In this document: positions 1 to 41,449 of the stretch, piece by piece
How the letters are laid out: each line of letters begins with the position of its first letter
Numbering within the stretch: position 1 is the first letter of the stretch
DNA from: Vicinamibacteria bacterium
GTDB taxonomy: Bacteria > Acidobacteriota > Vicinamibacteria > Fen-336
Assembly (NCBI GenBank): GCA_035570235.1
Contig: DATMML010000037.1
Span: forward strand, 110,977-152,425
Length of the DNA stretch: 41,449 nucleotides
Reading direction: 5' to 3'
Notes under the pieces: generated by a model
What the model was told of the DNA's origin: nothing
The model's input: only the letters and a program-made list of their open reading frames with translations
Databases searched by the model: none
Translations under genes and position numbers: made by a program

Positions 1-700
1 GATCGCGTCCCACCCGGTCGCAGAGGGGGCGGCCGCGGGCGAAGAGGGCGCGGGTCCGCGCCACCAGCTCGGCCATGAGGGCGCGGAAGCCGTCGCTGAC
101 GTGGGCCGCGCTCAGGTCCCACTCCCCCACCCCGAAGCGGGCGCTGAGCTCTCGCGGGATGTAGACCCGGTCCTTGCGCCAGTCCACGGCCACGTCCTGC
201 CAGTGGTTCGCGAGCTGGAGGCCGGTGCAGATGGCGTCGGACAACGGCAGCAGCTCGGGATCGCGGTAGCCAAACACCAGGAGGACGAGTCGTCCCACGG
301 GGTCCGCGGAGCGCCGGCAGTAGTCGAGGAGCTCTTCCCAGGTTGCGTAGCGGCTCTTTACGGTGTCCTGTCGGAAGGCGGAGAGCAGATCGAGGAGGAG
401 CTCCTTCGGCACCTCCAGCCGGCGCACCGTCTCCCCCAGGGCGACAAAGATCGGGTCCTCGGCCTCCCCCCGATAGGCGGCGTGCAGCCGAGCCTCCCAC
501 TCGTCCAGCTTCTCCTGGCGCATCCCCTCGTACAGGCGCTCGTCCGCGAAGTCGTCCGCGGCCCGGGCAAAGGCGTAGAGGGCGTGCACGTAGCGGCGCT
601 TCTCGCGGGGGACGAAGAGTCCCACCGGGAAGTTTTCGTAGTGGGCCTTGACGCGGGCCTCGCAGTGGGCGAAGGCCTCGTCAAGAGTGAGCGTAGACAC
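1..700 (-). CDS. hpnC: Squalene synthase HpnC-type (partial, runs off left edge)
   Basis: Isoprenoid synthase of the squalene/phytoene synthase family, HpnC branch, which acts on presqualene diphosphate (hydroxysqualene formation) in hopanoid synthesis. I translated this minus-strand frame directly: near the N-terminus it reads [17 protein letters not shown], the hallmark HpnC opening, followed by the first Asp-rich motif (DDFAD) and the second (NHWQDVAVD), both needed for Mg-diphosphate binding. About 233 residues are present and the C-terminus lies beyond base 1. The start is taken as GTG at 700, which gives the usual ~15 residues before HYENFPV; an in-frame GTG at 760 would add 20 low-complexity residues. 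It lies 91 bp downstream of uvrB on the same strand. HpnD and HpnE partners would be expected just outside the window. Confidence 0.88.
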
Positions 701-791
701 CTGGCCTGCTCCCGCCGTTCGCGCGGCCGCCGCCGAGTTTGCGGTCTTGTTAGGCGCCACCGGCTCTTCCCTCGAGCCCTGCCGGCGGGGC

Positions 792-2924
792 CTATTTGAG
801 CCCGAACTCGCGGGCGCGCAGGCTCTTGATGCGGTCGCGCAGCCCGGCCGCCTTCTCGAACTCCAGGGCCTTGGCTGCCTCCCGCATCTGCTTCTCCACG
901 ACCTTGATCTCCTTCTCCAGGTCGTCGAGCGTGCGGTAGCGCTCCTCGGGGCTCTCCGCCACCTCCGGGATGGGCGCGTAGTCTGCCTCGTATACCGACG
1001 ACAGCAACTCCGCGATGTTCTTCCGGATGCTCTCGGGGGTGATCCCGTGCTCGCGGTTGAAGGCCTCCTGCAGGGCCCGCCGGCGGCTGGTCTCCGATAT
1101 GGCGGCGCGCATGGAGTCGGTCTCCTTGTCCGCGTAGAGGATGGCTGTGCCCGCTACGTTGCGCGCGGCGCGGCCCATGGTCTGGATGAGGGAGCCGCTC
1201 GAGCGAAGGAAGCCCTCCTTGTCCGCGTCCAGGATGGCCACCAGCGAGACCTCGGGCAGGTCCAGGCCCTCCCGCAGGAGGTTGATTCCCACCAGGACGT
1301 CGAATTCGCCCTTGCGCAGGTCGCGCAGGATGCGCACGCGCTCGAGGGTCTCGATGTCCGAGTGGAGATACCGCACGCGCACCCCGAGGTCGTGGTAGTA
1401 CTCGGTCAGGTCCTCGGCCATCCGCTTGGTGAGGGTGGTGACGAGCACGCGCTCGTTGCGGGCGGCCCGCACGCGGATCTCCGCCAGCAGGTCGTCCACC
1501 TGGCCCTTGACCGGCCGGATGTCGACCACGGGGTCCATGAGGCCGGTGGGCCGGATGACCTGCTCCACGACCACCCCCCCGGACTTCAGGAGCTCGTAGG
1601 GGCCGGGGGTGGCGGATACGTAGACGACCTGGCCCAGACGGCTCTCGAACTCCTCGAAGTTCAAAGGACGGTTGTCGAGGGCGGAAGGAAGCCGGAAGCC
1701 GTACTCCACCAGGGTCTGCTTCCGCTGACGGTCCCCGTGGTACATCCCCCGCACCTGGGGGACGCTCTGGTGGCTCTCGTCCACGATCATGAGGGCGTCC
1801 TTGGGCAGGTAGTCGAGGAGGGTGGGGGGCGGCTCGCCGGGCGCCCGTCCCGAGAGGTGGCGCGAGTAGTTCTCGATGCCGTGGCAGTGGCCCACCTCGC
1901 GCAGCATCTCCAGGTCGAACATGGTCCGCTGATAGAGCCTCTGGGCCTCCAGCAGCTTGCCCTCTCGCTCCAGCACCGCCTTCTCCGCGAGCAGCTCCTC
2001 CTCGATGGTTCTTATGGCGTCGTTCAGCTTGGGCCGGGGGGTCACGTAGTGGCTGGAGGGATAGATGGCCACCTGGGCCAGGCGCCCCATGGCCTTCCCG
2101 GTCAGGGGATCGAAGGCGCTGATCTGCTCCACCTCGTCCCCGAAGAGCTCGATGCGGATGCCGGTCTCCTCGTAGGCGGGCACGATCTCCACCACGTCCC
2201 CCCGGACCCGGAAGGTCCCCCGCTTGAGCTCGTAGTCGTTGCGGTCGTAGCGCGCCTCCACCAGCTTGGCCAGGAGGTCGTGGCGGTCGAGGGCCTCCCC
2301 CTGGCGGACGAAGAGGAGCATGCCGTAGTAGGCCTCGGGCGAGCCCAAGCCATAAATGCAGGAAACGGAGGCCACGATCACGACGTCGCGGCGCTCGAAC
2401 AGGCTCCGGGTGGCGGAGAGGCGCATGCGGTCGATCTCGTCGTTGATGGTGGCTTCCTTCTCGATGTAGGTGTCGGACTGGGGGACGTAGGCCTCGGGTT
2501 GGTAGTAGTCGTAGTAGGAGACGAAGTACTCGACCGCGTTCTTTGGGAAGAAGGACCTGAACTCCTGGTAGAGCTGGGCGGCCAGGGTCTTGTTGTGGGC
2601 GAGCACGAGGGCGGGCCGGTTCACCCGGGCGAGCGCGGAGGCGATGGTGAAGGTCTTGCCGCTGCCGGTGACGCCGAGCAGGACCTGCTGCTTGTCCCCC
2701 CGTTCGATGCCGGCCACGATCTCCCCCACCGCGCGCGGCTGGTCACCCCCGGGGGAGAAGTCGCTCTTGAGCTCGAAGCGGGTGTCGGCAAGGGCGGGGG
2801 CGAGGCGTGGCTCCGGAGGGCGGCCCCGGTAGGTTCCCTCACCCCGCCCCTGGACGGCGGGCTCCCCGGAGCTTTCGCCGGGGGCTAGGTCGTGCGCGGG
2901 CGGCCGGGGACTTCGGGATCTCAT
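792..2924 (-). CDS. uvrB: Excinuclease ABC subunit UvrB
   Basis: DNA damage-verification helicase of nucleotide excision repair; it is loaded by UvrA and recruits UvrC for incision. Visible features: Walker A GVTGSGKT at about residue 84-91, the aromatic beta-hairpin region [12 protein letters not shown], the helicase motif IVDESH, motif VI region QTMGRAARN, and a C-terminal UVR motif ([19 protein letters not shown]) that contacts UvrC. The chosen ATG has GGAGG five bases upstream; an in-frame start further upstream lacks this. At 710 residues it carries about 45 extra poorly conserved N-terminal residues. A TATCAT hexamer at 2954-2959 on the minus strand could be its -10 box, but I see no good -35. 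It is divergent from the bactofilin gene. Confidence 0.97.
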
Positions 2925-2985
2925 GGGGCCTCCGGGTGGGGGCACATCCCCCCATGATACACGGCCCCGCACGGGCGCCTCCGTA

Positions 2986-3015
2986 TTGGGTTGGAAAGTC
3001 GTTTCCCCCTACAAT
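2986..3015 (+). promoter_or_regulatory. Candidate sigma70-type promoter for bactofilin-lpxD
   Basis: TTGGGT at 2986-2991 and TACAAT at 3010-3015 are separated by 18 bp, giving a leader of roughly 20 bases before the bactofilin ATG with AGGAGGG inside it. Both hexamers stand out in otherwise GC-rich sequence. Not tested; inferred from spacing and position. Confidence 0.45.
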
Positions 3016-3043
3016 TGGGCTTGCCCGGCGCCCAGGAGGGAGA

Positions 3044-3412
3044 ATGGAAGGCAACAAGACCACGCTCATCGACGCCCAGGCCGACGTCGAAGGCAAGCTC
3101 AAGGGCAAGGATGCGCACATCCTCGGGCGCTTTCGGGGCGAGGTGGAGGTCTCGGGCCGGTTGCTCCTGGGGGAGGGCTCCCGAGTGGACGCCAAGATCG
3201 CCGCCGACCTGGCCGAGGTCGCCGGCGAGTTCAAGGGCGAGATCGTGGCCCGCGTGGTCCTCCTGGACGAGAGGGCGCGGGTCCAGGGAAGCGTGAAGGC
3301 CCAGGTCCTGGTCGTCCGGGAAGGGGCGCAGCTGAACGGAGCGGTCAGCGCGGGCCCGGCCAGCGCGAGCCGGGGGACGGTCACCCCCACTCCGGGGGCC
3401 CAGGCGGGGTGA
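3044..3412 (+). CDS. Bactofilin (polymer-forming cytoskeletal protein)
   Basis: Small (122 aa) bactofilin: a single right-handed beta-helix domain that self-assembles into filaments without nucleotide and scaffolds cell-envelope enzymes. The core (about residues 20-100) shows the repeating short-strand pattern with regularly spaced glycines and hydrophobics ([38 protein letters not shown]). The N- and C-terminal tails are short and the C-terminus is Gly/Ala/Thr-rich and likely disordered, as is usual in the family. The start ATG has AGGAGGG eight to ten bases upstream; a longer frame upstream is unsupported. Its TGA overlaps the GTG of lpxD (GTGA), so the two are probably translationally coupled. 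Confidence 0.9.
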
Positions 3413-4437
3413 TCCTGCGGGAACTGGCGGCGCGCCTGGGCTGCACCCTCCGGGGCGACGGCGGGATCGACGTTCGGCGGGTGGCCGGGATCGAGGAGGC
3501 CGGACCCGGCGACCTCACCTTCGTGGCCAACCCCAAATACGCGGCCTGCCTGGCCGACACCCGGGCCACCGCCGTCATCCTCTCCCCCGACCTCAAGACC
3601 CCCTTGCCCAGCCTCGTCTGCACCAACCCCTACCTCACCTTCGCGCGGGCGGCGGCTCTCCTCCATCCTCCCCTGCACCCGACCCCCGGGGTTCACGCCT
3701 CCGCCCAGGTCGACCCCACGGCCGTGCTGGGGGCGGGCGTCCACGTGGGAGCCCTGGCCGTGATCGGTCCCCGGGCACGGGTGGGGGCGCGCACCGCCAT
3801 CCATCCCCAAGTCGTTCTCTACCCGGATGTGGAGATCGGAGAGGACTGCGTCCTCCACTCCGCGGTGCAGGTACGCGAGGGCTGCCGGATCGGGCATCGG
3901 GTGGTGGTGCAGAACGGGGCGGTGATCGGGGGAGACGGATTCGGCTTCGCCAAGGACGAGGGAGGTCGCTACGAGAAGATCCCCCAGGTGGGGATCGTGG
4001 TGGTGGAGGATGACGTGGAGATCGGGGCCCTCGCCGCCATAGACCGGGCGGCCATGAGCGAGACCCGGATCGGCAGGGGCACCAAGATCGACAACCTGGT
4101 CCAGATCGGCCACTCCGTCACCGTGGGCCACGACACCGTCCTCGCCGGGCAGGTGGGGGTGGCGGGCAGCTCCAAGATCGGGAGCCGCGTGACCCTGGCC
4201 GGGCAGGTGGGGGTGGCCGGCCACCTGACCATCGCGGACGGGGTGATCGCCACCGCCCAGACCGGCATCCCGAGCTCCGTGGAGGCGGGGGCCACCGTCT
4301 CCGGCTACCCAGCCATCGACAACCGGGCCTGGCTCAAGTCCAGCGCGGTGTTCGCCAAGCTGCCGGAGCTACAGAAGCGCCTGCGGGAGCTGGAGAAGAA
4401 GGTGGAGGCCCTCCGCGAGCGCGGAGGAGCCTCCTAG
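3409..4437 (+). CDS. lpxD: UDP-3-O-acylglucosamine N-acyltransferase LpxD
   Basis: Transfers an R-3-hydroxyacyl chain from acyl-ACP to the 2-amine of UDP-3-O-acylglucosamine, the third step of lipid A synthesis in the cytoplasm. The 342-residue product has the LpxD N-terminal uridine-binding domain ([15 protein letters not shown], about residues 37-51), then hexapeptide repeats of a left-handed beta-helix, the catalytic histidine context [15 protein letters not shown], and a C-terminal helix ([20 protein letters not shown]). The start is the GTG overlapping the bactofilin stop; the frame extends upstream but the family N-terminus ([10 protein letters not shown]) begins here. Its stop codon overlaps that of the convergent VWFA gene within a CTAG. 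Confidence 0.96.
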
Positions 4438-5366
4438 GGCCGCGGGCCGTCTCCCGCCGCGTAGTAGCCCACTCGGTGGCGCACGCGGAAGGTCTCCTTG
4501 TTCCGGCTCACTTCCACCTTCAGCCGGCGGAACTTGCCGTCCTTGCGGGGATTGTCGGAGACGAAGCCCACCACGTATTGGCCCTTCAGCTCGTCTAGGA
4601 TTCTGTCGTAGATCGCGGCTAGTTCTTTGGAGGTCACGGGGTTGAAGACCTGGCCCCCGCTGACGTCCGCGAGCTGGTTGAGGCACGCCTTGGCCGTTAT
4701 GTAGCTCTTGCTGCCCATGCCGAAGCTGCCCATGAAGGCGATGGGGTAGATGGTGACGGAGCTGGAGCGTACGAGCTGGATGAGATCGAAGAGGCTGAGG
4801 GCGCTGGTGGTGTCCTCGCCGTCGGTGAAGACGAGGAGCACCTTCCGGCCCGGGGCGTCCTGAACCCGGGAGATGTAGACGCTGATGGCGTCGTAGAGGG
4901 CGGTCGTGCCCGCCGCCTTCGACTCCAGGATCCGCTCGAAGAGCCCCTGCTGGTTCTCGCTCGTGTAGCGGGAGACGCGGATGTCCTGGTCGAAGAAGAT
5001 CATGATCAGGTCCCGCGCCCGCGGGATCGCGTCCAGGAAGCGGACCGCCGACTCCTGGGTCAGGCGCATCTGCTCCTGCATGCTCTCGCTGGTGTCCAGG
5101 AGCAACCCCAGGTCCAGGGCCAGGGCGTCCGCGTGGCCGGGCTCGATGCCGCGGCCGAACAGCTGAACGAGCTGGGGCCGCCCGTCCTCCCGGATCAAGA
5201 AGTCCTGGGCGTCGAGGTCCGTGACCAGGCGGCCTTGGGAGTCCCGCACCGTGACCGTGATGTTGACGACATCGACCCCGACGGGGAAGACGGGGGTCCT
5301 CTGTTCCGCACCCAAGGCCCAGGGGAGCGCGATGAGGAGCGGAGCCGCGATCCAAAGGCGTGACAA
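4434..5366 (-). CDS. Secreted VWFA-domain protein (acidobacterial VWFA-related type)
   Basis: 310-residue exported protein. A signal peptide (residues 1-19, hydrophobic [15 protein letters not shown]) is followed by a short beta domain ([21 protein letters not shown], read as two strands) typical of the VWFA-related domain first defined in Acidobacteria, then a von Willebrand A domain with a complete MIDAS: DTSES, the Thr of [10 protein letters not shown] and the Asp of FTDGEDT. Such proteins bind divalent metal and probably protein ligands in the periplasm or on the surface; the ligand is unknown. Start is TTG, 20 bp after the stop of the upstream homocysteine methyltransferase gene, so the two may be cotranscribed, but no functional link is evident. 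It is the best lineage marker in the window. Confidence 0.88.
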
Positions 5367-5386
5367 GAGTGAACCTCGGGCCGGCG

Positions 5387-7246
5387 TTAGTGCAGCACCT
5401 CGACGACTCTCACCGCCAGCTCGACCTTGTTGAAGGGGGGCATGACGTAGACCCCCTGGGCCAGGTCGCGGGCGGCCCGGGCGGCCTCCCGGGCGATGCT
5501 CACCCCTTCCGCCTGGGCCTTCTCCCCCGAACCCGCCTTGCGCATGCGCTCCCGGATGTCGTCGGGGATGGTCATCCCCGGCACCTCGTTGTGCAGGAAC
5601 TCGGCGTTACGGTGGGAGTAGAGGGGCAGGACGCCCACCAGGATCGGGATCTGGATGTGCTTGATCAACCCCAGGAAGGACTCCAGGGAACGGGGGTCGT
5701 AGACGGGCTGGGTCATGATGTACTCGGCTCCCGCTTCCACCTTCTGCTCCAGCCTCCGGACCTCCTTCTCTCGGTCCAGTTTGCTGGGGTCCGCCCCGCA
5801 GCCTATGTGGATGCCGAGGGCGGGGCCGATCAGGTTCCCGGCCAGGTCGCAGCCGTGGTTCAGGTGGTCCATGATGCGGATGAGGCCGATGGAGTCCACG
5901 TCGTAGACGGCGGTGGCGTCCGGGTAGTCGCCCAGCTTGGGGGGGTCCCCGGTGATGGCCAGTATGTTGCGCAGGCCGAGGGCGTATGCCCCGAGCAGGT
6001 CCGATTGGATGCCTAGCAGGTTCCGGTCCCGGCAGGTGTAGTGGAGGATGGTGTCCACCCCCACCTTGTTCTGCAGGAGCACGCACAGGGATTGGGCGCT
6101 CATGCGGGCCGAGGCGCGGGGACCGTCCGCCACGTTGATGGCGTCGATCTCGTTCTCCTTGCAGTACTGGGCTCGCTCCAGGATCAACCCCGGGTCCGCC
6201 CCTTTGGGCGGATCCAGCTCCACCGACACCACGAACCTCTTTCCGAGCTTTCGGGCGAGCGCGCTTTTCTCCTCGCGGGGGACGGGAGCGGGGGCCTCCT
6301 TGGGGCGGGAGGGCGGAATGACCGGCACCTCCTCGCGCGAAGGCTGAACCATGCGTACCGAGCGGACCAGGTTTCGTATGTGGTCGGGGGTGGTTCCGCA
6401 GCAGCCGCCCACCAGGTCCACGCCCGCGGCCAGGAAGCGCCGGGAATAGGAAGCCATGTACTCCGGCGTGCACAGGTAGACGTACCGCCCGTCCACCAGC
6501 GCGGGCGCACCCGCGTTGGGCATGGCCGCCAGCCGAGCCTTCGTCACCACCGCGGCCATGCGCTTCACCGTCTCCAGCATGGCCTGCGGACCCTGGCTGC
6601 AGTTCGCTCCGATGACGGGGACGCCCCAAGCCTCCAGGCTCCGCACCACGTCCTCCGGGGTCTCTCCGTAGAAGGTCGTGCCCTCCTCGTTGAAGGTGAG
6701 GGAGACGACCACGGGCAGGGAGGACGTGGCGCGGACAGCCTCCAGAGCGGCCCGGGCCTGGTCGAGGGAGGGCATGGTCTCGATCATGAAGAGGTCGACC
6801 CCCCCTTCCCCCAGCCCCTCCGCCTGCTCGCGGTACGCGGCCACCGCCTCCTCGAACGGGATGTTGCCGAGAGGCGCGAGCGGCTTGCCGATCGGGCCTA
6901 GGGAGCCCGCCACCAGACCCCGCCCCTCCGCCGCCTGGCGGGCGATGCGCGCTCCCTCCCGGTTGATCCGGCGGACCTGGGCCTCCAGCCCGTGGGGTCC
7001 CAGCTTGAAGCGGTGGGCGCCGAAGGTGTTGGTCTCGACGACGTCCGCCCCCGCATCCAGGTACTCTTCATGGATCGCGCGCACGAGAGCGGGGTTCGAG
7101 AGGTTCAGCTCGTCGAAGCAGCGGTTCAGGAACACGCCCCGCCCATAGAGCATCGTGCCCATGGCGCCGTCGCCCACCACCACGCCATCCCCGATCCGCT
7201 CCAGGAAGGACTTGACGCCCGCGGCGGAGGCCTTCGCGCTGTTCAT
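5387..7246 (-). CDS. Bifunctional homocysteine S-methyltransferase / methylenetetrahydrofolate reductase (YitJ-like)
   Basis: Fusion of two one-carbon enzymes in 619 residues. Residues ~1-300 are a Zn-dependent homocysteine S-methyltransferase barrel: GDGAMGTMLY near the N-terminus, GANCSQGP and GGCCGTTPDHI supplying the three Zn-binding cysteines. Residues ~325-619 are a FAD-dependent MetF barrel (VSVELDPPKG, ITGDPPKLGDYPDATAVYDV, YIMTQPVYD). The same arrangement occurs in Bacillus YitJ. The domain probably makes methyl-THF and methylates homocysteine to methionine. The start ATG is at the family N-terminus; the frame stays open ~830 bases upstream but that part is antisense to the VOC gene. 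No SD is visible, and a promoter ends 8 bases before the ATG, so translation may be leaderless. No SAM riboswitch is evident upstream. Confidence 0.93.
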   Translation of the reverse strand: MNSAKASAAGVKSFLERIGDGVVVGDGAMGTMLYGRGVFLNRCFDELNLSNPALVRAIHEEYLDAGADVVETNTFGAHRFKLGPHGLEAQVRRINREGARIARQAAEGRGLVAGSLGPIGKPLAPLGNIPFEEAVAAYREQAEGLGEGGVDLFMIETMPSLDQARAALEAVRATSSLPVVVSLTFNEEGTTFYGETPEDVVRSLEAWGVPVIGANCSQGPQAMLETVKRMAAVVTKARLAAMPNAGAPALVDGRYVYLCTPEYMASYSRRFLAAGVDLVGGCCGTTPDHIRNLVRSVRMVQPSREEVPVIPPSRPKEAPAPVPREEKSALARKLGKRFVVSVELDPPKGADPGLILERAQYCKENEIDAINVADGPRASARMSAQSLCVLLQNKVGVDTILHYTCRDRNLLGIQSDLLGAYALGLRNILAITGDPPKLGDYPDATAVYDVDSIGLIRIMDHLNHGCDLAGNLIGPALGIHIGCGADPSKLDREKEVRRLEQKVEAGAEYIMTQPVYDPRSLESFLGLIKHIQIPILVGVLPLYSHRNAEFLHNEVPGMTIPDDIRERMRKAGSGEKAQAEGVSIAREAARAARDLAQGVYVMPPFNKVELAVRVVEVLH

Positions 7247-7254
7247 AAAGGACC

Positions 7255-7283
7255 AGTTTAGCCGGGGCGGGAGGGGACGGCAA
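7255..7283 (-). promoter_or_regulatory. Candidate promoter of the YitJ-like gene (leaderless)
   Basis: On the minus strand TTGCCG (7283-7278) and TAAACT (7260-7255) are separated by exactly 17 bp. The downstream edge of the -10 box lies 8 bases before the ATG at 7246, so transcription would start within a base or two of the start codon. There is no purine-rich SD between them, consistent with a leaderless mRNA. Confidence 0.5.
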
Positions 7284-7417
7284 ATCAACGCTCGCGGTCG
7301 CGCATCGCCCGCGACGGCCTTCTCGCCTGCGATCCTCAGGTATGATCGGATTTCGGGCCAAAGCGAGCGGGCCCCGCGGGCGGCAACGCTCTGAGGGCAA
7401 CGCGGAGGTGAACCACC

Positions 7418-7822
7418 ATGATCGTCGGCGCACACTCGATCATCTACAGCAGAAAACCAGATGCCGACCGGGCCTTCCTGCGCGATGTGCTCAAGCTTCC
7501 CAGCCTGGACGTGGGAGAGGGCTGGCTCATCTTCGGCCTGCCGCCCGCGGAGGTTGCCGTCCATCCATCGGACAAGAACGACGTACACGAGTTCTATCTC
7601 ATTTGCGATGACGTCGACGAGTTCGTGGCCAACCTTAAGAAGCACAATGTGCCTTACGAGGCGGTTCAGAACCAAGGTTGGGGTTTGCTCACGCGCCTCA
7701 CCCTTCCCGGCGGGGGAAGGCTCGGCGTGTATCAGCCGCGTCACGCGCGTCCGAAGCCGATGAAGCAAGAAAAGAGACCCCGCCCCCGCCGGAAAAGCCC
7801 GAAGAAGGCGGTGAAACGATGA
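7418..7822 (+). CDS. VOC-superfamily (glyoxalase-like) protein with basic tail
   Basis: 134-residue vicinal-oxygen-chelate fold protein. Residues 1-105 show the betaalphabetabetabeta module pattern: a start in AHSIIYSRKPDADRAFLRDV, the strand WLIFGLPPAEVAVHP, HEFYLICDDVDEFV, and a C-terminal strand LPGGGRLGVYQPRH. Metal ligands could be His6 and the Glu of HEFYLI and others, but this is not certain and the substrate cannot be told. Residues ~108-134 form a strongly basic tail rich in Lys, Arg and Pro that is not part of the fold and may bind nucleic acid or be disordered. Strong SD GGAGGTGA upstream of the ATG. Divergent from the methionine gene; no operon partner. Confidence 0.82.
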   Translation: MIVGAHSIIYSRKPDADRAFLRDVLKLPSLDVGEGWLIFGLPPAEVAVHPSDKNDVHEFYLICDDVDEFVANLKKHNVPYEAVQNQGWGLLTRLTLPGGGRLGVYQPRHARPKPMKQEKRPRPRRKSPKKAVKR

Positions 7823-7910
7823 CCCCCGGCCGCCAAACAACCCAACTGCGGGGCGGAGCAGGGCAGAGCGGAGCCGCGCTTCTGGTCTCGGTCGTGCGCG
7901 GACCTCGCTC

Positions 7911-7937
7911 TTGAGCCCGGCCCTCCCCTGATATAGC
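7911..7937 (+). promoter_or_regulatory. Weak candidate promoter for the YcaQ-like gene
   Basis: TTGAGC (7911-7916) and TATAGC (7932-7937) sit upstream of the ATG at 7968. The 15 bp spacing is short, so this is only suggestive; the rest of 7823-7967 shows no other recognisable site. Confidence 0.25.
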
Positions 7938-7967
7938 CTGGCCGCCCATCCGTCCGGGGGTCGCGCG

Positions 7968-9215
7968 ATGCCGATCACGCTCTCGCTGCCGGAGGCGCGC
8001 CGCCTGGCCGTGGCCGCGCAGGGATTTGGTCCCCGACCGGCCACGCCCTCCCTGGGCCACGTCCGCCGGCTGGCCACGCGGCTGCACGCCTTCCAGATCG
8101 ACTCCGTGAACGTGCTCGCCCGGGCCCACTACGTCCCCGCCTTCGCGCGCCTCGGTCCCTATCCGATGAAGGCCCTCGACTCGCTCGCCTACCTCCAGCG
8201 CGAGCTCTTCGAATACTGGGGGCACGCCGCCTGCCTGCTACCGGTCTCGCTCTTCCCCCTCCTGCGGTACCGCATGAATAGGCACATCGAGAGGACGCAG
8301 GCCTACATGCGGTCGAAGCGTGGCGCCTACATGGCCAGGGTCTATCAAGAGGTGGCCGAGCGCGGACCCCTCGCCGCCGCCGAGCTATCCAATCCCGGCA
8401 AGAGTTCGGGGAACTGGTGGGGCTGGGGGGCCGGGAAGGCAGCCCTCGAGCACCTGTACGACTCGGGCCTGGTCGCCATTGCGGGACGCCGCGGCTTCGA
8501 GCGGCTCTACGACCTTACCGAGCGCGTCATCCCTCGAGCTGCGCTCGACGCGCCCGCGCCGCCGCGTGAGGAGGCGATGAAGCAGTTGCTCTGCCTGGGC
8601 GCGAAGGCCTACGGCGTCGGGACCTTCGCCGACATCGCCGGCTACTTCCAGATCGACGGGTGGCACGATCGATTGTCACCGGGACCCTTTTGGGAGCGAC
8701 CGCCGGGTCCCCAGGGCCGGCGGGCCCAGCCCATCGTCAAGCGGCTCTTGGCCGAGCTCGTCGAGGAGGGCCGTCTCCTGCCCGCGCGCGTCCGCGGCTG
8801 GAAGGATCCGGCCTACGTGCATCCGGGTGCGCGCGTCCCCCGAACCCTCCACGCCCGCGGAATCGTCACCCCGTTCGACTCCCTGGTCTGGGACCGCCAA
8901 CGCCTGGCGCGGCTGTTCGGGATGAAGTACACGATCGAAATGTACGTGCCCGCGCGGCGACGGGTCCACGGCTACTACGTCTGCCCGTTTCTGCTCGGCG
9001 ACACCCTCGTCGCCCGCTGCGACCTCAAGGCGGACCGCGCCCGCAGGGTCCTGAGGGTGCAGAGCGCGTTCTTGGAGCCGGGAAAGGACGCGCGCCGGGT
9101 GGCCGCGGGGCTGGCCGGCGAGCTCGGGCAGCTGCAGGCGTGGCTCGAACTCGACGGGATCGAGGTCGGGAAGCGCGGGGACCTCGCGGCCAGGCTGCTC
9201 CGCACCCTGAAGTAG
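7968..9215 (+). CDS. YcaQ/AlkX-like winged-helix DNA glycosylase
   Basis: 415-residue member of the HTH_42 (AlkZ/AlkX/YcaQ) family of DNA glycosylases, built from tandem winged helices and known for excising bulky alkylated bases and unhooking interstrand crosslinks. The catalytic motif is visible as FQIDSVNVLARAH: QID matches the QxD form of the YcaQ/AlkX branch rather than the QxQ of AlkZ. Further family blocks are LFEYWGHAACLLP, the middle tandem wing region (GKAALEHLYDSGLVAIAGRR) and the C-terminal FDSLVWDRQRLARLFG and GYYVCPFLLGD. Full length, so likely active. It is followed after 36 bp by a CPBP protease on the same strand. Family assignment is firm; the actual lesion is not known from sequence. 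Confidence 0.9.
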   Translation: MPITLSLPEARRLAVAAQGFGPRPATPSLGHVRRLATRLHAFQIDSVNVLARAHYVPAFARLGPYPMKALDSLAYLQRELFEYWGHAACLLPVSLFPLLRYRMNRHIERTQAYMRSKRGAYMARVYQEVAERGPLAAAELSNPGKSSGNWWGWGAGKAALEHLYDSGLVAIAGRRGFERLYDLTERVIPRAALDAPAPPREEAMKQLLCLGAKAYGVGTFADIAGYFQIDGWHDRLSPGPFWERPPGPQGRRAQPIVKRLLAELVEEGRLLPARVRGWKDPAYVHPGARVPRTLHARGIVTPFDSLVWDRQRLARLFGMKYTIEMYVPARRRVHGYYVCPFLLGDTLVARCDLKADRARRVLRVQSAFLEPGKDARRVAAGLAGELGQLQAWLELDGIEVGKRGDLAARLLRTLK

Positions 9216-9251
9216 GAGCATCCGAGCAGGCTTGGGTCCGGGAGGTGCAGG

Positions 9252-9938
9252 TTGGGGGAGGGGGAGAGGGCGGTCCAGGCACCGATGCCGCCTCTTGGAT
9301 CGTCGCGGCGGTGGGCGGTCATCCTGTCGCCGATCGGCGTCATCGCCCTGGGCTTCGCCGTTCAGCGCCTGGCCGGGCTCGTGATCGGGGCCTGGGCCTG
9401 GATCCCGACCATGCTCGTCTTCTGGGGTGCGGTGGCCACCCTGATCTGGTGGGGCCGACAGGGGAACCCGGCCAGGCTCTGGCTCCGAAGACCACGAGGG
9501 TCAGGGGTGTGGTCGGCTCTCGCGCTAGGGGTGGGGCTCGTCTCCGTGCGCGAGTTCGTGCTGGGCTGGCATGTCCTTCGGTCTCCGACCCTGCTCGCAT
9601 TGTGGCTGGGGTTCGGCCTGCTCAACCCGTGGCTGGAGGAAGGATATTGGCGCGGACTGCTCATCGATGCCACCCGCAGCTGGCCCTTTGGGCTGGGGGT
9701 CGTCTACTCGACGGCGTTCTTTGCCCTCAGCCATCCGCTGATCTGGGGAGTGCACTCCGCCGCGCTTCGTCATCCGGCCGTGCTGGTCGGTCTGGGTCTG
9801 GCGGGGGGCGTGTGGGGCATGGCTTACTGGCGGACGGGTAGCCTTCGCTGGACGATCGCCGGCCACGCCTGCGCGAACCTATTCGGGCTGTCAGTGCCGG
9901 TTCTTCTGAACCTGCACGTTCCCGGTGGCTTGAGGTGA
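9252..9938 (+). CDS. CPBP-family intramembrane metalloprotease
   Basis: 228-residue multi-pass membrane protein of the CAAX-protease/bacteriocin-processing (CPBP, Abi) family. Motif 1 is LEEGYWRGLL (the EExxxR signature), motif 2 the His of FFALSHPLIWG, motif 3 the HxxxN of GHACANLF; together these form the metal site. Roughly six hydrophobic segments are visible (residues ~22-40, 45-66, 80-100, 110-125, 148-165, 175-225). The substrate is unknown; relatives process prenylated proteins or give immunity to bacteriocins. Start is uncertain: TTG at 9252 has GGAGG seven bases upstream, while ATG at 9285 (MPPLGSS) has only a weak SD. It follows the YcaQ-like gene closely and may be cotranscribed. 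Confidence 0.82.
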   Translation: MGEGERAVQAPMPPLGSSRRWAVILSPIGVIALGFAVQRLAGLVIGAWAWIPTMLVFWGAVATLIWWGRQGNPARLWLRRPRGSGVWSALALGVGLVSVREFVLGWHVLRSPTLLALWLGFGLLNPWLEEGYWRGLLIDATRSWPFGLGVVYSTAFFALSHPLIWGVHSAALRHPAVLVGLGLAGGVWGMAYWRTGSLRWTIAGHACANLFGLSVPVLLNLHVPGGLR

Positions 9939-10137
9939 GCACTCGATCGATTGGCCCCGGCCGTCTCCCTGGGACCCGGTCGAGCAGCGGATACACTCGA
10001 CCTTCGTCATCGAAGGTAACGCCCAGGGCCTCCCCCTGCGCTACGAGGAACTCCCGGTCCGGAGCGAAGCTCAGACTGCTCGCGTCAACGCGGAGGAAAG
10101 AGTGAAGCAGCGGGCCCCGCGACAGGCGCTTCGGCCA
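9939..10137. other. Gap with a start-less open frame, possible gene remnant
   Basis: Between the CPBP stop and the convergent amidase stop. One plus-strand frame is open from 9934 to about 10155 without a start codon and reads like ordinary protein (for example HSTFVIEGNAQGLPLRYEEL), but I do not recognise it. It may be the debris of a gene or chance openness in GC-rich DNA. Confidence 0.2.
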
Positions 10138-11436
10138 TCACCTGGCCGGAGCTAGCCCCCGCAGGAGCGGCTTGTCGATCTTCAGGACGACGCCCGAATT
10201 GCGATCGGCGATCTCGCTGATCTGGTATTGGGCGGCGGTGCCCAGCACCTGGGCGACTTCCGACGGACCCAGGCCGTAGTCCTGCGCCAGCCACCCGGCC
10301 ATGTTCGACGTCGCCATGCGTAGCGCGTCGTCCACCGATCCACCGAATCCCGTTGCCATGATCTGGCCCTCGTTCTCGACGCGCGGCGCGGAGGGGCGGC
10401 GGCCCGGGATCACGTCGACCGTGAAGGTGACGTCGGCCGAGGTCTCCAGCCCGCTGCCGTTGAGCTCGCCGTCGCCCTGCGCGGCATGCACGTCGCCCAG
10501 GTACAGCAGGGCGCCCGGGGCTTGGATGGTCAGATAGACGGTCGCGGCCTCGCGGATGAGGTTGAAGTCCATATTGCCGCCGTAGAAGCCCGAATCATTG
10601 GCCATCGGCGCAGCATCGCCGGGTGGGGCTGCGACGCCGATCGAGCCGATCATCGGGCGCAGGGGCAGGACGTAATTGGCGAGATTCCCCGTTGCTCCCT
10701 CGGGTGTGCCGACGTTCTTCTCGAGATCCAGCCGCCACCGGACCGGCTTGTTGATCCCGTCCATCCGGCGTGCCAGGCCGGCGGTTAGCGCGCTGTCGAC
10801 CAGATGGTCGTTGGTACCGGCCCAGTCGCGGTTCAGCCGCAGGCGCACGATATGAACGGCGAGTGTGTCGCCCGGCATCGCCGTTTCGACGTAGATCGGG
10901 CCCGTCAGCGGATCGCCGCCCGCGGCGCGCTTGATGCCCTGCGCATCGACTCCGCCGGCGTCGATCGTGGTTGTGTGCACCGTATCGCCTGGCCAGACTC
11001 GTAGCACGGGTGTCGCCTGAGGCGAATAGGAGCGCTGGAAGCTCGTCGGCGTGAACTCGATCGTCTGCGGCGGGCCCGGCCTTCGGTCGGGAATCCGCGC
11101 GGCTCTGAACGCGGAGCTGAAAGGGCGGACGCCCTTGTCGCCTTCCGTGATCATGGTCCCCATGATGACGCCGTCCGCGACGGTTGCCGTGACACTTCGG
11201 CTACCCGCGCGGAATCGCAGCATCTTGCGTTCGATGGTGCCGGACAAGGGAACGCCGTCAAGGCTGCCGGTGAGAGGGTTGCTCGCCTCGACAAGATCGA
11301 GCCGGGCGACGCTGGTCGTTCCGTTGAATTCCATCGTGGCGATCCAGTGGCCCACGAGCAGCGGAGCATCGGTGGGCGGTTGGCCCTGCGCCAGGGCAGC
11401 AACGGCCAGCAGGATTAGGCATGCAGCTCCTCGCAT
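10138..11436 (-). CDS. Secreted acetamidase/formamidase-family protein with extra N-terminal domain
   Basis: 432-residue protein with a signal peptide (MRGAACLILLAVAALAQGQ). Residues ~25-100 look like a small beta domain (VGHWIATMEFNGTTSVARL). Residues ~110-430 match the FmdA/AmdA amidohydrolase fold: LRVWPGDTVHTTTIDAGG, GPIYVETAMPGDTLAVHI, GNMDFNLIREAATVYLTI, LYLGDVHAAQGDGELNGSG, each a standard block. It probably hydrolyses formamide or a short amide, releasing ammonia, but outside the cytoplasm; the real substrate is unknown. The start ATG at 11436 has GGAGGGG six bases upstream. The gene sits between an unexplained gap and a dead tyrosine recombinase and looks somewhat less GC-biased than its neighbours, so recent transfer is possible. 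Confidence 0.85.
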   Translation of the reverse strand: MRGAACLILLAVAALAQGQPPTDAPLLVGHWIATMEFNGTTSVARLDLVEASNPLTGSLDGVPLSGTIERKMLRFRAGSRSVTATVADGVIMGTMITEGDKGVRPFSSAFRAARIPDRRPGPPQTIEFTPTSFQRSYSPQATPVLRVWPGDTVHTTTIDAGGVDAQGIKRAAGGDPLTGPIYVETAMPGDTLAVHIVRLRLNRDWAGTNDHLVDSALTAGLARRMDGINKPVRWRLDLEKNVGTPEGATGNLANYVLPLRPMIGSIGVAAPPGDAAPMANDSGFYGGNMDFNLIREAATVYLTIQAPGALLYLGDVHAAQGDGELNGSGLETSADVTFTVDVIPGRRPSAPRVENEGQIMATGFGGSVDDALRMATSNMAGWLAQDYGLGPSEVAQVLGTAAQYQISEIADRNSGVVLKIDKPLLRGLAPAR

Positions 11437-11460
11437 CTTTCGCCCCTCCACGCTGCCTTA

Positions 11461-11889
11461 ATGTCCACTCTTCTCTTCTGCTGTTCAACCCGTGCCGCGT
11501 CGTCCTGGCCCAGCAAAAACTGGATCTGCTCGAGGGCCCGCCGGAGAGCCGGGCACAGTTTGCGCACGGGCGACGTAAACCGTGGGGTGAGAGTTGGAGG
11601 GAGAGAAGGACCGCGTACTCGGCGACGATGCCGAGGACGGCTGTCGTGGAAAGCCTCTCCCCGACAACACTCCCCCACCGACTGCCCGGAAGATCCGGCC
11701 CTGGGCGATGCCCGCCGTCTCAAGCCACGCCCGGAGGGCCGCCTCCACCCAGTCCGGGACGGGCACGGTGCGGATCCGGCCGCCCTTGCCGGAGATGTCG
11801 ACAAAGACCGCCCGGCCGTCCCCCTCCTGGAGGTCGCCAACCGTGAGGCCCACGAGCTCGCCCCGGGGGAGGGCACCGCCGAGGAACCC
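11461..11889 (-). pseudogene. Tyrosine recombinase remnant (5'-truncated, frameshifted)
   Basis: Catalytic-domain remnant of a phage-integrase/XerC-type recombinase, readable only by switching frames. Frame 1 (from 11889) reads GFLGGALPRGELVGLTVGDL, then KGGRIRTVPVPDWVEAALRA and GRIFRAVGGGVLSG. It then shifts: GERLSTTAVLGIVAEYA and LSPHGLRRPCANCARLSGG, which carries the HxLRR catalytic box. A second shift gives ALEQIQFLLGQDDAARVEQQ, the normal next block, but the conserved GH is GQ and the nucleophilic Tyr segment is missing. The N-terminal half is absent, cut off at the terminator of the redoxin gene. At least two frameshifts plus loss of the tyrosine make it non-functional. It also fills the 489 bp between the amidase and redoxin genes. 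Confidence 0.8.
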
Positions 11890-11914
11890 TGGCCGTCGGG
11901 CGCGACGGCCAGGG
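11887..11914 (-). terminator. Strong hairpin terminator after the redoxin gene
   Basis: Perfect 12 bp inverted repeat CCCTGGCCGTCG / CGACGGCCAGGG around a 4-base loop, starting 12 bases after the redoxin TAG. The following bases (GGGTTCCTC) give no real U-run, so it may act as a GC-rich intrinsic terminator or RNA 3'-end stabiliser. Confidence 0.7.
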
Positions 11915-11925
11915 CTCGTCGGAGA

Positions 11926-12546
11926 CTAGCGGTATTTCACCGAGCAGCCGTAGGGCTGGCTGGAGGTAGTGGTCACCGGCTTGCCGGCCATGGCCTCGTC
12001 CAGGGCCGTCTGTACGTAGTTCCGGGCGGTGGCGATGTCGGCCTTGTCGATGGAGGGCCGATCGTCGATGGCGCCGTTGTAGATCAGCTTCCCGCTGGGG
12101 TCGATGATGAACATGTGGGGCGTCGTCTTCGCGCCGTAGGCCTGGCCCACCGCTCCCTCGGAATCGAGGAGGAAGGCGGTGGGGGCGGCGCCCTTTTCCT
12201 TAACGAGGGCGTTGGCCTTCGTCGCGTCCAGGGCTCCCTGCTTGCCCCCGGCCGAGGAGTTGATCGACAGCCAGACCACGCCCTTGCCGGTGTAGGTCTT
12301 CTGCAGCTTCTGCATGTTCCCGCTGCCGTAGTGCTTCCCTACGAAGGGGCAGTCGAAGTTCACCCATTCCAGGACCACGTACTTGCCCTTGAAGGACGAC
12401 AGGGCCTCCTGCCCTCCGCTTGCATCGGGAAGGCTGAAGGCGGGAGCGGGCTGGCCCACGACGGCCCCCGCGAAGCTCGCGGCGGGATGGGCGAGAAACA
12501 GCGTGCAAGAAGCAGCGGCGGTCATCGCGTCTCTCATCTTCTTCAT
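11926..12546 (-). CDS. Exported redoxin (peroxiredoxin-like thioredoxin fold)
   Basis: 206-residue thiol protein of the AhpC/TSA-redoxin type. A signal peptide spans residues 1-26 (MTAAASCTLFLAHPAASFAG). The mature domain starts with VGQPAPAFSLPDASG and has a single cysteine in the active position (FDCPFVGKHYGS), where thioredoxins have CxxC; then PHMFIIDPSGKLIYNGAID, the usual cis-Pro strand and following hairpin. A second cysteine lies near the C-terminus (PYGCSVKYR) and may act as a resolving residue. It probably reduces peroxides or protein thiols in the periplasm, fed by the DsbD homologue encoded 23 bp upstream on the same strand. ATG has AAGGAGA seven bases upstream. A strong hairpin follows its stop. 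Confidence 0.85.
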   Translation of the reverse strand: MKKMRDAMTAAASCTLFLAHPAASFAGAVVGQPAPAFSLPDASGGQEALSSFKGKYVVLEWVNFDCPFVGKHYGSGNMQKLQKTYTGKGVVWLSINSSAGGKQGALDATKANALVKEKGAAPTAFLLDSEGAVGQAYGAKTTPHMFIIDPSGKLIYNGAIDDRPSIDKADIATARNYVQTALDEAMAGKPVTTTSSQPYGCSVKYR

Positions 12547-12569
12547 GGCCGGTTCTCCTTACTACTAGA

Positions 12570-14744
12570 TTATTGAGGGGAGGTGATATCGCTCGTCAAG
12601 CCACGAGCCGCGCGCGCGTCGCCGAGCGCGTCGTCGAGGGCGGCGAGCACGATCCCCGGGGTGATCACCTCGGGGAGCACGCGGGGGGGCCGGCCGGGGT
12701 CGCGGGGGTAGACCACGTAGAGGGGCACTCCCTGCCGGCCGTAGGAGGCCAGGGCGGACGTGATGTCTTGGTCGCTCTTGGTCCAATCCGCTCTCAAGGC
12801 CACGACACCCTCGCGTCGGAAGCGGTCTTGGACCTCGCTCGAGGCCAGGGCCACCCGTTCATTGACCTGGCAGGTGAGGCACCAGGCGGCGGTGAAATCG
12901 ATGAAGACCGGCTTCCCCTGGGCGCGCACCCTGGCCAGGGTCTCCGCCGAGTAGGCCTCCCAGGCCAGCCCGCTTCCTCCCCCGCCCGGCCCCCCTCCCC
13001 CTTCCGCGGAGCGTACGCCCAGGACGAGGCCCACGGCGAGGAGGAGGGCCGCCGCCGCCGGAGCCAGATGGCGCGCGCGCGGGCCAAGCCCGGTAGCAGG
13101 GGTCCGCCCGTAAAGCCAGGCCGCGAGGCCGAGGGCGAGCAGGGCCAGAAGCACGCGGGTCATACCCTCGACACCCGCCTCCCGGCCGAGAAGCCAAAGC
13201 AGAGCCACCACCGTGGCCATCAAGAGAAAGCCGAGGAACTGCTGGAAGCCTTCCATCCACGCACCCGGCCGCGGCACGAGCCGAAGCAGGCGGGGGTTGA
13301 GCGAGAGCACGAGGTAGGGCGCGGCCATGCCCAGGGCGAGGGCGGTGAAGACGAGCAGGGACACCGCCCCCGGCTGGGTCAGCCCGTAACCGAGCGCGGA
13401 GCCCATGAAGGGGGCCGTGCAGGGCGTGGCCACGATCGTGGCCAGGGCGCCGTTCCCGAAGGAGGACAAAAGGCCCGTCCGCTCCCGGTTCAGGTTCGCG
13501 GCCGCGATGAGCGACTCGCCCAGGGGGAAGACGCCGAAGAGGTTCAACCCGAGGGCGAAGAAGAGGGCGGCCAGGAACGCGACGAAGGTGGGGGACTGGA
13601 GCTGGAATCCCCAGCCCACGCTCCTCCCCCCCGCGCGCAGGGCGAGCATCAGACCGGCCAGAAGCCAGAAAGACACGAGGACCCCGACCGTGAAGGCGAC
13701 CCCGTGCCGCCAGGCCCTTGGGGACTCCTGGCCCGACTGTCGGACAAAGCCCATCACCTTCAGAGAGAGCACCGGCAGCACGCAGGGCATCAGGTTGAGG
13801 GCGAGGCCGCCCAGGAAGGCAAAGGCGAGGACCACGGCCAGGCCCCGGCCGGGCGGAGGCCCTTCGATCCCGGCCCCCGGCGAGGCGGTCAGGGGCGAGA
13901 CGGGCACATCCACCTCCACGGCAACGGGGGCCGCCCCCCCCTCGACCAAGAGGACACCCGTGACGTGATAGAGAGCGGGGCCGTTGGCCGCCCGCGCGAT
14001 GTCGAGGCGGTGGCCGCCCGCCACTCGGTGCAGGGTCTGCGGGTTCGGATACTCCACCACCAGGGGCTGGTCAGAGAAGAAGTAGGCGCCGGAGGGGGCC
14101 TGGGGCGCGCGGAAGGTGAGGGCAAGGACGCCGGCCGTGGCCGCCGCCTTCACCTCCCAGCCCCGGGCAGGCACAGGGAGATGGCCGCGGGTCGCCTGGA
14201 AAAGGGGCGCGTTCGCGGGTGCGGGTCTGGGCGCTTCCGCGCGCACGGGCAGGACCAGCTCCAGCTCCGCCCGCCCGGGAATGCATGCCTCCTGACACTC
14301 CAGCCAGTCCACCCGGCCTGCGAGCCGGACCTCGCTCCCCGGGGACAGAGTCTGGGGAGGCGTGATCGCGACAGGAAGCAGCACGTCGCCCTCGTATCCG
14401 TAGCTCATCAGGGGCGGGGCGGCTAGGCGGCCCGGAAAGGGCCATTGCAGCGGCCCCGCCTGGAAACCCTCGGGCAGCCGCCAGGTCATCCGCGTGGGCA
14501 GGCCTGAATCCGCGGGGTTCTTCCAGTACGTATGCCAGCCCTCGGCCATCTGGAGGCGGATGCCCACCGAGAAGGGACGCCCGGGCTGGATGGACTCGAC
14601 CTCCGCCAGCAGGCTCGGTTTAACGTGCTTGCCCGCGGGCGTCCCCGCCACCGCGGGCGCGGCCAAGGCGAGAAGGGCCAGGACGAAGGTTGTTGCCGGG
14701 GGCTTCTTCCTCGTGGCGTGCAGTTTTCGACCTCCCCACTCCAT
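12570..14744 (-). CDS. dsbD: Thiol:disulfide interchange protein, DsbD/ScsB family
   Basis: 724-residue inner-membrane reductant conductor carrying electrons from cytoplasmic thioredoxin to periplasmic thiols. Order: signal peptide (to about residue 33), periplasmic DsbD-alpha-like domain with a Cys pair in WLECQEACIPG, eight or so membrane helices (~300-585) holding the conserved pair in LNLMPCVLPVLSLK and VATPCTAPFMG, and a C-terminal thioredoxin domain with AAWCLTCQVNE (CxxC). The N-terminal domain resembles the ScsB-type rather than E. coli DsbD. The ATG at 14744 lacks a clear SD, though GGGAGG precedes a possible CTG start at residue 8, just before the basic part of the signal peptide. 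Its partner redoxin follows after 23 bp. Confidence 0.92.
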   Translation of the reverse strand: MEWGGRKLHATRKKPPATTFVLALLALAAPAVAGTPAGKHVKPSLLAEVESIQPGRPFSVGIRLQMAEGWHTYWKNPADSGLPTRMTWRLPEGFQAGPLQWPFPGRLAAPPLMSYGYEGDVLLPVAITPPQTLSPGSEVRLAGRVDWLECQEACIPGRAELELVLPVRAEAPRPAPANAPLFQATRGHLPVPARGWEVKAAATAGVLALTFRAPQAPSGAYFFSDQPLVVEYPNPQTLHRVAGGHRLDIARAANGPALYHVTGVLLVEGGAAPVAVEVDVPVSPLTASPGAGIEGPPPGRGLAVVLAFAFLGGLALNLMPCVLPVLSLKVMGFVRQSGQESPRAWRHGVAFTVGVLVSFWLLAGLMLALRAGGRSVGWGFQLQSPTFVAFLAALFFALGLNLFGVFPLGESLIAAANLNRERTGLLSSFGNGALATIVATPCTAPFMGSALGYGLTQPGAVSLLVFTALALGMAAPYLVLSLNPRLLRLVPRPGAWMEGFQQFLGFLLMATVVALLWLLGREAGVEGMTRVLLALLALGLAAWLYGRTPATGLGPRARHLAPAAAALLLAVGLVLGVRSAEGGGGPGGGGSGLAWEAYSAETLARVRAQGKPVFIDFTAAWCLTCQVNERVALASSEVQDRFRREGVVALRADWTKSDQDITSALASYGRQGVPLYVVYPRDPGRPPRVLPEVITPGIVLAALDDALGDARAARGLTSDITSPQ

Positions 14745-14847
14745 TACGAAACGATACCCCGAAGCGGGCGACGGCCGTTCGTGAAGCCGCGTAAAACGTT
14801 GTCACCGGTGGCTTCCCGGGCTTAGGGGTCCGGGCAGAATGCCCCGA

Positions 14848-14876
14848 GCCCCCGGGGGCGACCTCTCTTAGGTCGC
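14848..14876 (-). terminator. Hairpin overlapping the thrA stop codon
   Basis: Two adjoining inverted repeats: GCGACCT / AGGTCGC (14858-14864 with 14870-14876), with the TAA stop of thrA in its loop, and the palindrome GCCCCCGGGGGC at 14848-14859. No U-run. Possibly a terminator between thrA and dsbD; weak evidence. Confidence 0.3.
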
Positions 14877-17363
14877 GGCCAGGTACTGGATATCGTTCAG
14901 AATGCCGGCGGCGGTGACCTCGGCTCCCGCTCCGGGGCCGGTGATCACGAGGGGCTCGTCGCGGTACCGGCGCGTCGTGAACGAGATGAGGTTCCGGGTC
15001 CCGCGCAGGGCCCCGATGGGCGAGGAGGCGGGCACGGCCACGAGGCGGACAAAAACCGCACCCGCGGTGGCGGTCACGACGTAGCGGAGGGTCCGCTCCT
15101 GTCTGGCCGCGCGGGCCGCGCGCTCCCGCCAAGCCGCGTCCAGCGAGGGCAGGCGCTTCATGAACTCCGACCGCGAGAGCCGCCGCAGCCGGGGTGGGAC
15201 CAGGTCCTCCGGGGCGGGAGGGAGCCCGCGGTAGCCGAGGAGTCGGGCCAGGATCAGCCCCTTGCGCGCTGCGTCGCGGCCGGACAGATCCTCGCGGGGA
15301 TCGGGCTCCGCATAGCCGCGCGCCACCGCTTCCGCCACCGCCTCCGAGAAGGGCCGGCCCTCCCCCACCGCGGAGAGCACGAACCCCAACGTGCCGCTCA
15401 CGCATCCCTCGATGCGCAGGACGCGGTCGCCGCTCTCCACCAGCTTTCGGTGGGTGTCGATGACGGGCAGCCCCGCCCCCACCGTGGCCTCGTAGCGAAG
15501 CCGCCGTCCCGCCTCCTCCGCCGCCGCGAGCAGGCCGGAGTACGCTTCGGGCGAGCCGGCCAGCGGTTTCTTGTTGGCGAGCACGAGGTCGAAGCCCTGG
15601 CCGAGCGCGGCGCGCAGCAGATCGCCGGTCTCCTCGGCCGTGACGTCCACCAGCACCGGCCGGGAGACGGCGTGGCTGGCGATGAAGGAGAGCGCGGCCG
15701 CCGCCCCCGCCCGCTCTCCCCCCAACGCGGCCAGGAGCTCGCCCCGGTCCTTGCCCCGGGCCAGGCGCAGGAGGCGGACCCGCGAGAGGCCGCGGGGGTC
15801 GAAGAGGTAGCCCGAGCGGTCGAGGAGGCCGACCAGGCGGACCCGGGAAGCTCCGTTGCGGGCCGCCACCTGGTCGGCGAGCGCGCGTCCCACCCGGCCG
15901 AAGCCGAGGAGGACGACGTCGGTGCGGGGTGCCCCCGGGGGCCGGCCGCCCCCGATCTTGGAGAGTTGGAAGGCAGCGTGGACCCGCCGGGTCGCCTCCG
16001 CGGCATCCGTCCCCGCCACCACGAACGAGATGTTCAGCTCGGACGAGCCCTGGGCAATGGCGATGACGTTCACGCCCCCCCCGGCCAGGGCGGAGAAGAC
16101 CCGGGCCGCGATCCCCGGCGTCCCCGCCATGCCCCTTCCCACCACTGCGATCACGGCCACGCCGCTGCGGGCGACCACCCCGTCGATGAGGCCGGTGGCG
16201 AGCTCCTCCCGGAACACGCGGCGCAGAGCCTGGACCGCGCGGGCCGCCTCCCCCTCCGGAAGGGTGAAGCCGATCGAACTCTCCGATGAGGCCTGGAAAA
16301 TGGTGGAAACGGAGAGCCCCTCCGCATGGACGGCGGTGAAGGTCCGGGCAGCGATGCCGGGCACGCCCATCATCCCCTTACCCGCCACCGTGACCAGGGC
16401 CTGTCCCTGGATCGTGGCCAGGGCCTTGACGGGGTAGGCCTCCAGGGTGCTCCGCCCCGAGACCTCCGTCCCCGGACGCTCCGGATCGTGGAAGGAGCGG
16501 ACGTGGAGCGAGATCCGGCTCCCCTCGAGGGGGATGAGGGCGCGGGGGTGGAGGACCTTGGCCCCGAAGTAGGCCACCTCCGCCGCCTCGCGGTGGTGGA
16601 GTTGGGGGATGAGGCGGGCGTCGGGAACCTGGCGGGGATCGGCGGTCAGGATGCCGGCCACGTCCTTCCACAGGACCACGCGCTCGGCCCGGAGGGCCCG
16701 CCCGAGCAGGGTGGCCGTGAGATCCGAACCACCCCGGCCGAGAGTGGTGACACCCCCATCCGGCGCAGAGCCGATGAACCCGGGCACGACCACGGTGACC
16801 CCCCGGCGCAGCAGGGGCGGCAGCAGGCGTAGGGCCCGCCGGCGGGTGGCCGCCAGGTGGGGCGCGGCGGCCCCGTGACGACCGTCCGTCGACACCAGCC
16901 GGACGGCGTCCACCAATTCCGCGCGGCGGCCCGCGGCGCGCAGCGCCTCCGCGAGGATCGCGCTCGCGGCCCGCTCGCCCCTGGCAATAAGAGTGTCGCT
17001 GGCCCGCGGGGAGAGCTCGGCCAGGGCCGCTACCGCCCGTGCGATCTCCCGGTAGTCGCGGGCGGCGGCGTCGAGGGCGGCCAGGAGCCGGCGCCGCGGC
17101 CCCCCCGCCCGCAGCAGACCGAGCGCGACGTCGCGGTGGCGGCGCAGGAACGCCGCCGCCACCTCGCCTCCCGCTCCCCCTTCCCCCCCCGCCGACCGGC
17201 GCGCGCCCGCGAGGAGAGCGTCCGTGACCCCGGCCACCGCCGAAGCCACCACCACCAGAGGGCCGCGATGCCCCCGGATGAGCGCCACCGCACGGCGAAA
17301 GGCGACCGCGTCGGCCAAGGAGGCGCCCCCGAACTTCCACACCTGAAGGGGAGGACCCGGCAT
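14868..17363 (-). CDS. thrA: Bifunctional aspartokinase / homoserine dehydrogenase
   Basis: 831 residues catalysing the first and third steps from aspartate to homoserine, the precursor of Thr and Met. N-terminal kinase (KFGGASLADA at residue ~10; GRGGSDLTAT; KDVAGILTADPR). Two ACT regulatory domains follow (GKGMMGVPGIAARTFTAVHA, GRGMAGTPGIAARVFSALAG), the usual sites of end-product inhibition. C-terminal dehydrogenase: nucleotide-binding GFGRVGRALAD, LANKKPLAG, the catalytic region YEATVGAGLPVI and SGTLGFVLSAV. The ATG overlaps the stop of the preceding 66-residue gene by one base (TGATG), so translation is coupled. It closes an operon starting with the MetB-type gene, which puts homoserine production and use together. 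Confidence 0.95.
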   Translation of the reverse strand: MPGPPLQVWKFGGASLADAVAFRRAVALIRGHRGPLVVVASAVAGVTDALLAGARRSAGGEGGAGGEVAAAFLRRHRDVALGLLRAGGPRRRLLAALDAAARDYREIARAVAALAELSPRASDTLIARGERAASAILAEALRAAGRRAELVDAVRLVSTDGRHGAAAPHLAATRRRALRLLPPLLRRGVTVVVPGFIGSAPDGGVTTLGRGGSDLTATLLGRALRAERVVLWKDVAGILTADPRQVPDARLIPQLHHREAAEVAYFGAKVLHPRALIPLEGSRISLHVRSFHDPERPGTEVSGRSTLEAYPVKALATIQGQALVTVAGKGMMGVPGIAARTFTAVHAEGLSVSTIFQASSESSIGFTLPEGEAARAVQALRRVFREELATGLIDGVVARSGVAVIAVVGRGMAGTPGIAARVFSALAGGGVNVIAIAQGSSELNISFVVAGTDAAEATRRVHAAFQLSKIGGGRPPGAPRTDVVLLGFGRVGRALADQVAARNGASRVRLVGLLDRSGYLFDPRGLSRVRLLRLARGKDRGELLAALGGERAGAAAALSFIASHAVSRPVLVDVTAEETGDLLRAALGQGFDLVLANKKPLAGSPEAYSGLLAAAEEAGRRLRYEATVGAGLPVIDTHRKLVESGDRVLRIEGCVSGTLGFVLSAVGEGRPFSEAVAEAVARGYAEPDPREDLSGRDAARKGLILARLLGYRGLPPAPEDLVPPRLRRLSRSEFMKRLPSLDAAWRERAARAARQERTLRYVVTATAGAVFVRLVAVPASSPIGALRGTRNLISFTTRRYRDEPLVITGPGAGAEVTAAGILNDIQYLAAT

Positions 17364-17563
17364 CAACGCCCGCCCTCCGTGCGCCGGAAACTCGCGAAAT
17401 TGAGGCGGACCTCGCCTTCCGGGCCGGTGATGGAGATGCGGACGAGCCGAGAAGGGGGGGCGTCCCGACAGGCCCCAAACAGCTCCTCCAGGCTCCGCAC
17501 CCGCACCTCGGTGTCCACGGTGTCCCGGCCCCGACCTGTGCTCAAGGTGACCACGGCTTCCAT
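17363..17563 (-). CDS. Uncharacterised 66-residue protein
   Basis: I do not recognise this gene. It has an excellent SD (GGAGGCG six bases before ATG), its stop overlaps the thrA start, and its codon pattern matches neighbours, so it is very likely real. The protein is soluble, mixed alpha/beta by eye (MEAVVTLSTGRGRDTVDTEV, then SLEELFGACRDAPPSRLVRI and GEVRLNFASF), with one cysteine and no signal. Position between a membrane protein and thrA suggests a link to the homoserine/methionine operon, but nothing in its sequence shows what it does. Confidence 0.72.
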   Translation of the reverse strand: MEAVVTLSTGRGRDTVDTEVRVRSLEELFGACRDAPPSRLVRISITGPEGEVRLNFASFRRTEGGR

Positions 17564-17582
17564 TTCGCCTCCGGGAAGGGGC

Positions 17583-18143
17583 TCACAGCCCGAGGATCGC
17601 CTGGTCCACGTTCACGACATGGGCGCGGACCTTCTCCTCCAGGACCTTCCGCACCGCTCCCAAGTCCTCGCGGGGGACGGGCAGGCGGAAGGAGCCGGAG
17701 CGGCCGCGGGGGAGGAGGACGAGGATCACCTCCCTGCCCTCGGGGGCCTCGCGGAAAGCCATGCGCGCGATGCTTCCGTAGAGGAGGAAGCCGGTGTCAG
17801 CCCAGACCCCGTCCCGGTACAGCCCAAGGTGGATCCGCGCGGAGAGCGGCACCATGAGGATGAAGTAGACCGCCATCACCGCCTGGCTGTAGACGTGGTG
17901 GAAAGGGAGGGCCAGCCGGCCGTGGATCACGGTCAGGGCCGCGCTCACCACCCCGAGCCCGAGCAGGAGCGGGAAGTGGCGGGGCAGGCGCCCCGGCCAG
18001 GTCAGGAGCGCGGTGGGGCGCACGCGGCGGAAGAGGAGGTAGCCGGCGAACCCTCGGATGAGCAGGACCGAGAAGTAGATGCCCAGGCCCAGGAGGCCGA
18101 GGCTGATGATCGTCTGGTTGGCCGCCTCCGAAGCGCCCCCCAT
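17583..18143 (-). CDS. Uncharacterised membrane protein with cytoplasmic C-terminal domain
   Basis: 186 residues. Three hydrophobic segments (about 13-37, 56-72, 82-102) are followed by a soluble ~80-residue region starting GLYRDGVWADTGFLLYGSIA and ending in an amphipathic helix (EDLGAVRKVLEEKVRAH). The tail resembles the small beta-alpha domain of uncharacterised membrane proteins of the DUF5673 sort (from memory, unverified). It lies 9 bp downstream of the MetB-type gene and 19 bp upstream of the 66-residue gene, so it is probably part of the same operon. ATG with GAGG upstream. Confidence 0.72.
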   Translation of the reverse strand: MGGASEAANQTIISLGLLGLGIYFSVLLIRGFAGYLLFRRVRPTALLTWPGRLPRHFPLLLGLGVVSAALTVIHGRLALPFHHVYSQAVMAVYFILMVPLSARIHLGLYRDGVWADTGFLLYGSIARMAFREAPEGREVILVLLPRGRSGSFRLPVPREDLGAVRKVLEEKVRAHVVNVDQAILGL

Positions 18144-18152
18144 GTCCTCGCC

Positions 18153-19325
18153 TCAGGGAACCGCGTCCAGGGCCTGCTCGATGTCGGCAATGATGTCTTC
18201 CGCGTCCTCGACCCCCAAGGAGATGCGGGCGCTGCCGGGGTCGACGCCTGCGGACCGGAGCTGCTCGTCGCTGTAGCCGTGGTGAGAGGTGTGGACGGGC
18301 AAGCTCACCAGGGACTCCACGCCGCCCAAGCTGGCCGCACGGGTCACCAGACGCAGGTGATCGTAGAAGCACTCCGCGGCGGGCAGGCCGCCCTTGAGGA
18401 CGATCGACACCATTCCCCCGAAGGCCGACATCTGCCGGCGCGCGACCTCGTGTGCGGGGTGCGAGGGCAGCCCGGGATAGCGGACGCGGGAGAGCTTGGG
18501 ATGGCCCTCCAGCCGGCGGGCCAGGGCCAGCGCGTTCGCGCACTGCCGCTCCACGCGCAGGTGCAGAGTCTTCAGGCCGCGCAGAACGAGGAACGCGGCG
18601 TGGGGATCCAGGCAGCCGCCCAGGACCTTGAGCAGGGAGCGCGCGCCCTCGATCCGAGCCCGGGACCCCACGAGGGCGCCCCCGATGATGTCGCTGTGGC
18701 CGCCGAGGGCCTTGGTCAGGCTGTGCATGACGAAGTCCGCCCCCTGCGCGAGGGGGCGTTGCAGGCAAGGGGTGGCGAAGGTGTTGTCCACGATCAGGGC
18801 GAGCCCGCGGTCATGGGCGGCGCTGGCCACGGCCCCGATGTCCAGCACGTCCAGGGAGGGATTGGTGGGGCTCTCGATCACGAGGACGCGGCTGCGCGGG
18901 CCCGCCAGCCCCTCGAGGTTGGTCAGGCGGGAGGGCGGGATCAACTGGCCCGTCACCCCCAGGGTAGGGAGCACCTCGCGCACGAACCGAGTGGTCCCGC
19001 CGTAGAGGGAGGCGCTGGCCAGCACCTCATCGCCCGCCTTCACCAGCGAGAAGATGGCGGTGGTGATGGCGGCCATGCCGGATGCGAAGACCAGGCCCGC
19101 TTCCCCCTCCTCCAGAGTGGCCAGGGACTGCTCCAGCTCCCGGAGGGTGGGGTTCTCATAGCGCGTGTAGAGATAGAGCTCCTCGTCTCCCTCCAAGTAG
19201 CGTCGCATCTCGGCGGCAGACGCGAAGGCGAAGGTGGACGACTGGACGATGGGGGTGGTGAGGGGGCCCGGGCGGGCCTCGCGCCCCCCGCGCACCGCCC
19301 GCGTCCCTATGCCTCGCTTGCTCAT
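18153..19325 (-). CDS. metB: PLP-dependent trans-sulfuration enzyme (cystathionine gamma-synthase/lyase type)
   Basis: 390-residue Cys/Met-metabolism PLP enzyme. Signatures: TPIVQSSTFAFAS near the N-terminus; the substrate-phosphate tyrosine/arginine in YTRYENPTLRELE; SGMAAITTA; ESPTNPSLDV; DNTFATPCLQ, with the PLP-binding Asp; and the Schiff-base lysine in HSLTKALGGHSD. C-terminal SLGGVESLVSLPVHTSH is typical of the class. These enzymes cannot be separated reliably into MetB, MetC, MetZ or lyase by sequence alone; the presence of thrA downstream favours homoserine-ester-based methionine synthesis (cystathionine gamma-synthase or O-acylhomoserine sulfhydrylase). ATG preceded by GGGAGG. The patatin-like gene ends just upstream (gap 14 bp). 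Confidence 0.88.
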   Translation of the reverse strand: MSKRGIGTRAVRGGREARPGPLTTPIVQSSTFAFASAAEMRRYLEGDEELYLYTRYENPTLRELEQSLATLEEGEAGLVFASGMAAITTAIFSLVKAGDEVLASASLYGGTTRFVREVLPTLGVTGQLIPPSRLTNLEGLAGPRSRVLVIESPTNPSLDVLDIGAVASAAHDRGLALIVDNTFATPCLQRPLAQGADFVMHSLTKALGGHSDIIGGALVGSRARIEGARSLLKVLGGCLDPHAAFLVLRGLKTLHLRVERQCANALALARRLEGHPKLSRVRYPGLPSHPAHEVARRQMSAFGGMVSIVLKGGLPAAECFYDHLRLVTRAASLGGVESLVSLPVHTSHHGYSDEQLRSAGVDPGSARISLGVEDAEDIIADIEQALDAVP

Positions 19326-19339
19326 GGATCCCTCCCCTC

Positions 19340-20779
19340 TTAGAGCTGGACGGGCTGGGTCGCCGCCTCGAAGCTCGGAGCCCGGGCGGGCAGGGGTGCC
19401 GCTCCCACCACCGGCTCCACGAACACCCGGTAGGCGTCGCGGTAACCCTGCTCCAAGAGGTCGGCGGTCGTCTGCCACACCTCGGTGGCGGGATCGCGGG
19501 CTCCGCCCAACTCCAGGGGACCCAGGAACCGCCGCTCCGGCCGAACAACATAGAGGGCGAAGTCCCGGTAGACCCTCAAAGTGGCGGGATCCTGCCAGGC
19601 CCGACCCCCGTCCTCGGTTCGATGACCCAGGGTCTCCACCATGCGGTTGATCCTCTCCGCTCCGTGGATGTCGCGCTCCAGGGCTTGCCGCTCCAGGGCG
19701 GCGAGCACGCTCTCGAGCTGCGCGCGGGCCCCGCGGCGACGCGTCAGCGGGGCGGCGGGGACGGGGGTGGCGGAAGCCACGATCACCTGCTCCGCGCCCG
19801 CAGCCAGGGCCTCGGAAATGCCGGCCCCCATGACAAGGGTGGCGTCGCTCAGGCGGTGGGTCTCCCCTCCGAAGAGCCCCCCCTTGGGGAAAGCCACCCG
19901 CCGTACGGGGGCGGCCAGGGGCGGGAGGAGGCCGGTCATCACCGCCTCGAAGAGCATCCCACCGTAGCCAGGGGCGCGCAGGTCCACCGCCCCCGGGATC
20001 CCCTCCAGTCGCGAGCGCGGTTGCTGCGCGCGGGCGGCCACGAACGCGGTTCGGTGCTGGTCCTGCAAAAGGACGAAGGGAAGCACGCCCTCCCCGTCCA
20101 GGTCGGCGGTGCGCAGGATGAGCTCGCGGAAACCGGGCTGACCGAGGTTCTCGGCGGCCAGGGCCACGAAGCGCTCGCCGAGCTCGGCTTCCGAGGGCGG
20201 CCTCCGGGAGAGGGCGGGGCCGCGGGCGATCTCCCAAAGCCCGCGCCGCAAGCGGTCCTGCCCGGGGCGCACGGAAAGGAATGACTCGAAGGACTCCGGG
20301 AACCGACGACCGTCCCGGAGCCAGGAGCGGACCAGGAAGACGAGCATCACGGCCGCGAGGGCGAAGATGGGCAGGGCGAGGGCGGCCAGGTAGGGACCGC
20401 TCAGGACTTCGGGCGCGACCCAGAACCGCCCCAGGGCGCGCGAGGGCAGGCCGGGAGCCAACCGGTCCGCGATCAGGACGAGCGGAAAGAGGAGGCCCGC
20501 GACCAGGGCCAGAGCCAAGGGCAGGAGGAAGATCGCGAACGACAAGCCCAGCAGGACCACGGCCAGGAGGGCCAGCGGTCGCAGGGCGAAGAAGGAGCCC
20601 CCGCGCACGCCGTCCCAGAAGCCGCCGGGACCATACAGCTTGGAGCCGCCCGCCACCGCGCCGTAGGCCGCCGCCACCGCGCCCACGCCCGAGCCCACCA
20701 GGAGGTCGATCTTGACCCCGCTCTCGTCCAGGGCCCGCAGCACGCCCGCGTGATAGGCGCCGGCGGTGCCCGTCCCCAC
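19340..20779 (-). CDS. Patatin-like membrane-associated protein lacking the catalytic serine
   Basis: 479-residue patatin-fold protein. The oxyanion-loop region is GTGTAGAYHAGVLRALDE; the nucleophile elbow that normally reads GTSAGA is GSGVGA, so the serine position is glycine. A long double membrane segment (about residues 63-105 and 129-150) is inserted after the elbow. The Asp motif region survives as SDATLVMGAGISEALAAGAE. It may therefore be a pseudo-phospholipase that binds lipid. The first in-frame GTG (20779) would cut off the first beta-strand; in the same frame a CTG at 20821 with AGGAG eight bases upstream restores KRRTALILVGTG and may be the real start. The gene precedes the MetB-type gene and follows the UvrC-like gene on the same strand. 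Confidence 0.75.
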   Translation of the reverse strand: MGTGTAGAYHAGVLRALDESGVKIDLLVGSGVGAVAAAYGAVAGGSKLYGPGGFWDGVRGGSFFALRPLALLAVVLLGLSFAIFLLPLALALVAGLLFPLVLIADRLAPGLPSRALGRFWVAPEVLSGPYLAALALPIFALAAVMLVFLVRSWLRDGRRFPESFESFLSVRPGQDRLRRGLWEIARGPALSRRPPSEAELGERFVALAAENLGQPGFRELILRTADLDGEGVLPFVLLQDQHRTAFVAARAQQPRSRLEGIPGAVDLRAPGYGGMLFEAVMTGLLPPLAAPVRRVAFPKGGLFGGETHRLSDATLVMGAGISEALAAGAEQVIVASATPVPAAPLTRRRGARAQLESVLAALERQALERDIHGAERINRMVETLGHRTEDGGRAWQDPATLRVYRDFALYVVRPERRFLGPLELGGARDPATEVWQTTADLLEQGYRDAYRVFVEPVVGAAPLPARAPSFEAATQPVQL

Positions 20780-20850
20780 CAGGATCAGGGCGGTCCGTCG
20801 CTTGGGTGAGTACTCCTTCAGACGATCGCTCCTGCGAGGGCCCTACGTTA

Positions 20851-21855
20851 TCACCGAGCGCGGGTGGCGGCCACGTCCACGTTGAGGGCGGCCCGGATCC
20901 CGGCCAGGAGCAGAGAAGCGTCGGGACCGTCGGGCACGGGGACGTAGCTTCCCCTCCCCCGCGGGCTCGCCAGCCAGGCGGAGAGCCAGGGCCAGTCGAG
21001 GCCGGGCGTCGCCGGCGGTTCCCATCGCAACCGATCGAGGCTCGCCTCCAGGTCTTCGCGGGTCGTGGTGAGGCTGAGCTCGTCCAGGACCCGCCCCGCC
21101 TGCAGCGGGTGCAACTCGATCCCCGCCGTCCCCGCCACCACCACCAGGCCGCGGGCGGGCGCGGCCGATACCCAGGGGGGCAGCCAGGCCGCGAACTCCG
21201 GGGGCCGTAGCCACGGCTGCGCGAGCAGGGCCGCGGCCTCCCCGGCCAGGCGGCGGTAGGCCTCCTCGGAGACACGGGCCAGACAGGGGGCGGCGCAGGA
21301 GCGCACCTGGGCGTAGAGGCAGCCCAACCCGAGGGGGAGGACGGGATCGGGCTCGAAGGTGTAGTCGCAGGGGCGGAGGGGGTGGACCTTGTGGAGGGCG
21401 GCGCGGGTCCGCTCCGCGGCCCGCCGATTGCGGAAGGGGCCGAAGAGAGCGCGACCCCCGGCCTCGGCGTCCCGGATCGTGACGCGGGGGAAGCGCACCT
21501 CGGGATCCAGGTGCAGGAACGCGGGCGGCTTCAGGTCGCGGCGGGCGGCCGGGGGCACATGAATCGCCATGAGGCGCTCGTAACGCAGGCGCTGGTGGAA
21601 GGCGGAGGTGGTAGGCGCGTAGCCCACCGCCGTCGCCAATGAACGGAGGTCGGTGGGCGGGCGCTGGCCGGGGCGGCGGGGCCCCGCCCCGAGGTGGGAG
21701 GCGGCCCAGCGTCTCACGCTCGACGTGCGCCCGATCACGAGGTTGCTTCCGTCAGGGCCCAAGATCTGGCCGACCCCGGGCGCCCCCGGCAGCCGGGCCA
21801 GGAATGCGGCGAGGTCGGCGTCGAAGGGAACGATCGTGAGGGGAGCGGCGGGCAC
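20851..21855 (-). CDS. UvrC N-terminal-domain-like protein with degenerate GIY-YIG
   Basis: 334 residues. Residues ~25-55 align with the GIY-YIG nuclease start (PGVGQILGPDGSNLVIG; real UvrC: PGVYLFKDAEGTILYVG), but both catalytic tyrosines are absent. Residues ~138-215 match the cysteine-rich section of UvrC: FGPFRNRRAAERTRAAL, RPCDYTFE, GLGCLYAQVRSCAAPCLA, keeping all four cysteines (in UvrC reported to hold an iron-sulfur cluster). It lacks the UVR, RNase H-like and HhH regions of UvrC. It is not Cho, which keeps an active GIY-YIG. Probably a DNA- or protein-binding derivative; function unknown. GTG start, 13 bp after greA. A complete uvrC is present at 39.1-40.9 kb. Confidence 0.68.
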   Translation of the reverse strand: MPAAPLTIVPFDADLAAFLARLPGAPGVGQILGPDGSNLVIGRTSSVRRWAASHLGAGPRRPGQRPPTDLRSLATAVGYAPTTSAFHQRLRYERLMAIHVPPAARRDLKPPAFLHLDPEVRFPRVTIRDAEAGGRALFGPFRNRRAAERTRAALHKVHPLRPCDYTFEPDPVLPLGLGCLYAQVRSCAAPCLARVSEEAYRRLAGEAAALLAQPWLRPPEFAAWLPPWVSAAPARGLVVVAGTAGIELHPLQAGRVLDELSLTTTREDLEASLDRLRWEPPATPGLDWPWLSAWLASPRGRGSYVPVPDGPDASLLLAGIRAALNVDVAATRAR

Positions 21856-21868
21856 CGGAACGGGGCCG

Positions 21869-22360
21869 TCAGGCTCCGGCCGCGGAGTCCTTCATCTGGT
21901 CGTGCATCGTGACCAGCTTGGTGATCTCGTACTCCTTGGTCCCGGAGGGCACCACCACCTGGACCGTGTCCCCCTCCTCGTGGCCGAGCAGGGACTTGCC
22001 GATGGGAGAGGAGGGCGAGATCCGTCCCACCGTCGGGTCCGCTTCCTCCGGGGTCACGATCTCGTAGACCACTTCCTCCCTGTTCCCGGTCTGGCGCAGG
22101 CTCACGGTGGAGCCGAGGCCCACCTTGTCGTGCGGGACCCGGTCCAGGTTCATGAGGGAGAGGGCGGCCAACCGGCGGTGGAGCTGGCCGAGGCGCGCCT
22201 GAAGGAAGCTCTGACGCTCCTTGGCCGCCTTGTACTCGGCGTTCTCGCGCAGGTCGCCGTGCTCCCGGGCCCGGAGGATCTCCTTCGGGAGGTGCACTTT
22301 CAGCTCGAGGTCGAGGGTACGAATCTCCTCTTCGAGCCGCCTTTTGATCTCGTCCACCAT
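21869..22360 (-). CDS. greA: Transcription elongation factor GreA
   Basis: 163-residue factor that enters the RNA polymerase secondary channel and stimulates cleavage of backtracked transcripts. N-terminal antiparallel coiled coil (residues ~1-75: KRRLEEEIRTLDLELKVHLP, then AREHGDLRENAEYKAAKERQ) carries the conserved acidic tip Asp-Glu (GDLRENAEY). C-terminal FKBP-like domain: VGLGSTVSLRQ, ISPSSPIGKSLLGHEEGDTV. ATG at 22360 has only a weak SD. It starts the minus-strand run that contains the UvrC-like, patatin and met genes and is divergent from the rRNA methyltransferase. Confidence 0.93.
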   Translation of the reverse strand: MVDEIKRRLEEEIRTLDLELKVHLPKEILRAREHGDLRENAEYKAAKERQSFLQARLGQLHRRLAALSLMNLDRVPHDKVGLGSTVSLRQTGNREEVVYEIVTPEEADPTVGRISPSSPIGKSLLGHEEGDTVQVVVPSGTKEYEITKLVTMHDQMKDSAAGA

Positions 22361-22389
22361 GATCGCCCGCGCCGATGGCGCCGAACCCC

Positions 22390-22402
22390 GTGATAGTATC
22401 AC
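22390..22402. promoter_or_regulatory. Symmetrical element GTGATAGTATCAC between greA and trmH-like gene
   Basis: Perfect 13 bp palindrome (GTGATA G TATCAC) in the 56 bp between the divergent greA and RNA methyltransferase starts. On each strand it contains a -10-like hexamer (TAGTAT on plus, TACTAT on minus), so it may be a shared bidirectional promoter core or an operator. No good -35 is seen. Confidence 0.35.
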
Positions 22403-22416
22403 GCCTTCCTCCCGCC

Positions 22417-23223
22417 ATGGCCGCCCCCGACCCGGTCATCCGCAGCCGCCGTCACCCGTTGGTGCAGCGGCTGCGCCGGCTGAAAGAGACCTCGGCCGCA
22501 GACGAGCTCTGCCTGATCGAGGGGCCGAAGCTCCTCTTTGAGGCGCTGGACGCGGACATCGAGGTGGTGGAGGCCGCGGTCGTCACCCGTCTCGAGGCCA
22601 GCGATCGCGGGGCCGGTCTCCTGCGAGCCCTAGCCGAGCGGCGCGTTCCCGTGCGCCGAGTGGAGGAGGGCGTCCTCGCCTCCCTCTCGGAGGTGGAGAC
22701 GAGCCAGGGGATTCTTGCCCTGGCCCGGCGACCGGCCTTCGCGGAGGAGCGGTTTTTCACCGGCGCGCCCCTGGTGCTGGTCGCGGTGGGCGTCCAGAAT
22801 CCGGGCAACCTGGGGGGTCTGCTGCGAACGGCGGAGGCCGCGGGCGCGACCGGCGCCTATCTGACGGCGGGCACCGCCGACGCCTTCTCGTGGAAAGCGC
22901 TGCGGGGGTCCATGGGAAGCGCCTTCCGGCTTCCCCAGGTTCGGGGTCTCCCCCCTGGGGAGGCGCTCCGGCGCGTGCGGGCCCGGGGCCTCCTCGCCGT
23001 CGCCGCCTCCGCGGAGGGAGAGACGCCCTACGACCAGGTCGACCTCAAGGGTCCCCTGGCTCTTCTGCTCGGCAGCGAAGGCACCGGCCTTCCCCCCGAG
23101 CTGGCCGCGGGCGCGGACTCTCGGCTGGCCATCCCCCTGCGCGGGCGGGTGGAGAGCCTTAACGTGGGGGTGGCCGCGGCGGTCCTTCTCTTCGAGGTCG
23201 CCCGCCAGCGGGGGCGGCGCTAG
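22417..23223 (+). CDS. TrmH/SpoU-family RNA 2'-O-ribose methyltransferase
   Basis: 268-residue SPOUT methyltransferase. N-terminal substrate-binding domain ([32 protein letters not shown]), then the SpoU catalytic domain: [20 protein letters not shown] (motif 1), [20 protein letters not shown] (motif 2) and [20 protein letters not shown] (motif 3, SAM-binding trefoil knot). The substrate (23S rRNA or tRNA) cannot be told; RlmB-like by general order. ATG at 22417 is the family start; there is no SD, and the only -10-like sequence lies just upstream. Divergent from greA and followed 44 bp later by rarA. Confidence 0.9.
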
Positions 23224-23266
23224 CGCGCCTGCGCGGGCCGACCCCGTTTCGGATACGCTTCCTTAC

Positions 23267-24649
23267 ATGGGCGAGCGGCGGGGGGAGGGCTCGGGCGTGC
23301 TGTTCCCGGAGCCGGAGCCGGCCGCGGACGCCCCCCGGCCCGACGCGCCCCTGGCCAACCGCGTACGCCCCCGCACCCTGGACGAGATTCTCGGCCAAGA
23401 GGAGGTGCTGGGGCCGGGACGGCCCCTGCGCCGCGCCATCGAGAAGGACGAGCTCCGCTCCCTCATCCTCTGGGGTCCGCCCGGCTCGGGCAAGACCACC
23501 CTCGCCCACGTCATCCGCCGCCTGACCCGCGCCCACTTCGAGGCCATGAGCGCCGTGCTCTCGGGCGTGAAAGAGGTGCGGGAGATCCTGAAGGAGGCGG
23601 AGATACGCCGGCGCCGGGAGGGGCGTCGCACCATCGTCTTCATCGACGAGATCCACCGCTTCCACAAGGGGCAGCAGGACGCCCTGCTCGCCCACGTGGA
23701 GTCGGGGGACATCGTGTTGATCGGGGCCACCACCGAGAACCCCTCCTTCGAGGTGAACGCGGCCCTGCTCTCCCGCTCGCGGGTCGTGGTCCTGAAGCCG
23801 CTGGGGGAGGCCCAGCTCCTCGAGATCATGCACCGGGCCCTGGCCGACGCGGAGCGGGGCCTGGGGGGCGCGAACCCCGAGGTGGCGGAAGACGCCCTCG
23901 CCTTCCTCGCCCAGGCTGCCGACGGAGACGCACGCACCGCCCTGAACGTGCTGGAGATGGCAGTGACCACCACCCCCCTCGGGCCCGACGGCCGCCTCCT
24001 TGTGGACAGGGAGGGCATGCGCCAGGCGTTTGCCCGCAAGGCCCTCCTCTACGATCGGGCCGGCGAGGAGCACTTCAACATCATCAGCGCCCTCCACAAG
24101 TCGATCCGGAATTCCGACGCCGACGCCGGCCTCTACTGGCTGGCCCGCATGCTGGAGGCGGGGGAGGACCCTCTCTACGTGGCGCGGCGGCTCGTGCGCT
24201 TTGCCTCCGAGGACGTGGGGGTGGCCGATCCCCAGGCCCTGGTCCTGGCCATGGCCGCGCAGCAGGCCGTCCATTTCATCGGCCTTCCCGAAGGGGCGCT
24301 CGCCCTCGCCGAGCTCGTGGTCTACCTGGCCGCCGCCCCCAAGAGCAACGCCCTCGACACCGCCTACGCGGAAGCCGCCCGGGACGCCCTCGAGACCCGG
24401 GCCGAACCCGTGCCCCTCTGGATCCGAAACGCTCCCACCCGCCTCATGAAGGGCCTGGGCTACGGCAAGGGCTATCTCTACGCCCACGACGAGGAGGAAG
24501 GGGTGGCGGGCATGGACTGCCTGCCGGAAGCGCTCACCGCCCGCCGTTACTACCGGCCCACGGACCGGGGGCTGGAGGCGGACCTGGGCCGGCGGCTGGA
24601 AGCGGCGCGGCTCATCCGGGAGAGGAAGAAAGGCGGCGGGCAGGCCTGA
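23267..24649 (+). CDS. rarA: Replication-associated recombination protein RarA (MgsA)
   Basis: 460-residue AAA+ ATPase working at stalled forks with RecA/SSB. Walker [16 protein letters not shown] at about residue 67-81, Walker [11 protein letters not shown], sensor 1 [12 protein letters not shown], the C-terminal tetramerisation block [34 protein letters not shown] and [12 protein letters not shown], all as in E. coli RarA. An N-terminal extension ([20 protein letters not shown]) includes a PIP-like LFPEP that may contact the clamp or SSB. ATG has no strong SD; GGATACG sits about 9 bases upstream, consistent with a leaderless start. Convergent with the EAL gene. Confidence 0.96.
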
Positions 24650-24667
24650 GGCGGCTTAAGCCCCCTC
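24648..24667. terminator. Bidirectional hairpin between rarA and the EAL gene
   Basis: GAGG-C-GGC TTAA GCC-C-CCTC: an eight-base-arm inverted repeat with one C-C mismatch and a TTAA loop, placed exactly between the convergent stop codons (EAL stop within the loop). Likely terminates both genes. Confidence 0.5.
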
Positions 24668-25987
24668 GCGGGCGGGGGTGGCCCGTACGGGCGCGCCGAA
24701 GGCCTCCGCCGGCCGGCCCAGAAGAAAGCCTTGGCCGTACTCGATGCCCAGGTCCACCAGGACCTGTCGCTCACCCTCCCGTTCGATCCCTTCCGCGATG
24801 ATCTGGGAGTCCATCTTGTCCGCGAAGGCCTTGAGGGCGCGCGCCATCTCCCGCCGGATGTAGCTGGCGTCGATGTCGCGGACGAGCTGCATGTCGAACT
24901 TCAGGTACTTGGGGTTCAAGTGGGCGACTTTCTCCAGCCCCGAGTAACCGGCCCCGATGTCGTCGACCGCGATCGAGAAGCCCATGTGGGTGAAGTTCTG
25001 GAGGGCTTCCACGAAGAGGGTGTAGTTCTCGATCGCGTACTTCTCGCTGATCTCGAGGACGATGCGGTCGGGGCTGAGGCCGAGCCCCTCCAGAAGCTTG
25101 ATGAGGGCCGCCCCCTGGAAGTCGGGATCGTACATGGAGGCGGGAAAGACGTTGATGAAGAGCTTGGCCGGGGAGGGCAGCTCCTTGCTGGATTGGAGGG
25201 CGCGGCGCCGGCAGTAGCGGTCGAGCTCGAAGGAGAGGTCGGCCCGGGCGGCCGCCTCGAAGAGGTTGAGGGGGTTCTGGTGGGCGGTGCCGGCGGGGCC
25301 CCGCGAGAGGGCCTCGTAGCCGAGGATCCCCGGCTTCTGCAGCTCCATCACGGGCTGGAAGAGGGTGGTGACCTGGTCGCCGAGGAGGATCTCCTGCAGG
25401 CGGCAACGGTTCTGGAACTCGAGCTGCATCCTCTGGATGCGCGCGCACTCCCAGGCCTCCTCCACCAGGCGGGCGATCAAGCGCTCGGGCATGATCAAGG
25501 GGTTGAAGAAGGCCAGGGAGAAGCCCACGATGACCCGCCGGCGGCCGCGCACGTAGGGGGACACCATGCGCGCCAGCTTGCGGTTCAGGTGTTCTTCCAC
25601 CCGCGCCGACGCCGACTGCAGATCGGCCACGCGCGTCTTGCCCTCGCGCTCGCCCCGCCGGGGGGAGAGGAAGACCAGGAAGGCATTGCCCCCCTTGTCG
25701 TTGAGGGTCAGGATGTCGGTGCTCCGCACCTCGATCCCCCGCAGCTCCACCACCAGCTCGGTGGTCATGGAGAGGACCTTCTCGAAGGCCTTGGAGCCGT
25801 AGTCGTGCTCCACCTGGGCCAGCTCGGAGGCGTCGATGAGGAGGAGGGCCAGACTGCCCTGCTGCACCAGCATCTCGCGCAGCTCCGTGATGCGTTCGCG
25901 GTAGGGCGGGGTCTGCGCGTAAATCAAGGCGGCCTCGGGGATACTCAGCACAGCGGGGGGCGGAGGAGCGGGATCATCAGCCGACAC
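24656..25987 (-). CDS. EAL-domain cyclic-di-GMP phosphodiesterase with degenerate GGDEF-like domain
   Basis: 443 residues. Residues ~30-190 resemble a GGDEF fold (ALLLIDASELAQVEHDYGSK, then KGGNAFLVFL) where the active loop is GGNAF, so no cyclase activity is expected. Residues ~200-440 form an EAL domain with every catalytic motif: YEALSRGP (E), LFINVFPAS (N), IVLEISEK (E), VDDIGAGYSGL (DD), LKFDMQLV (K), AEGIER (E) and GQGFLLGRP (Q). It is therefore probably an active phosphodiesterase regulated by the degenerate GGDEF. Start chosen as GTG 25987; a perfect TATAAT three bases upstream makes the mRNA leaderless or the true start slightly downstream. The frame upstream is antisense. Confidence 0.88.
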   Translation of the reverse strand: MSADDPAPPPPAVLSIPEAALIYAQTPPYRERITELREMLVQQGSLALLLIDASELAQVEHDYGSKAFEKVLSMTTELVVELRGIEVRSTDILTLNDKGGNAFLVFLSPRRGEREGKTRVADLQSASARVEEHLNRKLARMVSPYVRGRRRVIVGFSLAFFNPLIMPERLIARLVEEAWECARIQRMQLEFQNRCRLQEILLGDQVTTLFQPVMELQKPGILGYEALSRGPAGTAHQNPLNLFEAAARADLSFELDRYCRRRALQSSKELPSPAKLFINVFPASMYDPDFQGAALIKLLEGLGLSPDRIVLEISEKYAIENYTLFVEALQNFTHMGFSIAVDDIGAGYSGLEKVAHLNPKYLKFDMQLVRDIDASYIRREMARALKAFADKMDSQIIAEGIEREGERQVLVDLGIEYGQGFLLGRPAEAFGAPVRATPAREGA

Positions 25988-25990
25988 CCT

Positions 25991-26029
25991 ATTATAGCTC
26001 TTGCCCCCCGAGGGGGGCACTGGTAGCAT
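25991..26029. promoter_or_regulatory. Overlapping divergent promoters with a GC palindrome
   Basis: Minus strand: TATAAT at 25996-25991 for the EAL gene. Plus strand: TTGCCC (26001-26006), 17 bp, TAGCAT (26024-26029), then ATG at 26040, for the lipoprotein. The spacer region holds the 16 bp palindrome GCCCCCCGAGGGGGGC (26003-26018), which overlaps the expected -35 positions of both promoters and could be an operator. Confidence 0.45.
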
Positions 26030-26039
26030 CATCACCGAA

Positions 26040-26432
26040 ATGCGCATAGGAAATGGCGTGCTGTTTGGGGCCGTCGTTATGATCGCGGCTTGCTCGCTGG
26101 GCAAGCCGGAGGGAAGCCAGAAGGAGGCCGTCCTGGCCCTCCTCCAGCAGCAGGCTCAGGGCCTGAAGCAGGATGGGGAGAAGATGAACCCCGACCTCGG
26201 CGTGAAGGCCACCTGGAACATCGAGGCGGTGGAGGTCCACGAGCAGCCGGGGAACGAGTCCCAGCCGTGGACGGGCACGATCCGCTTCCGCATCGAGAGC
26301 AAGATGAAGGAGGTGGACGGCTCCCTCTCGACCCAGCAGTTCGAGAAGCGCTTCGACTACGTCTACAGCCCGGTCATCAAGGGCTGGATCATCCAGTACG
26401 TGCCGCCGAGCCCGGCCGCTCCCAAGAGCTGA
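26040..26432 (+). CDS. Small lipoprotein of unknown function
   Basis: 130-residue protein with an N-terminal lipoprotein signal: MRIGNGVLFGAVVMIAACSL, Cys18 in an IAAC lipobox. The mature part has a helix (EAVLALLQQQAQGLKQDGEK) and then a strand-rich section (GTIRFRIESKMKEVDGSL, FDYVYSPVIKGWIIQYV), resembling NTF2-like or DUF-type lipoproteins without a clear family. ATG chosen because the lipoprotein signal begins there; there is no SD, but a promoter ends 10 bases upstream, so the mRNA may be nearly leaderless. Divergent from the EAL gene; convergent with the membrane protein. Confidence 0.78.
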   Translation: MRIGNGVLFGAVVMIAACSLGKPEGSQKEAVLALLQQQAQGLKQDGEKMNPDLGVKATWNIEAVEVHEQPGNESQPWTGTIRFRIESKMKEVDGSLSTQQFEKRFDYVYSPVIKGWIIQYVPPSPAAPKS

Positions 26433-26450
26433 GCCGCCCGTCCCCCGCCC

Positions 26451-27122
26451 TTAGGCCGCGGCTGGTTGCGCGCGCCGTCCCACCGCCAGCGCGGCCAGGG
26501 CCCCGAAGATCGTCCCCAGGATCACCGTGAAGGCTATCCAGATCGTCAGCTGGGGCAGGAGGCCGATCCAGAACCAGGTGGCGAGGGGGTGCATGGGGGG
26601 GAAGCCGGGCGGCCCCTTCTCGTAGTGGGTCCCCCAGCCGGCCAGAATGGCCACCAGCATGACCACGGCCACGGGGATGCGCGCCGAAAGCCCATAGGCA
26701 AAGAGCACGCGGCCGAGAGCCGGCCACGCCCGGAGGCCCACGAGCAGGGAAACGATGGCGAGGACCCCGATAAGGAGCGGGAACCGCCGTCCTCCGGGGG
26801 CGAAATGGAGGGTGCGGACGACCCACAGCGAGAAGGGGATGATGGCCAGGCTCAAGAAGGCCACGCCGAACGTCCGGCCGAGGCTGTCCGGGGAGTGACC
26901 CGCCCGCACCAGCTTGACCGCGAAGTAGATTCCGAAAACCGGCACCAGCCACACGATGCCCACGATGGACAGGAAACCGCCCCCCTGCCGGTTGAAGAGG
27001 GCGGGGGACCACTCGAGCAGCTCGCCCGTCAGGCGCAGAAGCGTGATGCCCAGGGTGATCAGCGCGGGCACGAGGATGAGTTGCCGCAAGGGCAGCTCGC
27101 CGGCACGATTGGCATCGCTCAT
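26451..27122 (-). CDS. Polytopic membrane protein of unknown function
   Basis: 223 residues with about six hydrophobic segments (residues ~13-32, 50-70, 85-103, 113-131, 150-165, 185-213). I do not recognise the family. Ends in a short basic/Ala tail. It has a strong SD (GGAGG five bases upstream of ATG). It lies 78 bp downstream of the gcvP stop on the same strand and could belong to that transcript; it shows no transporter motif that would tie it to glycine. Confidence 0.7.
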   Translation of the reverse strand: MSDANRAGELPLRQLILVPALITLGITLLRLTGELLEWSPALFNRQGGGFLSIVGIVWLVPVFGIYFAVKLVRAGHSPDSLGRTFGVAFLSLAIIPFSLWVVRTLHFAPGGRRFPLLIGVLAIVSLLVGLRAWPALGRVLFAYGLSARIPVAVVMLVAILAGWGTHYEKGPPGFPPMHPLATWFWIGLLPQLTIWIAFTVILGTIFGALAALAVGRRAQPAAA

Positions 27123-27200
27123 CGGAGCCTCCGGAGGGGGAGTTTCATCCGTCTCGATTGGCGGAAGGCGGAGTATACCCCGGGAGCCCCGGAGGGGGGG

Positions 27201-30149
27201 TCACTTTGGGGGAGCGGGCGGGGGATCCCCCGCCTCACCCGCGAGCTCCAGGACGCTCGAGCAGGTGCAGACCAGGTTGCGATCGCCGTAGGTGTTGTCG
27301 ATGCGGGCCACCGCGGGCCAGAACTTGCTCTCCTGCACCCAGGGGGCGGGAAAGGCCGCTTGCTCGCGGCTGTAGGGCCGGTCCCAGACGGAGGCGGTCA
27401 CGACGCGGGCGGTGTGGGGGGCGTTCCGGAGAGCGCTTCTCTCCGCGCTCAGCCGCCCCTCTTCGATCTCCCGGATCTCCTGGCGGATCGCGATCATGGC
27501 CTCGCAGAACCGGTCGAGCTCGGGGAGGGACTCGCTCTCCGTGGGCTCGATCATCAGGGTTCCCGCCACCGGGAACGACATAGTGGGGGCGTGGAAGCCG
27601 AAGTCCATGAGCCGCTTCGCGATGTCCTCCACCTCGATCCCCGCGCTCTTCTTGAAGGGGCGCGCGTCCACAATGAACTCGTGCGCCACCCGGCCCCTCC
27701 GACCCCGGTAGAGGATCGGATAGTGATCCTGAAGGCGCCGGGCCATGTAGTTGGCGTTCAGAATCGCCACCTCCGTGGCCTTGCGCAGGCCGTCCGGTCC
27801 CATGAGCGCGATGTAGACCCAGGGGATGGTGAGGATGCTGGGGCTGCCGTAGGGCGCGGCCGAGATCGTGCCCAGAGACTGCTTCCCGCCCAGGCCGGTC
27901 ACGGGGTGTCCGGGCAGGAAGGGAGCCAAGTGTGCGGCCACCGCGATCGGGCCCATGCCCGGCCCCCCCCCGCCGTGGGGGATGCAAAACGTCTTGTGCA
28001 GGTTCAGGTGGCACACGTCGGCCCCGATCTCGCCCGGGGAGGTGAGGCCGACCTGGGCGTTCATGTTGGCCCCGTCCATGTAAACCTGCCCCCCGTGCGT
28101 ATGCACGATCGCGCAGATATCCTTGATCCCCTCCTCGAAGACACCATGTGTGGAGGGGTAGGTGACCATGAGCGCGCCCAGGGCGCCGCGGTGCCGTTCG
28201 GCCTTCTGCGCGAGGTCGTCGAGGTCCACGTTGCCCTGGTCGTCGCAGGCCACGGGCACCACCGTGAAACCCGCCGTCACCGCGCTCGCCGGGTTCGTGC
28301 CGTGGGCGGAGACGGGGATCAAGCACACCGTGCGTTCGGCCTCTCCCCGGCTGCGGTGGTAGGCCCGGATGGCGAGCAGGCCCGCGTACTCCCCCTGGGA
28401 GCCGGCGTTGGGTTGGAGCGAGACCGCGGCCAGGCCCGTGATCTCGGCCAGCCACGCCTCCAGCTGGCGGAAGAGCTCCGCGTAACCCGGGGTCTGCTCG
28501 GGGGGGGCGAAGGGATGCAGGCCGCCGATCTCCGGCCAGGTCATCGGCACCATCTCGGTGGTGCCGTTCAGCTTCATGGTGCAGGAGCCGAGGGGGATCA
28601 TGGAGGTGGTGAGGGAGAGGTCGCGCGCCTGCAGCCGGTGGAGGTAGCGGAGCATCTCGTGCTCGGAGTGGTAGCGGTTGAAAACCTCGTGGGTGAGAAA
28701 GGGGCTGCTCCGGCGGAAGGGGGGCAGAAAGTCCGGCGCCACCCCGGGGGCGAGATCTTCCGACCGAAACGAGACCGGCCCTCCCGCAAATATGCTCAGG
28801 AGCGTGTCCAGCTCCCCCGCGGTCACGGTCTCGTCGAGGGCCACCCCCACGGAGCCGTCGTCGTAGGGGCGCAGGTTGATCCGCCGTTCGACGGCCCGGG
28901 CCAGGACCCGACTCCCCGCCTCTCGAGGGAGGCGCACGCGTAGGGTGTCGAAGAAGGGCTCCCCCCCCACGGAGAGGCCGAGCCGCTTCAGGCCCTCGGC
29001 CAGGACCAGGGCCAAGCTCCGGACCCGGCGCGCAATCTGGCCGAGGCCGAGAGGCCCGTGGTACACCGCGTACATCGCGGCCGTGACCGCGAGCAGGACC
29101 TGGGCCGTGCAGATGTTGCTGGTGGCCTTATCGCGGCGGATGTGCTGCTCGCGAGTCTGGAGGGCGAGCCGAAGGGCGGGACGGCCCTCGGCGTCCCGGG
29201 AGACCCCGACCAAGCGGCCCGGGAGCTGCCGCTTGTGCTCGTCCCGCGTGGAAAGGTAGGCGGCGTGGGGCCCGCCAAAGCCGAGGGGGACGCCGAACCG
29301 CTGGGTGGAGCCGACGGCGATGTCCGCCCCGAACTCGCCGGGGGGACGCAGGAGGGCGAGGGCCAAGAGGTCGGCCGCCGCCACGACCAGGGCCCCCGCG
29401 GCGTGGGCCCGCTCCGCGAGCGGTGCGTAGTCGCGCACCCGCCCGTCCGTGGTGGGGTAGGACACGAGCACCCCGAAGAGATCCTCGAAGTCCGCGTCCT
29501 CGGCCGCGCCCACCCGCACGTCAATGCCGAGGGGCAGGGCGCGGGTGCGCACCACGGCGATGGTCTGGGGGTGCGCGTCCTCGGCTACGAAGAAGCCCCG
29601 GCGGCTCCTCCCCCGGGCCAGGCTCCGGCACATGGTCATGGCCTCGGCCGCGGCCGTAGCCTCGTCGAGCAGGGAGGCGTTGGCCAGGGGCAGGCCGGTG
29701 AGGTCGGCCACCATGGTCTGGAACGTCAGCAGCGCCTCCAGGCGGCCCTGGGCGATCTCCGCCTGGTAGGGCGTGTATTGGGTGTACCACCCGGGGTTTT
29801 CCAGGATGCCCCGCTGGATCACCCCCGGGGTGATGCAGTCGTGGTAGCCCATGCCCAGAAAGGAACGGAAGACCTGGTTGCGCGAGGCCAGTTCCCGGAG
29901 GTCGAGGAGTGTTTGGTGCTCCCCCCGCGCCGCGGGCAGGGCGAGGGGCCGGTGCCGGCGGATGGCGGCGGGCACCGTCTCCTCGATGAGGGCGGAGAGG
30001 GAGTCCACCCTCAGGAGGGCAAGCATCTTCTCTACGTCGGCGTCGCTCGGACCGAAGTGGCGCCGGGGGAAGGTGTCTCCGGGGGCGAGCGGTGTCTCCA
30101 CCCCGTTGAGGACGGAGGAGGACGCGACGGATTGGGATGTTTCGGGCAC
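27201..30149 (-). CDS. gcvP: Glycine dehydrogenase (decarboxylating), single-chain P-protein
   Basis: 982-residue PLP enzyme that decarboxylates glycine and passes the aminomethyl group to lipoyl-GcvH. It is the fused one-chain form with both halves: N-terminal pseudo-half ([57 protein letters not shown]) and C-terminal catalytic half with the Schiff-base lysine in [19 protein letters not shown], plus YRRVARVxxE-type C-terminal blocks. Start GTG 30149 has AGGAG six bases upstream and follows gcvH by 11 bp. Last gene of the gcvT-gcvH-gcvP operon. Confidence 0.96.
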
Positions 30150-30160
30150 GGGCTCCTCTT

Positions 30161-30550
30161 CTACTGCTTCGCCTCGCGCTCCACGAAGGCCTGGTAGCTT
30201 GGGGCATCCATCAGGTCCTGGAGGGCGCTCGCGTCGGTGATCTTCACGACCAGCATCCAGGCCGCGCCGTGGGGGTCCTGGTTGATGGCCTCGGGCTTGT
30301 CGACGAGGGCGGAGTTCACCTCCAGCACCTCCCCCGCCAGGGGCGCGAACAGCTCGGACACGGCCTTGACGGATTCCACGGTGCCGAACACCTCGCCCGG
30401 CTGCAGCTTGCGGCCGACCTCGGGCAGCTCCAGGAACACCACATCCCCCAACTGGTTCTGGGCATAGTCGGTGATGCCGATGGTGCCCCGCTCGCCCTGG
30501 ACCCGGACCCACTCGTGATCCTTCGAGTAACGGCGATCTGGCGGATACAT
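30161..30550 (-). CDS. gcvH: Glycine cleavage system H protein
   Basis: 129-residue lipoyl carrier that shuttles the methylamine intermediate between GcvP, GcvT and the lipoamide dehydrogenase. Typical order: [38 protein letters not shown], the lipoylated lysine in [15 protein letters not shown], then [22 protein letters not shown] overlaps the gcvT stop (TAATG), so coupling is expected. SD AGAGGGG is inside the end of gcvT. Confidence 0.97.
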
Positions 30551-31662
30551 TAGCGACCCCTCTTGTAAAACGGCGTGGGAACCACGCGGGCGGGGACGGG
30601 CCGGCCGCGGATGTCCACCTGGAGATCGGTCCCCACCGCGGAGCTGGCCGCGGGTAGGTAGCACAGACCGATGCTCTTCTGGAGGAAGGGGGCGAAGGAG
30701 CCCGAGGTCACGGCGCCCACCTCCGCCTCGCCCAGGGAGATCGGATAGCCGTGGCGGGCGATACCCCGCCCCACCACCTCGAAGCCCACGAGCTTCCGCG
30801 GGGGTCCGTTCTTCTTCTGGGCTTCGAGGACGGCCCGACCGTTGAAATCGCCCTTGGCACCCTCCAAGGAAACGATCCAGCCCAGCCCGGCCTCGATGAG
30901 GGTGGTCGTCTCGTCCATGTCGTTTCCGTAAAGACACATCCGGGCCTCGAGGCGGAGCGTGTCCCGAGCCCCCAGACCCGCCGGCACCAGGCCCTTGTCC
31001 TTCCCGCTCTCGATCAAGCGCCGCCAGAGCGCCTCCGCCCGCTCCGCGGCCACGAAGATCTCGAAGCCATCCTCCCCCGTGTAGCCGGTCCGGGACAGGA
31101 TGACCGGATGGCCGGCCACGTCCCCCTCCGCGAAGTGATAGTAGGCGATGCCGGGCAGGTCCAAGCCGGTCGAACCCTGGAGGATCTCGGCCGCCGCCGG
31201 ACCCTGCAGGGCGAGGAGCGCGTAGTCCTGGCTACGGTTCTCGAGGGTGCAGCCTTCCGGAGCCTGCGACTGCAACCAGGACCAGTCCTTGTCGATGTTG
31301 CCCGCGTTAACCACCAGCAGGTAGCGGTCGGAAGCGCGTCGGTAGACGATCACATCGTCTACCGGCGCCCCGTTCGGCAGGGGCAGGGCCGAGTATTGAG
31401 CCTGGCCGACCACCAGCCGGGCCACATTGTTCGCGGTGACCCGCTGCAGGAAGGAGAGCGCCCCCTCGCCGGCCACCTCGAACTCGCCCATGTGGGATAC
31501 GTCGAAGAGGCCGGCCGCCCGGCGCACGGCCAAATGCTCGGCGATGAGCCCCGAATACTCCAGGGGCATGTCCCATCCCCCGAAGGGAACCATTTTGGCC
31601 CCGCTCTCCCGGTGAACAGCGTTCAGCGGCGTCTTGTGCAGCAGGTCCGTAGCGGTTGCCAA
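30550..31662 (-). CDS. gcvT: Glycine cleavage system T protein (aminomethyltransferase)
   Basis: 370-residue THF-dependent enzyme that releases ammonia from the aminomethyl-lipoyl H protein and makes 5,10-methylene-THF. Key blocks: [31 protein letters not shown]; the folate/catalytic Asp region in [20 protein letters not shown] (written here as family block); [36 protein letters not shown]. First gene of gcvT-gcvH-gcvP. Start is TTG with no clear SD; the preceding sequence is C-rich. Upstream lie the tandem repeats, in the position where glycine riboswitches usually sit, but I see no glycine-riboswitch consensus. Confidence 0.95.
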
Positions 31663-31685
31663 GGGAGGGACCCCCGATAATTGGA

Positions 31686-31833
31686 GTCGGCGTCCTCGAC
31701 GTGCCGTTCACGCTTCCCGCGGCGTCCGCCAAGCCTTCGGCGGGATCTAGCCGCTCCGCGTGCCTTTACTTTCGGCCCTCCTGGCCGTAGCGCCCGTATG
31801 TGGGCGAGTCATCAGCCATGGTACTACGTCGAA
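31686..31833. repeat. Tandem ~148 bp repeat, copy A (gcvT-proximal)
   Basis: Direct repeat, copy 1 of 2. The first 48 bp differ from copy B at six positions, a middle stretch of about 30 bp is divergent, and the last ~50 bp are nearly identical with 1-2 base indels. Two hairpins, in plus-strand terms CGGCC-CTCCT-GGCCG (31773-31787) and CGCCC-GTATGT-GGGCG (31791-31806), are spaced by TAG. On the minus strand it would be in the gcvT 5'-UTR. Confidence 0.8.
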
Positions 31834-31980
31834 GTCGGCGTTCTCAACGTGCTGTTGACGCTTCCCGAGGCGTCCGCCAAAACCGCGGCCGAGGCCTCGA
31901 CGCTCGGCGTGCCTTACTTTCGGCCCTCCTGCCGTAGCGCCCGTCAGGTGGGCGAGTCAAGACGCCACCCTACCACGAAC
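31834..31980. repeat. Tandem ~148 bp repeat, copy B
   Basis: Second copy, directly adjoining the first. Hairpins: CGGC-CCTCCT-GCCG (31921-31934) and CGCCC-GTCAGGT-GGGCG (31938-31954). The first stem is shortened on both sides together, and the second loop varies while its stem does not, as expected for structured RNA. A further hairpin from GCGT/CAAC with GTTG/ACGC pairs fits on the minus strand in this copy. No known RNA family recognised; no plausible gene here. Confidence 0.78.
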
Positions 31981-32094
31981 CGACACCGAGTCAGGTCCAT
32001 GACCTGGGCAGCCTCCACTCGGTGGCAACCGGCGGCCGGGTTGAGGGCGGTCAACGAATGCAGGGCCTTGATCCAAAAGGAGTTATGAGTTACC
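31981..32094 (+). promoter_or_regulatory. Structured leader upstream of the PilB-like gene
   Basis: Outer stem CACCGAG (31984-31990) with CTCGGTG (32018-32024) encloses a perfect hairpin CAGGTC-CAT-GACCTG (31992-32006). Further 3', CAACC/GGTTG and GTTGA/TCAAC stems are mutually exclusive. AAAAGGAG at 32075-32082 is a strong SD-like site, too near an out-of-frame ATG (2 bases) and 12 bases from the GTG at 32095. Could be a 5' regulatory leader or just part of the repeat region. Confidence 0.35.
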
Positions 32095-32130
32095 GTGCCG
32101 CGAAAGGGTGCCGCGGTCAGAAGGACCCCC

Positions 32131-33735
32131 ATGCCGAGTGTCGAAACCTATCTCGTCACCTGCTGGAACTGCCTGGGCGAGTTCGACTCGCTCTCGGCGG
32201 TTTGGTGCTCCCACGATCCCAAGAAGCCCACCAAGCTCTGCCCCTTCTGCTTCCAATGCTTCTGCGATGCCAGCGAGGAATACAAGCAGGACTTCTGGAC
32301 GCACGCCCCCTCCAGGCTGATCGAGGAGGTGCAGACTCTGACCCGGAGCCAGGACCGGCTGGGAGACATCCTCATCCGCGCGAAGAAGATCACGACCCCA
32401 CAGCTCCTGGATGCGCTGGTTCAGCAGAAGACGACCGGTCAGCGCCTGGGAGAGCTGCTCGTGGAGCGGGGCGTGGTGACGAACGAGGACATCGAGATCG
32501 CCCTCAAGACCCAGGGCGTGAGCCCCCTCACGGACACGCGGGGGGTCGCCTACGTGACCAGCCCGGTCTGGGACCAAAGCGAGCCGGAGGCCATCATCCA
32601 GTACCTCTTGGGATTGGCGGCGCGCAAGGGCGCCTCGGACGTCCAAATCGAGCCCAAGGAGGACATGATCGCGGTCCGATACCGCATCGACGGGCTCTAC
32701 TTCCGGGTGGATCCCATCCCCAAGCGCTTCCAAGGAACCCTCACCCAGAAGCTCTTCGAGACCTTCGGCCTCGACCCGGGGGCGGCGGGGCAGCCGGGCA
32801 CGGGCCGCCTCACGGCCCGTCTGGGCGAGACCGAATACGACCTCGTGGCCCAGGTCACGCCCTCGCCCCTGGGCGTGAGCGCCACCATCAAGCTCGTCAA
32901 CCGCGCCACTTTCATCAAGGACTTCACCACCCTGGGCATGGAAATCGAGGACCGGGCGCTGCTGATCGAGGTGCTGCAGGGTACCTTCGGCCTCGTGCTC
33001 GTCACCTCCCCCCCCTTCAACGGGGCCAACACCTCCTCTTACGCGATCATGAACTTCCTGGTCCAGGGGCAGAAGGAGGTGCTGTCCCTGGAGGCGCCGG
33101 TGCACTGGAAGATAGAAGGAGCGCGTCAGGTGGAGGTCGAGCACTCCCCCCGGGGCTTGCGAATGGAGGAAACGGTCCGCTCGCTGATGGCGACGCGCCC
33201 GAACGTGCTCATGCTCTCCGCGGTCCCCGACCGGGCCACCGCGCTCCTCGCCGCGCAGCTCGCCTCCGACCTGCTGGTGGTGGCGACCCTGCCCGCCCAG
33301 AGCGCGGGGCAGGCGCTCGCGGCCTTCCTGCAGGCGGGCGTAGCTCCCTCGCTTCTGGCCAGCTCCCTGGCCACGGTCCTCTGCCAGCGCCTCGTGCGGA
33401 CCATATGCCCCATCTGCCGGCAGCCCGCGGAGCCTCCTGCCCCCCAGACCCTCGCCCAGCAAGGCATCGACCCGGAGGAGGCGGCCGCGTTCCGTTTCTT
33501 CCGCGGCCGGGGTTGTCCCACCTGTCACACCGTGGGCTACCGCGGGCGCCAGGCCGTGTTCGAGGTGCTTCCCGCCGCCCCCGAAATAAGGGCCGCCGTG
33601 CAGGCCGGCGGCTCCGGCTCCGACCTGGAGACGGCGGCGGTAGCCACCGGCATGCGGACGATCCGCGAGCAGTGCCTGGATCTCGTGCGCCAGGGCGTCA
33701 CCACCTTCGACGAGTTCACGCGCCTCCGGCTCTGA
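32131..33735 (+). CDS. PilB/GspE-family protein with degenerate ATPase motifs and N-terminal zinc finger
   Basis: 534 residues. Residues ~8-45: a Cys-rich probable zinc module (LVTCWNCLGEF, VWCSHD, KLCPFCFQCFC). Residues ~60-115: MshEN-like segments (RLGDILIRAKKITTPQLLDA, RLGELLVERGVVTNEDIEIA). The rest is the GspE/PilB fold: ASDVQIEPKEDMIAVRYRID is intact, but Walker A (TGPTGSGKTTTLYA in active enzymes) is TSPPFNGANTSSYA, the Glu of IEDPVE is APVH, Walker B GEIRD is SAVPD and the His box TLHTND is TLPAQS. The C-terminal tetracysteine (CPICRQP, CPTCHTVGYRGRQ) is kept. It is likely a non-ATPase structural or regulatory partner. Start chosen as ATG 32131 (AAGGA five bases upstream); GTG 32095 is possible. 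Confidence 0.8.
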   Translation: MPSVETYLVTCWNCLGEFDSLSAVWCSHDPKKPTKLCPFCFQCFCDASEEYKQDFWTHAPSRLIEEVQTLTRSQDRLGDILIRAKKITTPQLLDALVQQKTTGQRLGELLVERGVVTNEDIEIALKTQGVSPLTDTRGVAYVTSPVWDQSEPEAIIQYLLGLAARKGASDVQIEPKEDMIAVRYRIDGLYFRVDPIPKRFQGTLTQKLFETFGLDPGAAGQPGTGRLTARLGETEYDLVAQVTPSPLGVSATIKLVNRATFIKDFTTLGMEIEDRALLIEVLQGTFGLVLVTSPPFNGANTSSYAIMNFLVQGQKEVLSLEAPVHWKIEGARQVEVEHSPRGLRMEETVRSLMATRPNVLMLSAVPDRATALLAAQLASDLLVVATLPAQSAGQALAAFLQAGVAPSLLASSLATVLCQRLVRTICPICRQPAEPPAPQTLAQQGIDPEEAAAFRFFRGRGCPTCHTVGYRGRQAVFEVLPAAPEIRAAVQAGGSGSDLETAAVATGMRTIREQCLDLVRQGVTTFDEFTRLRL

Positions 33736-33754
33736 GGGCCGACCGTCCTCAGAC

Positions 33755-34420
33755 CTAGGGACGGGAAGGGAACCGGGCCAGCATCTCCTCGACCACCTCC
33801 TCCGGAGAGAGGCGCGAGGTGTCGAGGTAGATGGCGTCTTTGGCGGTGGCCAGGGGCGATACGGGCCGGTGGGTGTCGATGTGGTCGCGCTCCCGCACCT
33901 CGCGCTCCACCGCCTCCAGGGGCACGGCCACCCCGGCGCGGGCCAGCTCCGCGTGCCGGCGGCGGGCCCGCAGGGCGGGATCGGCGTCCAGATAGAACTT
34001 GACCTCCGCGTCGGGGAAAACGACGGTGCCGATGTCGCGGCCGTCCAGCACGGCGCCGCCGTCGCGGCCCAGCTCCCGCTGGCGCGCCACCATCTCCCGT
34101 CGCACCGAGGGATGCACCGAGACCCGGGAGGCGGCGCCGCTGACCTCCGGGGCCCGGATGTCCGCGGTCACTTCCTTCCCGTCCAGGAGCACCTTCCCGC
34201 CCTCCGCGAGCTCGATGCGGCTGGCCCGGCAGAGGCCGGCCAGCGCCTCTTCCTCGTCCAAGGGCACGCGCGCGCGCAGCGCCTTCAGGGCCAGGGCCCG
34301 GTACATGGCTCCGGTGTCGATGTACAGGTAGCCCAGGCGCGCGGCCAAGGCGCGGCCGGCGGTCGATTTGCCCGCCCCCGAGGGTCCGTCGATGGCGAGG
34401 ACGGGGCCGCGCGGTCTCAA
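33755..34420 (-). CDS. cmk: Cytidylate kinase
   Basis: 221-residue (d)CMP kinase using ATP, needed for CTP/dCTP supply. P-loop IDGPSGAGKSTAGRALA at about residue 10-26, then GYLYIDTGAMYRALALKAL, DGKEVTADIRAPEVSGAASR, LDGRDIGTVVFPDAEVKFYL, and RDHIDTHRPVSPLATAKDAI with the NMP-binding residues. Start is TTG with no clear SD. It follows rluB on the same strand after 139 bp containing hairpins. Confidence 0.95.
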   Translation of the reverse strand: MRPRGPVLAIDGPSGAGKSTAGRALAARLGYLYIDTGAMYRALALKALRARVPLDEEEALAGLCRASRIELAEGGKVLLDGKEVTADIRAPEVSGAASRVSVHPSVRREMVARQRELGRDGGAVLDGRDIGTVVFPDAEVKFYLDADPALRARRRHAELARAGVAVPLEAVEREVRERDHIDTHRPVSPLATAKDAIYLDTSRLSPEEVVEEMLARFPSRP

Positions 34421-34447
34421 GGCGCGGGGGAACGCGGGACAGCGCCG

Positions 34448-34557
34448 GAGCCTTCTTGCCGTACGTGAAGGCTCGGCCGCGGCGGGAATGCGTGGGGCGC
34501 CCCCCGGTGGCCGTCCACGCCAGGCTTTGGTGACGGCAGCGGCCCCGCCAGGCGTGG
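34448..34557 (-). other. Two hairpins in the rluB-cmk gap
   Basis: Stem GAGCCTTC (34448-34455) with GAAGGCTC (34467-34474) and, next to the rluB stop, CCACGCC (34515-34521) with GGCGTGG (34551-34557), the latter extendable to 11 bp with one mismatch around a ~21-base loop. Could be terminator, attenuator or 3' end structures between rluB and cmk; no U-runs. Confidence 0.35.
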
Positions 34558-34559
34558 GA

Positions 34560-35336
34560 TCACTGCCGGCTCGCCCGGCGGCGGGGAGGGGCGGTGGCCG
34601 AAGGGCGGGCTCGGCCCCCGCCGGAGGCGCCGACTCGGCGCAGGGTCTTCACCTCCTGCGGAGTGAGGTGCCGGAACTCCCCGGGCTCGAGCCCTCGCGT
34701 GGTAAGGGAACCGAACGCTACCCGCCGCAGCTTGGAGACAGGGTGGCCTACCGCCTCCAGCAGCCGCCGGACCTCGTGTTGTTTGCCCTCGTGCAGGGTG
34801 AGCTCCAGCCAGGCATGCTTGTCGGCTTCGAGCACCCGGACCCGGTCCACGTGCAGGCGTTCGCCTTCCACGCGAACCCCCGTGCGCAGCGCGCCTAAAG
34901 CCCGAGCGTCGGGCACGCCCCGCACCTTGGCCTGGTAGACCCGGGGCACCTCGTAGCGCGGGTGGGCCACCCGCTCCGCGAAGGCGCCGTCGTTGGTGAG
35001 AAGGAGCAGGCCTTCCGTGGTCACGTCCAAGCGTCCGACCGGGAACAGGCCCTGCACCGCGGGCACCAGCTCCATGACCGTCGTGCGTCCCTCGGGGTCG
35101 TGGCGGGTGGTGACCACCCCCCTGGGCTTGTTGAGGATGAGGTAGACGGGCCCCGGCGGCGGGCGGAGGCGCACGCCGTCCACGCGGATGTCGTCGCGCG
35201 TGATGTCCGCCTTAGTGCCGAGCCGGGTCGCCGCGGTCCCGTTCACGGTGACGCGGCCCTGGCTCATGACCGTTTCCGCTCCCCGCCGCGAGGCGATCCC
35301 CGCGCGGGAGAGGATCTTCTGCAGACGCTCCTCCAC
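34560..35336 (-). CDS. rluB: Ribosomal pseudouridine synthase, RluB/RsuA type
   Basis: 258-residue synthase isomerising uridine in rRNA. N-terminal S4 RNA-binding domain (LQKILSRAGIASRRGAETVM, GRVTVNG), then the RsuA-type catalytic domain with the nucleophilic Asp in FPVGRLDVTTEGLLLLTNDG, VYLILNKPRGVVTT upstream and LTLHEGKQHEVRRLLEAVGH downstream. The C-terminus (GGGRARPSATAPPRRRASRQ) is a basic disordered tail. Between scpB/lipoprotein and cmk, as commonly found; RluB preferred over RsuA because of the scpAB context. GTG start; an ATG 11 bases upstream is out of frame. Confidence 0.92.
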   Translation of the reverse strand: MEERLQKILSRAGIASRRGAETVMSQGRVTVNGTAATRLGTKADITRDDIRVDGVRLRPPPGPVYLILNKPRGVVTTRHDPEGRTTVMELVPAVQGLFPVGRLDVTTEGLLLLTNDGAFAERVAHPRYEVPRVYQAKVRGVPDARALGALRTGVRVEGERLHVDRVRVLEADKHAWLELTLHEGKQHEVRRLLEAVGHPVSKLRRVAFGSLTTRGLEPGEFRHLTPQEVKTLRRVGASGGGRARPSATAPPRRRASRQ

Positions 35337-35382
35337 GCGCGGATCATACTCCGGAGCCGGGGTGGGGTTGGGGGAGGCGGGG

Positions 35383-35742
35383 TCAGTGCAGGGCAGGAAG
35401 AACGACCACCTGCACGGAGGACGTGGCGGTGGAGCCGTTCGCCGTCGCGAGCAGCGTGTAGGTGAGGGTCGAGGCCGGCATCACCAGCTTGGACCCGCTC
35501 GTGGTCACGGTGCCGACGCCCTGATCGATCGTGACGGAGTCCGCTCCCGAAACGTTCCAGCTGAGGGTGGTGTTGGAGCCGGCCACGACTTGGCTGGGAT
35601 TCGCGGAGAAGTTCTGGATGGCGAGGTTGCCCGACCCCGTGAGGTTCTTCAGGACATCGAGCGCACTGCAGCCCAGCGTCGCGGCGGCGGCAACCGCGAC
35701 GAGCACGGCCAGCGGGAAGGAGAGCGAGCGGCGTCGTATCAT
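35383..35742 (-). CDS. Lipoprotein with one Ig-like domain
   Basis: 119-residue predicted lipoprotein. A signal with lipobox TLGCSA (MIRRRSLSFPLAVLVAVAAA start) is followed by an ~80-residue Ig-like beta domain: NFSANPSQVVAGSNTTLSWN, SGADSVTIDQGVGTVT, STLTYTLLATANGSTATSSV. This PATP-type module with a conserved Trp occurs in many acidobacterial secreted proteins. ATG at 35742 has GGAGAG upstream; two earlier in-frame Met codons are less well placed. It sits inside the otherwise conserved scpA-scpB-rluB-cmk order with its own AT-rich promoter, so it looks like an inserted gene. Confidence 0.78.
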   Translation of the reverse strand: MIRRRSLSFPLAVLVAVAAAATLGCSALDVLKNLTGSGNLAIQNFSANPSQVVAGSNTTLSWNVSGADSVTIDQGVGTVTTSGSKLVMPASTLTYTLLATANGSTATSSVQVVVLPALH

Positions 35743-35770
35743 AGGTCTCTCCATCAAAAAATCTGATTCA

Positions 35771-35799
35771 ATGATAATCAATTAGATAACAAATATCAA
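35771..35799 (-). promoter_or_regulatory. AT-rich sigma70-like promoter of the Ig-like lipoprotein
   Basis: On the minus strand TTGATA (35799-35794), exactly 17 bp, TATCAT (35776-35771). The surrounding ~55 bp are strongly AT-rich, unlike anything else in the window. Predicted start near 35764, leaving a ~20-base leader with GGAGAG before the ATG. Confidence 0.65.
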
Positions 35800-35807
35800 G
35801 TATTACT

Positions 35808-36536
35808 TTAAGGCTTGTCGTCGGGTGTTTCGGACTCGAGCGATGCGTCGCTGTCCGAGGCGCCGGCCTCCCCCTCCGCAAGGGGAATCTCCACCGGCCG
35901 CGGAGCCTCGATCGCACGCTTGAGCCCGGCCACGTCCACCTCCTCCCCGAGGACCTCGGCAAACTCCTCGATCCGGGGGAGATCACCCAGATCCTTGAGG
36001 CCGAAGTGGAGCAGGAACTGCTTGGTGGTGCCATAGAGGATGGGGCGGCCCACCACCTCTTTGCGCCCCAGGATCCGAATCAGTCTCTTCTCGAGCAGGG
36101 TCTTGATCACTCCCCCGGACTTGACCCCCCTCAGCTCGATGATCTCGGGGAGCGTGACCGGCTGCTTGTAGGCCACGACCGCGAGTGTCTCCAGGGCCTG
36201 GATGGATAGGCGGGTCGGGGCCTTGGGGTCGAGCAGCTCGCGCACCCAGTCGTTGTACTCGGGCCGGGTCGTGATCTGCCAGCCACCGGCGATCTCCAGA
36301 AGCTGGAGGCCCCGCCCGTCCCGGGCGTAGTCTCGGCGCAGCTCCTCGAGCGCGGCCTGCCAGGCCTCCCGAGGCACCCCCCCCATGACCTCCGTGATCT
36401 CGCGGGGGGTGAGGGGCTGGGGAGAGGCGAAGATCAGGGCCTCGAGGACCGCCCGCACCTCCGCGGCGGGAAGGACCGGGGCCTCCTCGGGCTCGGGGCC
36501 CGCGCCTTTGTCGTTCTCGTCCTCGTTCTCTTTCAC
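35808..36536 (-). CDS. scpB: Segregation and condensation protein B
   Basis: 242-residue winged-helix kite subunit of the Smc-ScpAB condensin complex. Two winged helices: VRAVLEALIFASPQPLTPRE with LEIAGGWQITTRPEYNDWV, then LSIQALETLAVVAYKQPVTL, IELRGVKSGGVIKTLLEKRL and RKEVVGRPILYGTTKQFLLH. The C-terminal ~50 residues are acidic and disordered (EGEAGASDSDASLESETPDD). GTG start with GAGAGGA upstream, 25 bp after scpA. Confidence 0.95.
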   Translation of the reverse strand: MKENEDENDKGAGPEPEEAPVLPAAEVRAVLEALIFASPQPLTPREITEVMGGVPREAWQAALEELRRDYARDGRGLQLLEIAGGWQITTRPEYNDWVRELLDPKAPTRLSIQALETLAVVAYKQPVTLPEIIELRGVKSGGVIKTLLEKRLIRILGRKEVVGRPILYGTTKQFLLHFGLKDLGDLPRIEEFAEVLGEEVDVAGLKRAIEAPRPVEIPLAEGEAGASDSDASLESETPDDKP

Positions 36537-36561
36537 TGGTCCTCTCGTGCCGCCCCTGATT

Positions 36562-37383
36562 CTAGGCTACCGGGCGCGGGGCGCCGTTCTCCGGTCCCAG
36601 GGGCCGGAACACGCGGATGGGCCCGAAGAGGCCGCGCTGGTAGACCTTCACCTGCTTGAGCCGGATCAGCTCCAAGAGAGCGAGGAAAGTCAAGATCATG
36701 TCCCGCTTGGTTTCCTGCGCCGCGAACAGTCCCCCGAACTCCAGGGACTCGCCCGCCCCAAGCAGGGATAGCAGCTCCTCCATCCGCTGCTCGACCGTCT
36801 TGCCCTCGGGCTCCACCTCGTGGGCGAGGAGGGTCTTGCGTCTCTCCAGCACCTCCCGGAAGGCGGTGATGAGGTCGAAGAGCCCGGCCTCCAGCATCTC
36901 CTCCCCGGCGTCGTCGAACCGGGGGACCACCCCGTCGGGACGGGTCCAGGTCGCGGCCCGGATCTGGGCCTGCTGGTGGAGGACCCCCGCCGCCTCCTTG
37001 TAGCGCTGGAACTCCAGCAGGCGCCGCACCAGCTCCGCGCGGGGGTCTTCGGTCTCCTCCTCACCCTGCGCCTCCGTGGGATCGACGGGGACCAGCATCT
37101 TGGACTTGATGTGGATGAGGGTGGCCGCCATCACCATGAACTCCCCTGCCACGTCCAGGTTCAGCTCCTTCATGAGGTCCAGGTACTCCACGTACTGGCG
37201 GGTGATGGGCGCGATGGGAATGTCGTGGATGTCGATGCGGTCCCGCCGGATCAGGTAGAGCAGCAGGTCCAACGGCCCCTCGAAGACGGGGAGCTGAATG
37301 CGGGGGGCGTCCGCGGGGAGGACCGACTCCACCCCCTCCGGGGGGAGGAGGGGGGGCTCCCGGTTTTCCCGCTCGTCGCTCAC
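36562..37383 (-). CDS. scpA: Segregation and condensation protein A
   Basis: 273-residue kleisin of the Smc-ScpAB complex that bridges the two Smc heads. N-terminal helix region FEGPLDLLLYLIRRDRIDIH, IAPITRQYVEYLDLMKELNL, VAGEFMVMAATLIHIKSKML (partner-binding), acidic linker, and C-terminal winged helix (MILTFLALLELIRLKQVKVY, FGPIRVFRP). GTG start overlaps the trpS stop by four bases (GTGA), hence coupled. Confidence 0.95.
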   Translation of the reverse strand: MSDERENREPPLLPPEGVESVLPADAPRIQLPVFEGPLDLLLYLIRRDRIDIHDIPIAPITRQYVEYLDLMKELNLDVAGEFMVMAATLIHIKSKMLVPVDPTEAQGEEETEDPRAELVRRLLEFQRYKEAAGVLHQQAQIRAATWTRPDGVVPRFDDAGEEMLEAGLFDLITAFREVLERRKTLLAHEVEPEGKTVEQRMEELLSLLGAGESLEFGGLFAAQETKRDMILTFLALLELIRLKQVKVYQRGLFGPIRVFRPLGPENGAPRPVA

Positions 37384-38384
37384 CTCGGGGGCCGCTGATA
37401 GTCGATCTTCATGGCCGACCGGACCTCGGCCAGGGTCGCTTCCGCGACCGACCGGGCCCGTTTCGACCCCTCGTGCAGGATGTCCCAGACACGCTCAGGG
37501 TGGGCCGCAAACTCAGGACGGCGGGCATGGATAGGGGACAGGCGCTCCAACAGATGGTTGGCCAGGCGCGCCTTGCAGTCCAGGCAGCCGATGCCCGCGC
37601 TCCGGCAGCCGGCGGCGGCCCAGTCCTGGCTCTCCGGGGGGGAGAAGGCCCGGTGCAGGTCGAAGACCGGGCAGACGTCGGGGTTGCCGGGGTCGGTGCG
37701 ACGCTTCCGGGCCGGATCCGTGACCATGGTGCGCAGCTTCTCCCGCACGACTTCGGGCGCATCCTGCAGGTAGATCGCGTTGGCGTAGGACTTCGACATC
37801 TTGCGTCCATCCGTGCCCGGGATGCGGGCCGTCTTGGTGAGCAGGGTTTTCGGCTCCGGAAAAACCGGCCCGTAGAGGTGGTTGAAGCGGCGCACGATCT
37901 CCCGGCTCAGCTCGAGGTGGGGAGCCTGGTCTTCCCCCACCGGCACCGCGTCCGCCTTGTAGATGATGATGTCGGCCGTCTGCAGGACGGGGTAGCCGAG
38001 GAAGCCGTAGGTCGAGAGGTCCCTGTCCTGGAGCTGCTGCTGCTGCTCCTTGTAGGAGGGAACGCGCTCCAGCCAGGCCACGGGCGTCACCATGGAAAGC
38101 AGGAGATGCAGCTCCGCGTGCTCGGGCACGGCGCTCTGAATGAAGAGGACGGAGCGGGCGGGGTCGAGGCCGGCCGCCAGCCAGTCCGTGGCTACCTCGA
38201 GGACGTTCCCGCGGATGCCCCGGGTGTCGGCGTAGTCGGTGGTGAGCGAGTGCCAGTCCACGATGGGGAAGAAGCACTCATACTCGTCCTGGAGGCGCAC
38301 CCAGTTCTCGAGCGCCCCCATCAAATTCCCCAGGTGGAGGGGGCCGGTGGGGCGCATGCCGGAAAGGATGCGGGGCCGGGGCAT
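37380..38384 (-). CDS. trpS: Tryptophanyl-tRNA synthetase
   Basis: 334-residue class I synthetase charging tRNA-Trp. HIGH-type motif GPLHLGNLMGAL at about residue 14-25, the Trp-pocket region WHSLTTDYADTRG, QTADIIIYKADAVPVGEDQ, and the KMSKS loop in DGRKMSKSYANAIYL. A Cys-rich stretch (DVCPVFDLHR, GIGCLDCKARLANHL) carries cysteines (C..C..C) as in bacterial TrpS with a metal or Fe-S site. ATG is one base after the stop of the protease gene (TAACATG). Confidence 0.96.
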   Translation of the reverse strand: MPRPRILSGMRPTGPLHLGNLMGALENWVRLQDEYECFFPIVDWHSLTTDYADTRGIRGNVLEVATDWLAAGLDPARSVLFIQSAVPEHAELHLLLSMVTPVAWLERVPSYKEQQQQLQDRDLSTYGFLGYPVLQTADIIIYKADAVPVGEDQAPHLELSREIVRRFNHLYGPVFPEPKTLLTKTARIPGTDGRKMSKSYANAIYLQDAPEVVREKLRTMVTDPARKRRTDPGNPDVCPVFDLHRAFSPPESQDWAAAGCRSAGIGCLDCKARLANHLLERLSPIHARRPEFAAHPERVWDILHEGSKRARSVAEATLAEVRSAMKIDYQRPPR

Positions 38385-38385
38385 G

Positions 38386-39018
38386 TTAGAGAGCGAGCCG
38401 GAAGAGGAAGTCCGTGAGCAGGCTAACCAAGGGTTGCACGACCCGGCCCAGGAGGCCGGTCATGAACAGGATGAGCAGGATCCACATCCCGTAGGGCTCC
38501 ACCACGCGGTCGTAGCGGGCGGCGATGCTGCGGGGCAAGCCCCAGGAAGCCACCCAGGAGCCGTCGAGGGGAGGCAGGGGCACGAGGTTGAAGATGGCGA
38601 GGGCTACGTTCATCTGGATCCCGACGGCAAGAATCAGGGCCGGCAACGCGTCCTGGCCCTGCACCAGCCCCGTGCGCACGGTGACGAGCAGGAGCACGGT
38701 GAAGATCACGGCCAGGATCAGGTTCGAGACCGGGCCCGCCCCCGCCACCAGGACGTGCCCCTGGGCCAGGCGGCGGAAGTTCTGGGCCCCGACCGGCGTG
38801 GGCTTGGCCCAGCCCAGGAGAGGGATGCCGCTGGGTCCGAAGATCTGGAGGAGGGGGATGAGGAGGGTTCCCACGGGGTCTATGTGCACGAAGGGGTTCA
38901 GGCTCACCCGGCCCTGGCGCAGGGCGGTGTCGTCCCCCATCCGCCAGGCCATGAAGCCGTGCGCCGACTCGTGGACAGAGAGGCTGAAGAGCAGGACCAC
39001 GTAGTACGTGACCCCCAT
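38386..39018 (-). CDS. Site-2 protease (M50) family membrane metalloprotease
   Basis: 210-residue polytopic zinc protease of the S2P/M50 type that cleaves within the membrane. The zinc motif is HESAH (in LFSLSVHESAHGFMAWRMGD), the second ligand motif is NLVPLPPLDGS, and the loop FGPSGIPLLGWAKPTPV is typical of the group. ATG at 39018 is preceded by GGAGAGG; the frame extends upstream to TTG 39048 but that lacks an SD. Conserved neighbour of trpS-scpAB; its substrate is unknown. Confidence 0.88.
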   Translation of the reverse strand: MGVTYYVVLLFSLSVHESAHGFMAWRMGDDTALRQGRVSLNPFVHIDPVGTLLIPLLQIFGPSGIPLLGWAKPTPVGAQNFRRLAQGHVLVAGAGPVSNLILAVIFTVLLLVTVRTGLVQGQDALPALILAVGIQMNVALAIFNLVPLPPLDGSWVASWGLPRSIAARYDRVVEPYGMWILLILFMTGLLGRVVQPLVSLLTDFLFRLAL

Positions 39019-39079
39019 CGCGATCCTCTCCGGCGTTAGCCCCTCCAAGCCCCCCCCGCGAAACCCCAGATACTAGCAT

Positions 39080-39092
39080 GGGGTCAGACCCC
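39080..39092. repeat. REP-like palindrome GGGGTCAGACCCC at the uvrC stop
   Basis: Perfect 13 bp palindrome whose centre is the uvrC stop codon (TGA on the minus strand). The sequence resembles the palindromic cores of REP-type repeats seen near RAYT transposases in other bacteria (from memory). Only one copy is in the window. It may be a short terminator or an inserted repeat end. Confidence 0.35.
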
Positions 39093-40880
39093 CTTCGCGA
39101 AATGGGCCTGGATGGCTGCGGCCGTGGCCCTGCCCACCGCCGCCCTTAGCTCCGCTTCGCTCGCCCCCCGCACGCCCCGCACGGAGCCGAAGCGCGAGAG
39201 CAGCTTCTTGCGCTTGGTCGGTCCCACCCCCTGGATCTCATCCAGCTCCGAGCGCAGCGTGCGCGCGCGGCGGGCCTGGCGGTGGAAGCCCACCGCGAAC
39301 CGGTGGGCCTCGTCGCGGACCCGCTGCACGAGCTGGAGCACGGGCGAGTGGCGCGGGAGCACGAAAGGGGCTTCGCGCCCGCGCAGGTAGATGAGCTCCT
39401 CCTTCTTGGCCAGGCTGGCCACCGGCTGGTCGCCGATGCCGAGCTCCTCCAGGGCCGAGACCGCCGCCCCCAGCTGGCCCTTGCCCCCGTCGATGAGGAT
39501 GAGCTCGGGCAGGTCCTTGCCCTCCTCCAGCAAACGCTTGTAGCGCCGGCCCACTACCTCGCGCATGGAGGCGAAGTCGTCGGGGTGGCCGGCCACGCCC
39601 TTGACCCGGAACTTGCGGTAGTCGGCCTTCTTGGGCAGGCCGTCCTCGAAGGCCACCATGGAAGCCACGATGTCCGAGCCCTGGATGTTCGAGATGTCGA
39701 AGCACTCGATGCGCCGTGGCTCCATCTCCAGGTCCAGAAGGTCGCGGAGGGCGCGCAGGATCTCCTGGGACTGCCGGCGGGGATGCCGCCACTCCAGATC
39801 GAAGGCCAGGCGGGCATTGCGCACGACCAGGTCCAAGAGCCGGAACTTCTCGCCCCGCTGGGGGACGCGGATCCGGACCTGCGTACCCCGGCGGGCGGAG
39901 AGCCAGGACGAGAGTAGCTCCCGATCGGGGATCTCGACGGGGACGAGGATCTCGCGCGGGACGTAGCGGCCCGACGCGTAGTACTGCTGGAGGGTAGAGG
40001 AGAGCACGGACTCGGGCTCGGTGAGGTGGTCGAGGAGGTAGCCCTCACGGGCCACCACCTTCCCGTCACGGACGGAAAAGACCTGGACCGCCGCCCGCTC
40101 CCCCTCCCCGTAGGCCGCGAAGAGGTCCCGCTCCTCGAGCTCGGTGGTGGTGATCTTCTGGGGGGTCTCCAGGCGCTCCAGGGCCCGGATCTGATCGCGC
40201 AGGCTGGCCGCCTCCTCGAAGCGGTCCCCGCCCGCGGCCCCCTCCATCTCTCCCCGGAGCCGGCGCACGACCTCCTCCGTGCGCCCCTCCAGGAACAGCC
40301 GGGCGTCGTCGCAGGCTTTGCGGTAGCGATCGAGGGAGCAGATCTCGGCCACGCAGGGGGCGAGACAGCGCTTGATCTGGTATTGCAGGCAAGGCCGAGG
40401 CCGCCGCCCGTTCAAGACCTCCCGGCAGGAGCGGACCCCGAAGAGCTTGCGGGTCAGGGAAGCCGTCTTCCGCCCCAAGCTGGCCGGAATGTAGGGCCCG
40501 CCATAAGCGTTGCCGTCCTCCCCTGGCCGCCGTACCACGTAGAGCCGGGGGTACTCCTCGGAAAGGGTCAGCTTCAGGTAGGGATGATTCTTGTCGTCTC
40601 GGAGGAGAATGTTGTAGCGTGGCCGATGACGCTTGATGAGGTTGTTTTCGAGGGCCAGGGCCTCCATCTCGGTGTCGGTGAGGACGAGGTCGAGGTCGGC
40701 GATCTCCGCCCGCAAGGACTCGAGGCGCGGGTCGGTGGGACGCGAGGCCTGAAAGTAAGACCGGACGCGGTCGCGCAACACGCGCGCCTTGCCCACGTAG
40801 AGGATGGTTCCCTCCGCGTCCTTGAAGAGGTACACGCCCGGCCGGAGAGGAAGGGTCTCCAGCTTGTCGCGCAGGGGCAC
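39084..40880 (-). CDS. uvrC: Excinuclease ABC subunit UvrC
   Basis: 598-residue nuclease making both cuts in nucleotide excision repair. N-terminal GIY-YIG (PGVYLFKDAEGTILYVGKAR, residues ~14-33) with LALENNLIKRHRPRYNILLR; Cys-rich section (RSCREVLNGRRPRPCLQYQI, then KRCLAPC); UVR motif (FEEAASLRDQIRALE); RNase H-like domain (ECFDISNIQGSDIVASMVAF; LPELILIDGGKGQ); C-terminal tandem HhH (LDEIQGVGPTKRKKLLSRFG). GTG start has GGAGG directly before it, while TATAAT lies just 6 bases upstream, implying a leaderless transcript. Downstream of trmO (59 bp), same strand. Confidence 0.97.
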   Translation of the reverse strand: MPLRDKLETLPLRPGVYLFKDAEGTILYVGKARVLRDRVRSYFQASRPTDPRLESLRAEIADLDLVLTDTEMEALALENNLIKRHRPRYNILLRDDKNHPYLKLTLSEEYPRLYVVRRPGEDGNAYGGPYIPASLGRKTASLTRKLFGVRSCREVLNGRRPRPCLQYQIKRCLAPCVAEICSLDRYRKACDDARLFLEGRTEEVVRRLRGEMEGAAGGDRFEEAASLRDQIRALERLETPQKITTTELEERDLFAAYGEGERAAVQVFSVRDGKVVAREGYLLDHLTEPESVLSSTLQQYYASGRYVPREILVPVEIPDRELLSSWLSARRGTQVRIRVPQRGEKFRLLDLVVRNARLAFDLEWRHPRRQSQEILRALRDLLDLEMEPRRIECFDISNIQGSDIVASMVAFEDGLPKKADYRKFRVKGVAGHPDDFASMREVVGRRYKRLLEEGKDLPELILIDGGKGQLGAAVSALEELGIGDQPVASLAKKEELIYLRGREAPFVLPRHSPVLQLVQRVRDEAHRFAVGFHRQARRARTLRSELDEIQGVGPTKRKKLLSRFGSVRGVRGASEAELRAAVGRATAAAIQAHFAKGV

Positions 40881-40886
40881 CCTCCG

Positions 40887-40892
40887 ATTATA
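40887..40892 (-). promoter_or_regulatory. Perfect -10 hexamer before uvrC
   Basis: TATAAT on the minus strand, 6 bases before the uvrC GTG, in very GC-rich surroundings. At 17 bp spacing the -35 position is CGGCGG, so either another sigma factor or activator is used, or the match is chance. Confidence 0.35.
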
Positions 40893-40939
40893 GGGGCCGC
40901 TACGGGCCGCCGCCGCCGCAGGCTCGCCCCCGGACGGGG

Positions 40940-41407
40940 TTAGGAGGAGCGATCCCGATCGGCCCGGGCCTCCGCCTCCGCCAACCAGCCGCGCCGAAGC
41001 TGCTCCTCGGGGATGCTGGAAAGATAGGGCTTCAGATCCAGGACGGGCGTGCCGTCCAGCATGTCCACCCCGCGGACCCGGAGCCGGGCGCCCTCCCGGC
41101 CCAGCAGCGCAACCACCGTGAGCCCGATGGGGTTGGGCCGCCTTGGGGAGCGGGTGGCAAAGACGCCGTGGGGCCGGTCGTCGATGGGCGGCTTGCCCAT
41201 GAGCTCGTAGCCCTGGGCACGATCGAAGGCCCAGATCACAAAGAGGTGGGAGAAGCCCTCGATGTGGGTGAGCCCCTTCTCGAATTCAGGGAGGAGCTCG
41301 ATGGTCCCCTCCTCCTCGTGCCGCGCTCCGCGGCCCTTGGGAATTTGCCGCGTCTCGGTGAACGGGCTGCGCACGTAGCCCACCGGCCGCATCGAGAATC
41401 GCTCCAT
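40940..41407 (-). CDS. trmO: tRNA(Thr) m6t6A37 methyltransferase TrmO (TsaA/YaeB)
   Basis: 155-residue SAM-dependent enzyme that methylates N6 of t6A37 in tRNA-Thr (E. coli TrmO). Beta-barrel fold with the conserved blocks RPVGYVRSPFTETRQIPKGR, FSHLFVIWAFDRA, GVFATRSPRRPNPIGLTVV and GVDMLDGTPVLDLKPYLSS. ATG is preceded by CGGAGA. Length is about that of the TsaA core without the C-terminal extension of the E. coli protein. Confidence 0.92.
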   Translation of the reverse strand: MERFSMRPVGYVRSPFTETRQIPKGRGARHEEEGTIELLPEFEKGLTHIEGFSHLFVIWAFDRAQGYELMGKPPIDDRPHGVFATRSPRRPNPIGLTVVALLGREGARLRVRGVDMLDGTPVLDLKPYLSSIPEEQLRRGWLAEAEARADRDRSS

Positions 41408-41449
41408 GGCGTCTCCGGAAGCGCCCCCAGGAGGAAAGTGTGAGCGGCA

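Follow-up and report, generated by a model that had tools for sequence, protein, structure and literature searches.

The locus considered here raises the question of what a UvrC-like protein may do once its nuclease site has been lost and its four cysteines have been kept. The protein concerned, encoded by ORF 20851-21855 on the reverse strand and named X here, lies in a window (the whole stretch of Vicinamibacteria DNA analysed, 41,449 nucleotides in length) whose features are collected in Table 1. As a complete uvrC and a uvrB are present in the same window, X is a paralogue and not the UvrC of the organism, and a UvrC-derived protein here coexists with an intact UvrC.

Table 1. Features of the window discussed in the text (residue numbers are those of X)
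Feature	Position	Strand	Remarks
uvrB	816..2780	-	UvrB match
Patatin-like gene	19340..20779	-	Downstream of X; weak Pfam match under cut-off
X, predicted nuclease-dead UvrC-like protein	20851..21855	-	334 aa, GTG start
Putative remnant of the post-UVR region of UvrC	20899..21168	-	Residues ~230-319, profile-profile comparison
C-x15-C-x7-C-x3-C segment, equivalent of the UvrC four-cysteine loop	21283..21369	-	Residues 163-191
Predicted GIY-YIG fold, canonical catalytic residues replaced	21541..21822	-	Residues 12-105, AlphaFold model
greA	21869..22402	-	13 bases upstream of X
uvrC, complete	39084..40880	-	598 aa; retains the catalytic GIY-YIG residues and all four cysteines

Having lost catalytic residues as well as domains, and being missing from two of the 14 genomes of its family, X could be a decaying pseudogene or remnant. 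We regard this as highly improbable, since orthologues occur in 12 genomes, the codon positions are coding-like (GC 0.77/0.59/0.91), dN/dS amounts to 0.19-0.33 (NG86, seven orthologue pairs) and 58 positions are invariant among the ten full-length orthologues, with 12 Arg, 4 Cys and 3 Trp among them. The dN/dS values and the invariant positions together mark X as a maintained gene, and X is under purifying selection in its Vicinamibacteria family.

A close orthologue of X was found in 12 of the 17 genomes of the window's order and in 12 of the 14 of the same family, which belongs to the Vicinamibacteria (Acidobacteriota) and appears to be represented mostly by soil and groundwater MAGs. A profile search at class level (119 genomes) detected no X outside that family, the matches there being, to judge from score and frame length, UvrC or fragments of it. 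Within the family X is absent from G398 (68% complete) and from G400, and its absence from the latter, 98% complete genome indicates that it is dispensable. When contigs were scanned with the single X protein as query, no relatives were detected; scanning with an alignment returned 348 pattern matches and 312 relatives, the best 80 of which were all from Acidobacteriota. Sixty-nine of these best 80 loci belong to a second group, from Terriglobia and neighbouring lineages, whose members are ~360-480 aa in length with a decayed GIY-YIG and intact cysteines. A profile of this Terriglobia group matched, at E<=1e-60, 22 of the 217 genomes of the phylum, 21 of them in one family, with one copy in each. 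UVR is retained in many Terriglobia relatives but deleted in X, and PF02151 was matched by 12 of the 33 members of set A2, whereas X matches nothing. A plasmid search gave no match at 1e-5; at E<=10 the distant matches among those listed (12 of 53) were UvrC, an annotated exonuclease fusion and others that are unannotated. Among viral contigs one partial relative was found, encoded near the end of IMGVR_UViG_3300012982_000015 (L177:242-613; 33% over residues 77-200).

The relationship of X to UvrC is readily overlooked, as the Pfam scan returned no domain at E<=10 and a plain domain scan would thus miss the protein; the Pfam library overlooks the GIY-YIG domain of X-type proteins. Two NCBIfam models matched residues ~18-212 with scores far under the model cut-offs, namely the DEDD-exonuclease/GIY-YIG fusion model NF005907, which was the best match (E 2.4e-25; 89 bits against a cut-off of 454, the match beginning at profile position 226), and NF011260, the best among the UvrC models (E 3.3e-13). 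The original prediction had assigned X to the first 220 residues of UvrC and had named a profile search and a structural overlay on UvrC as checks. Profile-profile comparison of 11 X orthologues with 11 UvrCs gave a clear match (E 7.9e-22, probability 99.4%, 299 columns), and the kinship therefore stands; its extent does not, since X 13-319 corresponds to UvrC 4-353 with the UVR stretch unmatched. The UVR motif was found neither by Pfam at E<=10 nor in the profile-profile alignment with UvrC. The stretch retained beyond it (X ~230-319) matches the initial RNase H-like part and does not include the nuclease catalytic domain; both the RNase H nuclease domain and HhH are absent, as X stops at the equivalent of UvrC ~353 (PF08459 begins at residue 380 in the window's UvrC).

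The AlphaFold2 model of X has a mean pLDDT of 87.5 and a pTM of 0.86, with low confidence around the cysteines (block means 55-66 over residues 161-190). Its top Foldseek match is the UvrC GIY-YIG domain 1yd6_C (E 1.1e-3, target TM 0.71), and the VIA-align overlay on this domain gave Z 10.0 and rmsd 2.8 over 85 aligned positions of residues 12-105. An equally good match in the same comparison is the N-domain of plant Grx, 2lwf (Z 10.5, rmsd 3.0, 86 aligned). By this model, a GIY-YIG superfamily fold is predicted in X. The suggestion that X is a stand-alone cysteine module was consequently abandoned, since the decayed GIY-YIG keeps its predicted fold and part of the post-UVR region is retained. 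A second, hidden GIY-YIG at residues 109-234 (21154-21531, reverse strand) was also considered and rejected, with an hhalign probability below 1% and no GIY-YIG in Pfam. Weak structural matches of the same residues to Slx1 (6seh_C, Z 3.6, 80 aligned, rmsd 3.6; 6sei_C, Z 3.4, 85 aligned, rmsd 3.8) hint that the middle part of UvrC-type proteins may be shaped like a GIY-YIG domain, an idea for which sequence support was not found.

The nuclease site was evaluated in a single alignment comprising 12 orthologues of X, 91 rows from the Terriglobia side, 16 UvrCs and E. coli Cho. Site numbering follows T. maritima UvrC, with Y19, Y29, Y43 and N88 as in PDB titles, and R39, E76 and K32 as what we take to be the residue numbers of the same protein. 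In X the motifs are altered from GVY to GVG and from LYVG to LVIG, and the replaced catalytic positions are G29, V40 and W50. The position of Tyr19, which is Y in all 16 UvrCs, is occupied by G (eight) or A (four) in the X orthologues, that of Tyr29 by V (five), L (five) or M (two), that of Arg39 by Trp in 12/12 and that of Tyr43 by H, Q or S. Neither of the two tyrosines, nor Arg39, nor Asn88 is kept by any of the 12 orthologues, whereas all four are present in 16/16 UvrCs; Asn88 is lost in the Terriglobia group as well. The loss of both GIY-YIG tyrosines, as originally predicted, was thus confirmed in every orthologue, and homologues with an intact GIY-YIG, which would have spoken against it, numbered 0/12 among the close orthologues. 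At the position of Glu76, X carries Tyr or Phe in three alignments, directly followed by the invariant Glu93, and the catalytic glutamate is, as aligned, lost or moved by one residue. X does not carry the GIY-YIG nuclease signature (GIY, YIG, central Arg, C-terminal Glu), and the alignments show it to have lost the catalytic residues of 3' incision and to be without the 5'-incision domain.

The alternative to a loss of cutting is that X remains a nuclease whose active site has been rearranged and consists of Glu93, Arg48, Gln30 and Arg105/Arg106/Asp107. All these residues are invariant in the X orthologues, the alignments put Glu93 at one residue's distance from the canonical Glu, and the invariant Glu93, Arg48 and Gln30 leave room for such a site. 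It is nevertheless quite improbable, given that both tyrosines, the canonical Arg (Trp throughout) and the Asn are gone and that, according to excerpts of PMC9426483, replacement of the second GIY-YIG tyrosine is by itself enough to inactivate this domain of T. maritima UvrC. As a non-cutting copy has been kept under selection in close relatives, X probably serves a role that needs no cutting.

The four cysteines behave in the opposite manner to the nuclease residues. C163, C179, C187 and C191 are invariant in 12/12 X orthologues, in line with the prediction that they had been kept, and are spaced C-x15-C-x7-C-x3-C, compared with C-x11-C-x7-C-x3-C in the window's UvrC. All four are likewise found in 91/91 Terriglobia-side rows; however, 69 of these rows were fetched by a pattern containing two of the cysteines, and the unbiased count is therefore 12/12 for X and 22/22 on the Terriglobia side. 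Comparison of the cysteine regions gave E 1.6e-23 for X with the Terriglobia group, a closer match than that of X with UvrC (2.4e-16). To our knowledge, the purpose of the UvrC Fe-S cluster is not settled. The Fe-S paper on UvrC is reportedly that of Silva et al. 2020. Elsewhere, the [4Fe-4S] loop that follows the GIY-YIG domain of UvrC is described in PMC9426483 as contributing to complexes of UvrC with dsDNA, and the Deinococcus protein has, according to PMC8837605, an iron-binding site close to its GIY-YIG domain. By its conserved residues, the cysteine loop of X is probably a metal, probably Fe-S, site. The X orthologues are furthermore basic (pI 9.5-10.8), and the net charge of their GIY-YIG part (+6.6 to +11.6) exceeds that of the window's UvrC (+1.8), while the middle region (X 111-215) carries a lower charge than that of UvrC (+4.2 versus +9.8).

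Comparison with known proteins was undertaken at the level of domain build. X shares with the N-terminal half of UvrC the GIY-YIG fold, the C-x7-C-x3-C end of the cysteine segment and part of the post-UVR region, but differs in its longer first cysteine spacing (x15 versus x11) and in having neither the catalytic residues nor UVR, the RNase H nuclease domain and HhH. Among five UvrC features tested in the sequence, only the four cysteines were found, and X is rejected as a UvrC orthologue on this basis. The Cho-like class is defined, in excerpts of PMC1564403, by GIY-YIG, C4 and UvrBb without EndoV/HhH; X shares this general build, which the Terriglobia group fits best, but is nuclease-degenerate and without the UvrB-binding motif after C4. 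E. coli Cho is, like X, a stand-alone GIY-YIG with a cysteine segment; it keeps the nuclease residues (His at the Tyr43 position) and is without the first cysteine, the reverse of the situation in X. The Cho-like+Exo class (DEDD exonuclease plus GIY-YIG, PRK07883/NF005907) supplied the best NCBIfam match noted above, and the Nonomuraea fusion carries a C..C..C..C segment as X does, together with an intact GIY-YIG motif. However, X has no N-terminal DEDD exonuclease, and the fusions examined have an intact GIY-YIG. By its defining features, X falls outside these classes. A nuclease-dead member of the UvrC and Cho-like classes is not mentioned in the portions of PMC1564403 cited, in whose text the word start 'acidobacter' is absent, and the CC-licensed PMC literature, covered by titles and the starts of abstracts with subscription papers outside this scope, contained no description of an X-like protein.

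Several of these relatives have taken the opposite path to that of X. In the Tsukamurella fusion the GIY-YIG motif is intact and the cysteine segment is broken, and six exonuclease-GIY-YIG fusions from Vicinamibacteria (L068-L073) have an intact GIY-YIG and no four-cysteine segment. Five of these six come from X-bearing genomes (G402-G406), and a DEDD exonuclease partner for X was considered and rejected there, as the fusions are separate genes with the features just described. An intact nuclease with lost cysteines, as in Cho and in the Tsukamurella and Vicinamibacteria fusions, indicates that the two modules are separable, and a live GIY-YIG without cysteines set beside X without a nuclease indicates that the cysteine loop has a value apart from 3' incision. 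X, which lost the nuclease and kept the cysteines where Cho and several exonuclease fusions did the opposite, is a natural separation of functions that could show what the four-cysteine loop does with nothing to cut.

The gene neighbourhood was considered as a further indication of function, the original prediction having linked X to transcription-linked repair through the preceding greA. The gene order was confirmed: greA is directly upstream of X in 12/12 genomes and in 22 of 23 X loci (the remaining one being truncated, and several loci coming from contigs that are counted twice). Where the contig continues, X is followed by a gene of patatin-like or response-regulator type. Conversely, among eight X-less greA neighbourhoods examined, greA and a patatin-like gene are next or close to each other without X in G398 (of X's own family), G379, G408, G116, G097 and G014, with a wider gap in the last two, and greA has neither neighbour in G400 and G121. 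As the greA-patatin pair exists without X, X sits inside an older pair and the gene order is independent of it. Flanking the Terriglobia-side loci, greA occurs in 2/76 and tldD-like genes in 27/76. The pair without X and the Terriglobia count together leave transcription-linked repair with gene position as its argument, and the repair link is doubtful.

The same observations bear on the proposal that X works in some unrelated process as a structural or regulatory partner, for instance in transcription elongation with GreA or with the patatin-like product. On this view the old scaffold from UvrC would have been turned to protein binding, along with a structural zinc site. The constant adjacency of greA, the patatin-like or response-regulator genes that follow, the failure to find a terminator-like site around greA and X and the lack of UVR are consistent with such a role, but the occurrence of the greA-patatin pair without X and the different neighbours beside the Terriglobia relatives make it unlikely. 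At greater distance, uvrB and uvrC flank X at ~18 and ~17 kb in the window; G213 has the same order at ~19 and ~20 kb, and in both cases the three genes share a strand. Furthermore, uvrB is on the contig of X in G333, G403 and G397. Beside Terriglobia relatives, a ~515 aa protein without a Pfam match was observed (L079:10000-11541, reverse strand; L084:5961-7517, forward strand), similar sequence being present in 20/76 Terriglobia-side loci.

The basic GIY-YIG part and the invariant cysteines make a non-cutting, DNA-binding accessory of the UvrC family, with a metal (probably Fe-S) loop, the best explanation overall, to which we assign a probability of about 0.5. The part of this reading that concerns identity, namely that X arose long ago as a paralogue of the UvrC N-terminal half, is now a pseudonuclease and comes closest in build to Cho-like proteins, is very probably correct; the part that concerns mechanism, DNA binding and an accessory action without cutting, has a little less than an even chance. 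X would bind dsDNA through the basic surface of its pseudo-GIY-YIG and the four-cysteine loop, would serve as a non-cutting accessory on UvrC-type substrates, and may in this way tune repair or recombination. A recombination role of H. pylori UvrC that needs neither nuclease site is described in excerpts of PMC9426483. The low model confidence at the cysteines, the missing UVR motif, the lower charge of the middle region, the room left for a rearranged active site and the dispensability of X in G400 count against this explanation.

X might alternatively be an inhibitor or decoy that replaces UvrC at UvrB-DNA complexes and so limits incision, as it offers the same scaffold without either nuclease site in genomes that hold an intact UvrC and, in 11 of the 12 X-bearing genomes, a UvrB match (two of them partial). 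The deletion of the UVR motif, however, leaves X with no known UvrB contact and renders this improbable: docking on UvrB by the usual UVR-UVR contact is precluded, which leaves a tie to UvrB unsupported and speaks against plain competition through UvrB.

The descent of X was explored in three trees. In each, a single branch separates UvrC and the fusions from a set made up of the X orthologues together with the Terriglobia group; this join received support of 100/99, 94/89 and 99/96, and every tree carried a long-branch warning. The first tree included 22 of the 91 Terriglobia-side rows and the second and third 21, the long row L027 and the cysteine-less exonuclease fusions being left out of the latter two; E. 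coli Cho was included in the second only, the third lacked four UvrC rows, and none of the trees contained the partial X orthologue L040. In the Terriglobia group, the Tyr19 position is F70/L9/C4/Y3/I2 with three gaps (91 rows), Tyr29 is retained in 82/91 and Arg39 in 75/91 rows, and Glu76 is found in 0/91; these differing losses indicate that X and the Terriglobia group lost the nuclease site in different ways. A single old paralogue that later took two paths is a likelier history than two separate origins. A bolder and tentative proposal, which we consider doubtful as a whole, is that Acidobacteriota hold an ancient UvrC-derived pseudonuclease family with Vicinamibacteria and Terriglobia branches, whose working part would be the iron-sulphur loop and which would act as a non-cutting, redox-sensitive DNA binder, marking or guarding DNA that is damaged or recombining. 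If this were true, the Fe-S function of UvrC would have been separated from its nuclease function in an Acidobacteriota family. A divergent relative encoded at L083:4844-5968 (reverse strand), with the same gene in L027, keeps GIY and has VLD in place of YIG, and possibly represents an intermediate state.
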